From: Candidatus Coproplasma excrementavium
GTDB lineage: Bacteria > Bacillota > Clostridia > Christensenellales > Borkfalkiaceae
Reading direction: 5' to 3'
DNA: 47,029 nucleotides
NCBI GenBank assembly: GCA_018715195.1
Contig: DVMA01000047.1
Coordinates: forward strand, 1 to 47,029
Positions 1 through 47,029 of the stretch are shown here, one piece after another (within the stretch, counting starts at the first letter, position 1; each line of letters starts with the position of its first letter). The position numbers and the translations under genes were made by a program. The notes under the pieces are model-generated. The model saw only the letters and a program-made list of their open reading frames with translations, searched no databases and had not been told where the DNA came from.

Positions 1-40
1 AATTAAAGAAATTAACTGAAAATTTTATTTGTTTTCTTTA

Positions 41-82
41 AGGCCGCGGCGCGCAGATTTTTCTGCGCGCCGCGGCCTGTTT
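41..82 (+). terminator. Strong GC-rich stem-loop followed by TGTTTT, probable terminator of an upstream gene
   Basis: Perfect 16-bp inverted repeat GGCCGCGGCGCGCAGA-TTTT-TCTGCGCGCCGCGGCC (42-77), then a short T-rich stretch. Confidence 0.6.
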
Positions 83-384
83 TCTGCCCGTACTGCGGGC
101 TTTTTAAACCTTAAATCTGTATTTTATTTCCTTAAAAGTTGCATATAAAAGCATAAACTGTTCAAATATGCTTTTAAATTAACATTTTATGCCAAATTGC
201 TTGAAAACTCTTCGCGCGCGTGATATCATTTATAATGATATGGGTAAAAGTTTTTTGTTCGTTGCTTACATACGTTAAGGTATCCTGAGGTAAACTTTTA
301 ACATAACATGCTAAACACTGTCTGTATCCCGAGGGAGCGGCGGACAAATACTGTATCACAATTTTTTATTCAGGGGCATTATAG

Positions 385-2805
385 ATGAACAGAGAAGAAA
401 TTCTAAAAAAACTCACATTGCGTCAGAAGGCCGACCTGTTGACAGGTAAAGATTTCTGGAGCACGCAGGGCTATGAAGAGCTCGGCATCCCCTCCATATT
501 CTTTTCGGACGGCCCTCACGGACTCAGAAAGCAGGCGGCTGCGTCGGACCATCTCGGACTGAATGCCAGCGTACCCGCAACGTGTTTCCCCACGGCGGTT
601 TCAATGGCGTCCAGCTGGAACGATTCCCTTGCCGAAAGGATGGGCGAGGCGCTCGGCGAAGAGGCTGCTTCGCAGAACGTCAACATGGTGCTCGGACCCG
701 GTCTTTGCATCAAGCGCAACCCCCGTTGCGGCAGAAACTTCGAATATTTTTCGGAAGACCCTTACCTCGCGGGCAAAATGGCTGCGGCATATGTGCGCGG
801 CATTCAGAAAAACGGCACGGCGTCCTGCATAAAGCACTTTGCGGCAAACAGCCAGGAAGAGCGCCGTATGGTCACCGATTCGGTAATGGATGAAAGAACC
901 CTGCGCGAGATTTATCTCACCGGTTTCGAAATTGCCGTAAAGGAGGGACATCCCCACGCTGTAATGTCTTCCTATAATATGGTAAACGGCGCGTTTGCAG
1001 ATGAGAATAAACATCTTCTCCGCGACATACTCCGCGGCGAATGGGGCTTTAACGGCGTTGTCGTATCCGACTGGGCGGGCACCAACAACAAGGTTGCCTC
1101 CACAATCGCGGGCAGCGACATAGAGATGCCCGGTTGCCGCTACGGCGCTGACGACATAGTTGAGGCTGTGGAAAACGGCAAGCTCGACATAAAGTATGTG
1201 GATGAATGCGTAAACCGCGTTCTCGACCTGATAGAAACGACCACGAAGGGCGAAAAGGGCAAGGAATTCGATAAGGAAGCTCACCACGAACTTGCCAAAG
1301 AGTGCGCAGACGAGTGCGTAGTTCTGCTTAAAAACGATGGCATTCTTCCTCTTGCGGCGCAAACTAGCGTTGCACTTGTCGGCGATTTTGCCAAAAAGCC
1401 CCGTTACCAGGGTGCAGGTTCTTCCATAGTAAATCCCACAAAACTGGAATGCGTGATGGATGATACCCGCAACTTCCCCTTCAATGTCATAGGATATGCC
1501 GACGGCTTTGAAAGGTACGGCAAGCATAAGACCGTTCACATCGACCGCGCGGTAGAGCTCGGCAAAAAGGCAGATGTGACGCTGTTCTTTGCGGGCCTCG
1601 ATGAATATACAGAGGCGGAGGGCCTTGACAGACAGTCTCTGGCCGTTCCCGAAAATCAGATAAGAACATACAAGGCGCTCAAGGCAGCGGGACTCAAAGT
1701 GGTAGTAGTTCTCTCCTGCGGCAGCGCGGTATATATGGACTGGGCGTCCGATGCAGATGCCATCGTGTTCGCGGGCCTTACGGGCCAGGCGGGTGCGGCG
1801 GCCGTGCTGGATATAATTTCCGGCAAGGTAAACCCCTCTGCGAAACTTGCGGAAACGTGGTCTCTTCCCGATGTTCCCTGCGCAAGCGAAACTTACTTTC
1901 CCGGCAAGCAGATGACCTGCGAATACAGGGAGGGTCTGTATGTGGGCTACCGCTATTTTGACAAGACCCAAAAGAAGGTTGAATTCCCCTTCGGTTTCGG
2001 CCTTTCGTATACGACATTCAGATATGACGACATATCTGCGGACGGAAACGGCGTAACGTTCACCATCACAAATACTGGCAACATGGACGGCGCCGAAATT
2101 GCACAGCTGTACGTAAGCAAAGCTGACAGCAAGCTGTTCCGTCCCGAAAAGGAACTCAAAGGCTTTAAAAAGGTATTCCTCAAAAAGGGTGAAACAAAGA
2201 AGGTCACCATTCCGTTCGACGACAAGACGTTCCGCTACTTCGACGTGGAGAGCGACAAGTGGGAGACGGAAGGAGGAGAATACTTACTTCTCATCGGCGC
2301 AAGCTCGCGCGATATACGCCTCGAAACAAAGGTTGAAAAGACGGCAACCAAGACCGATTGCCCCTATGATATGGCCAAATTACCGTCCTATTACAGCGGC
2401 AACGTGGCGCATGTCGGCGATGAGGAATTCAAGGCTCTGCTCGGCAGGGAAATTCCCAGGAGCGGCTATGACTTCTATAAGAAGAACAGAATGATAATAA
2501 CGGAAAATTCCACGGTGGCAGACCTTCGCTACTCACGCAGATGGGTGGGCAGGCTGTTCTCGGGAGCGATACGTTTTGTTATTAAGTTCATGAATCTCAT
2601 AGGCAACCGCTCTATGGCAAACACGCTTGTAATGGGCGTGCTTCATCAGCCCGTAAGAGGCCTTGCAAAGTTCGGCGGAATGTCCCGCAGACAGATGAAG
2701 GCCCTGCTGATGATGTTCAACGGACAGATGTGCAGAGGCATTGTAAAGTTCCTGTCCAAAGATAAAAAACAGAATAAAGAAGCCAAGGCTGCAAAGGCTG
2801 CGTAA
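385..2805 (+). CDS. Glycoside hydrolase family 3 (beta-glucosidase-like), canonical domain order, no signal peptide
   Basis: 806-aa ORF; SDGPHGLR, KHFAANSQE, VVSDWAG (nucleophile region), ECVVLLKNDGILPL, and FnIII-like PFGFGLSYTTF in canonical order. Confidence 0.93.
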   Translation: MNREEILKKLTLRQKADLLTGKDFWSTQGYEELGIPSIFFSDGPHGLRKQAAASDHLGLNASVPATCFPTAVSMASSWNDSLAERMGEALGEEAASQNVNMVLGPGLCIKRNPRCGRNFEYFSEDPYLAGKMAAAYVRGIQKNGTASCIKHFAANSQEERRMVTDSVMDERTLREIYLTGFEIAVKEGHPHAVMSSYNMVNGAFADENKHLLRDILRGEWGFNGVVVSDWAGTNNKVASTIAGSDIEMPGCRYGADDIVEAVENGKLDIKYVDECVNRVLDLIETTTKGEKGKEFDKEAHHELAKECADECVVLLKNDGILPLAAQTSVALVGDFAKKPRYQGAGSSIVNPTKLECVMDDTRNFPFNVIGYADGFERYGKHKTVHIDRAVELGKKADVTLFFAGLDEYTEAEGLDRQSLAVPENQIRTYKALKAAGLKVVVVLSCGSAVYMDWASDADAIVFAGLTGQAGAAAVLDIISGKVNPSAKLAETWSLPDVPCASETYFPGKQMTCEYREGLYVGYRYFDKTQKKVEFPFGFGLSYTTFRYDDISADGNGVTFTITNTGNMDGAEIAQLYVSKADSKLFRPEKELKGFKKVFLKKGETKKVTIPFDDKTFRYFDVESDKWETEGGEYLLLIGASSRDIRLETKVEKTATKTDCPYDMAKLPSYYSGNVAHVGDEEFKALLGREIPRSGYDFYKKNRMIITENSTVADLRYSRRWVGRLFSGAIRFVIKFMNLIGNRSMANTLVMGVLHQPVRGLAKFGGMSRRQMKALLMMFNGQMCRGIVKFLSKDKKQNKEAKAAKAA

Positions 2806-2832
2806 ATACATTTTGGTGAATGGAGAAATAAT

Positions 2833-3960
2833 ATGGAAAATAATGTAGTTAGCAGCGAAGAGCAAAGACTTCTTCCCAAGCCCCTTTCGGGCAACCCTTT
2901 TGTAGCTTTCTGGCAGAGAATAGGACGCTGGTGGCAGGGCGTGTGGTACGGCTTTTCTGAAAAGCACCCCAAGCTTGCCCCCTGGATATACAAGATATTC
3001 TTCTTTCTTGTATTTTCCTACGGCGTCACGATATGGCAGTTCATCGTAATGACATTCCTGCCCTACGCCTTCCAGGGCCTGGGCACGGAACCGTGGGGCT
3101 GGCCCAATGCAGAGCTTTCCTTTGCAAACGATAACGGCGCCACGTACATACTGTTCGGCGACAGCGCGGGACTCGGCTACTTCATAGCCTACGAAATTGC
3201 CGTATTTACCGCACAGTGCATAAACTTCCCTCTTCAGAGGAACATAACCTACCGTTCGCACGGCAACCCCTGGTGGCAGGCGATGTGGTACTTTATCGGC
3301 TGGGTGCTCGTATCCGTGTTCACCCTTGCGATATGGGGCCTTATTAATGTATTCTTCACCAGCTGGGGCTGGTACCTTCCCGGTGAAGAGGGCCTTGCCA
3401 CGGTTGCGGGTCTTGTAAAGACCGTGCTCACGGGCGGCGTTTCGATGGTGATATTCTTCTTCATCTTCCTTATCATATTCCCCGATGCGGACAAGACGGA
3501 GAAGTCCAAGGCTGCCAAGCTGGAGGCTGCAAAGGCTGCACTTGAAAGCGCAAAGGCGTCTTCCGACAGCGAGGCTGTTGCCAAGGCCGAACTTGCCGTT
3601 GCCAAGGCAGAGCTTGCATATGCCATAGCCGTAGAAAACCGCAAACTGTTCCACTCGGAAAAGAATATTTCTGCCGTAAGGTCGGTTGCCGAAGCGAGGA
3701 TAAACGCTTACCAGGGCAAGCTGAATAAAATCAAAAAACTTACTGAGCAGGTTGAAGCCGCAAAATCTGCGGGAGATGCGCAGAAGGCAGAAAAACTTGC
3801 AAAACAGCTTGAAGAGGTGGAGAGCGGACTGGAAAAATCCCGCAATACCGCACTTGAGGCAGTTGACCAGCGCGATAAAGTCGTCCCCGAAGAAGAGGCG
3901 GTTATTGCCGAAGTAAAGCAGGCCCGCGAAAAGCGCGCCGCAGAGAAAAAAGTCGCCTAA
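2833..3960 (+). CDS. Multi-TM protein, GtrA-like N-terminal half, with Ala/Lys/Glu-rich coiled-coil C-terminus
   Basis: 375-aa ORF; about 4 hydrophobic segments with GtrA-like CINFPLQRNITYRS; C-terminal heptad-like AKLEAAKAALESAKA region. Confidence 0.6.
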   Translation: MENNVVSSEEQRLLPKPLSGNPFVAFWQRIGRWWQGVWYGFSEKHPKLAPWIYKIFFFLVFSYGVTIWQFIVMTFLPYAFQGLGTEPWGWPNAELSFANDNGATYILFGDSAGLGYFIAYEIAVFTAQCINFPLQRNITYRSHGNPWWQAMWYFIGWVLVSVFTLAIWGLINVFFTSWGWYLPGEEGLATVAGLVKTVLTGGVSMVIFFFIFLIIFPDADKTEKSKAAKLEAAKAALESAKASSDSEAVAKAELAVAKAELAYAIAVENRKLFHSEKNISAVRSVAEARINAYQGKLNKIKKLTEQVEAAKSAGDAQKAEKLAKQLEEVESGLEKSRNTALEAVDQRDKVVPEEEAVIAEVKQAREKRAAEKKVA

Positions 3961-4001
3961 AAATTTACGTTCGCAGCATGTAAAGCCAAGGTACACAAGC
4001 G

Positions 4002-4035
4002 GTTGATTGTGCCATATGTGCGCCTCAATCGTGAT
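4002..4035 (+). repeat. Divergent copy of dispersed intergenic dyad element
   Basis: GTTGATTGTGCCATATGTGCGCCTCAATCGTGAT; about 22/28 identical to the copy at 30477. Confidence 0.45.
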
Positions 4036-4102
4036 GCGGAGCGACTTATCCTCTTCGGCAAAAAGCAAGAGAGTCGTTTCCCCAAAAGAATATAAATTAT
4101 GC

Positions 4103-4140
4103 GCCCCGCGCGGCTTCAGCCGCGCGGGGCAGAATTTTTT
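4103..4140 (+). terminator. Rho-independent terminator
   Basis: GCCCCGCGCGGC-TTCA-GCCGCGCGGGGC then AGAATTTTTT. Confidence 0.85.
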
Positions 4141-4310
4141 GCGTAAAAAATGTATGTCGGATATAAAAATATATATGTCAGGTATTGTATGGCGTTTAAT
4201 GGCGCATATCTTTATCGCAGAGTATAAGCCGTTTAATGCCGCAGGCGAAAACTGTCTGATTTCAGATAAATTCCGACATTGTTTTTTGTGCATAAATTTT
4301 CTTTTTGCTA

Positions 4311-4339
4311 TTGCAATGTGGTGCTTTATATGTTAAAAT
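4311..4339 (+). promoter_or_regulatory. Sigma-A-type promoter for the LytTR response regulator
   Basis: TTGCAA-17 nt-TAAAAT. Confidence 0.55.
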
Positions 4340-4447
4340 AAAGCATATAAACAGCATATATTCAGCCTTTTGCATGCAACATATGTTGCAACCCCTCGTA
4401 CGCGGCATTGTATTTTTAACGCCGTTATTTTTTACAGGAGCGATTTG

Positions 4448-5164
4448 ATGCTTAAAATTGCAATAGTGGAAAATGAACCCGAACAGGCCGACCTGCTCAG
4501 CGGCTACATAGCGCGGTACTCGCAGGAGAGCGGCATAAAATGCCAGGTGGTCACATTTTCTAACGGTCTGGAATTCATATCTGGCTACACTCCCGGGTTC
4601 GACGCCGTCTTCATGGACATAAAAATGCTGCTTATAGACGGCATGGAGGCCGCTGAAAAACTCAGAAAAATAGATGAGGACGTGGTTCTGATTTTTGTTA
4701 CCAACATGGCGCAACTTGCAATTAAGGGCTATAAAGTAAACGCCATGGACTTTATCGTAAAGCCCGTGACTTACTTCGACTTTTCGCTCGAGATGGATAA
4801 GATTTGCCGCGCGCACGACCGCCGCACCCAGGACTATGTATGGGTAAAGACGGCGGGGGTGCTCAGACGAATAGACTTCAACGCCATATTCTATATAGAA
4901 ATAATTATGCACGATGTGTACGTGCATACCGACCGCGAGACGGTAAATTTCCGCGGCTCGCTGAAAAATCTGGAAGAAAAGCTGGACCCTGCTCTGTTTT
5001 CGCGCTGCAATAACTGCTATATAGTAAATCTTCAGCACGTTACGGGCGTAAAGGAAGATGCCGTCATGCTTGAAAGCGGGGACGAACTGCATATGAGCCG
5101 CACCCGCAAAAGGCAGTTCATGAACGATTTAACCGCCTTCTTTTCGGGTGCTTCGGCAAAGTAA
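4448..5164 (+). CDS. LytTR-family response regulator (AgrA/LytR-like)
   Basis: Start trimmed to 4448 (SD AGGAG upstream); receiver FMDIKMLLIDGMEAAE; LytTR domain VYVHTDRETVNFRGSLKNLEEKL..RCNNCYIVNLQHV. Confidence 0.9.
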   Translation: MLKIAIVENEPEQADLLSGYIARYSQESGIKCQVVTFSNGLEFISGYTPGFDAVFMDIKMLLIDGMEAAEKLRKIDEDVVLIFVTNMAQLAIKGYKVNAMDFIVKPVTYFDFSLEMDKICRAHDRRTQDYVWVKTAGVLRRIDFNAIFYIEIIMHDVYVHTDRETVNFRGSLKNLEEKLDPALFSRCNNCYIVNLQHVTGVKEDAVMLESGDELHMSRTRKRQFMNDLTAFFSGASAK

Positions 5165-5245
5165 AACAGATGGTCTGCCGCAAAAACCTGCGCACAAAAC
5201 GTGGCACATTTGCGGACAGTCTAAAAGGTGGTTATCAGCTCGTTC

Positions 5246-5279
5246 ATTCAAATTGGCCTGCACATATGCTCAGATTATT
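5246..5279 (-). repeat. Divergent copy, reverse orientation, of dispersed intergenic dyad element
   Basis: Reverse strand AATAATCTGAGCATATGTGCAGGCCAATTTGAAT; about 23/34 identical to the copy at 30477. Confidence 0.4.
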
Positions 5280-5321
5280 GTATTTCACGGCGCGCGCTAT
5301 GCGCGCCTTTTAAGGTAACAA

Positions 5322-6626
5322 ATGTACTATTCGTATATACTTCTGGGACAGCTCAATTTTTATGTGGAAATGCTTATTCCGCTCCTGATTCTGATGCGTC
5401 GGCAGGAGCGGCGCAGTTTATTTCCTCTCAGACTCCTGCTTGTGGCTGCGGTGGGGGCGGGTTTTGCGTTTATGCCCGAACTGAACGTCGGCCCGTTCGG
5501 CATGCACTATCTGATAGTTATGGGTGTAGCATTTCTTGCGGGCTGGTTCATCTTTGATGTGTCCCCGCTGGACGTGTTGTTCTATACCATAGCTGCATTT
5601 GCCGTTCAGCATTGCCTTTGGGATATTCTTTTCATTGTATTCGAAACGATAGGCGAGCTCACCCAGGCGGCCGCGCTCGTCATATATTTTTCGCTCTATC
5701 TCGTGGCGTATGCGCTGTTCTGGTTGTTCTTCCCCGTCAGCGAGCTCAACGAGGGCGGCGTGAAGGGGCGCGGACTTCAGTTTGCCGTTTCGGCGTTCAT
5801 AATCGCCTTTGTGTATGTGATAGCCTCGCTCGTGCCCTGGCTGTATTCGTGGAACATTCTGTACAGATTGTACGCGCTTATCTGTTGCATATTCGCGCTC
5901 GGATTGCAGTGCGGTCTGTTCGAACACACAAGACTCAAGGAGAAAAACCGCGAGCTTGAGCGGGACAAGTTCGTGCTTGAAGAACTGCTCATGCGCGAGC
6001 AGAAACAGTACGCCATAACAAAGGACACCATAGACCTTATAAATATAAAGTGTCACGACCTCAAGCACCAGCTGGCCGCCTTGCGTTCTATGTCGGAAGA
6101 GGAGCGCGAAAAGAGCCTCAAAGAGGTGGAGAGCGCCGTAATGATATACGGCAACATTGCCAAAACGGGTAACGAAACGCTGGATATAGTGCTCACAGAA
6201 AAGAGTTTTCTGTGCGAAAAATACGGCATACGTTTCACCTATATGATAGACGGCGGCAGTTTTTCCTTTATGGCGCCCGCAGACATATCGTCGCTGTTCG
6301 GCAACGCGCTGGATAACGCCATAGAGAGCGTTATGAAGGAGGGGGAAAAGGACCGCAGGGTAATCAAGCTCAACGCCTCTTCCAAGCGCGGCTACATCGC
6401 CGTGCACGTGGAAAATTACTGTACGGAGGTCATAAAGTTCAAAGACGGCGTGCCCGTGACCAGCAAGGCCGATAAAAACGAGCACGGGTTCGGCGTAAAG
6501 AGCATGAACTTCATAGTCAAAAAGTACGGCGGTACGTGCATAATGCGGCAGGAGGGTTGCCTTGTATATCTGGAAATAATACTCCCCGTGCCCGAAAGCG
6601 GAAGGCAGTTTGCCGTGCAGGCATAG
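5322..6626 (+). CDS. AgrC-like (HPK10-type, GHKL) sensor histidine kinase
   Basis: Multi-TM N-terminus; H-box IKCHDLKHQL; N-box LFGNALDNAIESV; HGFGVKSMNFIVKKYGG. Confidence 0.9.
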   Translation: MYYSYILLGQLNFYVEMLIPLLILMRRQERRSLFPLRLLLVAAVGAGFAFMPELNVGPFGMHYLIVMGVAFLAGWFIFDVSPLDVLFYTIAAFAVQHCLWDILFIVFETIGELTQAAALVIYFSLYLVAYALFWLFFPVSELNEGGVKGRGLQFAVSAFIIAFVYVIASLVPWLYSWNILYRLYALICCIFALGLQCGLFEHTRLKEKNRELERDKFVLEELLMREQKQYAITKDTIDLINIKCHDLKHQLAALRSMSEEEREKSLKEVESAVMIYGNIAKTGNETLDIVLTEKSFLCEKYGIRFTYMIDGGSFSFMAPADISSLFGNALDNAIESVMKEGEKDRRVIKLNASSKRGYIAVHVENYCTEVIKFKDGVPVTSKADKNEHGFGVKSMNFIVKKYGGTCIMRQEGCLVYLEIILPVPESGRQFAVQA

Positions 6627-6714
6627 CTTTTATGCCGTTTTCATAAGTCGCTCTGCGGGCGTACATTTGTCTTGTCCCGCATAAAGTCAAACTTTTCCAA
6701 TTCAGAATATATGC

Positions 6715-6743
6715 AAAGCTCCGCCGCAAAGCGGAGCTTTTTT
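6715..6743 (+). terminator. Rho-independent terminator
   Basis: AAGCTCCGC-CGCAAA-GCGGAGCTTTTTT. Confidence 0.85.
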
Positions 6744-7069
6744 GTATGCTGACCCCACAAAACTGTTTGTGCGTTTAACGTCTACGGGACGGACATTCGC
6801 GCGTTTTAAAAGCCTGTATAGTCCGTTTGTGAAAGTTGTTGCAATTTTATGATAAATTGAAATATCTTTTGTATGAAATTTTTGTTATGTACACTCCTTT
6901 AGTGATATATTGTTACAGCTCGGGGTGCAAAACAAGTCAAATTTTGTGCGTAGTAAGGCAAAGGTCATTGCCAAAAAAGTGATTGTATGTATACTTTTTA
7001 ACTGCGCAAAGGTTCATGCGCGGGTATCATACCATAATTCAATGGTAAAAACTTATACAGGAGGGAACC

Positions 7070-10000
7070 ATGAACATCAGAACAAGACTGTTTCGCGGGC
7101 TGGTTTTACTGTTTGCATTCATTCTGGTGCTGTCTGTAACGACATCGCTGATAATGGAATACTACCGTTCGCCGCTCGATGAAAACACTGGCTCCATAAG
7201 CCAGGGGCTTGAAGTCAACGAAGATTACGGCGAGTGGACGTACGGCACTCAGTATACTTCCACCAAGGACGCGGTGGACAGCATGAAGGAGTTTGCCATC
7301 CGCGAGGCCGCAGAATCTTTCGTTCTCCTTAAAAATGAGAACAACTCTCTGCCTTTAAAGCAGGAAAAACCCAAGGTTACGCTGTTCGGCATCCGCAGCT
7401 TTACCCCTTACTATGGCAGTACTACAGGCGGCTCCATACCAGATAAGGCGGTAATAGACAACGATCCCAACCGCAGCACGCTTATAACCGACTTCCAGGA
7501 GGCATTCGATGTAAACCCCGCGCTTTTGGAGGCTTACAGAGATTACACTTCCGACTATACGTGGGGCAGCTCGGGCTTCGGTGCGCAGGCGCCCGCATAT
7601 CAGGGACTTTACAGCACCACCGACCCCACGGAACCCACCCTTTCAGAACTGGGAATAACCGACAGCAATGCCCGTTACCGCGAGTATAACGATGCAGCCA
7701 TAGTAATTATCGGCCGCGTCAGCGGTGAAGGTTCCAGCTTCTTCCCCGGTCAGGAAGGCCGCACCACCAGGGACAGCAACGATCCCACCAAAATTTTAAA
7801 TGTCGTTGAAACTGATACAGATAACATTCTCGGCATAAGCGAAGAGGAGCAGGCGCTCATCGATACGGCGGCAGCCAACTTCGATAACGTAATAGTGCTT
7901 ATAAACTCCTCCAGCCAGATGGAGATAGAATCTCTCAAGCAGAACGAGGACGTTGACGCCGTTATGTGGATAGGTTATCCCGGCGTATACGGCTTTGAAG
8001 CGGTTGCCCAGGTGCTAAAGGGCGAGGCAAACCCCTCCGGCCGCCTCGGCGATATCTATGCGGTAAACAGCGCGCTGTCCCCCGCAATGCAGAACTACGG
8101 CGGCAGCGAAGTGGGCACCGAAATTGCCTGGACAAACGCGTCAAGCTATTCGGGCATGAACGTAAACTCCTACCTCGTTGAGGCAGAGGGCATTTACACG
8201 GGTTATCGCTACTACGAAACCAGGTATGCAGATTCCCTGCTTGCAGACGATGCAAGGAACGCCGCCTCTGCAAAGGCGGGCACTTATGTCAATTACAACA
8301 AGGAAGAGCTCACCTTCAAGCCTGCAACTACCGATGGTCAGTGGGTTTACAGCAACGAAGTATCCTATCCTTTCGGCTACGGCCTTTCCTATACCAATTT
8401 TACGCAGACACTTACGAGCGTTGAAGTTTCTGCCGACCACAAGACGGCAACCGCAACCGTTACGGTAACGAATAACGGTTCCGTTGCGGGCAAGTCGGTG
8501 GTTCAGCTCTATGCGCAGCTGCCCTATGAGGACGGCGACGTGGAAAAATCGGCCATTCAGCTCATCGACTATGAAAAGACTGACCTGCTTGCAAGCGGTG
8601 CAAGCGAGACCGTGATACTCAACATAGATATGTCCAACCTTGCAAGCTATGACTATGAAGGCGCAAAGACCTATCGCATGGACGCGGGCACCTACTACTT
8701 TGCAATCGGCGAATCTTCTCACGATGCGCTCAACAACATCCTTGCCGAGCAGGGTGTCAGCGGTATGGTCAATACCGACGGCACTGCTTATGCAGCTCCT
8801 CAGGAGAATAAGGTTGACGAGTGGACGCTCGCCGAAGACGACACCACGACCTTCGCCGTATCCGATACTACGAATAAAGAGATAACCAACCAGATTACCG
8901 AGGGCGACTACGCAACCGACGTAAACTATTGGCTTAAGAACGGCATAGACGCCGACATAGACGAAGTGATTTACCTTTCGCGCAGCGACTGGAACAACAC
9001 CTTCCCCATAACTTATTCGAACTTTGCAATTCAGTCCGGTTCGCGCTTTGAAGAGATAATGAAGAACGACTTCATACCTCTTGCCTCAGGCGAGGACATA
9101 AGCGGCATAACCATGGGCGATTCCAGCGTAGAGCTCAACTTCAGCGACATGAAGGACGTAGCGTTTGAAGATGACAGATGGGATGAGCTCATCTCCAAGA
9201 TTCCTCTTTCGGAGATGATGGGCTTCATGCAGAACGCATTCCACCAGATTTATCAGATACCTTCCATAGGTTTCAACGGTTTCAATGCAGATGACGGCCC
9301 CGGCGGTTCGGACTCTCACGATATGGGCGAAGCCTCCAACCAGGGCACTCTGTTCGAGGACGCAAAAGATTATGCAGGCAAGGTAGGTACCCGTATCGCA
9401 CCCGCGCCCATCAATCTTGCGTACACCTTCAACAAGGAACTTGCATATGAAAACGGCGAAATTCTTCTCGGCGAATCTACGCTTTTGTACAACCTGCCCA
9501 TAATGATAGGCCCCGGCATGAACATTCACCGCACTCCTTACAACGGACGTAACGTTGAATACTATTCCGAAGACCCCATACTTTCAGGCTTTACGGGCAG
9601 CGCGGTAGTGCAGGGCGCGCAGAGCAAGGGTTGCCTTGTAAACATCAAACACGTAGGCTTCAACAGCCAGGAAGCAAACCGTTCGGGCGTGAATGAATTC
9701 CTCAACGAGCAGGCGGCGCGCGAACTTGAACTGAGAAACCTTCAGCAGGCGTTCACCGCAAAGGGCCGCTCCTCCAAGAGCGAGGCCGAGGGCACAACCT
9801 TCCGCTATGCAGCCGAGGGCGCACGCGGCACGATGACTGCATACAACCGCATAGGCGCAACGGCCTCCAGCGCAAACTATGGCGTACAGTACGCGATACT
9901 TCGCGAAGAGTGGGGCTTCAAGGGTTACAGCGTAACCGACTTCACGGGCCTCAATCCCATAGCCGCACCCAAGGAATCTATATTTGCGGGCACAACAGCG

Positions 10001-10282
10001 TTCTGCGGATTCGGTTCCAGCACCTCTTACTGGACCGAAACTGCGCTCAGCGGAGACGCTGACCTTCTCAAGGCAATGCAGAACAGCATGCACTATGCGC
10101 TGTATGCACTCTCCAGAAGCTATGCAATGGACCTTGTAAACACTCATACAGTATCCCTTATGACCTGGTGGAGAGCAATGTACATCTCGCTCATCACCAT
10201 AAGCTCGGTACTCACCGCGGCGTCTGCGGCAGCGTATGTGGTGCTCAGCATAAGAGATAAAAAATCTGTAAAGGAGGCGTAA
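7070..10282 (+). CDS. Membrane-anchored GH3-family glycosidase with permuted domain order (alpha/beta sandwich - FnIII - TIM barrel)
   Basis: N-terminal TM; ESFVLLKNENNSLPL early, YPFGYGLSYTNF mid, then DDGPGGSDSHDMG, NVEYYSEDPILSG, IKHVGFNSQE and GYSVTDFTG late; C-terminal TM near the end; SD GGAGG before the ATG. Confidence 0.92.
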   Translation: MNIRTRLFRGLVLLFAFILVLSVTTSLIMEYYRSPLDENTGSISQGLEVNEDYGEWTYGTQYTSTKDAVDSMKEFAIREAAESFVLLKNENNSLPLKQEKPKVTLFGIRSFTPYYGSTTGGSIPDKAVIDNDPNRSTLITDFQEAFDVNPALLEAYRDYTSDYTWGSSGFGAQAPAYQGLYSTTDPTEPTLSELGITDSNARYREYNDAAIVIIGRVSGEGSSFFPGQEGRTTRDSNDPTKILNVVETDTDNILGISEEEQALIDTAAANFDNVIVLINSSSQMEIESLKQNEDVDAVMWIGYPGVYGFEAVAQVLKGEANPSGRLGDIYAVNSALSPAMQNYGGSEVGTEIAWTNASSYSGMNVNSYLVEAEGIYTGYRYYETRYADSLLADDARNAASAKAGTYVNYNKEELTFKPATTDGQWVYSNEVSYPFGYGLSYTNFTQTLTSVEVSADHKTATATVTVTNNGSVAGKSVVQLYAQLPYEDGDVEKSAIQLIDYEKTDLLASGASETVILNIDMSNLASYDYEGAKTYRMDAGTYYFAIGESSHDALNNILAEQGVSGMVNTDGTAYAAPQENKVDEWTLAEDDTTTFAVSDTTNKEITNQITEGDYATDVNYWLKNGIDADIDEVIYLSRSDWNNTFPITYSNFAIQSGSRFEEIMKNDFIPLASGEDISGITMGDSSVELNFSDMKDVAFEDDRWDELISKIPLSEMMGFMQNAFHQIYQIPSIGFNGFNADDGPGGSDSHDMGEASNQGTLFEDAKDYAGKVGTRIAPAPINLAYTFNKELAYENGEILLGESTLLYNLPIMIGPGMNIHRTPYNGRNVEYYSEDPILSGFTGSAVVQGAQSKGCLVNIKHVGFNSQEANRSGVNEFLNEQAARELELRNLQQAFTAKGRSSKSEAEGTTFRYAAEGARGTMTAYNRIGATASSANYGVQYAILREEWGFKGYSVTDFTGLNPIAAPKESIFAGTTAFCGFGSSTSYWTETALSGDADLLKAMQNSMHYALYALSRSYAMDLVNTHTVSLMTWWRAMYISLITISSVLTAASAAAYVVLSIRDKKSVKEA

Positions 10283-10289
10283 AAAGACC

Positions 10290-10736
10290 ATGTTGAACTG
10301 GATTAAAAAACAGAGCGTGGCTGCGTGGATAATTTTAGGCGCGGCAATACTCACCGTAGTTGCAATGGCGATATATATCAATAACTCCACAACGGGCGTA
10401 ATGCAGACGACACCCATGAACGCGCTTCCCATAGTATTTTCGGTAATTTCCATATTGCTGCTTGCGGGAATATTTGCGTCGGAGGGCAAGGTCAGCCACT
10501 GGATAGTGACGCTGGCAATGCTGGTTGTGGTGGTGTTCCTTGCGGTCAGCCTCTGCGTGCTCATCGATGCGAGGAAGGACGTAGCGGGCAACCAGTGGTT
10601 CATACCCGGTCTTGCCACGGACGACCAGGCGGCCTGCCTCAGCGGAGCCATTACCTGCGCGGTATTCTACGTGCTCTCCATCGTGGCCGTCATAGCTGCT
10701 TCCGTAATCGGAAAGTTTGATAAAAAAGCGGCATAA
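10290..10736 (+). CDS. Small multi-TM protein of unknown function, likely co-transcribed with the GH3
   Basis: 148-aa ORF with about 4 hydrophobic segments, 7 bp after the GH3 stop; SD-like AAAGGAGG upstream. Confidence 0.75.
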   Translation: MLNWIKKQSVAAWIILGAAILTVVAMAIYINNSTTGVMQTTPMNALPIVFSVISILLLAGIFASEGKVSHWIVTLAMLVVVVFLAVSLCVLIDARKDVAGNQWFIPGLATDDQAACLSGAITCAVFYVLSIVAVIAASVIGKFDKKAA

Positions 10737-10934
10737 ACAATAAAAACAGTCCGCGCTTTTGCGGCAAAGAAGAAGACTTATTACGGAGCGCGAGCCTTTA
10801 AGGCCCGCGCTCCTGATAAAGTTCAGATTACTGTATACGCGAAAAAAACGACTGCTTGAGACAATGATATTGACGGGTGCTGGCAATCTGATATAATAAT
10901 TATGCTGAATTTTTGTACTTTTTGCCAAAGGGTA

Positions 10935-10964
10935 TTGACAATTTACGCGTGCGACAATTATAAT
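10935..10964 (+). promoter_or_regulatory. Sigma-A promoter of the GH2-gal operon
   Basis: TTGACA-18 nt-TATAAT. Confidence 0.8.
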
Positions 10965-11015
10965 ATAGTCGATGCGGCGCGGAGGTTTGCGCCGCCATAT
11001 GAGCGGAGGTAATGA

Positions 11016-13382
11016 ATGCAAAAGATTTCTTTTAACGAAGGCTGGCTGTTCGGCCGTCTCAACGAAGAGTCGCGCAGGGAGGTAACCCTTCCCCACGATG
11101 CCATGATAGGGGAAAAACGCACCGCGGAGAGCGCGGGCGGCAAGAACACGGGTTGGTATGAAGGGCACGACTACGTGTATGAAAAGACATTTTCTGTGCC
11201 TGATGAATGGAAGGAAAAACATATAGTATTTGAATTCGAGGGCGTGTACCGCAATGCAAAGGTGTACATCAACGGTCAGCTTGCGGGCGGCCGTGCGTAC
11301 GGCTACTCGAATTTTTATGTCAATGCCGATAAGTTTCTTGAGTTCGGCAAGAACAACGTTATAAGGGTTGAGGCGTTCAACTCCGACCAGCCCAACAGCC
11401 GCTGGTATTCGGGCGCGGGCATATACCGTCCCGTATGGCTGTACGTTATGCCCTCGAGCCATATACAGCTCAACGGCATAAAAATCAAAACTCTGGACTA
11501 TGAACAGCCTAGCGTCCGCATAAGCGTAAATACTTCGGGCGCGGGCGATGTTAAAATAGAGGTGCTTGACGGCGGAAAGGTAATCGCAATGGCAAAACTA
11601 TCCTCCGCAGGAACGGCTGAGGCAGAACTTTCTCTGCCCACGGCAAGGCTGTGGAGCCCCGAAGACCCTTACCTCTACACCTGCCGCGTAACCTTCGGCG
11701 AGGACGTTGCCGAAGAAAAATTCGGCGTCAGGGTAATGGAGTGCACCGCGGAAAAGGGTCTTACCATAAACGGCAAGAGGGTTATTCTGCGCGGCGCCTG
11801 CATACATCACGATAACGGCATACTCGGTTCGGTAAACCATCCGTTTGCCGACGAGCGCAAGATAAAGCTTTTAAAGGAGTACGGCTACAACGCCATCCGC
11901 TCGGCGCATAACCCCACGTCCAAGGCCACTCTGGAGGCGTGCGACCGTCTCGGCGTCTTGGTGATGGATGAGTACGTGGATATGTGGTACATTCACAAGA
12001 ACAAGTACGACTTTGCAAGCTATTTTGCCGACGAATGGAAAAAGGACCTCGTCTCAATGGTGGAAAAGGACTACAACCACCCCTGCGTTGTGCTCTATTC
12101 CATAGGCAACGAGGTCGCCGAAACGGGTCAGAAGAAGGGCATAGCGCTCGCCGCGGAGATGACAAAGTACCTTCACACTCTGGATGACCGTCCCGTAACG
12201 TGCGGCATAAACATATTCTTCAATCTGCTCTATTCGCTTGGCTTCGGCATATACAGCGACAAAAAAGCCGATGCGGAACTTTCCGCCAAGAAAAAGAAGA
12301 AGTCCGTGGGCAGTGAATTTTTCAACGACCTTGCGGGCATATTCGGCGCAACCACAATGAAGATAGGCGCAACCCTTCCGGGCTGCAACGCAAAGACAAA
12401 GGACGCCTTTGCCGCAATGGATGTTGCGGGCTATAACTACGGCATAATGCGCTACATGCGCGACTTCAAAAAGCACCCGCAGCGCGTGATTTTAGGCAGC
12501 GAAACGTTCTGTGCGGACGCGCGCAAGTTCTGGCTCATTGCAAAGGAGCACCCCGCGCTCATAGGCGACTTTGTCTGGGCGGGCATGGACTACCTCGGCG
12601 AAGTGGGCGTAGGTTCGTGGGAAAATGCCGACTACGCTCCCGAATTCACGGGCGGCCCCGGCTGGGTCAGCGCAGGCAGCGGCAGGCTTGACCTCAACGG
12701 CAGACCGCTTGCAGAGGCGCTCTATACCCGCGTAGCGTTCGACCTCGACCCCATAAGGGTGGGCGTCGTGCGCGCGGACATGGCCTTTGAAAAACATTCG
12801 CCCTCGGCCTGGAAGCTCTCCTCCGCGTGGGAAAGCTGGGCGTGGGAAGGCTGCGACGGCAAAAAGACTATGGTTGAAGTGTACACAACCTGTCCCCGCG
12901 CGGCGCTGTATATCAACGGCAAAAAGGTCGGCGAAAAGAAAGTCGGCAAAAATGCCCGCGCATACTTCAAAGTCACCTATGCTAGCGGCGAACTTGTGGC
13001 CGCAGGCCTCGATAAATCGGGAAGGGAGGTGTGCCGCACCACTTTAAAGAGTCCGTCAAAGGATACAATCCTTGCCGCCATACCCGAAAACGAGCTCATA
13101 TCGCGCGACCAGCTTTGCTATGTAAAGCTCAGGTATACCGATAAGGACGGAATATGGAAACCTCTTGCCCGCGGCGACATAGGCGTAAAGGTGGAGGGCG
13201 GCGAACTGCTCGCTCTCGGCAGCGCCTGCCCCTATAACGAGCAGGGATATCTCGGCGACACAACCGATACCTACTTCGGCGAGGCGCTTGCAATAATCCG
13301 TCCTTCAAAGGATGCGGAGAGAATTAAACTCAGCGCGGTCAGCCCCTACGGCAATGCCGAAACCGAAGTTGAGTGCAGATAA
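11016..13382 (+). CDS. Glycoside hydrolase family 2 (beta-galactosidase-like)
   Basis: 788-aa ORF; HNPTSKATLEACDRLGVLVMDEYVDMW, YSIGNEVAETG (acid/base), RVILGSETF (nucleophile), SWEWEG-type C-terminal region; SD GGAGG. Confidence 0.9.
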   Translation: MQKISFNEGWLFGRLNEESRREVTLPHDAMIGEKRTAESAGGKNTGWYEGHDYVYEKTFSVPDEWKEKHIVFEFEGVYRNAKVYINGQLAGGRAYGYSNFYVNADKFLEFGKNNVIRVEAFNSDQPNSRWYSGAGIYRPVWLYVMPSSHIQLNGIKIKTLDYEQPSVRISVNTSGAGDVKIEVLDGGKVIAMAKLSSAGTAEAELSLPTARLWSPEDPYLYTCRVTFGEDVAEEKFGVRVMECTAEKGLTINGKRVILRGACIHHDNGILGSVNHPFADERKIKLLKEYGYNAIRSAHNPTSKATLEACDRLGVLVMDEYVDMWYIHKNKYDFASYFADEWKKDLVSMVEKDYNHPCVVLYSIGNEVAETGQKKGIALAAEMTKYLHTLDDRPVTCGINIFFNLLYSLGFGIYSDKKADAELSAKKKKKSVGSEFFNDLAGIFGATTMKIGATLPGCNAKTKDAFAAMDVAGYNYGIMRYMRDFKKHPQRVILGSETFCADARKFWLIAKEHPALIGDFVWAGMDYLGEVGVGSWENADYAPEFTGGPGWVSAGSGRLDLNGRPLAEALYTRVAFDLDPIRVGVVRADMAFEKHSPSAWKLSSAWESWAWEGCDGKKTMVEVYTTCPRAALYINGKKVGEKKVGKNARAYFKVTYASGELVAAGLDKSGREVCRTTLKSPSKDTILAAIPENELISRDQLCYVKLRYTDKDGIWKPLARGDIGVKVEGGELLALGSACPYNEQGYLGDTTDTYFGEALAIIRPSKDAERIKLSAVSPYGNAETEVECR

Positions 13383-13458
13383 TTAAAGTGCGGGCGCGCC
13401 TCGGCGCGTCCGTACATGTCATGCTGTGAACAATATTTAAACTATACGGAGCCAGGAC

Positions 13459-14916
13459 ATGAATGATTTAAGTGTAGTTGTTGATAAGCTCGTAAGTTAT
13501 GCGCGCAAAAACCTCATGCTCGCGCGCGAGAACGAAATATGCGCACGCAATGCCGTGCTCGATGCGCTCGGCTCGCCCGAATATGCGTATACGGGCGCGG
13601 AGTGCAGGGACAGCTCTCCCGAACAGCTTCTGCAGGAATTTACTTCCGTCTGCGAGCGCGAGGGCATTTTCTCCGAGGATGAGGCGGAAGAGTACACCGA
13701 TAAGGTTATGGGTGCTCTCACCGCGTCGCCCCAGAATATCCGCCGTGCCTTTATGTGGCGCGAAAGGGAGAACTCAAAGTCGGCCACCGACTGGTTCTAT
13801 ACATATTGCGTAAAAAATGATTACGTAAAAAAGAGCAAACTGGATAAAAACCCGCGCTTTGAACAGGGCGGACTTATCATAACCATAAACAAGGCCAAAC
13901 CCGAATTCCGCGACCCCAAAAAGGCAGTCAGCGGCAACTCGGTCAAGGGCGGCTATCCCAAGTGCGCCATCTGCCGCGAAAACGAGGGCTGCCCCGTGCG
14001 CAACAAGCGTACGCTCCGCACGGTCGACCTCACGCTCGATGGCGAAAAGTGGTTCTGGCAGTACTCGCCGTACGGCTATTTCCATCAGCACGGCATTGCG
14101 GTAAACTGCGAACATACGCCAATGCACGTGGATAAGAGCACGTTTGTAAAGCTTATGGACTTCGTGGATAAGTTCCCTCACTATTTCATAGGCTGCAACG
14201 CTCCTCTGCCCAGGATAGGCGGAAGCGTGCTCGCGCACGACCACTTCCAGGGCGGCGGCGAAATTCTGCCCATGCACAAGGCTGGCGCGTTCAAAGTAAT
14301 GGGCCGCGCGGACTTCGGCGGCACTGTTGAAATTGTCGACTGGCCAGGCACGGTCATAAGGGTGGTAAGCCGAAACCGTCAGCAGATAGCGGAAATGTGC
14401 GAACAAATCCGTTCTGCGTGGGTGGGCTACACCAACACGGTGCTCGGAATAATAGCGGAGGACGAACAGGGCGTACACAATGCCGTAAGTCCCACCGTGG
14501 TAAAGACAGCGCGCGGCTACGAAATGAGCCTTATTCTGCGCAGCAACATAACCAGCGCGCAGTATCCCGACGGCGTGTTCCACGCTCATCCCGAATTCCA
14601 TTCAATCAAAAAGGAATCTATCGGCCTTATTGAGGCGCAGGGATTGTTCATTCTGCCTGGCAGACTGGAAGGTCAGCTTAAAAATCTGGAAGAAATAATT
14701 GCCCGCAATGAGCAATTGCCCGCCGAATATGAGCCGTTCAGACTGGTTTTCGAGGAGGCAAAGGCCATATGCGCAAACGAAGGGGTTGACCCCTCGGCCG
14801 CAATGAAAAAGGAACTCGGCAGCGTGTGCGCCAGAATACTTGAAAACACCGCCGTATTCAAGGACAAAATGACTACGGTAAAATTTATGCAGAACATGGG
14901 GTTTGAACTTATATGA
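13459..14916 (+). CDS. galT: UDP-glucose--hexose-1-phosphate uridylyltransferase (Firmicutes-type GalT)
   Basis: YPKCAICRENEGCP, YSPYGYFHQHGIAVNCEHTPM, LAHDHFQGGGEILPMHKA. Confidence 0.92.
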   Translation: MNDLSVVVDKLVSYARKNLMLARENEICARNAVLDALGSPEYAYTGAECRDSSPEQLLQEFTSVCEREGIFSEDEAEEYTDKVMGALTASPQNIRRAFMWRERENSKSATDWFYTYCVKNDYVKKSKLDKNPRFEQGGLIITINKAKPEFRDPKKAVSGNSVKGGYPKCAICRENEGCPVRNKRTLRTVDLTLDGEKWFWQYSPYGYFHQHGIAVNCEHTPMHVDKSTFVKLMDFVDKFPHYFIGCNAPLPRIGGSVLAHDHFQGGGEILPMHKAGAFKVMGRADFGGTVEIVDWPGTVIRVVSRNRQQIAEMCEQIRSAWVGYTNTVLGIIAEDEQGVHNAVSPTVVKTARGYEMSLILRSNITSAQYPDGVFHAHPEFHSIKKESIGLIEAQGLFILPGRLEGQLKNLEEIIARNEQLPAEYEPFRLVFEEAKAICANEGVDPSAAMKKELGSVCARILENTAVFKDKMTTVKFMQNMGFELI

Positions 14917-16040
14917 TGCGCGAAGAAGATTTTGAATACAAAGTGGCGGCCTCGGGTCGCGTAAACATAATAGGCGAACATATCGACTACTGCGGCGGCA
15001 AGGTTATGCCCGCGGCGCTTTCACTCAAAAATACGGTATATGTGCGTCCCAACGGCACGGATACCATAAACATAAGCTGGACAACGTTGCCGGATACGGT
15101 CAGCCTCAACATCTCCGAACTGGAAAATTACCGCCATTTAAAATACGGCAACTACCAGGCGGGCAGCGCGTTGCTGTGGCAGAAGGCGGGTCATAAACTT
15201 GTCGGCTGCGATATGTTGCAGGACTGCAAAGTGCCCTTCGGCAGCGGTCTTTCTTCCTCCGCGGCGATAGAGGTATCCACAATCGCGGCGCTCGCCACCG
15301 TTGCGGGCGAAAAGTTCGACAACGTGGAAGTTGCGCTGTGCGCGCAGAGTGCGGAGCGCGAATATGCGGGCGTCAACTGCGGCATTATGGACCAGTACGC
15401 CTCCGCGTGCGGCAAAAAGGGAATGGCAATGCTGCTTGACTGCAAGACGCTGGAATGCGATTATCTCCCGCTGGAGCTGGGCGCGTATTCGCTTGTCATA
15501 ACTGACTGCTGCAAGCCGCACAGCCTTGCGGACAGCAAGTATAACGAACGCCGCAGCGAAACGGAGGAGGCGCTTAAAATTTTGCAGAAGAGGCTGGATA
15601 TAACCTGCCTTGCGGACATAACTCCCGTACAGTTTTCGCAGTGCGCGCATATGTTGCCGCGCGTTCTGCGCATGCGTGCGGAGCACGTTGTAAACGAATG
15701 TCAGCGCGTGCGTACGGCCGCTCAGGCTATGCGTGCAGGCAATATAGAGCTTTTGGGCAGACTGATTAACCAGTCGCACGCTTCGCTTAAAAACCTGTAT
15801 CAGACAACGGGTTTTGAACCCGATGTGCTCGTGGAGGCGGCGCAGAACTATCCCGAATGCATAGGCTCGCGCCTTACGGGCGGCGGTTTCGGTGGATGCA
15901 CCATTTCTCTTGTAAAGACGGAGTGCGTACCCGAATTCAAGGACTATCTGTTAAAGGCGTATGCCCGCCGCACAAGCTACAACGCCGTGTGCTACGATGC
16001 GGAAATTTCAGACGGCATAACGGTGGAGAAGTTGAAATGA
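14913..16040 (+). CDS. galK: Galactokinase
   Basis: GRVNIIGEHIDYCGGKVMPAAL, PFGSGLSSSAAIEVS, GVNCGIMDQYASACG, GSRLTGGGFGGCTISLV; ATGA overlap with galT. Confidence 0.92.
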   Translation: MMREEDFEYKVAASGRVNIIGEHIDYCGGKVMPAALSLKNTVYVRPNGTDTINISWTTLPDTVSLNISELENYRHLKYGNYQAGSALLWQKAGHKLVGCDMLQDCKVPFGSGLSSSAAIEVSTIAALATVAGEKFDNVEVALCAQSAEREYAGVNCGIMDQYASACGKKGMAMLLDCKTLECDYLPLELGAYSLVITDCCKPHSLADSKYNERRSETEEALKILQKRLDITCLADITPVQFSQCAHMLPRVLRMRAEHVVNECQRVRTAAQAMRAGNIELLGRLINQSHASLKNLYQTTGFEPDVLVEAAQNYPECIGSRLTGGGFGGCTISLVKTECVPEFKDYLLKAYARRTSYNAVCYDAEISDGITVEKLK

Positions 16041-17011
16041 ACCGCAAGCCACAGATTTTCCGTCTTGAAAGTGAGGGCATATCGGCAGAAATTTCCGATT
16101 TCGGCGCGGCCGTAACAAGGTTGCGCGTGGGTGAGGGAACGCTGCGCGATGTTGCGCTCGGTTTCGACGATGTCAATGAATATATTGAAAGCGGCTCCTA
16201 TTGCGGAGCAACCATAGGCCGCGTTGCCAACAGAATAGGCGGCGCACGTTTCAGCCTCGGCGGAAGGGAATATAAGCTTCCCGCAAACGATGGCGACAAC
16301 TGCAATCACGGCGGCACGGAGGGCTTTGACAGAAAGTTCTTTACTGCCGATTGCCGCGGGGATATCATTGAATTAACCTATAAAAGCGCCGATGGGGAAA
16401 TGGGTTTTCCCGGCAATCTGATGCTCACCGTGCGCTATAAAATTTCTCCCCGCAGACTGGATATAACCTATACGGCCGTGTGCGACAAGGATACTCTCTG
16501 GGCGCCTACCTGCCATCTGTATTTCAATCTCGATGGCGCAGAAAAAGGCAATTGCCTCGGCAATATGCTCAAAATAAATGCGCAGAAGTATACTCCCTTA
16601 AAGCAGGGAATGATTCCTTCTGGTGAAATTCTGCCCGTTGCCGGCACGCCGTTCGATTTTACTTCCTTCCACGCTCTCGGCGAAAGGATAGGCGAAAAGT
16701 GCGCTCAGCTTGAACTTGCGGGCGGCTACGACCACAATTTCTGTTTAAGCGGCGAACATGCCGCCACGGCATACGGTACTGAAAGCGGAATCAAGCTTGA
16801 CCTTTATACCGATTTGCCCGGAATGCAGGTATATACGGGCAATTTTCTGCGCGGCAATTCAAGGTTCGGCGCGCTCGCTCCAAGGTCAGGTTTCGCACTT
16901 GAACCGCAGTTCTTCCCAAATGCCGTAAACACAAAGAATTTTGTTGTGCCCGTGCTTAAAGCGGGCGAACAAAAATCGCATTACATCAGCTATATATTCG
17001 GGTCAATTTAA
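16037..17011 (+). CDS. galM: Aldose 1-epimerase (galactose mutarotase)
   Basis: Start trimmed to 16037, ATGA overlap with galK; GRVANRIGGARFSLGGREYKLPANDGDNCNHGG; PTCHLYFNLDG; GGYDHNFCL. Confidence 0.9.
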   Translation: MNRKPQIFRLESEGISAEISDFGAAVTRLRVGEGTLRDVALGFDDVNEYIESGSYCGATIGRVANRIGGARFSLGGREYKLPANDGDNCNHGGTEGFDRKFFTADCRGDIIELTYKSADGEMGFPGNLMLTVRYKISPRRLDITYTAVCDKDTLWAPTCHLYFNLDGAEKGNCLGNMLKINAQKYTPLKQGMIPSGEILPVAGTPFDFTSFHALGERIGEKCAQLELAGGYDHNFCLSGEHAATAYGTESGIKLDLYTDLPGMQVYTGNFLRGNSRFGALAPRSGFALEPQFFPNAVNTKNFVVPVLKAGEQKSHYISYIFGSI

Positions 17012-17015
17012 AATT

Positions 17016-17954
17016 ATGAACTATCTGGTTACGGGCGGCGCGGGCTTTATAGGCAGCAATTTCATAGACTATATGCTCGCACAGCACCCGCATTGCCGCA
17101 TAGTCTGTCTTGATAAACTCACGTATGCCGCGGATATGTCCAATCTGGCAAACGCTCTGCATTCTCCGCGGTTTACTTTTGTAAAAGGCGATATCTGCGC
17201 CGAACGCGCGCTTGACAAACTCTTTGAACGCGAAAAGTTTGACGCGGTCATAAACTTTGCCGCCGAAACGCACGTGGACCGCTCAATAAAGCGCCCGTCC
17301 GTGTTTTTAAAGAGCAACGTTCTAGGCGTGCAGGCGCTTGCCGACTGTTGCGTAAAGTACGGCGTTCGCCTTCACCATATTTCCACGGACGAGGTGTACG
17401 GCGACCTTCCGCTCGGTTCTTCCGTCTTGCTGAATGAAGAGAGCGCGCTCCGCCCTTCCAGTCCGTATGCAGCGTCAAAGGCGGCGGCAGACCTGTTGAT
17501 TGCGGCATATTGCCGCACGTACGGGCTGAAAGCCACAATCTCGCGCTGTTGCAACAACTACGGACCCAACCAGTACGCCGAAAAACTCATCCCGCTTGCA
17601 ATCTCGCATATACAAAGCGGCAGACCAGTTCCGCTTTATGGCAACGGGCTCAACGTTCGCGACTGGCTGTATGTTGAAGACCATTGCCGCGCCGTAGATA
17701 TAATATTGCAGAGAGGAGAGTGCGGGCAGGTGTATAACGTTGCCGCCCATTGCGAGCTGGATAACCTCACCCTGGTAAAAAAACTGCTTGCCGCAATCGG
17801 TGCGGAGGATAATCTTATAAAATTTGTGCCCGACAGAAAGGGTCACGACCTTCGCTACGGCATTGACGATGCAAAATTGCGCGCGCTTGGCTGGCAGATA
17901 AGTGTCGCATTTGAAGAGGGGTTAAAGCGCACAATAGCGCACTATACAAAATAA
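17016..17954 (+). CDS. RmlB-like NAD-dependent sugar nucleotide dehydratase (dTDP-glucose 4,6-dehydratase family)
   Basis: TGGAGFIGSNF; STDEVYGDL; SPYAASKAAADLL; CCNNYGPNQ; VRDWLYVEDHC; VPDRKGHDLRYGIDDAK. Confidence 0.88.
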   Translation: MNYLVTGGAGFIGSNFIDYMLAQHPHCRIVCLDKLTYAADMSNLANALHSPRFTFVKGDICAERALDKLFEREKFDAVINFAAETHVDRSIKRPSVFLKSNVLGVQALADCCVKYGVRLHHISTDEVYGDLPLGSSVLLNEESALRPSSPYAASKAAADLLIAAYCRTYGLKATISRCCNNYGPNQYAEKLIPLAISHIQSGRPVPLYGNGLNVRDWLYVEDHCRAVDIILQRGECGQVYNVAAHCELDNLTLVKKLLAAIGAEDNLIKFVPDRKGHDLRYGIDDAKLRALGWQISVAFEEGLKRTIAHYTK

Positions 17955-17959
17955 AATTT

Positions 17960-17991
17960 CCGTCCGCCGTGCTTTAAGCGGACGGTTTTTT
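17960..17991 (+). terminator. Terminator of the gal operon
   Basis: CCGTCCGC...GCGGACGGTTTTTT. Confidence 0.88.
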
Positions 17992-18073
17992 ATATGCCCG
18001 CTTGACTGGAAAAACTTTTTGCGCTATATTATTAAAGTAATAAAATAAAAAATTTTATAATTGATACGGCAAT

Positions 18074-19042
18074 ATGCCGCAACTATTTGTTATGAAGTAT
18101 TCAGAAATAAACGGGGTCAATAAAAAAGTATCAAAAATTTTCTGCGGCACGGCGTGCGCTCCCTACAATAAGGGAGGCAACTGCAATTCACTGCTCAACG
18201 ATGTGCTTGCACTCGGCGTGAACGCCTTCGATACCGCCAGAGTGTACGGCGGCGCTGAAAATGCGCTTGGCAGGTGGATAGCGGAGTGCGGCGTGCGCGA
18301 TAAAATTGTGCTGCTTTCCAAGTGTTGCCATCCCAATATTTTTGGAATGAAGAGGGTGAACGTGCGCGCAATGCGCGCCGACTTGAAAAAGTCGCTCTCT
18401 CTTCTAAACACAGATTATATCGATATATATCTTCTCCACCGCGACGATGTTACTGTTCCCGTAGGCCCGATAGTGGAGGAGCTCAACGCCCTTCACGCCG
18501 AGGGAAAAATTGGCGCGTTCGGCGCGTCCAACTGGTCGCACGAGCGCATTGCGCAGGCAAACGAATATGCCGCGGCGCACTCGCTCATTCCGTTTGCCGT
18601 GACAAGTCCCAATTTCAGCGCGGCCGAACAGCTGTGCGATGTGTGGGGCGGCGGAGTAAGCATTTCAGGCCGCGAAGGCCTTGAAGCAAGGCGTTGGTAT
18701 GCAGACAGCGGCATGGCGGTTGTGGCTTATTCCTCGCTTGCCCGCGGACTGTTTTCTGGCAGGGTAGTCAGCGGCGACCCCGCTTCTTGTGAGGTTCTCG
18801 ATAAGTTTGCCAGAAGGGGGTATTTTTCCGAAGGCAATATAAAAGCGCTCTCCCGCATAGAAAAGGTTGCCGCCGAAAGGGGAGCAACGGTAGCGCAGAT
18901 TGCGCTTGCCTATGTGCTTTGCTGTCCGTTCAACGGCTTTGCCGTGGTAAGCTGTTCGCGCGCCTCGCGCATGCGCGAAAACGCTGCCGCGGCAGGAATT
19001 GAACTCAGCGCGGAGGAAGTTGCCTTTATAGAGGGCGTCTGA
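18074..19042 (+). CDS. Aldo/keto reductase (start may be 18092)
   Basis: NAFDTARVYGGAENALGRWI, DYIDIYLLHRDD, IGAFGASNWS, VAQIALAYVL. Confidence 0.88.
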   Translation: MPQLFVMKYSEINGVNKKVSKIFCGTACAPYNKGGNCNSLLNDVLALGVNAFDTARVYGGAENALGRWIAECGVRDKIVLLSKCCHPNIFGMKRVNVRAMRADLKKSLSLLNTDYIDIYLLHRDDVTVPVGPIVEELNALHAEGKIGAFGASNWSHERIAQANEYAAAHSLIPFAVTSPNFSAAEQLCDVWGGGVSISGREGLEARRWYADSGMAVVAYSSLARGLFSGRVVSGDPASCEVLDKFARRGYFSEGNIKALSRIEKVAAERGATVAQIALAYVLCCPFNGFAVVSCSRASRMRENAAAAGIELSAEEVAFIEGV

Positions 19043-19094
19043 AATTATTTTGTGGCAGCTTTTGCCGTTTATCAGCGTACACGGAGAAAAAATC

Positions 19095-19886
19095 ATGACT
19101 TTAAGGGATAAGGTAGTAATAGTTACGGGCGCAACGTCGGGCATAGGTCTTGCCACGGCGCGCCTTATGAGCGCGAAAGGCGCAAAGGTGGTCTGCGTTG
19201 CCCGTCACGCCTCTCAGGAATTTTATTCGGTCTGCGCCGACGTCACGGACAGAGCGCAGGTCTTTGCCGCGGTGGAAAAAATAATCGGTGAGTTCGGAAA
19301 AATTGACGTGCTTGTAAATAACGCGGGTTTCGGCATTTCGGGTTCTGTGGAGGACACAGCCGAAGAGGACGCCCGCAGAATATTCGACGTCAACTTTTAC
19401 GGAATGCTCAACTTCATTCAGGCGGTAGTTCCGCATATGCGCAGCGGCGGTGGCGGAAAAATCATAAATATGAGTTCGGTTGCGGGCGAGCTGTCCATAC
19501 CTTTCCAGGCCTTCTACTCTGCAACCAAGTCGGCAATAATTTCGCTCAGCGAGGCGCTCAGGAATGAGGTTGCGCCCTTCAACATAAAGGTTTGCTGCGT
19601 ACTTCCCGGGGATGTGAGAACGGGCTTTACCTCCGCGCGGAAGAAGAATGCATACGATAATCCCGCCTACGGCGACCGCATAACAAAATCGGTTGCGGCA
19701 ATGGAGCGCGACGAGCGCGGCGGTATGTCGCCCGAAGTGATTGCAAAGGTTGTCGTGCGCTGCGCGTCGGTAAAAAATCCGCCCGTAGCGGTATCGGGCG
19801 GCGCAAAATACGCGCTGTTTATGTTTCTTGCACGCCTTCTGCCGCGAAGGTTTGTGAACTTTATTCTCGGCAGAATGTACGACTGA
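19095..19886 (+). CDS. Short-chain dehydrogenase/reductase
   Basis: VVIVTGATSGIGLATARLM; VLVNNAGFGISG; NMSSVAGELSIPFQAFYSATKSAIISLSEALR; start trimmed to 19095. Confidence 0.92.
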   Translation: MTLRDKVVIVTGATSGIGLATARLMSAKGAKVVCVARHASQEFYSVCADVTDRAQVFAAVEKIIGEFGKIDVLVNNAGFGISGSVEDTAEEDARRIFDVNFYGMLNFIQAVVPHMRSGGGGKIINMSSVAGELSIPFQAFYSATKSAIISLSEALRNEVAPFNIKVCCVLPGDVRTGFTSARKKNAYDNPAYGDRITKSVAAMERDERGGMSPEVIAKVVVRCASVKNPPVAVSGGAKYALFMFLARLLPRRFVNFILGRMYD

Positions 19887-19898
19887 ATGAAATCGATG

Positions 19899-19929
19899 CG
19901 CGCCGCGGTTTTGTCTGCGGCGCGTTTTT
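19899..19929 (+). terminator. Rho-independent terminator
   Basis: CGCGCCGC...GCGGCGCGTTTTT. Confidence 0.85.
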
Positions 19930-19959
19930 CTTTGGAATATTTTTATGACGCGGCGGCGG

Positions 19960-19988
19960 TTGACAAATTTTTTGCCTTTCCGTATAAT
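19960..19988 (+). promoter_or_regulatory. Sigma-A promoter
   Basis: TTGACA-17 nt-TATAAT. Confidence 0.8.
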
Positions 19989-20053
19989 AAAAAAGCGGGG
20001 CAAATATATTTAATATATAATTTATGTTTATAATTTAAAGGGATAAGAAAAAT

Positions 20054-20635
20054 ATGAGGATATGTATTTTCGGCGCGTCCAGCGCGCATATTGACAGGTT
20101 TTATATAGAAAAAGTTGAACAGCTTGCCGAAAAAATGGCAAAGAGAGGTCACTCGCTTGTGTTCGGCGCGGGAGCAACTGGCGTTATGGGCGCGGCGGCG
20201 CGCGGTACAAAGCGCGGCGGCGGATATATTCACGGCGTGATTCCCGAATTTTTCCGCGAAGAGGGCGTTGAAAAAATTTATACCGAGTGTGACAAACTCA
20301 CCTATACATCCACCATGGCGGAAAGAAAGTCGCGTATGGAGGACGAGGCGGAGGCCTTTATAATTGCTCCGGGCGGCATAGGCACGCTGGAAGAGTTTTA
20401 CGAGGTGCTCACTTTAAAGCAGCTTGGCAGACACTCCAAGGCAATGGCGATATATAACCTGAACGGCTACTTTGACAGCCTGGAAAAATTTATGGAGGAG
20501 ATGTCATCCAAGCATTTCATGGCGGAGGCCTGCCACGGTATGTATAAATATTTCTCCGATGACGAGGAGCTGCTCGACTATATAGAAAATTATCGTCCCG
20601 AACGCACCCCCTGGCAGGTGCTTAAAACGGTCTGA
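20054..20635 (+). CDS. LOG-family protein (TIGR00730-type, Rossmann, lysine-decarboxylase-like fold)
   Basis: ERKSRMEDEAEAFIIAPGGIGTLEEFYEVLTLKQLG. Confidence 0.9.
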   Translation: MRICIFGASSAHIDRFYIEKVEQLAEKMAKRGHSLVFGAGATGVMGAAARGTKRGGGYIHGVIPEFFREEGVEKIYTECDKLTYTSTMAERKSRMEDEAEAFIIAPGGIGTLEEFYEVLTLKQLGRHSKAMAIYNLNGYFDSLEKFMEEMSSKHFMAEACHGMYKYFSDDEELLDYIENYRPERTPWQVLKTV

Positions 20636-20646
20636 GAGAGGCTTTT

Positions 20647-21132
20647 GTGATTTCCGTAATATTTGTATGTCTCGGCAATATCTGTCGTTCGCCCATGGCC
20701 GAGCTGATTTTCAGAAAGCTTGCGGAGGACAGGGGGCTTGCGCTCTCTTTCGATATAACCTCCCGCGGAACCTCTGACGAAGAGGAGGGCAACCCCGTGT
20801 ACTATCCCGCCGCGCGCGTTCTGCGCGACCACGGCATTTTCGGCACTCACAGGGCGACGCAGCTCACTAAAAAAGAGGTGGTAAACGCGGACTACGTGCT
20901 TGTAATGGATTCGGGGAATTTATACGATGTATTAAACCTTACGGGCGGACAGTTCAGCGATAAAATATTCAAACTGTGTTCCTTTACCTCTCGTCCCCGC
21001 GATGTGGCCGACCCGTGGTACACTCGCGATTTTGAAAAAGCCTACGCGGATATTTATGATGGGTGCGAAGCTTTTCTGAATTACATCGTGCATAAACACG
21101 GCGATATGCTGGGGTACGATTCGCGCCACTGA
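20647..21132 (+). CDS. Low-molecular-weight protein tyrosine phosphatase
   Basis: VIFVCLGNICRSPMAE active-site loop; DPWYTRDF general-acid region. Confidence 0.93.
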   Translation: MISVIFVCLGNICRSPMAELIFRKLAEDRGLALSFDITSRGTSDEEEGNPVYYPAARVLRDHGIFGTHRATQLTKKEVVNADYVLVMDSGNLYDVLNLTGGQFSDKIFKLCSFTSRPRDVADPWYTRDFEKAYADIYDGCEAFLNYIVHKHGDMLGYDSRH

Positions 21133-21281
21133 CGCAAATTTCCGACAAAAAAAGTCTGCATTTTTATTGCTCTGATAAGGCGGCTGTCTGTCTTTAAGCC
21201 GTGCATAATAATTAAATAAATGCGGTATATTATGGGGTGTATAATAAAAATGCAAGCAGATATTAAAATTTTTTATAACTA

Positions 21282-21310
21282 TTGACTTACCTGCCTTGCG
21301 GTTGTATAAT
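21282..21310 (+). promoter_or_regulatory. Sigma-A promoter
   Basis: TTGACT-17 nt-TATAAT. Confidence 0.75.
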
Positions 21311-21388
21311 GTATATGAGCTGGTAAAATTAACCGGTGTAAAAAGGGCGCGCATTTTTGCGCGGCATGCAAGGAGGACATGATTAAAG

Positions 21389-21928
21389 ATGTCAAGGAAA
21401 AGTAAAAGCGGCAGTAAAGCAGGCTTTATTGCCATCCTTATTATTCTGGTATTGCTGGTAGTGGCAATAGTTGGCGTATGCATCGACTGGATAGGCGCCA
21501 AGACTTATGTGGACAGCGTTATCGGCGGAGGTGAAAGCGAAACCGTTTACTATAAACTGGAAAAGCTTTTTGAAACCTTCAAAGATTCCGAAACGGAAAC
21601 CGCAGGTCTCTTCAGAACTATGGCGGCGTTCGCCATACTCACCGTAATACTTGCGGCGGCCACCACAGTGCTTTCGGGCATATGCAAGGTGCTCGGCTGG
21701 AAGCTGTTCAAGTTCATACTTGTAGTTGTTTCCATTGTCTGCGTAATCTGCGGCGTGGTAAGCATTATAACAACGTTTGCTTTCTGCGATAAGTTCACCG
21801 TAGGCGGCGGCTTTGGCGGCATTGTTGAGGCAGGCACAAAGGCTTCGCCCTACATCGGCGCTTGGCTCACCGCGATAGGCGGCGCTCTTGCCGGCATTGT
21901 TGGCATATTCGCCGCAATCAAAAGCTGA
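21389..21928 (+). CDS. Small membrane protein of unknown function
   Basis: 179-aa ORF with about 4 hydrophobic segments; AGGAGG SD; flanked by its own promoter and terminator. Confidence 0.8.
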   Translation: MSRKSKSGSKAGFIAILIILVLLVVAIVGVCIDWIGAKTYVDSVIGGGESETVYYKLEKLFETFKDSETETAGLFRTMAAFAILTVILAAATTVLSGICKVLGWKLFKFILVVVSIVCVICGVVSIITTFAFCDKFTVGGGFGGIVEAGTKASPYIGAWLTAIGGALAGIVGIFAAIKS

Positions 21929-21950
21929 ATAATATCTCCGTCTTGAATCC

Positions 21951-21994
21951 CCCGCGCCGCGTGTCTTAAAAAGCACGCGGCGCGGGTATTTTTA
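21951..21994 (+). terminator. Rho-independent terminator
   Basis: CCCGCGCCGCGTG-10 nt-CACGCGGCGCGGG then TATTTTTA. Confidence 0.85.
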
Positions 21995-22156
21995 TGCCCT
22001 ATTGCATATCTTTCCGTAATAAATCAGTGCTGACGCCTTTTTCAGTTGTTGTCTTGTCTGTCACAATATTGTTTCTGCCTATAAAGCAGTGCGCGCGTAA
22101 AGCGTTCCTGTTCTGTTCAGTTAAAAAATAAATTTTATTATTTTTCTGCAAAACGG

Positions 22157-22204
22157 TTGACTTTTACAAAACAAGATATTATCATATGATTAAACATTCA
22201 TATG
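22157..22204 (+). promoter_or_regulatory. Promoter (TTGACT-17-TATCAT) overlapped by an ArsR/SmtB-type operator
   Basis: CATATGA-N8-TCATATG perfect 7-bp inverted repeat (22183-22204) overlapping the -10 element at 22180-22185. Confidence 0.75.
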
Positions 22205-22220
22205 AAAGGAGCAAGGAAAC

Positions 22221-22571
22221 ATGAAAGATTCCTGCGAAACGCCCGAAGTACACGAGGGCGTGATAAAGGCGGCGCTTTCGGCAATGCCTTCCGATGATGA
22301 AATTTCTGTAATGGCGGCGCGGTTCAAGGCGATAAGCGAACCTTCCCGTCTTAAAATACTGCTTGCGCTCTCCGCGGGCGAACTGTGCGTGGAGCACATT
22401 TCAAAGGCGGTGGGAGGCGGTCAGAGCGCCGTATCTCACCAGCTTAAAACACTTAAAGACAACAGAATAATAAAGAGCCGCCGCTCTGGTAAGAATATTC
22501 TCTATTCTGTGGACGATGACCATATAATGGCCATGATACGTGCGGCAAAGGAGCATCTGCACCATGAATAA
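22221..22571 (+). CDS. ArsR/SmtB-family metal-responsive repressor (CzrA-like alpha5 site)
   Basis: Winged HTH SEPSRLKILLALSAGELCVEHI..QSAVSHQLKTLKDNRIIKSRRSGK; DxHx10HxxH near the C-terminus (DDHIMAMIRAAKEHLHH). Confidence 0.92.
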   Translation: MKDSCETPEVHEGVIKAALSAMPSDDEISVMAARFKAISEPSRLKILLALSAGELCVEHISKAVGGGQSAVSHQLKTLKDNRIIKSRRSGKNILYSVDDDHIMAMIRAAKEHLHHE

Positions 22572-25269
22572 GGTAATTTTGCTTGAAGGGTTAGACTGTG
22601 CCTCCTGCGCCTCCGAATTGGAGGAAATTCTCTCCGCGGTAAAGGGCGTCAGCGATGTGTCTGTCGATTTTATCGGCCAGAAAGTGCGGCTTGACTGCGC
22701 AGACGAGAACGTGCTTGCCGAAGTCATAAAGCGTTGCAACGACTTTGAAGATGTAAAGGTGGTTGGCACTCAGCAGGGCAGAAATTCTTCGGAAAATTCA
22801 GCTCACGAGTCTTGCTGTAAGGAACATGCGCGCCGTGAAGGCAGTTCGTGCGGTTGCGGTCATGCTCACGCGGCCTGCGGCAACGGGCATAAACATGGTT
22901 CGGCCTGTTGTTCAACGCAGGGCGCGGCCGCGGAAAAAGGCAATGCGGGTACGCTCATAAAGCGTGAAATTCAGCTTGAAAATATAGATTGTGCCTCCTG
23001 CGCCTCCGAACTGGAGGAGCTGGTTGCGGGCATAGACGGCGTTGAAAATGCCGCAGTCGACTTCATAGCGCAGAAAGTGCGTTTCGAGTGTGCCGATGAC
23101 GCCACCGTGGAAGAGGTAAAAAAGTGCTGCGCGGGCTTTGAAGAGGTGCGCGTAGTCGAACCCGCCGAAACTTCGGAAGGAAACGAGCGCAAAATCAAGA
23201 TAAAGGGTCTGTGCTGCGCCAACTGCGGCAGGGAGCTGGAGGAAATTCTCAATAAAATTGATGGGGTTTCTGCAGTGGTGGACTTTGTGAACAGCACGAT
23301 AAAATTGAAGTGCGCAAGTGACGCCGCATATGAGCAGAGCATATATCAGATAACCCACTTTGAGGACGTAAAGATAGACGACGAAAAGAAACCCGCGGCA
23401 AAGAGCCTTGCAAGACAGCACATGCGCGAAATTATACAGATAGTAGTTTCCGCGGTGTTCTTCGTGCCCGCGCTTATTCTCAATCTTGTGGGCGGCAAGA
23501 CGGGCGTAATCGTATCCTATCCGCTGTTTGCCGTATCTTATCTTTCGGTCGGCTGGGAAGTGCTTGTAAATACCGTAAAAAACATCTCCAAGGGCCGCAT
23601 ATTCGACGAAAACTTTTTGATGACGATAGCCTCGCTAGCGGCCATAGTGCTCGGCATATTCTCCGGCGACGGCATTTACGAGGGCGTTGCGGTAATGCTC
23701 TTGTATCAGCTCGGCGAACTGTTGCAGTCCATTGCCGTAGGCTCTTCGCGTAACTCCATAGCAAAGCTTATGGACCTCAAAAGCGATACGGCGACAGTGC
23801 TCCGTGGCGGTCAGCAGGTTGTAATCAAGCCCGAGGAACTGGAAGTCGGCGACATTATGCTCATAAAGGCGGGCGAAAAGGTGCCCGCGGACGGCGTCAT
23901 AGTAAAGGGCGAAAGCTCGCTCGATATGCGTTCGCTCAACGGCGAATCTCTGCCCGCAGACGTAAAGGAAGGGCAGGAGATTCTGTCGGGTGCGATAAAC
24001 ATCTCCAAGGTACTCGAAGTAAAGGTAATAAGAAAGTATTCCGATTCGGCCGTGGCAAAGATACTCGACCTCGTGGAAAATTCCACGGCTAAAAAGGCCG
24101 CGCCCGAAAAGTTCATAACCAAATTCGCGAAGTACTATACCCCCGCGGTATGCGCAGCCGCTCTCATTGTGGCGGCCGTAGTTCCCACCATAATATGTGC
24201 GGTGAACGGTCTGTTTGCCTGGGCAACTTATTCAACGTGGATATCCAAGGCGCTGTCCTTCCTCGTAATATCCTGCCCCTGCGCGCTCGTCATCTCCGTG
24301 CCTCTGTCCTATTTCGGCGGCATAGGCAGGTGCGCAAAGTTCGGCATACTGGCCAAGGGTTCAACCTGTCTGGACGAACTCGCGCTTGCAACGGTGGCGG
24401 CGTTCGATAAGACGGGCACAATTACTGAAGGTTCGTTCAAGATTATAAAGTCCTCCTCCGAAGAGGCCGTGCAGATTGCCGCGGCGGCGGAAAAGTATTC
24501 TTCCCACCCTATAGCGGTGGCGTTCTCCTCGGTAACTTCAAAGTATTCTGCCGAAAATGCGGAGGAAGTTGCGGGCCGCGGCGTAAAGTGCACCATAGGC
24601 GGCAAGACGGCTCTCTGCGGCAACGCTGTAATGATGAAGGAAAACGGCGTGGAAATCGAGCAGACTGACAGCATCTACACCGTCATATATGTCGCGCTGG
24701 ACGGCAGGTTTGTCGGCAGCATAGAGATAGGCGACGGCATAAAGCCTGATGCAAAGGCGGCAATAGCTGTACTCAAGGCGCAGGGCGTCACGTACTGCAC
24801 AATGCTCACCGGCGACAACCCCGCAAGGGCTGCGGCTGTTGCAAAGGAAGTGGGTCTGGACGGCTACGAGGCCGGTCTGCTGCCCGACGGAAAGCTGGAA
24901 AAGGCCGAACAGCTTAAACAGCGCGGCAAGCTCATATATGTCGGCGACGGCATAAACGATGCGCCCGTAATGGCAGCCGCGGACTGCGCCGTGTCGATGG
25001 GTAAAGTAGGTTCGGATGCGGCAATTGAGGCCAGCGACGTCGTGCTTGTAACCGACAATCTCGAACTTCTGCCCAAGGGCAAAAAGATTGCAAGGGCCAC
25101 GCGTTCGATAGTGTTCCAGAACATAATAGGCTCTCTGCTCGTAAAGCTTGCGGTGATGGTGCTCGGCATAGCAATTCCCTCATTCCCGCTTATTCTTGCG
25201 GTTGTGGCGGATGTGGGCGTAATGCTTGTTGCCGTGCTCAACGCAATGCGCACAAAACTTGTAGGCTGA
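22564..25269 (+). CDS. P1B-type heavy-metal ATPase (Zn/Cd/Pb type, ZntA/CadA-like) with three N-terminal HMA domains
   Basis: CxxC motifs DCASC, DCASC, CCANC; SCPCALVIS; DKTGTIT; GDGINDAPVMAAAD; VADVGVMLVAVLNAMR; start trimmed to 22564, overlapping arsR. Confidence 0.93.
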   Translation: MNKVILLEGLDCASCASELEEILSAVKGVSDVSVDFIGQKVRLDCADENVLAEVIKRCNDFEDVKVVGTQQGRNSSENSAHESCCKEHARREGSSCGCGHAHAACGNGHKHGSACCSTQGAAAEKGNAGTLIKREIQLENIDCASCASELEELVAGIDGVENAAVDFIAQKVRFECADDATVEEVKKCCAGFEEVRVVEPAETSEGNERKIKIKGLCCANCGRELEEILNKIDGVSAVVDFVNSTIKLKCASDAAYEQSIYQITHFEDVKIDDEKKPAAKSLARQHMREIIQIVVSAVFFVPALILNLVGGKTGVIVSYPLFAVSYLSVGWEVLVNTVKNISKGRIFDENFLMTIASLAAIVLGIFSGDGIYEGVAVMLLYQLGELLQSIAVGSSRNSIAKLMDLKSDTATVLRGGQQVVIKPEELEVGDIMLIKAGEKVPADGVIVKGESSLDMRSLNGESLPADVKEGQEILSGAINISKVLEVKVIRKYSDSAVAKILDLVENSTAKKAAPEKFITKFAKYYTPAVCAAALIVAAVVPTIICAVNGLFAWATYSTWISKALSFLVISCPCALVISVPLSYFGGIGRCAKFGILAKGSTCLDELALATVAAFDKTGTITEGSFKIIKSSSEEAVQIAAAAEKYSSHPIAVAFSSVTSKYSAENAEEVAGRGVKCTIGGKTALCGNAVMMKENGVEIEQTDSIYTVIYVALDGRFVGSIEIGDGIKPDAKAAIAVLKAQGVTYCTMLTGDNPARAAAVAKEVGLDGYEAGLLPDGKLEKAEQLKQRGKLIYVGDGINDAPVMAAADCAVSMGKVGSDAAIEASDVVLVTDNLELLPKGKKIARATRSIVFQNIIGSLLVKLAVMVLGIAIPSFPLILAVVADVGVMLVAVLNAMRTKLVG

Positions 25270-25280
25270 CAAAACTTAAA

Positions 25281-25314
25281 AAAGTCCCGACCTCTTTTCG
25301 TCGGGACTTTTTTT
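25281..25314 (+). terminator. Rho-independent terminator
   Basis: AAAGTCCCGA-10 nt-TCGGGACTTTTTTT. Confidence 0.92.
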
Positions 25315-25590
25315 ATAAACGGCAGAATGCGCGGCATAACATACGGCGTTTTATGCGCTTCTGCACCCCTGCGTATGCGCAAACTGCGGCCCGGTACGAC
25401 ATAAAATATCGCCTGAAGACGGTATATTGCCGCGTACGCGCGGGAAAATTTTCCTTATTAACAAAATATTTCAATTTTTGCAAGAAAACGATTGTACATA
25501 TCGCCCCGAATGTAGTAAAATATAAAGCGGATTATAATGTTACGTCTATATCCGGAATTTCCAATCGGATACCGGTTTTAAGGAGTTTAA

Positions 25591-28500
25591 ATGGGACTTA
25601 TCAGCTATATTCTCGGCTCCGACAGCAGACAGGCTGTCAAAAAGCTCAACAAGCTTGCGCTTAAAGTAGAGGAGCTCGAACCCAAGTACCAGAGCATGAC
25701 GGATGAGCAGCTCAAAGACCAGACCCGCGTTTTAAAGGAAAGACTTTCCAAGGGCGAAACGCTTGACGACATAATGTTCGATGCGTTTGCCGCACTCAGG
25801 GAGGCCAGCTGGCGCGTTCTCAAAATGAAGCATTTCCACGTTCAGATAATGGGCGGCATCTGCCTGCACCAGGGACGTATTGCAGAAATGCGCACAGGTG
25901 AAGGCAAAACGCTTGTATCTACGTTGCCTGCATACCTCAACGCGCTCACGGACAAGGGCGTTCACATAGTAACCGTCAACGATTACCTCGCCAAGCGTGA
26001 CGCCGAGTGGATGGGCAAAGTTCACAAGTTCATGGGTCTTACCGTGGGCGTCGTAGTGCCCGGCATGGACGACAACCAGAAGAAACAGGCATACGCCTGC
26101 GACATCGTGTACGGCACCAACAACGAACTCGGTTTCGACTACCTGCGCGATAACTTAAAGACTTCTATCTCCGCAATGGTCCAGCGCGAGCTCAACTTCT
26201 GCATAATCGACGAAGTTGACTCCATTTTAATAGATGAAGCGCGTACCCCTCTCATAATTTCAGGCCGCGGCGGCGAAAGCTCCAAGCTGTACGAAGATGT
26301 GGACAGGTTTGTCCGCACGCTCAACGGCGGTTTCGACGACGATAAAAAGGACGCTGAAAAGAAGGCTCCTTCCAAAAAGAAGAAGGACCTTTCCAAGGAG
26401 GAGCAGGAGGCCAACGACCGTCTTGCCGCCATCCTTGAAGAGATGGAAAACTGGGACTATATAATCGACCGCAAGGAAAAGTCGGTAACCATAACCGAAA
26501 AGGGCGCGGAGAAGGCTGAAAGATTCTTCGGCATAGCAAACCTTGCCGACATAGAGAACGCCGACCTCAACCACCACATACAGCAGGCGCTCAAGGCGCA
26601 CGAACTGTTCAAGCGCGACGAGGACTATATCGTATCCCCCGAGGGCGAAATTCTCATCGTCGATGAATTCACCGGCCGTCTTATGAACGGCAGGCGCTAT
26701 TCGGACGGTCTGCACCAGGCGATAGAGGCTAAGGAACATGTAAAGGTGCGCAACGAGAACAAGACTCACGCAACCGTAACCTTCCAGAACTACTTCCGTC
26801 TTTACAATAAACTTTCGGGCATGACCGGTACGGCAAAGACCGAAGAGGCCGAATTCCGTACCATATACTCCCTGGACGTAGTTGAAATACCCACCAACAA
26901 GCCCGTTCAGCGTAAGGATTACGCGGACATGATCTACTCCACGGTGGAAGGCAAAAAGCGCGCCATAGTCAATGAAATTGTAGAGCGCCACGCAAAGGGA
27001 CAGCCCATTCTTATAGGTACCGTAACGGTAGACAAGTCGGAGGAAATTTCCAGACTGCTCCGCCGCAACGGCGTAAAGCACAATATCCTCAACGCAAAGA
27101 ACCACGAGCGCGAGGCTGAAATAGTTGCCCAGGCGGGCAGGTTCGGCGCCGTAACAATCGCCACCAACATGGCGGGCCGTGGTACCGATATACTGCTCGG
27201 CGGTAACGCCGAATACCTTGCCAAAAAGCGCATGAGGGAAGAGGGCTACGAGCACGACATGATAGAAGTGGCCATCTCCTATGCCGACAGGCAGTTCACC
27301 GAAGAGGAGCAGAAGGCGCGTGACCGCTATGCCGAACTGTACGCAAAGTTCAAGGCGGAGACCGATGCCGAAAAAGTAAAGGTTATAGAGGCGGGCGGCC
27401 TCTGCATAATCGGTACGGAAAGGCACGAAAGCCGCCGTATAGATAACCAGCTCCGCGGCCGTGCGGGACGTCAGGGCGACCCCGGCGTATCCATATTCTA
27501 TATCTCGCTGGAAGACGACCTTGCTAAGCGTTTCGGCGGCGAAAGGATAAAGGCAATTTACAACGCATTCAAACTTGATGAGGACCAGTGCCTCCAGTCC
27601 AGGATGCTCTCCCGTAGCATAGAGAACGCGCAGAAGGCAATCGAAGGCAGGAACTTCGCCATCCGTAAGCGCACGCTGCAGTACGACGAAGTAATGAACG
27701 AACAGCGCAAAACCATCTATGGCGAGCGTCTGAAAGTGCTCAAGGGCGAGGACGTACACGAGCAGATGCTCAAGTACATTCCCGACTATATAGAAAAGGT
27801 TGTTGCGGAGACGGTAAATACCGACGCAATGCCTGAAAAGTGGGATGAAGAGGCGCTCAACGAGGCGCTTAAAACAAAGGTATATCCCGACGAATGCACC
27901 TTTGAAATCACCCGCGAAATGCTCGAACGCTGGGACTACCAGAAGGCCATCAAGCGCATATCCAAGGAAGTTATCGAAGCTTACGAGCAGAAGATTGTCA
28001 ACATCAAAAACGAAACACACGGTCAGGTCGACTATCACCAGATAGAGCGCAACGAACTGCTCCGCAGCGTTGACCGCAACTGGATTGACCACATCGACGC
28101 AATGGACCAGCTGAGGAAAGGCATAGGCCTCCGCGGCTACGCCCAGCAGGACCCCGTAATCGCCTACAAGCAGGAAGGCTACGAAATGTTTACAGAAATG
28201 ATAGACCGCGTTCAGACGACTACCATTTCAAGACTTCTCAAGGGCAGAATCGTCCGCGTGCGCCCCGGAATGTTCCCCGGCCGCAGACCCATGCCCATGC
28301 CCGCTCCCGCAGCAAAGCAGATACCTTCCGCTCCCGCGCAGCCTGTTGCTCAGCATGAGGAAAAGGCAGAAGAGCCCGCAAAGCAGAAAGCTGACGAAGA
28401 GGTCAATGCTCCCGCAGAAACGGCTGCACAGCCTGCTCCTTCGCAGCAGGAAGAGCCCGCCGCTCCCTCGTTTGTCGGCAGCGGACTTGCAACCAAGCCT

Positions 28501-28638
28501 CAGGAGTTTACTCCCGACCCCACGGGCAAGCTCAATCCCCTTGTAAAGGGTAAAAAGGAGCCCGGCCGCAACGACCCCTGTCCCTGCGGCAGCGGCAAAA
28601 AGTATAAGGATTGCTGCTACTGGAAGGACCACAAGTAA
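25591..28638 (+). CDS. secA: Preprotein translocase ATPase SecA
   Basis: MRTGEGKTLVSTLPAYLNAL, IIDEVDSILIDEARTPLIISG, TNMAGRGTDI, LRGRAGRQGDPG; C-terminal SEC-C zinc motif PCPCGSGKKYKDCC. Confidence 0.97.
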   Translation: MGLISYILGSDSRQAVKKLNKLALKVEELEPKYQSMTDEQLKDQTRVLKERLSKGETLDDIMFDAFAALREASWRVLKMKHFHVQIMGGICLHQGRIAEMRTGEGKTLVSTLPAYLNALTDKGVHIVTVNDYLAKRDAEWMGKVHKFMGLTVGVVVPGMDDNQKKQAYACDIVYGTNNELGFDYLRDNLKTSISAMVQRELNFCIIDEVDSILIDEARTPLIISGRGGESSKLYEDVDRFVRTLNGGFDDDKKDAEKKAPSKKKKDLSKEEQEANDRLAAILEEMENWDYIIDRKEKSVTITEKGAEKAERFFGIANLADIENADLNHHIQQALKAHELFKRDEDYIVSPEGEILIVDEFTGRLMNGRRYSDGLHQAIEAKEHVKVRNENKTHATVTFQNYFRLYNKLSGMTGTAKTEEAEFRTIYSLDVVEIPTNKPVQRKDYADMIYSTVEGKKRAIVNEIVERHAKGQPILIGTVTVDKSEEISRLLRRNGVKHNILNAKNHEREAEIVAQAGRFGAVTIATNMAGRGTDILLGGNAEYLAKKRMREEGYEHDMIEVAISYADRQFTEEEQKARDRYAELYAKFKAETDAEKVKVIEAGGLCIIGTERHESRRIDNQLRGRAGRQGDPGVSIFYISLEDDLAKRFGGERIKAIYNAFKLDEDQCLQSRMLSRSIENAQKAIEGRNFAIRKRTLQYDEVMNEQRKTIYGERLKVLKGEDVHEQMLKYIPDYIEKVVAETVNTDAMPEKWDEEALNEALKTKVYPDECTFEITREMLERWDYQKAIKRISKEVIEAYEQKIVNIKNETHGQVDYHQIERNELLRSVDRNWIDHIDAMDQLRKGIGLRGYAQQDPVIAYKQEGYEMFTEMIDRVQTTTISRLLKGRIVRVRPGMFPGRRPMPMPAPAAKQIPSAPAQPVAQHEEKAEEPAKQKADEEVNAPAETAAQPAPSQQEEPAAPSFVGSGLATKPQEFTPDPTGKLNPLVKGKKEPGRNDPCPCGSGKKYKDCCYWKDHK

Positions 28639-28663
28639 TTGAAATTATCTCCCCGTATATGCC

Positions 28664-28700
28664 GTTAGTTTCGGCATATATGCGGGTCAATTCCCATAAA
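28664..28700 (+). repeat. Dispersed intergenic dyad element, copy A
   Basis: GTTAGTTTCGGCATATATGCGGGTCAATTCCCATAAA; first 20 nt match copy B (46113) at 19/20 positions. Confidence 0.7.
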
Positions 28701-28759
28701 AGGCCGCTTTTGCGGCAATGAATGCAGGGCGCCGAGGCGTTCTGTCACAGAGAGTATTT

Positions 28760-29860
28760 ATGTTCAAAGCAGACGATTACAGATTAAGGCTAAAATCGCT
28801 TTCGGAAACGCTTGCCGAAGCAAAATACGCGCTGGATATAGATAACATCGGCGCAAAACTTGAAGAGCTCAAAGCCGAGCAGGAAAAGCCCGAAGTTTGG
28901 AACGACCTTGAAAAGTCCAAGCATATCGGCAGAGAAATCTCCGTAATAGAGGGCAAAATGGCCGCCTACAAAAAGGGCGAAAGCGCTTTAAACGACGCGC
29001 TCGCCTTTGTCGACCTCATCGAGGAGGCGGACGACGAAACGCTTATACCCGAGCTTGAAAAAATGATAAAGGCCGCCGAGGACGACATAGAGGAAATGCG
29101 CATAAAGGCGCTGCTCAAGGGCAAGTATGACGCAAACAACGCCATACTCAGCCTTCACGCGGGCGCAGGCGGCACGGAGGCGTGCGACTGGACGCAGATG
29201 CTCTACCGCATGTACCAGCGCTACTGCGAAAAATCGGGCTTTAAGGTTACCGAGCTCGACCGCGAAGACGGCGACGAGGCCGGCATAAAGAGCGTAAGTT
29301 TCAAGGTTGAAGGCGAAAACGCATACGGCTTTTTAAAGGCGGAAAAGGGCGTGCACAGACTTGTGCGCATCTCCCCGTTCGACAGCAATAAGCGCCGCCA
29401 TACTTCCTTTGCCTCGCTTGAAGTTATGCCCGAAGTCGATGACGACAACGAAATTCAGATTCGCGACGAAGATATAAGAATAGACGTGTACCGCTCCTCT
29501 GGTGCAGGCGGCCAGAAGGTCAACAAGACAGAAACGGCCATAAGAATTACCCACTTCCCCACGGGCATAGTGGTAACCTGCCAGAACGAGCGCAGCCAGT
29601 TGCAGAACAAGGCAATGGCCTTCCAGTATCTGCGTGCCAAACTGCTCGAACGTCAGATTGCAGACCGCGAGGCGGCCGATGCCGAGCTCAAGGGCGAAAT
29701 CAAAAAGATAGAGTGGGGCAGTCAGATACGTTCCTACGTGTTCTGCCCGTACACACTCGTAAAGGACCATCGCACGGGTTACGAAATGACGGATATCCAG
29801 GCGGTGATGGACGGCGACATTCAGGGCTTTATCATAGACTACCTCAAAAAGGCTGGCTGA
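28760..29860 (+). CDS. prfB: Peptide chain release factor 2, single uninterrupted frame
   Basis: AGAGGTEACDWTQMLYRMYQRY; SSGAGGQKVNKTETAIRITHFPTGIVV; start trimmed to 28760. Confidence 0.95.
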   Translation: MFKADDYRLRLKSLSETLAEAKYALDIDNIGAKLEELKAEQEKPEVWNDLEKSKHIGREISVIEGKMAAYKKGESALNDALAFVDLIEEADDETLIPELEKMIKAAEDDIEEMRIKALLKGKYDANNAILSLHAGAGGTEACDWTQMLYRMYQRYCEKSGFKVTELDREDGDEAGIKSVSFKVEGENAYGFLKAEKGVHRLVRISPFDSNKRRHTSFASLEVMPEVDDDNEIQIRDEDIRIDVYRSSGAGGQKVNKTETAIRITHFPTGIVVTCQNERSQLQNKAMAFQYLRAKLLERQIADREAADAELKGEIKKIEWGSQIRSYVFCPYTLVKDHRTGYEMTDIQAVMDGDIQGFIIDYLKKAG

Positions 29861-30012
29861 TAAAGTTCTGCAAAGCCAATATGCGCTATGTGCAAGCGGC
29901 GGCAAAATAAATCTTTCGGGTTTAATGCCGCCTTTGAAATGCTTGCATTGAGCATAACAGAACAGCAAATTGCCGTGCAATGCGCGGCTGAATAAAGTAA
30001 GGAGGGGATATC

Positions 30013-30471
30013 ATGGCGGAAAACGCTAATATTTCTGAAAAGTGTATGTATCTTGCCCGCAAGGTAGTCGGTTTAGGCACGGCCATCAACGGCAGAAGAA
30101 ACGCGCAGATACTCTTTTCGCAGCTCTGCGAAGCAACAAGCGACCTCGGTGCGGGGCTCAGCGCAATTAACTATCTGCCTGCGCGTTCAATGCGTTCGCA
30201 GCAGTCTATTGAAATGGTCAAGTGCGCGCAGAAAGTAATTTTCATGCTCAATCTTGCCCTTCGCGAAGGCGTGTTCCTCAAAAAGCCCACAACCGAAGCG
30301 CTCAATCTTGCCATATCGGTAGCCAACGATATAAACGCACTCGTTCAGGCATATGTTACGGGCGCTCCCGCTCCCGCCGTGGGCGAAGTATCTGCCCCGT
30401 CCGATTCCGCAGAAGAGGGTGATGAAAAGCCTTCCGACCCCGATGGTTTCAACGCCCCTTACGAAGGCTGA
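30013..30471 (+). CDS. Hypothetical helical protein, possibly four-helix-bundle type
   Basis: 152-aa ORF, AAGGAGGGG SD; several amphipathic helices; acidic low-complexity tail. Confidence 0.7.
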   Translation: MAENANISEKCMYLARKVVGLGTAINGRRNAQILFSQLCEATSDLGAGLSAINYLPARSMRSQQSIEMVKCAQKVIFMLNLALREGVFLKKPTTEALNLAISVANDINALVQAYVTGAPAPAVGEVSAPSDSAEEGDEKPSDPDGFNAPYEG

Positions 30472-30476
30472 ACACC

Positions 30477-30513
30477 GTTAATCGGGCCATATGTCCGCAC
30501 CAATTTCAGTAAA
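30477..30513 (+). repeat. Dispersed intergenic dyad element, copy C
   Basis: GTTAATCGGGCCATATGTCCGCACCAATTTCAGTAAA; 23/32 identical to copy B. Confidence 0.6.
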
Positions 30514-30623
30514 AGCTGCAGTCGCAAAGTCTGTGGCAGTGGTTTTGTGCGGCAATTTTAAAACATTCCACAAGAAATAATTAACGTGCGGCGCGCAACC
30601 TGCGCCGCACTTCGGTTTATATT

Positions 30624-31667
30624 ATGTACGATAAAAGTAAGTTTACGGTAAAGGCCGAACCCGTAATGCTCGGCATAGAATCCAGTTGCGACGAAACGGC
30701 TTGCGCAATTCTTCGCGGCAGAAAAATAATTGCAAACCGCATAATATCCTCCGCGGCGGAGCAGGCAAAGTACGGCGGCGTAGTCCCCGAAATTGCCTCG
30801 CGCATGCATACCGAGGCGGTGGACGAGGTGGTGCGCCAGGCGCTTGAAGACGCCAATCTTCAACCCTCCGATATAGACTGTGTGGCCGCAACGTACGGCG
30901 CGGGTCTGCTCGGCGCGCTGCTTGTCGGCCTGTCGTTTGCAAAGGCGTTTGCCTTTTCGCTCAACGTTCCGTTCATTGCGGTAAACCATATCCGCGGCCA
31001 CATTGCCGCCGCCTACCTTGACAAGCCCGACTTAAAGCCGCCTTTTATAACTCTTCTTGCAAGCGGCGGACATACGGCCATACTCTATACCCGCTCGTTC
31101 ACGCAGTTCAGCGTGCTTGCATCCACTTCGGACGACGCCGCGGGCGAGGCGTTCGATAAGTGCGCCCGCGTGCTTGGACTTCCCTATCCGGGCGGCCCTT
31201 CGGTGCAGAAACTTGCGGAAAGCGGCAAACCTTCAGTAAATCTTCCCTCCGCGCTCGTAAAAAATTCAACGCAGCTGCGTTTTTCGTACAGCGGACTCAA
31301 GACGGCGGTCATAAATGCCGTCCACAACGCAGAGCAGAGGGGCGAGCAGATAAATTTTGCCGACGTCGCCGCGTCTTTCCAGCGTGCGGCCGTTGACCCT
31401 CTTGTCAAAAAGACGGTGGAACTCGCCAAAAAGTACGGCGTAAAAACCGTGACGGCGGGCGGCGGAGTTATCGCCAACGGCTATCTTCGCCAGAGCCTTA
31501 CCGAGGCCTGTCAGAAGGCGGGACTGGAACTTGTCCTTCCCGCAAAAAAATACTGCACTGATAATGCCGCAATGATTGCCTCGGAGGGACTCAACCAGTA
31601 CATGGCGGGCAACTTTTCCGACCTGGACGTAAACGCCGCGGCTGCCATTCCCCTCCAGCAGGACTGA
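30624..31667 (+). CDS. tsaD: tRNA N6-adenosine threonylcarbamoyltransferase
   Basis: MLGIESSCDETACAIL; GGVVPEIASRMHTEAV; NHIRGHIAAAYL; ASGGHTAI; TDNAAMIASEG. Confidence 0.96.
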   Translation: MYDKSKFTVKAEPVMLGIESSCDETACAILRGRKIIANRIISSAAEQAKYGGVVPEIASRMHTEAVDEVVRQALEDANLQPSDIDCVAATYGAGLLGALLVGLSFAKAFAFSLNVPFIAVNHIRGHIAAAYLDKPDLKPPFITLLASGGHTAILYTRSFTQFSVLASTSDDAAGEAFDKCARVLGLPYPGGPSVQKLAESGKPSVNLPSALVKNSTQLRFSYSGLKTAVINAVHNAEQRGEQINFADVAASFQRAAVDPLVKKTVELAKKYGVKTVTAGGGVIANGYLRQSLTEACQKAGLELVLPAKKYCTDNAAMIASEGLNQYMAGNFSDLDVNAAAAIPLQQD

Positions 31668-31797
31668 ATAAAAACTCGTTTCGCCGCAAGCCTGAGCGGA
31701 TAGTGCGCAAACTCTGCAACCTTTTCATAAGCAGATTTTTGCGGCGGTTCAGTTTCGGCGGCGTAAAGCTGCATAAATTTAAAATCCTTCAAAACGC

Positions 31798-31826
31798 TTT
31801 ACAAATTTTGCGGCGTTTTGTATAAT
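31798..31826 (+). promoter_or_regulatory. Sigma-A promoter for the T-box leader and ileS
   Basis: TTTACA-17 nt-TATAAT. Confidence 0.75.
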
Positions 31827-31845
31827 AATATCGTAAAATTTAATC

Positions 31846-32085
31846 TAAAGGCTATCACGGAGGACAACCGCCTTTACGTCAACCCTTAAAGAGAGCTTTC
31901 GGCAGGTGTAAGAAAGCAGGCGCGCGCAAAGGATATCACCTCCCAGCTTACCTTCCCAACCGCATGCGCGCAGTAAGAGGGTACGGTTTCATAACCCGTC
32001 ACAAGTTATGGCAAATTTCAGTTTGTTTTGGTGGTTTAAAAGCACGCGTTTTCGGTGTCCGAAATAGACGTGCTTTTTATTTTTA
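31846..32085 (+). promoter_or_regulatory. T-box riboswitch leader (isoleucine specifier) upstream of ileS, with terminator
   Basis: AGAGAGCTTTCGGCAGGTGTAAGAAAGCAGG Stem I distal hairpin; ATC specifier followed by A (31935-31937); AGTAAG...; UGGU at 32032-32035; terminator AAAAGCACG...CGTGCTTTTTATTTTT. Confidence 0.85.
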
Positions 32086-32133
32086 TTTTGCTGACCTTAA
32101 GAGCCGCAAAATTGCCGCCGCAAGGAGTATTTT

Positions 32134-35100
32134 ATGTATAAAAAGGTGGACACAACCTTAAATTTCCCCGCAAGGGAGCAGGAAGTAATCGACTTCTGGA
32201 ATAAGGAAAACATATTCGAAAAGTCGGTGGAAAAGAATGAGGGCGCAGAGGAATTTTCCTTCTACGACGGCCCCCCTACGGCCAACGGCAAGCCTCACAT
32301 CGGCCATATTTTGACGCGCGTAATGAAGGATATAATTCCCCGCTACCAGACCATGAAGGGCAAGCACGTTCTGCGCAAGGCCGGCTGGGATACGCATGGT
32401 CTGCCCGTCGAGTTGGAAGTTGAAAAGATGCTCGGCATGGACGGCAAGCAGGACATTGAAAAATACGGCATAGAGCCCTTCATAAAGCAGTGCAAGCAGT
32501 CTGTCTGGAAGTACAAGAGCGAGTGGGAGAGAATGTCCGAACGCGTAGGCTACTGGGCGGATATGAAGCACCCCTATGTCACTTACGACGATAACTATAT
32601 CGAGTCGGAGTGGTGGGCGCTTAAAACCATGCACGAAAAGGGTCTGCTCTACAAGGGTCATAAAATCGTGCCCTATTGCCCCCGTTGCGGCACGGCGCTC
32701 TCCTCGCACGAGGTGGCGCAAGGCTACAAGCTTGTAAAGGAAAATTCCGTAGTCGTACGCTTCAGGGTAAAGGGTGAAGAGGGCCGCTACATTCTCGCGT
32801 GGACGACCACGCCCTGGACTCTTCCCTCCAACGTAGCGCTCTGCATGAACCCCGCAGAGCCCTATGTCGAAATAGAGAGCGACGGCACGAGATATATTCT
32901 TGCAAAGGCGCTTGTCGGCAACTTCTTTGAAGATTATAAGGTAATAGCCGAAAAGAGCGGCAAGGAATGGGAGGGTCTTGAATACGAGCCCCTCTTCAAT
33001 GAGACCACCGCGGAGATTGCGCGCATTTCTCCCGCAAATATGCCTGCAAAAGCGCACTACGTTGTATGCGACACCTATGTAACAATGGGCGACGGCACGG
33101 GCGTGGTTCATATAGCTCCCGCATTCGGCGAGGACGACTATAAAGTAGGCAAAAAATATCATCTGCCCGTAGTTCAGCTTGTAAACGAGCGCGGCTGCTT
33201 TGACGAACGTTTCCCCGAAGTTGCGGGCGTGTTCGCAAAGAAGGCGGATAAGACCATAATAGAAATGCTTGAAAAGCAGGGCAGTCTGTTCAGGGTAGTA
33301 CCCTTTGAACACGATTATCCCCACTGCTGGCGCTGCGATACGCCCCTTTTGTACTACGCGCGCTCCAGCTGGTTTATCGAGGTTACAAAGGTAAAGGAGG
33401 CCATAAAGGCATCCAACCGCTCGGTAAACTGGATGCCCGAGACCATAAAGGAAGGCCGTATGGGCAACTTCCTTGAAAACGTAATTGACTGGGGTCTTTC
33501 GCGCGACAGATACTGGGGTACTCCCCTGCCCGTATGGGTATGCCCCGACTGCGGCGAGATAGAGGTTATCGGTTCCAAAAAGGAGCTCAAGGAAAAGTGC
33601 GGCATACCTGCCGACCAGGATATAGAGCTGCACAGACCTTACCTTGACAACCTCACCTGCACCTGCCCCAAGTGCGGCGGCAAGATGAAGCGCACTCCCG
33701 AAGTTATCGACTGCTGGTTCGACTCCGGTTCAATGCCTTTCGCGCAGTATCACTACCCGTTTGAAAATGCCGACCTGTTCAAGGAGACCTTCCCCGCCGA
33801 CTTCATTTCCGAGGCGGTGGACCAGACCCGCGGCTGGTTCTATACCCTGCTGGTTGTAAACACCATACTCTTCGGCACGGCACCCTTCAAAAACTGCATA
33901 GTTCTGGGCCACGTAAACGACAAAAACGGCATAAAGATGTCCAAGCACAAGGGCAACGTGGTTGACCCCTGGTCGGTGCTCGATAAGCAGGGCGCAGACG
34001 CCGTTCGCTGGTATTTCTACACCTCGTCAGCACCCTGGCTGCCCTCCAGATTCTATGAGGACGCCGTATCCGAAGCTCAGCGCAAATACCTCGGCACGCT
34101 GTGGAATACGTACGCATTCTTTACGCTGTATGCCGAAATAGATAAATATAACCCCGCCGAATATTCGCTCAAAGAGTGCAAGCTTTCGCTCATGGACAAG
34201 TGGATACTTTCCAAGCTCAACAGCCTTGTAAAACTGGTGGATGAGCACCTTGCCCGCTATGAAATCACCGAAAGTTCGCGCGCCATTCAGGACTTTGCGG
34301 ACGTACTCTCCAACTGGTACGTGCGCCGTTGCCGCGAAAGGTACTGGGGCAGCGATATGACGGACGACAAGGCCGCCGCGTACACCACGCTCTACACCGT
34401 GCTTGTCACGCTCGCAAAGGTGACCGCGCCCTATACGCCGTTCGTTGCAGAAATGATATACCGCAACCTCGTTCCCGAATTCTTCAAGGACGCACCCGAA
34501 TCTGTTCACCTTTGCCGCTTCCCCGAGGCGGACGAAAGCCTTATCGATTCCGAGCTTGAAGACGGAATGGAGGGCGTGCTCGATATAGTTGTAAACGGCA
34601 GGTCTGCGCGCAATGCGGGCAACCTTAAAAACCGTCAGCCGCTCGCCGAAATGGTGGTCGTATCCGAAAAGCCTCTGCACCTTTCTGAAGAGGAAAAGGC
34701 AATCGTGCTTGAAGAACTCAACGTAAAGACCATGAAGCTCGCGGCAGACGCGTCGCTGTATATAAAGCACAGATTAAAGCCCCAGCTCAAGACGCTCGGA
34801 CCCAAGTACGGCAAACAGCTCGGCGCTATATCCAAGTTCCTTGCAGAATGCAACGCCGAGGAAGTGCTTGCAGGTATCCGCAAGGACGGCGGCTATTCAG
34901 TTCCCGGTCTTGACGGCGTAACGCTTGCACTTGAAGATTTGCAGGTGTTCTCCGACAGCGCCAACGGCTATGTTGCACAGTCGGATAAGGGCATAACGGT
35001 GGCGCTCTCCACAAAGCTCACCGAAGAACTTATCGATGAGGGCGTGGAGCGCGAAATCGTGTCCAAGATACAGAATATGCGCAAGGAAGCGGGCTTTGAA

Positions 35101-35286
35101 GTTACCGACAGAATATGCGTATTCTTCAAGGGTGAAGGCCGCGCCGCAAAGGTTATGCACACCGCAAACTTTGCAAAGGACGTGCTTGCCGACTGCGTGA
35201 CCGAAGGCGATGCTCCCGAGGGTGCTTTTGCAAAAGAGCAGAACATCAACGGCGAAAAGATAGAAATTGCCGTAATCAGAAAGTAA
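32134..35286 (+). CDS. ileS: Isoleucyl-tRNA synthetase, IleS2-like type
   Basis: YDGPPTANGKPHIGHILTRVMKDIIPRYQTMKG; WDTHGLPVELEVEK; AWTTTPWTLPSNVAL; IKMSKHKGNVVDPW; no C-terminal Cys zinc finger. Confidence 0.95.
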   Translation: MYKKVDTTLNFPAREQEVIDFWNKENIFEKSVEKNEGAEEFSFYDGPPTANGKPHIGHILTRVMKDIIPRYQTMKGKHVLRKAGWDTHGLPVELEVEKMLGMDGKQDIEKYGIEPFIKQCKQSVWKYKSEWERMSERVGYWADMKHPYVTYDDNYIESEWWALKTMHEKGLLYKGHKIVPYCPRCGTALSSHEVAQGYKLVKENSVVVRFRVKGEEGRYILAWTTTPWTLPSNVALCMNPAEPYVEIESDGTRYILAKALVGNFFEDYKVIAEKSGKEWEGLEYEPLFNETTAEIARISPANMPAKAHYVVCDTYVTMGDGTGVVHIAPAFGEDDYKVGKKYHLPVVQLVNERGCFDERFPEVAGVFAKKADKTIIEMLEKQGSLFRVVPFEHDYPHCWRCDTPLLYYARSSWFIEVTKVKEAIKASNRSVNWMPETIKEGRMGNFLENVIDWGLSRDRYWGTPLPVWVCPDCGEIEVIGSKKELKEKCGIPADQDIELHRPYLDNLTCTCPKCGGKMKRTPEVIDCWFDSGSMPFAQYHYPFENADLFKETFPADFISEAVDQTRGWFYTLLVVNTILFGTAPFKNCIVLGHVNDKNGIKMSKHKGNVVDPWSVLDKQGADAVRWYFYTSSAPWLPSRFYEDAVSEAQRKYLGTLWNTYAFFTLYAEIDKYNPAEYSLKECKLSLMDKWILSKLNSLVKLVDEHLARYEITESSRAIQDFADVLSNWYVRRCRERYWGSDMTDDKAAAYTTLYTVLVTLAKVTAPYTPFVAEMIYRNLVPEFFKDAPESVHLCRFPEADESLIDSELEDGMEGVLDIVVNGRSARNAGNLKNRQPLAEMVVVSEKPLHLSEEEKAIVLEELNVKTMKLAADASLYIKHRLKPQLKTLGPKYGKQLGAISKFLAECNAEEVLAGIRKDGGYSVPGLDGVTLALEDLQVFSDSANGYVAQSDKGITVALSTKLTEELIDEGVEREIVSKIQNMRKEAGFEVTDRICVFFKGEGRAAKVMHTANFAKDVLADCVTEGDAPEGAFAKEQNINGEKIEIAVIRK

Positions 35287-35304
35287 ATTTTTTAAAATTG
35301 CAGA

Positions 35305-35337
35305 GGCCGCGGATGGAATACCATCCGCGGCCTTTTC
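35305..35337 (+). terminator. Rho-independent terminator
   Basis: GGCCGCGGATGG-AATA-CCATCCGCGGCC TTTT. Confidence 0.88.
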
Positions 35338-35350
35338 ATACTTATAAAGT

Positions 35351-35572
35351 ATGACGGCTTGGGATTTGACGCGCGGAAAGAGCGCAAAAATAACAAAGGT
35401 AAATTTAAGCGGAGCGGCGGCCGAAAGGCTGACTGCGCTCGGCTTTGTGCGCGGCGCAAAAGTTTTGTCGGGCGGGCGTTCGCTTATGGACAGCAGCATA
35501 CTTTTAATGTGCGGCGCGGTAAGGCTTGCCGCGCGCAGGTGCGTTGCCGAGCTTATCGAGGTGGCGCAATGA
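35351..35572 (+). CDS. feoA: FeoA-like ferrous iron transport accessory protein
   Basis: 73-aa SH3-like ORF: KVNLSGAAAERLTALGFVRGAKVL...CGAVRLAARRCVAELIEV, directly before feoB. Confidence 0.8.
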   Translation: MTAWDLTRGKSAKITKVNLSGAAAERLTALGFVRGAKVLSGGRSLMDSSILLMCGAVRLAARRCVAELIEVAQ

Positions 35573-37224
35573 AGGTAGTGCTTGCGGGCAACCCCAACGC
35601 GGGCAAGACGACCCTTTTCAACGCGCTCACGCACAGTCGGCTTAAAACGGGCAACTGGCACGGCGTTACCACGCGGCCATATATCAAGGTGCACCGCGGC
35701 ATTACCTATGCGGACGTGCCGGGCATGTACTCCTTCAACGGTTATTCAATGGAGGAGGCCTCCGCGGCGGAGGAGATAAAGTCAGCGGACGTGGTTGTAA
35801 ACGTAGTGGACGGGCTGACGCTGAAAAATTCGCTCTCGCTCACCCGCGCAATTGTAAATATAAACAGCTGTACAATTGTGTACGTAAGCAAACTCGGTGC
35901 GCTTAAAAAGAGGGGCGGCAGGCTGGATTGCGCCGCTCTCTCCCGCGCCATAGGCCTGCCCGTAGTTACTGAAATTGCGCAGCTCAAAGCGCTTTTGCGC
36001 ACCTTTTCATTGCAGAAAAAAAGCGATTGTCCGCAGATAAAAAATTTCAGCCAGAGTGCAATAGATGCGGCATACTATGGGGGTAATCTCAATTTCAGCC
36101 GTGCGGAAAAGCTGTTTTACAATAAATATTTTGCGCTCGCATTTTTTATATTTTCAATAATTTTAATGTTCTTTATGGCCTTCTTCCCGGGTATGCCCGG
36201 TGACGCGCTCAAAAACGCAACCGAATGGCTGATAACCGTAAAGGCGGGGGAGGCTGTAAAAAGTTTTCTGCCTGCGGGAAAGGTGCAGTCGCTTGTGTGC
36301 GACGGCATAATAGGCGGCGCGGGCGGCGTACTATCCTTTGTGCCGCAGCTCGCCGTGCTGTACCTTTTTCTTACTCTTCTGGACGAAAGCGGAATAATGT
36401 CCGCGCTGTCGTTTGTCACGGACGGAGTATTTGCAAAGGTACATCTTTCGGGGCGGGCGGCCTTTTCGCTGATATCGGGTTTCGGGTGTACGGCGGCGGC
36501 CATTATGACTACGCGCGGCTTTACTTCGCGTACCTCGCAGCTGAGAACTGTGGCCATACTGCCGTTTATTCCCTGCGGCGCAAAGATGCCCGTCTTTCTC
36601 ACGCTTCTTTCTCCGCTCTTTAAAAATCCATTTCCCGCAATATGCATTCTTTACTTTGCGGGCATAGCGGCCGCGCTGGGTGCCTGCGCTCTGTTCAAAG
36701 GCGGCGGGGAGGATATGCTCTCGGAAGTGGCTCCCATATCTCTTCCGCAGCCCGTCGCCGTTTTAAAAAAGTTGTATTTTTACATCAAAGGGTTTATAAT
36801 TAAGGTAGCAACGGCCGTGCTGCTCTTCTGCATAGTCAGCTGGGTGCTTTCCAACTTTACATTCACTTTTACGCCCTGCGAAGTGGAGGAGAGTATGCTT
36901 GCCTCCATAAGCCGCCTTGTACTGCCGCTGTTTGTGCCTATGGGATTTGACGACTGGCGCCTCGCATACGCAATGATATCGGGTTTTGCGGCTAAGGAAA
37001 ACATCGCCGCCACGATAGGCGTGCTTATGCCCGAGGGAGCGGGACTCTCCCTTGCATCGGGCATTGCCGCAAGCGTGTTTGTGCTTGCCTGCCCTGCGTG
37101 CGTATCGGCGTTTGCGGCCTCCTGCCGCGAAATCGGCGTAAAATATACCTTAAAATTTTTCTTTATTCAGCTCGTGGTGGCTTTTTTAAGCGCATATCTC
37201 ATACATTTACTGTTATCGCTATGA
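35569..37224 (+). CDS. feoB: FeoB-like ferrous iron transporter, compact and atypical
   Basis: GNPNAGKTTLFNALTHSRLKTGNWHGVTT; DVPGMYSFN; GFGCTAAAIMTTR; PFIPCGAKMPVF; start 35569 by ATGA overlap with feoA. Confidence 0.88.
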   Translation: MKVVLAGNPNAGKTTLFNALTHSRLKTGNWHGVTTRPYIKVHRGITYADVPGMYSFNGYSMEEASAAEEIKSADVVVNVVDGLTLKNSLSLTRAIVNINSCTIVYVSKLGALKKRGGRLDCAALSRAIGLPVVTEIAQLKALLRTFSLQKKSDCPQIKNFSQSAIDAAYYGGNLNFSRAEKLFYNKYFALAFFIFSIILMFFMAFFPGMPGDALKNATEWLITVKAGEAVKSFLPAGKVQSLVCDGIIGGAGGVLSFVPQLAVLYLFLTLLDESGIMSALSFVTDGVFAKVHLSGRAAFSLISGFGCTAAAIMTTRGFTSRTSQLRTVAILPFIPCGAKMPVFLTLLSPLFKNPFPAICILYFAGIAAALGACALFKGGGEDMLSEVAPISLPQPVAVLKKLYFYIKGFIIKVATAVLLFCIVSWVLSNFTFTFTPCEVEESMLASISRLVLPLFVPMGFDDWRLAYAMISGFAAKENIAATIGVLMPEGAGLSLASGIAASVFVLACPACVSAFAASCREIGVKYTLKFFFIQLVVAFLSAYLIHLLLSL

Positions 37225-38045
37225 AAAAATTTACCGTAAGTCAGCCTTCCGACCTCAAAACGTTCACAGATGAAACATATCCGCAGGGCAGTTTTGCCTT
37301 TGCGGCTCTTCTGCGTGCTCGCGATATAAGGGTGAACGGCGTGCGTACCGATAAAAACGTCCGTCTGTCTGTCGGGGACGAGGTGACTTATTACACCACG
37401 CCCGCACAGCAGTCCAAGCCCAGTCATAATGTGGCGTACGAGGATGATAATATTGTAATCTGCGATAAGTTTTCGGGTGTATCCACGGAGGGACTGCTCT
37501 CGGAACTGTGCGAAAGCGGAACTTATTTTGCCGTACACCGTCTGGACAGAAATACCGAAGGCCTTATAATATACGCAAAAAATCAGCCCGCAAAGGAGGA
37601 GTTGGAGGAGGCGTTCCGCCTTCACCGCATACATAAAACATACCTTGCGCTGTGCAAGAACAACTTTTCCCGTCCCGCGGCAACCTTGCGTGCATACCTC
37701 AAAAAGGATGAAAAGTCTGCCACGGTCACAATTTCTCCCGTTATGCGCCGCGGATTTTCAGAAATCATTACCGAGTACAAGGTTCTGGAAAGACGGGGGG
37801 ATGTGGCTCTCGTTCAGATAGCTCTGCATACAGGCAAGACGCACCAGATACGCGCCCATATGGCATACATCGGCTGTCCGCTTGTGGGGGACGAAAAGTA
37901 CGGCGATTCTGCGCTCAATAAAAAGTATGGCGCGCGCCGTCAGCGCCTTGTGGCAAAAAAACTCACTTTTGAGCTTGCGGGCGCGCTCTCCTATCTCAAC
38001 GATAAGACGTTTGAAAGCGCCTTTATGCCGGAAATTTCCCGCTGA
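37221..38045 (+). CDS. RluA-family pseudouridine synthase
   Basis: S4-like ARDIRVNGVRTDKNVRLSVGDEV; HRLDRNTEGLIIYAK; TGKTHQIRAHMAYIGCPLVGDEKYG; ATGA overlap with feoB. Confidence 0.92.
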   Translation: MKKFTVSQPSDLKTFTDETYPQGSFAFAALLRARDIRVNGVRTDKNVRLSVGDEVTYYTTPAQQSKPSHNVAYEDDNIVICDKFSGVSTEGLLSELCESGTYFAVHRLDRNTEGLIIYAKNQPAKEELEEAFRLHRIHKTYLALCKNNFSRPAATLRAYLKKDEKSATVTISPVMRRGFSEIITEYKVLERRGDVALVQIALHTGKTHQIRAHMAYIGCPLVGDEKYGDSALNKKYGARRQRLVAKKLTFELAGALSYLNDKTFESAFMPEISR

Positions 38046-38241
38046 CAGCCTTTAAATTTGCTTTTTACGCTCAATTTTCGTTTTTATCTGAATACACAAA
38101 TTAAAATGACTGTACAAAGCAGTACGGCCGAATTTTTTTGGAGGTCAGGCACGCCGCATATAATCACCGCATATAAACGGACGCCCACCCCCGCATATAG
38201 TAACAGACACCCGCTATACAAAAAATACCGCGCATTGCAAT

Positions 38242-38272
38242 AAAAAAGCCGTCCGCGATTTAAGCGGACGGT
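38242..38272 (-). terminator. Terminator of citrate synthase (minus strand)
   Basis: Minus strand CCGTCCGCTTAAATCGCGGACGGCTTTTTTA. Confidence 0.85.
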
Positions 38273-38276
38273 AATT

Positions 38277-39653
38277 TTATTTGCGTTCATCCATTGGAAT
38301 ATATTCGCAGTCGGGCTTTACGCAGTGGTAGGAAGGCCTTATAATTCTGTTGCCGTTTATAAGTTCTTCCATGCGGTGCGCGCTCCAGCCGCCCACACGC
38401 GAAATGGCAAACAGTGGCGTGTACAAATCTGTGGGCAGGTTGAGCATCGAATACACAAATCCCGAATATAGATCCACGTTTGCGCAGACGGGTTTGGAAA
38501 GTTTGTGCTGTTCGTTAATCAGCCGCTTTGCAGAATTTTCCACCGTTTCGTATAAGTGGAATTCTTCCTCTCTGCCCTTTTCAACGGCGAGTTTTTCGGC
38601 GTACTTTTTAAGTATCTCCGCCCTCGGATCGGAAAGGGTATATACCGCGTGACCCATGCCGTATACCAGGCCTGCGTGGTCGAAAGTCTCTCTCTTGAGA
38701 ATTTTATCGATGTAGTCGGTGACCGTGCGCTCCTTCCAGTCGGCAACGTTCTCCTTTATGTTCTGCATCATCTGCATAACTTTAATGTTTGCGCCGCCGT
38801 GCTTGGGGCCCTTCAGCGAGCCGAGCGAGGCCGCCATTGAAGAGTAAGTATCCGTGCCCGAAGAGGTGACAACGTGCGTGGTGAACGTAGAGTTGTTGCC
38901 GCCGCCGTGGTCGGCGTGCAGAATGAGAGCTATGTCCAGAACCTTTGCTTCAAGGTCGGTAAAATCGCTGTCCTTTCTTAAAATATGCAGAATATTCTGC
39001 GCTGTGGAGTATTCGGGCTTGGGTTTGTGAATTATCAACGAACCGTCGTTCGTGCTGTAATAGCGGTACGAGCGGTATGCGTAAATGGCAATCATGGGGA
39101 ACTGCGCAATCAGCTGCAGACACTGCCTTAACACGTTGGAAATGCTCACGTTGTCGGGGTCGGGGTCGTAGCTGTAAAGGTTGAGCACGCAGCGTGCCAG
39201 CATGTTCATCATATCTTTTGAAGGCGACTTCATAATCACGTCGCGCACAAAATTGCGCGGCAGTACCCTGAAATCTGCCAGCATTTCAGAAAACTGTTCA
39301 AATTCCGCTCTGGTCGGAAGTTTTCCGAACAGAAGGAGATATACCGTCTCTTCAAATCCGAAGCGGTTTTCGGCTATGCAGTTTTTTACAATGTCCTTTA
39401 CGTCGTATCCCTGATAGCGCAGTATGCCCGGTATTTCTTTGCGGACACCGTCCTTTACTTCCCAGGAAGTTACTTCAGAAATTTCTGTTAGACCGCACAA
39501 AACTCCCTTGCCGTTGCGCTCCCTCAGCCCGCGTTTTACATCGTATTCAGTGTAGAGCGAAGGGTCTATTCGGTTGGAAAGTGCGCTCTTTTCGGCAAGT
39601 TCTGAAATTGTGTAAGAATACTTGACCAAAAGGTTGGCTTCATTAAAATCCAC
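38277..39653 (-). CDS. Citrate synthase, probable GTG start
   Basis: ILHADHGGGNNSTFTTHVVTSSGTD; GSLKGPKHGGANIKVMQM; GMGHAVYTLSDPRA; SRVGGWSAHRMEE; minus-strand CGGAG-8 nt-GTG gives a 458-aa product. Confidence 0.93.
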   Translation of the reverse strand: MDFNEANLLVKYSYTISELAEKSALSNRIDPSLYTEYDVKRGLRERNGKGVLCGLTEISEVTSWEVKDGVRKEIPGILRYQGYDVKDIVKNCIAENRFGFEETVYLLLFGKLPTRAEFEQFSEMLADFRVLPRNFVRDVIMKSPSKDMMNMLARCVLNLYSYDPDPDNVSISNVLRQCLQLIAQFPMIAIYAYRSYRYYSTNDGSLIIHKPKPEYSTAQNILHILRKDSDFTDLEAKVLDIALILHADHGGGNNSTFTTHVVTSSGTDTYSSMAASLGSLKGPKHGGANIKVMQMMQNIKENVADWKERTVTDYIDKILKRETFDHAGLVYGMGHAVYTLSDPRAEILKKYAEKLAVEKGREEEFHLYETVENSAKRLINEQHKLSKPVCANVDLYSGFVYSMLNLPTDLYTPLFAISRVGGWSAHRMEELINGNRIIRPSYHCVKPDCEYIPMDERK

Positions 39654-39822
39654 TATATCAACTCCGATACTAAAATTTACGGCAATCTTTGCGGTAATTT
39701 TATATATAATACCACAAACCCTCGGCTTTGTCAAATGAATATTCAAAGCGGCCCTTCAAATATGAATATTTATGCATAACTAATGATTTATTATGCAAAA
39801 CGTTTTTATTTGCCGCATTTAT

Positions 39823-39847
39823 GTTTTTGCGGGCCCGCACAGGGTTA
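39823..39847 (+). promoter_or_regulatory. Candidate SigB-type promoter upstream of the sigma-factor operon
   Basis: GTTTTT-13 nt-GGGTTA versus the general-stress consensus GTTTAA-N13/14-GGGTAT. Confidence 0.4.
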
Positions 39848-39923
39848 TAAGTAAGTATACGCAAACACAAGTAGTCCCCGCGAGGCGCCGAAAGCGTTTT
39901 ACGGGGCGAAAGGAGAATAATTT

Positions 39924-40229
39924 ATGCAGAACGTTAAACTTATCTCTGCCGAAGATAAACTGGTTATTGCCCTCTATGGCGAGATAGATTCGGCCGTTTC
40001 GGATGATTTTTACGCGCAGGTAAGCGCCATCTATAACCACGATAAAAAGGATATAGAATTCGATTGCTCCGCGCTCACTTTCATAGACAGTACCACGCTG
40101 GGTACATTCGTTAAAATTTTCAAACATCTGAAGCAGGACGGGCACACGTTCGCGCTTAAAAACGTGCAGCAGAGAATCAAAAAACTCTTCCAGATCTGCG
40201 CGCTCGACACCATTATGGAGATAGACTGA
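39924..40229 (+). CDS. STAS-domain anti-anti-sigma factor (RsbV/SpoIIAA-like)
   Basis: VIALYGEIDSAVSDDFYAQV; FDCSALTFIDSTTLGTFVKIFK; SD AAAGGAG. Confidence 0.9.
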   Translation: MQNVKLISAEDKLVIALYGEIDSAVSDDFYAQVSAIYNHDKKDIEFDCSALTFIDSTTLGTFVKIFKHLKQDGHTFALKNVQQRIKKLFQICALDTIMEID

Positions 40230-40576
40230 TGAAAGAATTTTCTGTAAGGTTCGACCTTTCGGACAGTGAATTTAATACTGCTTTAAGGCTTGTTGCGGGT
40301 GCGCTCTGCTCACTCGCCGAAAAGGACGTGGACGCCGCCGAAGATTTCAAAGTGTGCGTAACAGAGAGTGCGCTTATACTCAAAAATTGCGGCTTTAAGA
40401 CGCTGAACGCCACATTCTGTGCGCAGGACGGCGTAAAAGCTGTACTCAGCGGCGAGGGCGGAACTCCCGCCGATGCCGATAACGAGCTTTCGCTTGCGCT
40501 GATAGGCGCTCTCATGAACGGTTGCAGCATTGACCGCAGCGGTGACGTCATAAAATCGGTGACGCTTGAATTATGA
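40229..40576 (+). CDS. Degenerate RsbW/SpoIIAB-like HATPase-fold protein (pseudokinase candidate)
   Basis: EDFKVCVTESALILKNCGF aligns with the RsbW N-box region but lacks the Asn; no DxGxG or GxGL; overlaps both neighbours. Confidence 0.65.
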   Translation: MKEFSVRFDLSDSEFNTALRLVAGALCSLAEKDVDAAEDFKVCVTESALILKNCGFKTLNATFCAQDGVKAVLSGEGGTPADADNELSLALIGALMNGCSIDRSGDVIKSVTLEL

Positions 40577-41301
40577 TGACTAATGAACAGGCAAACGAGC
40601 TGTTCCGCGAATACCGCAAAACGGGCGATATAAAACTCAGGAATAAGCTCGTGGAAAATTTCATGTACATAGCCGAAATACTCGCAAAAAAGTTTGCGGG
40701 CAGGGGCGTTGAGTACGATGACCTGTTGCAGGTTGCGTCCGAAGCGCTCATTCTGGGCGTAGAAAAATTTGACCCGGAACTCGGCAACCAGTTCACAACC
40801 TATGTTACGCCCACCATAACGGGCATGATAAAAAACTATTTCCGCGACTATTCGCGTTCGGTGCGTCTGCCCCGCAGAATTTACTCGCTCGGCGCAAAAA
40901 TCAAGGACGAAACAAACGAATATTACAAGCAATACGGCGTAAAGCCCACGGTAAAGCAACTTGCCGAAAAACTCGGTGAGAGCGAAGAGTCGATTATGGA
41001 GGCTATGGAAAGCCGTCACCCCGTAAGCCTGGACGGCACCGTGCAGAGCGAGGACGGCGACGGTGTTTTGTATGACGTAATCCCCGACCCCGTAGATTCG
41101 TTTGAAAAGTTTGACGATGCACAGTCGCTCAAAGATGAAATTAAAAAGCTGAACCCCACCGAACAGAAGGTGGTGGCACTGAGGTTTGTGCAAGGCAAAT
41201 CGCAGTCTGAAGTAGGTAAAATACTCGGCGTAAGCCAGATGTTTGTTTCGCGCGCGGAGCGCAAAATAGTTGAAAAATTAAAGGAAGCATTATCTCAATG
41301 A
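40573..41301 (+). CDS. SigB/SigF/SigG-type RNA polymerase sigma factor
   Basis: KLRNKLVENFMYIAEILAKKFAGRGVEYDDLLQVASEALILGVEKFDPELGNQFTTYVTPTITGMIKNYFRDYSRSVRLPRRI; region 4 SQSEVGKILGVSQMFVSRAERKIVEKLK. Confidence 0.93.
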   Translation: MMTNEQANELFREYRKTGDIKLRNKLVENFMYIAEILAKKFAGRGVEYDDLLQVASEALILGVEKFDPELGNQFTTYVTPTITGMIKNYFRDYSRSVRLPRRIYSLGAKIKDETNEYYKQYGVKPTVKQLAEKLGESEESIMEAMESRHPVSLDGTVQSEDGDGVLYDVIPDPVDSFEKFDDAQSLKDEIKKLNPTEQKVVALRFVQGKSQSEVGKILGVSQMFVSRAERKIVEKLKEALSQ

Positions 41302-41684
41302 TTACATTCAGGGTGGACAATTTGAAGAATATGAACGCTTGCCTGAAACCGTTCCTCGATTATCTGCGCAGCGTTGACGTTGACGATGACGACGTATTCG
41401 ACAGCCGCCTTGTATCCTGCGAGCTTATTTCCAACGTTTTGAAACATCTTGGCGAAACTGCAAATTTTGAGGGCGCCGTCAACGGCGAGGATATTGTCAT
41501 AACGGTATCTTCGGAGAGCACGGACGGCACCAAAATGTGTGCCAAACTTCCCGATGTCTTTTCGGAGAGCGGCAGAGGGCTTTATATCATAAAAGCCATA
41601 TGCGACCACATATCTGCCGACGGTTGTTCCATCAGAGTAAGCATACGTCGCCACAAAGAGGAGGATGGCGGGCAGGGTAAGTGA
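41298..41684 (+). CDS. RsbW-like HATPase anti-sigma factor
   Basis: RLVSCELISNVLKH N-box; ESGRGLYIIKAICD; ATGA overlap with the sigma gene. Confidence 0.8.
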   Translation: MITFRVDNLKNMNACLKPFLDYLRSVDVDDDDVFDSRLVSCELISNVLKHLGETANFEGAVNGEDIVITVSSESTDGTKMCAKLPDVFSESGRGLYIIKAICDHISADGCSIRVSIRRHKEEDGGQGK

Positions 41685-41721
41685 ACTTTGCCGAAAGTCC
41701 TCAGGCAATAGAACTTCAATT

Positions 41722-41748
41722 CCGTCTGCTTTCTGCAGGCGGTTTTTT
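41722..41748 (+). terminator. Rho-independent terminator of the sigma operon
   Basis: CCGTCTGC-TTTCT-GCAGGCGGTTTTTT. Confidence 0.85.
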
Positions 41749-41749
41749 A

Positions 41750-41789
41750 ATGCATAAGACGCCCGCAACAATGCGGGCGTCTTATGCAT
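41750..41789. repeat. Perfect 18-bp inverted repeat, 4-nt loop, no T-run
   Basis: ATGCATAAGACGCCCGCA-ACAA-TGCGGGCGTCTTATGCAT. Confidence 0.95.
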
Positions 41790-42130
41790 ATGTAGATGTC
41801 TTTAAAATAGCGCATGTCTTATTTTTATTAGGAAGCCTTTATGTCATTTAAAGAACTGCGCGGCTGTTTATTTTATTGGCATAGTAGCCTTCTCTTGTGC
41901 GGATAGTCTGTAATTTGACCTAAAACAGTGCATTGCATGTCGTATCATAATTCAGACTGATTTGCTCCATACGCGTAATGATTTGTGTGATAAGCAACTG
42001 ATATGCGGGCATAGCAACTTTTTTGCGGAATATGCAGATTGATATGTTCTGTTTTACGGCACACGCATACGGAAGATAAAGTGTGTGCTTTGCAGCAATT
42101 CCCGTTTATAAATTCTTGTAAATCAGAGTA

Positions 42131-42160
42131 AAAAAATAAAAGCCCCGCTTTTGCGGGGCT
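42131..42160 (-). terminator. Terminator (minus strand)
   Basis: Minus strand AGCCCCGCAAAAGCGGGGCTTTTATTTTTTTA. Confidence 0.88.
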
Positions 42161-42168
42161 AAATATTT

Positions 42169-43692
42169 TTAGTTGAGGAGGTTGAGTTCTTCGTATATCT
42201 TATTCATAAGACCGTCGGAGATGAGGGGACGGAATTTACCGAGATAGATGAACAGGGAGGAGAAGAATTCCTTGTTGTCGCCGCCTATTACATAGTCGGG
42301 GATGTTTGCATAAGGTCCGTTGATTTTTTCAAGGAACAGTTTAGCAAATTCAATCTTCTCGCTGTCGGTAAGCCTTGCGATGAAGGAGTCGGTAGGACCG
42401 TGGTAAACTTCCTTTGCGGTGTAAACAATTTCACCGGTGTGGTTTGCAGGAGCGGCCGCATGAGCTGCTGCAGGAGCAGGTGCGGGAGCTGCCGCGGGGG
42501 AAGCATATACGGGCTGAAGGTATACGGGCTGAACATACTGCGACTGAGGCTGAGCCGCTACGGGAGCGGGAGCAGCTGCATTTGCAATGGTGTCGTCGTA
42601 GTATGTTTCGGGAATTTCTGCATTCTCTTCAGTCTTCATTACGGGCTGATATACAGCACACCTTATGGATGCAATGATGAGCTGAACAACTGCAATTGCA
42701 AGCAGAACATACATCAGCAGGCCGGGCCTTAAACCCTTGTTGTTGAGTACGAATACCATGATAACTGCAAGTATGAGCAGAAGAGCTTCAATAAGGTAGC
42801 GGATAACGTCTATGGCAAGGGTACCCTTTTTGGTGCTTGCGCCGATAGCCATAATGTCGAGCGCGAAGTTAACAAGAGCCATAAGAACGCCTGCGCCTAT
42901 GCATACGAATGCAACCTTTGCCATTACGTCGGTAGAACCGAACATAAATTCAAGGGAAAGCGGGTTTGCTATAGTTGCTTTACCCAAACCATTTTCAATT
43001 AAAGCTTCAAGCGTTTGAATGCCGTTGTAATCGGCAAACATCGTTATGAACAGCTTGCCATCGAATACGGCATTAGACTTGAGGCTGAAGAGGGTGGGGA
43101 TGCTGAACAGGCACAGAACGCCTGCCGCGCCGAGTATGAAGGTAACAAGCTTCATAAAGCCCGAACCCTTCTTGTAGCCGAGGGACTGTATTATGAGCAT
43201 GAGAAGCGTACCGCCGAAAGCAATGCCGATTACGCCGTAATCCCACTTGAATTCGGTAGTAACGTTGCTGCCTACTTCGCCGAGATAGAGCTGAATTTCT
43301 ATAACGGTGAAGACGAACAGAATGACAGCGGCCACAACTTCAACAAAGTATGCGCATGCGTTAGCTGTCTTTTTGTTTGACTTGGCTGCAAGTACGGGGA
43401 TGAGCATTATTACGCCGACAGCGGTAATAAGACCGTAGAGAGTAACTACAAGCGCCATCATATCAAAACCTTTGGTCGCGCCAAAGAAGTAGATGACGTG
43501 CTCGCGGGAGAGCGCATCGCCAAGATTGGGGTCAGAAATGCCGAAGGTAGTGCAGAACGCATCGGGAAGGGTCATGAACAGCAGTCCCTTACCGTTGAAT
43601 ACGGGAAGGAAGAAACCGAGCAGAAGGCAGATGAGCGCTATGCAATACGTTACAACAGATAAATACTTTTTGCTTTGATTTTTCGTACTCAT
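42169..43692 (-). CDS. Multi-TM membrane protein with Pro/Ala-rich linker and small C-terminal globular region; unknown function
   Basis: 507-aa ORF with about 9-10 hydrophobic segments, a PAPVAAQPQSQYVQPVYLQPVYASPAAAPAPAP linker and a C-terminal helical segment; own promoter and terminator. Confidence 0.85.
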   Translation of the reverse strand: MSTKNQSKKYLSVVTYCIALICLLLGFFLPVFNGKGLLFMTLPDAFCTTFGISDPNLGDALSREHVIYFFGATKGFDMMALVVTLYGLITAVGVIMLIPVLAAKSNKKTANACAYFVEVVAAVILFVFTVIEIQLYLGEVGSNVTTEFKWDYGVIGIAFGGTLLMLIIQSLGYKKGSGFMKLVTFILGAAGVLCLFSIPTLFSLKSNAVFDGKLFITMFADYNGIQTLEALIENGLGKATIANPLSLEFMFGSTDVMAKVAFVCIGAGVLMALVNFALDIMAIGASTKKGTLAIDVIRYLIEALLLILAVIMVFVLNNKGLRPGLLMYVLLAIAVVQLIIASIRCAVYQPVMKTEENAEIPETYYDDTIANAAAPAPVAAQPQSQYVQPVYLQPVYASPAAAPAPAPAAAHAAAPANHTGEIVYTAKEVYHGPTDSFIARLTDSEKIEFAKLFLEKINGPYANIPDYVIGGDNKEFFSSLFIYLGKFRPLISDGLMNKIYEELNLLN

Positions 43693-43804
43693 AATAAATC
43701 TCCGTCAGTATTGTTTTGTCCTTTTAAAAATTTATGCACCGCTTTTCCGCGGCGGATAAAAGCAACTTGCGGCACTGTTTTTTACCACTTGTTGTCTATA
43801 ATAT

Positions 43805-43833
43805 ATTTTAATACAAAAACAACATTATGTCAA
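43805..43833 (-). promoter_or_regulatory. Sigma-A promoter for the membrane protein at 42169-43692
   Basis: Minus strand TTGACA-17 nt-TAAAAT. Confidence 0.7.
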
Positions 43834-44151
43834 GGGCAAAACCAACATTAAAAAGTAAAAAAATTTCATTTTTTGGTTTTGATTGAAACGGTGGTATGCC
43901 GCAGCTATGCAATTTTTTTGCATGCGGCGTTAATTTTACACGCGTAGCTGGCGCGCGTTGTTTTTGTCCTTTGCGCGGACAGAGTTTTTGTCTCCTTGCG
44001 GGGAATATGCTGTTTAGCCGCAAATCTTACTGTGAGGCAGTTTTTTATATCTCTCTGCGGTTATTTTTGCGCATAAATGTATACATTATTTATATGTGCA
44101 AAAAATTCACAACTTTTTCAATTGTTTTTCGCATACATTTCGCAGGGCGTA

Positions 44152-44180
44152 TTGATTACATTCAAAATGTGTAGTATAAT
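44152..44180 (+). promoter_or_regulatory. Sigma-A promoter for the PucR-HTH/S41 operon (long leader)
   Basis: TTGATT-17 nt-TATAAT. Confidence 0.7.
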
Positions 44181-44438
44181 AAAGTCAGAAAAAAGGCAGG
44201 AAGAAGCAATGTTGCTATGAAAATGCAAAAATACGGCTTATTCTGCCTCATCTTTGCGGAGGAAATATCAGGGCTGTGCGCGCGGCAGATTTTGCATAAA
44301 AAATTATGAAAAGTGCGTCTGAGGCGCAGGCAGGCCTATATATAAATAATAAAAAAACGGCAATAATATAACGCGCACAAGCGCGGAAGTGAAAAACACA
44401 TATATTTTTGCGGGCAACTATAATCAGGAGAAAAAATT

Positions 44439-44795
44439 ATGGAAGAAGAAAAACGTGCCGTGCGGCCGGATGCCGCGCTCAGTTCCGTCCTTGAAGAGGC
44501 GGCGGCAAGCCTTTCTGAAAAGCAGGCTGAAAAAATTGCATCTTTCTGCGACGTGAAGGGACTCAGGAAGGTATTTTCCGATGCCGAGCTCATGCGTACG
44601 GCAGAATGTTTTATCGAGTGCAGCCTGAACATCTCCGCCGCCGCCCGCGCGCTGTACATGCACAGGAACACGATGATGTACCGTCTTGACAAAATACGCA
44701 GGATGACGGGGCTGGACATACGCGACTTTTATCATGCCGAGGCGTTCAGTATCCTTTATGCGGTATTCACACGCGGATACGGAGCGGCTAAATGA
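44439..44795 (+). CDS. Stand-alone PucR-type C-terminal HTH (HTH_30) protein
   Basis: ECFIECSLNISAAARALYMHRNTMMYRLDKIRRMTGLDIRDF; SD AGGAG. Confidence 0.85.
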   Translation: MEEEKRAVRPDAALSSVLEEAAASLSEKQAEKIASFCDVKGLRKVFSDAELMRTAECFIECSLNISAAARALYMHRNTMMYRLDKIRRMTGLDIRDFYHAEAFSILYAVFTRGYGAAK

Positions 44796-46108
44796 AGTCT
44801 TCTGCATTAAAAAAAGTGCTCATTTCGGTTGCGGCGGCAATAGGCATAGCCGCCGTGCTTGCCGCGGTGTTTTTTGCGGGTTATCTTACCCGCGGAGCGG
44901 TGGGGGATACTTCCTACGACTGGGCGCTTAAGATAATACGCGACAATTATTATAAGGACATTGACACGGAAAATGCCGACGAAGTGGCGGTGGACGCGCT
45001 TGTGGACGAGTATCTGGACATATATTCGGCCTATTACACTCCCGAGGAGTATGCCGCTCTGCAGAGCTCCAATGCGGGCAACAAGAGCGGGTTCGGCGTG
45101 TCAGTGACCTATCTTAAAGGTACGGGGCTGATTATATCGGAGGCCGTGGGCAACTCCCCCGCGTTTGCGGCGGGACTCCGTTCGGGCGATGTGATAACTT
45201 CCTGCGAGAAGGGCGGCAAGGAGTACACTTTTTCCTCTCTCAATGATTTCACGTCTTTTGCGGACGGAATCGGTGACGAACAGGTGGTATTCAACTGTGC
45301 TTCGGGCAAGAGCTGTACGCTGTCAAGGGCGCAGTACAACGAAAGTTACGTGTTTATGGCCACCAATGACAGCGCCTGGACGTTTACGGGCGCAGATGCC
45401 ATGCAGATAACCGAGATTGAGGGCGACAAAATAGAATACCTGCCCGAAGGAACTGCATACATTGCGCTTTCGCAGTTCTACGGCAATGCGCCGGGACAGT
45501 TCCGTTCGGCCGTGCAGCAGTTCAACAGCGAGGGTTGCACTTCGCTCATTATAGACCTGAGGAATGACGGCGGCGGTTATGTAAGCGTAATGCAGGAGAT
45601 TGCCGCCTGCTTTGAAAACTGCAGGGACGGCTCGACTGCCATGGAGGCGCGCTATAAGGACGGAAGAAGCGAAATTTACAGCGTGAATGCGGCAGGTACG
45701 CAACCCGTAATAAGTGCGGAGACGGAGGTGTACGTTCTTGCAAATTCCAACACGGCAAGCGCGTCGGAGGCGCTGATTGGCTGTCTGGTAAGCTATGACG
45801 TGCTCAGTTACGGTAACATATACATTTCCGAGTATGAACAGAGCTACCTCGACGCCACGGGACTTACGGCGGAATCGCTCAAAAGCGGAAAGACGTACGG
45901 CAAGGGAATAATGCAGTCCACGTTCTATAACCCGCTTACGGGCGAGGCGCTCAAGCTTACAACGGCGCAGATTTACTGGCCGAACGGCAAAACCATACAC
46001 GCCACAGGTCTGTCTGCGGAGGACGGTTGCCATACGGTTTCCTCGCCGATGCCGCTGCGCGGTGACGGGCAGGAGCTTTCCTCTGCGGTTGAAATGATAT
46101 TCGGATAA
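44792..46108 (+). CDS. S41-family C-terminal processing peptidase (CtpA-like), membrane anchored, PDZ
   Basis: N-terminal TM; GFGVSVTY..ISEAVGNSPAFAAGLRSGDVI PDZ; SLIIDLRNDGGGYV; VLANSNTASASEALIG; YGKGIMQ; ATGA overlap with the HTH gene. Confidence 0.92.
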   Translation: MKSSALKKVLISVAAAIGIAAVLAAVFFAGYLTRGAVGDTSYDWALKIIRDNYYKDIDTENADEVAVDALVDEYLDIYSAYYTPEEYAALQSSNAGNKSGFGVSVTYLKGTGLIISEAVGNSPAFAAGLRSGDVITSCEKGGKEYTFSSLNDFTSFADGIGDEQVVFNCASGKSCTLSRAQYNESYVFMATNDSAWTFTGADAMQITEIEGDKIEYLPEGTAYIALSQFYGNAPGQFRSAVQQFNSEGCTSLIIDLRNDGGGYVSVMQEIAACFENCRDGSTAMEARYKDGRSEIYSVNAAGTQPVISAETEVYVLANSNTASASEALIGCLVSYDVLSYGNIYISEYEQSYLDATGLTAESLKSGKTYGKGIMQSTFYNPLTGEALKLTTAQIYWPNGKTIHATGLSAEDGCHTVSSPMPLRGDGQELSSAVEMIFG

Positions 46109-46112
46109 TTGC

Positions 46113-46148
46113 GTTAGTTGCGGCATATATGCCGTCCAATTTCATAAA
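46113..46148 (+). repeat. Dispersed intergenic dyad element, copy B
   Basis: GTTAGTTGCGGCATATATGCCGTCCAATTTCATAAA; contains the perfect palindrome CGGCATATATGCCG. Confidence 0.7.
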
Positions 46149-46150
46149 TC

Positions 46151-46184
46151 AAGGCCCCGCCGCGGTATGCGGCGGGGCCTTTTG
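46151..46184 (+). terminator. Terminator between convergent S41 protease and minE-like genes
   Basis: AAGGCCCCGCC-GCGGTATGC-GGCGGGGCCTTTT. Confidence 0.85.
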
Positions 46185-46262
46185 CGCCCTGCTCAGGGAG
46201 TGGCGCTTGCAGGGCGGCTTATGCTTTTTGTCTGATTGCCGTATTTTTGCGTAAAGCGGCAA

Positions 46263-46469
46263 TTAAATGTTTTTTGTGTATTTGATTCTGTGCGCTCTGA
46301 ATACAATGCATACGGAATATCCGCTTTGCGTGCGCGTTATGTCTATGTCGGCCTCGCCGTCCGTCTCAAAATACTCGTCGGCAACGCGCATCATGTCGCG
46401 GGCAAGCAGATTGCGCTCCGCCTCGGTCATAATCTGTCTTTCAAGGACAACGGTGTTGCGCTTTTTCAT
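46263..46469 (-). CDS. minE: Divergent MinE-like cell division topological specificity factor
   Basis: 68-aa ORF: RNLLARDMMRVADEYFETDGEADIDITRTQSGYSVCIVF resembles the MinE C-terminal domain; start overlaps the stop of the minD-like gene. Confidence 0.6.
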   Translation of the reverse strand: MKKRNTVVLERQIMTEAERNLLARDMMRVADEYFETDGEADIDITRTQSGYSVCIVFRAHRIKYTKNI

Positions 46470-47029
46470 ATCTTTTCCCTCAGCTTTCTTCTGAAATACC
46501 CGCCCGCGCCCGCATACAGATTTTCAAGGTAAGGTATTTTCACCTTTTTGCCCTCCAGTGCCGCGGCGGCAAGTTTAAAATATTTCATGCTGTACGGCCG
46601 CCATATTCCTATCGTAAGGTCCAGGTCTTCGGGCAGTACTGCAATCAGATTTGCGTTGAGCGAGCGCGCTATGTCCTCCGGATAGGCTATGTTTCCGCTT
46701 AAGATAAGTCCGCCGTTCACCTTGTTCACGATTACGCCCGAAAAGGAGGAGGTGTCCTTCAGTCTGCTTATGATAACGTCGGCTGCGCGCACGCTCGGCT
46801 GGTACGGTTCCGTAACGGCGATTGAGCAGTTGCACGCTTTCAGCGCCGCGTTGTCGCACAGAATGTAGTCGAACAGCCCTTCCACTTCGCGTACGGCGGC
46901 CTCGACCGCGCTCCCGTCGTCGCAACCCAGCGTGGGCATTATGTATAAATTTTTGTATTTAGGGTGTTGCAACGTTGCCTGCTTGGCCCTGCATGCGCCC
47001 TTTTTGTAGTCGGCAACGGTAAATACCTG
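46466..47029 (-). CDS. minD: MinD-like ATPase, C-terminal part; open reading frame continues past the window end
   Basis: In-frame QVFTVADYKKGACRAKQATLQHPKYKNLYIMPTLG continues to the edge; FDYILCD; VTEPYQPSVRAADVII; VIVNKVNGGLILSGNIAYPEDIA; amphipathic C-terminus GYFRRKLREKI. Confidence 0.85.
   Translation of the reverse strand, partial: QVFTVADYKKGACRAKQATLQHPKYKNLYIMPTLGCDDGSAVEAAVREVEGLFDYILCDNAALKACNCSIAVTEPYQPSVRAADVIISRLKDTSSFSGVIVNKVNGGLILSGNIAYPEDIARSLNANLIAVLPEDLDLTIGIWRPYSMKYFKLAAAALEGKKVKIPYLENLYAGAGGYFRRKLREKI

Follow-up and report, generated by a model that had tools for sequence, protein, structure and literature searches.

The window analysed here, a 47,029-nt stretch of a Candidatus Coproplasma excrementavium contig (DVMA01000047.1), carries four co-oriented genes at 39924-41684 that overlap by 1, 4 and 4 nt, as the first-pass annotation of this DNA had described. 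These genes encode a STAS protein, an RsbW-fold protein (hereafter W1), a sigma factor and a second RsbW-like protein (W2), and lie among the following features:

39823..39850, plus strand: GTTT-N16-GGTTATAA, a SigB-like promoter ahead of the operon
39910..39915, plus strand: ribosome binding site AAGGAG, by direct reading
39924..40229, plus strand: STAS anti-anti-sigma protein, RsbV/SpoIIAA-like (PF01740, E 3e-16; TIGR00377 above cut-off)
40229..40576, plus strand: W1, 115 aa, RsbW-fold protein, predicted ATP-independent anti-sigma factor
40573..41301, plus strand: sigma factor of the SigB/SigF/SigG family (TIGR02980, E 7e-61; r2, r3 and r4 domains)
41298..41684, plus strand: W2, 128 aa, RsbW-like HATPase, predicted STAS kinase or derivative of one (HATPase_c_2, E 4e-6)
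41722..41742, plus strand: intrinsic-terminator-like hairpin followed by T6 (consensus match; the count of such hairpins in the region is not above that in shuffled sequences)

The domain searches bore out the earlier assignments of an RsbV-like STAS gene and a SigB/F-type sigma gene, although the sigma score against TIGR02980 (205.8 bits) is a little below the curated cut-off of 234.35; this is still its best family. The phospho-acceptor Ser of the STAS protein sits in the sequence FIDST, and the DS motif is found in 139/139 STAS proteins. By sigma factor, the closest named relatives (90-94% identity) belong to Candidatus Coproplasma and further uncultured Clostridia. Those at 27-37% identity are mostly from SpoIIA operons or are other sigma factors, and told us little about this operon. 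Upstream of the operon region, the window also encodes a FeoB-like GTPase/permease (35359-37224; FeoB_N and Gate domains), whose long TTG-started N-terminal extension is probably a start-codon artefact.

Single-sequence searches of the PDB with W1 or W2 found nothing useful, and profiles were needed to place either protein. W1 leaves a marginal HATPase_c_2 trace in Pfam (E 0.23), and its genus-level alignment scored weakly in hhalign (probability 11% for SpoIIAB, 0.1% for W2) because such alignments are shallow (Neff about 2). An order-wide alignment resolved the matter: this expanded profile matched Bacillus subtilis RsbW at E 6e-18, mycobacterial UsfX at 1e-10 and SpoIIAB at 0.002, RsbW and UsfX being its best matches. 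An AlphaFold2 model built from 28 aligned sequences has a pLDDT of 95.7, a pTM of 0.88 and the element order E-H-H-E-E-H-E-E, and all 19 of its Foldseek matches in the PDB below E 0.001 are RsbW, SpoIIAB or UsfX, with UsfX the best. Structure prediction, proposed at first pass as the check on W1, therefore puts it inside the RsbW/SpoIIAB fold rather than outside the HATPase fold.

The kinase motifs have gone from this fold, in agreement with the original reading of an Ile in the N box and missing G1 and G2 boxes. The N box reads ESALILKN, in which the Glu is kept and Ile (E+4) takes the place of the Mg-binding Asn; another residue stands in for the G1 Asp (VLSGEGG) and no G2 GxG remains, so that W1 combines an RsbW-type GHKL fold with none of the N-box Asn, the G1 DxGxG or the G2 GxG. 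Loss of the Asn was read in 28/28 close W1 sequences from direct alignments, as the HMM alignment often gaps these residues in the most divergent W1 proteins. Purifying selection nevertheless acts on the gene (dN/dS 0.13, compared with 0.06 for sigma), which rules out a decaying pseudogene, and 24 columns are invariant among 28 homologues. SpoIIAB Arg20 touches both sigma-F and SpoIIAA in published structures, and an Arg aligned with it is present in 147/148 W1 proteins, the remaining one being truncated; it is not conserved in W2. With an RsbW fold, lost kinase motifs and a gene adjoining a SigB/F sigma gene, W1 shares the hallmarks of UsfX/RsbW1-type proteins and looks like an ATP-independent anti-sigma factor, with binding to sigma and STAS predicted.

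The AlphaFold2 model of W2 (pLDDT 81, with the lid at residues 80-90 below 50) and its Foldseek matches are of the RsbW/SpoIIAB type. RsbW, SpoIIAB and histidine kinases are matched by the expanded W2 profile, UsfX is not, and W2 evolves under purifying selection (dN/dS 0.14). The HATPase_c_2 match lies just under the Pfam cut-off. Across the class, the N-box Glu and Asn are found in 104/104 linked W2 proteins and GRG in 103/104. The initial description of a protein that keeps its N box and GRG but has an unrecognisable G1 box was accurate, since the G1 Asp is missing in 45/45 loci of the window's family while the N box and G2 (GRG) are intact. Of the 20 families with a linked W2, 17 keep G1 and have the complete N/G1/G2 set of an RsbW-type STAS kinase; the window's family, f29 and f2 have lost G1. 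By its motifs W2 looks like a STAS kinase, an activity that is predicted; given the lost G1 Asp, it is uncertain whether W2 of the window's family is still a kinase.

The four-gene order, whose conservation in relatives had been suggested as a check, is kept at all untruncated loci of the window's family, and class-wide it recurs in 20 families; it is not a chance arrangement. Across the order, the W1 profile matches 46/297 genomes from 20 genera, and W1 is present in more than 20 families. To relate the state of W1 to the presence of W2, we used 146 loci outside spoIIA, from a survey seeded with degenerate W1, in which loci left unclassed were cut by contig ends and genome-wide statements rest on family searches. 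Degenerate W1 with W2 directly after sigma accounts for 104 loci in 20 families, full-motif W1 without a linked W2 (the canonical three-gene operon) for 17 loci in eight families, and degenerate W1 without a linked W2 for 18 loci in seven families; full-motif W1 with a linked W2 was found in none of the 146.

The loci with degenerate W1 and no linked W2 differ in whether STAS is kept. Loci of families f4, f23 and f34 have no detectable STAS gene, and the eight STAS-less genomes searched in these families yielded no W2-like protein beyond weak matches. By contrast, each of the ten genomes searched in f78, f63 and f84, where STAS and degenerate W1 are both present, encodes an unlinked W2-like protein (E 1e-15 to 1e-25; the weakest, E 3e-15, is in f84 genome G611). 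In f78 and f63 the unlinked genes mostly occupy the arrangement lon-engB-W2-bipA; the copies read at this site have the N, G1 and G2 motifs. Together, the locus counts and genome searches indicate that W2 accompanies STAS plus degenerate W1, and that genomes with a complete W1 or without STAS have no W2. One exception is genome G554, which has a full-motif W1 and, in a different gene context, a W2-like protein (E 2.5e-16). In three families W1 stays beside sigma without W2. Among the individual loci read, L251-L255, L257 and L258 have W2-like genes near engB and bipA in f78/f63, with lon adjoining in several, and the f4 loci L142, L143, L144 and L145 are two-gene loci of degenerate W1 and sigma only, adjoining dnaE.

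The correlation between W1 and W2 rests on few independent events, because the two labels change only about three to four times on the sigma tree. Fisher p values overstate the association, and an independent-pairs test, with at most four pairs, is underpowered. Families f63 and f78, placed among full-motif families, look like a second origin, so that the division of RsbW function apparently arose at least twice in Clostridia, in addition to mycobacteria.

The genome (G000) encodes two PP2C proteins. One is SpoIIE (L087, contig C13) and the other is a 357-aa PAS-PP2C phosphatase on contig C11 (L088:1498-2568, minus strand; PF07228, E 7e-29), which has the RsbU/RsbP-type build of a PP2C/SpoIIE domain with an N-terminal sensor, its PAS matches lying just below cut-offs. 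When PP2C proteins were classed by score and length, 27 of the 29 genomes of the window's family with the operon, and none of the 52 without it, encode short PAS-PP2C-like proteins; by genus the figures are 5/6 and 0/12. This co-occurrence places the phosphatase with the operon and argues that STAS is still phosphorylated in the window's family despite the loss of G1 from W2. Three Cys residues of the PAS region (C52, C59 and C68) are present in 19/21 aligned proteins, plus a fourth Cys close by, which makes the PAS-PP2C protein a candidate for sensing redox state or metals in this circuit. The genome also has a separate and intact spoIIAA-spoIIAB-sigF operon (L001, contig C87), which rules out that the four-gene operon is an altered copy of its only spoIIA. 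With an intact spoIIA and SpoIIE the organism may be a spore former, and cross-talk of its SpoIIAB with the STAS protein of the four-gene operon is conceivable.

All 37 loci of the window's clade have the promoter motif GTTT-N16-GKTTATA with the same spacing (reverse complement, 2/139), and the motif has one match in the window, compared with 0.02 expected. It resembles the SigB consensus, GTTTAA-N12-15-GGGTAT. Within the genus, 15 genomes contain 69 occurrences of the motif, compared with 26 for a reversed control, with recurrent sites at L264, L266, L270, L279, L295-L300 and L311, and it lies upstream of groES (12 genomes), htpG (seven), a CobW-type GTPase gene (four), an NfeD-like protein gene (three) and grpE (one). 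This suggests an autoregulated stress/chaperone sigma factor, although the chaperone regulon is a lead rather than a result because the AT-rich groES and htpG sites also loosely fit sigma-A.

In canonical partner switching, one protein is both the kinase and the anti-sigma factor. We propose, at a probability of roughly 70%, that the operon specifies a stress module in which these roles are divided. In unstressed cells, W1, with an RsbW fold that has lost both ATP binding and ATP use, would hold the sigma factor, while W2, the ATP-using paralogue, would keep STAS phosphorylated on its conserved Ser. Under stress, the PAS-PP2C phosphatase encoded elsewhere would dephosphorylate STAS, which would then bind W1 and free the sigma factor to transcribe the operon that encodes it and probably also genes for chaperones. 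Here we infer the direction of the switch and the target of the phosphatase. The division of labour raised by the first-pass annotation is supported by the joint occurrence of motif loss in W1 with a separate W2, whether linked or unlinked. The annotation had also held that homologues with intact boxes would count against the idea; intact proteins do occur at the W1 position, in three-gene operons, but these operons have no linked W2, so the homologues support the split-role idea rather than refute it.

In the window's family, both RsbW-fold proteins are without the classical adenine-binding Asp, while the phosphorylatable Ser and a dedicated PP2C phosphatase are retained. One tentative possibility is that W2 here phosphorylates STAS through a remodelled nucleotide pocket, or that the active kinase is a composite W1-W2 complex. 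W2 might instead be no kinase but a further non-catalytic binder, or an RsbT-like activator of a phosphatase, with another kinase such as SpoIIAB phosphorylating STAS. The absence of the G1 Asp throughout the family (45 loci) and from two further families, the shortened and poorly modelled lid and the intact SpoIIAB encoded on contig C87 all fit such a role, which we nonetheless consider doubtful, as the N-box Glu/Asn and GRG are invariant in close relatives, the gene is under purifying selection (dN/dS 0.14) and W2 is always kept with STAS in this family. RsbT, the Bacillus stressosome kinase, is a HATPase_c_2 kinase of a STAS protein and not an anti-sigma factor, and acts upstream on RsbS/RsbR and RsbU; it is not found in the gene order of W2, and the two are likened by role.

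RsbW and SpoIIAB function as homodimers, and the W1 and W2 genes are strictly conserved together, in translational coupling, on either side of sigma, as would be expected of an obligate pseudokinase-kinase heterodimer that recognises sigma or STAS as a pair. Such an obligate pair is unlikely, given that the W2-like gene is unlinked in two families and that W1 persists beside sigma without W2 in three. An exchange of roles, in which W2 is a canonical RsbW with both anti-sigma and kinase functions and W1 only titrates STAS, would suit the retention of catalytic motifs in W2 alone; it is made quite improbable by the canonical RsbW position of W1, by the SpoIIAB Arg20 equivalent that W1 has and W2 does not, and by the observation that W1 is what stays beside sigma once STAS and W2 are gone. 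That W1 is a functionless relic under decay, as the loss of every catalytic motif might imply, is already refuted by its dN/dS of 0.13, the 24 invariant columns in 28 homologues, the high-confidence fold and its presence in more than 20 families.

The divided-role module is of a known kind, with an experimental precedent. In Mycobacterium smegmatis, RsbW1, the UsfX homologue, is an anti-SigF factor without kinase activity, and RsbW2 is the sole kinase of RsfB (PMC7693655). As in the mycobacterial SigF system, two RsbW paralogues would share out the anti-sigma and STAS-kinase roles; RsbW2 has N, G1 and G2, and the best PDB fold match of W1 is UsfX. Mycobacteria, however, encode the kinase elsewhere, in rsfB-rsbW2, and have a two-gene rsbW1-sigF operon; the Clostridia version has all four genes in a single operon with the kinase-like gene after sigma, and in the window's family that gene is without G1. 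No paper describing this four-gene version was found in the open-licence literature. A remodelled-pocket W2 or a composite W1-W2 kinase, if true, would be a step beyond the known RsbW1/RsbW2 split.

The contrast first drawn with operons that carry one kinase stands for rsbV-rsbW-sigB and spoIIA, but not as a general rule, since M. smegmatis RsbW1/RsbW2 already divides the roles. The rsbV-rsbW-sigB operons of Bacillus and Clostridioides difficile share the order of STAS, RsbW fold and SigB-family sigma with a SigB-like promoter upstream, but there one RsbW does both jobs, whereas the Clostridia operon has a motif-less W1 and a post-sigma HATPase. Gene order and folds are also the same in spoIIAA-spoIIAB-sigF, which is a separate operon with a separate sigma factor and whose SpoIIAB has all motifs; unlike it, the four-gene operon has W2. 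The four-gene operons represent a widespread natural separation of kinase and anti-sigma functions, in which it becomes directly testable whether ATP turnover serves sigma capture or only STAS inactivation, and for uncultured bacteria of the gut they offer a candidate circuit in which a stress sigma factor controls chaperones. They also carry a warning for annotation: in gut Clostridia, a protein labelled RsbW and encoded ahead of a sigma factor is often no kinase.
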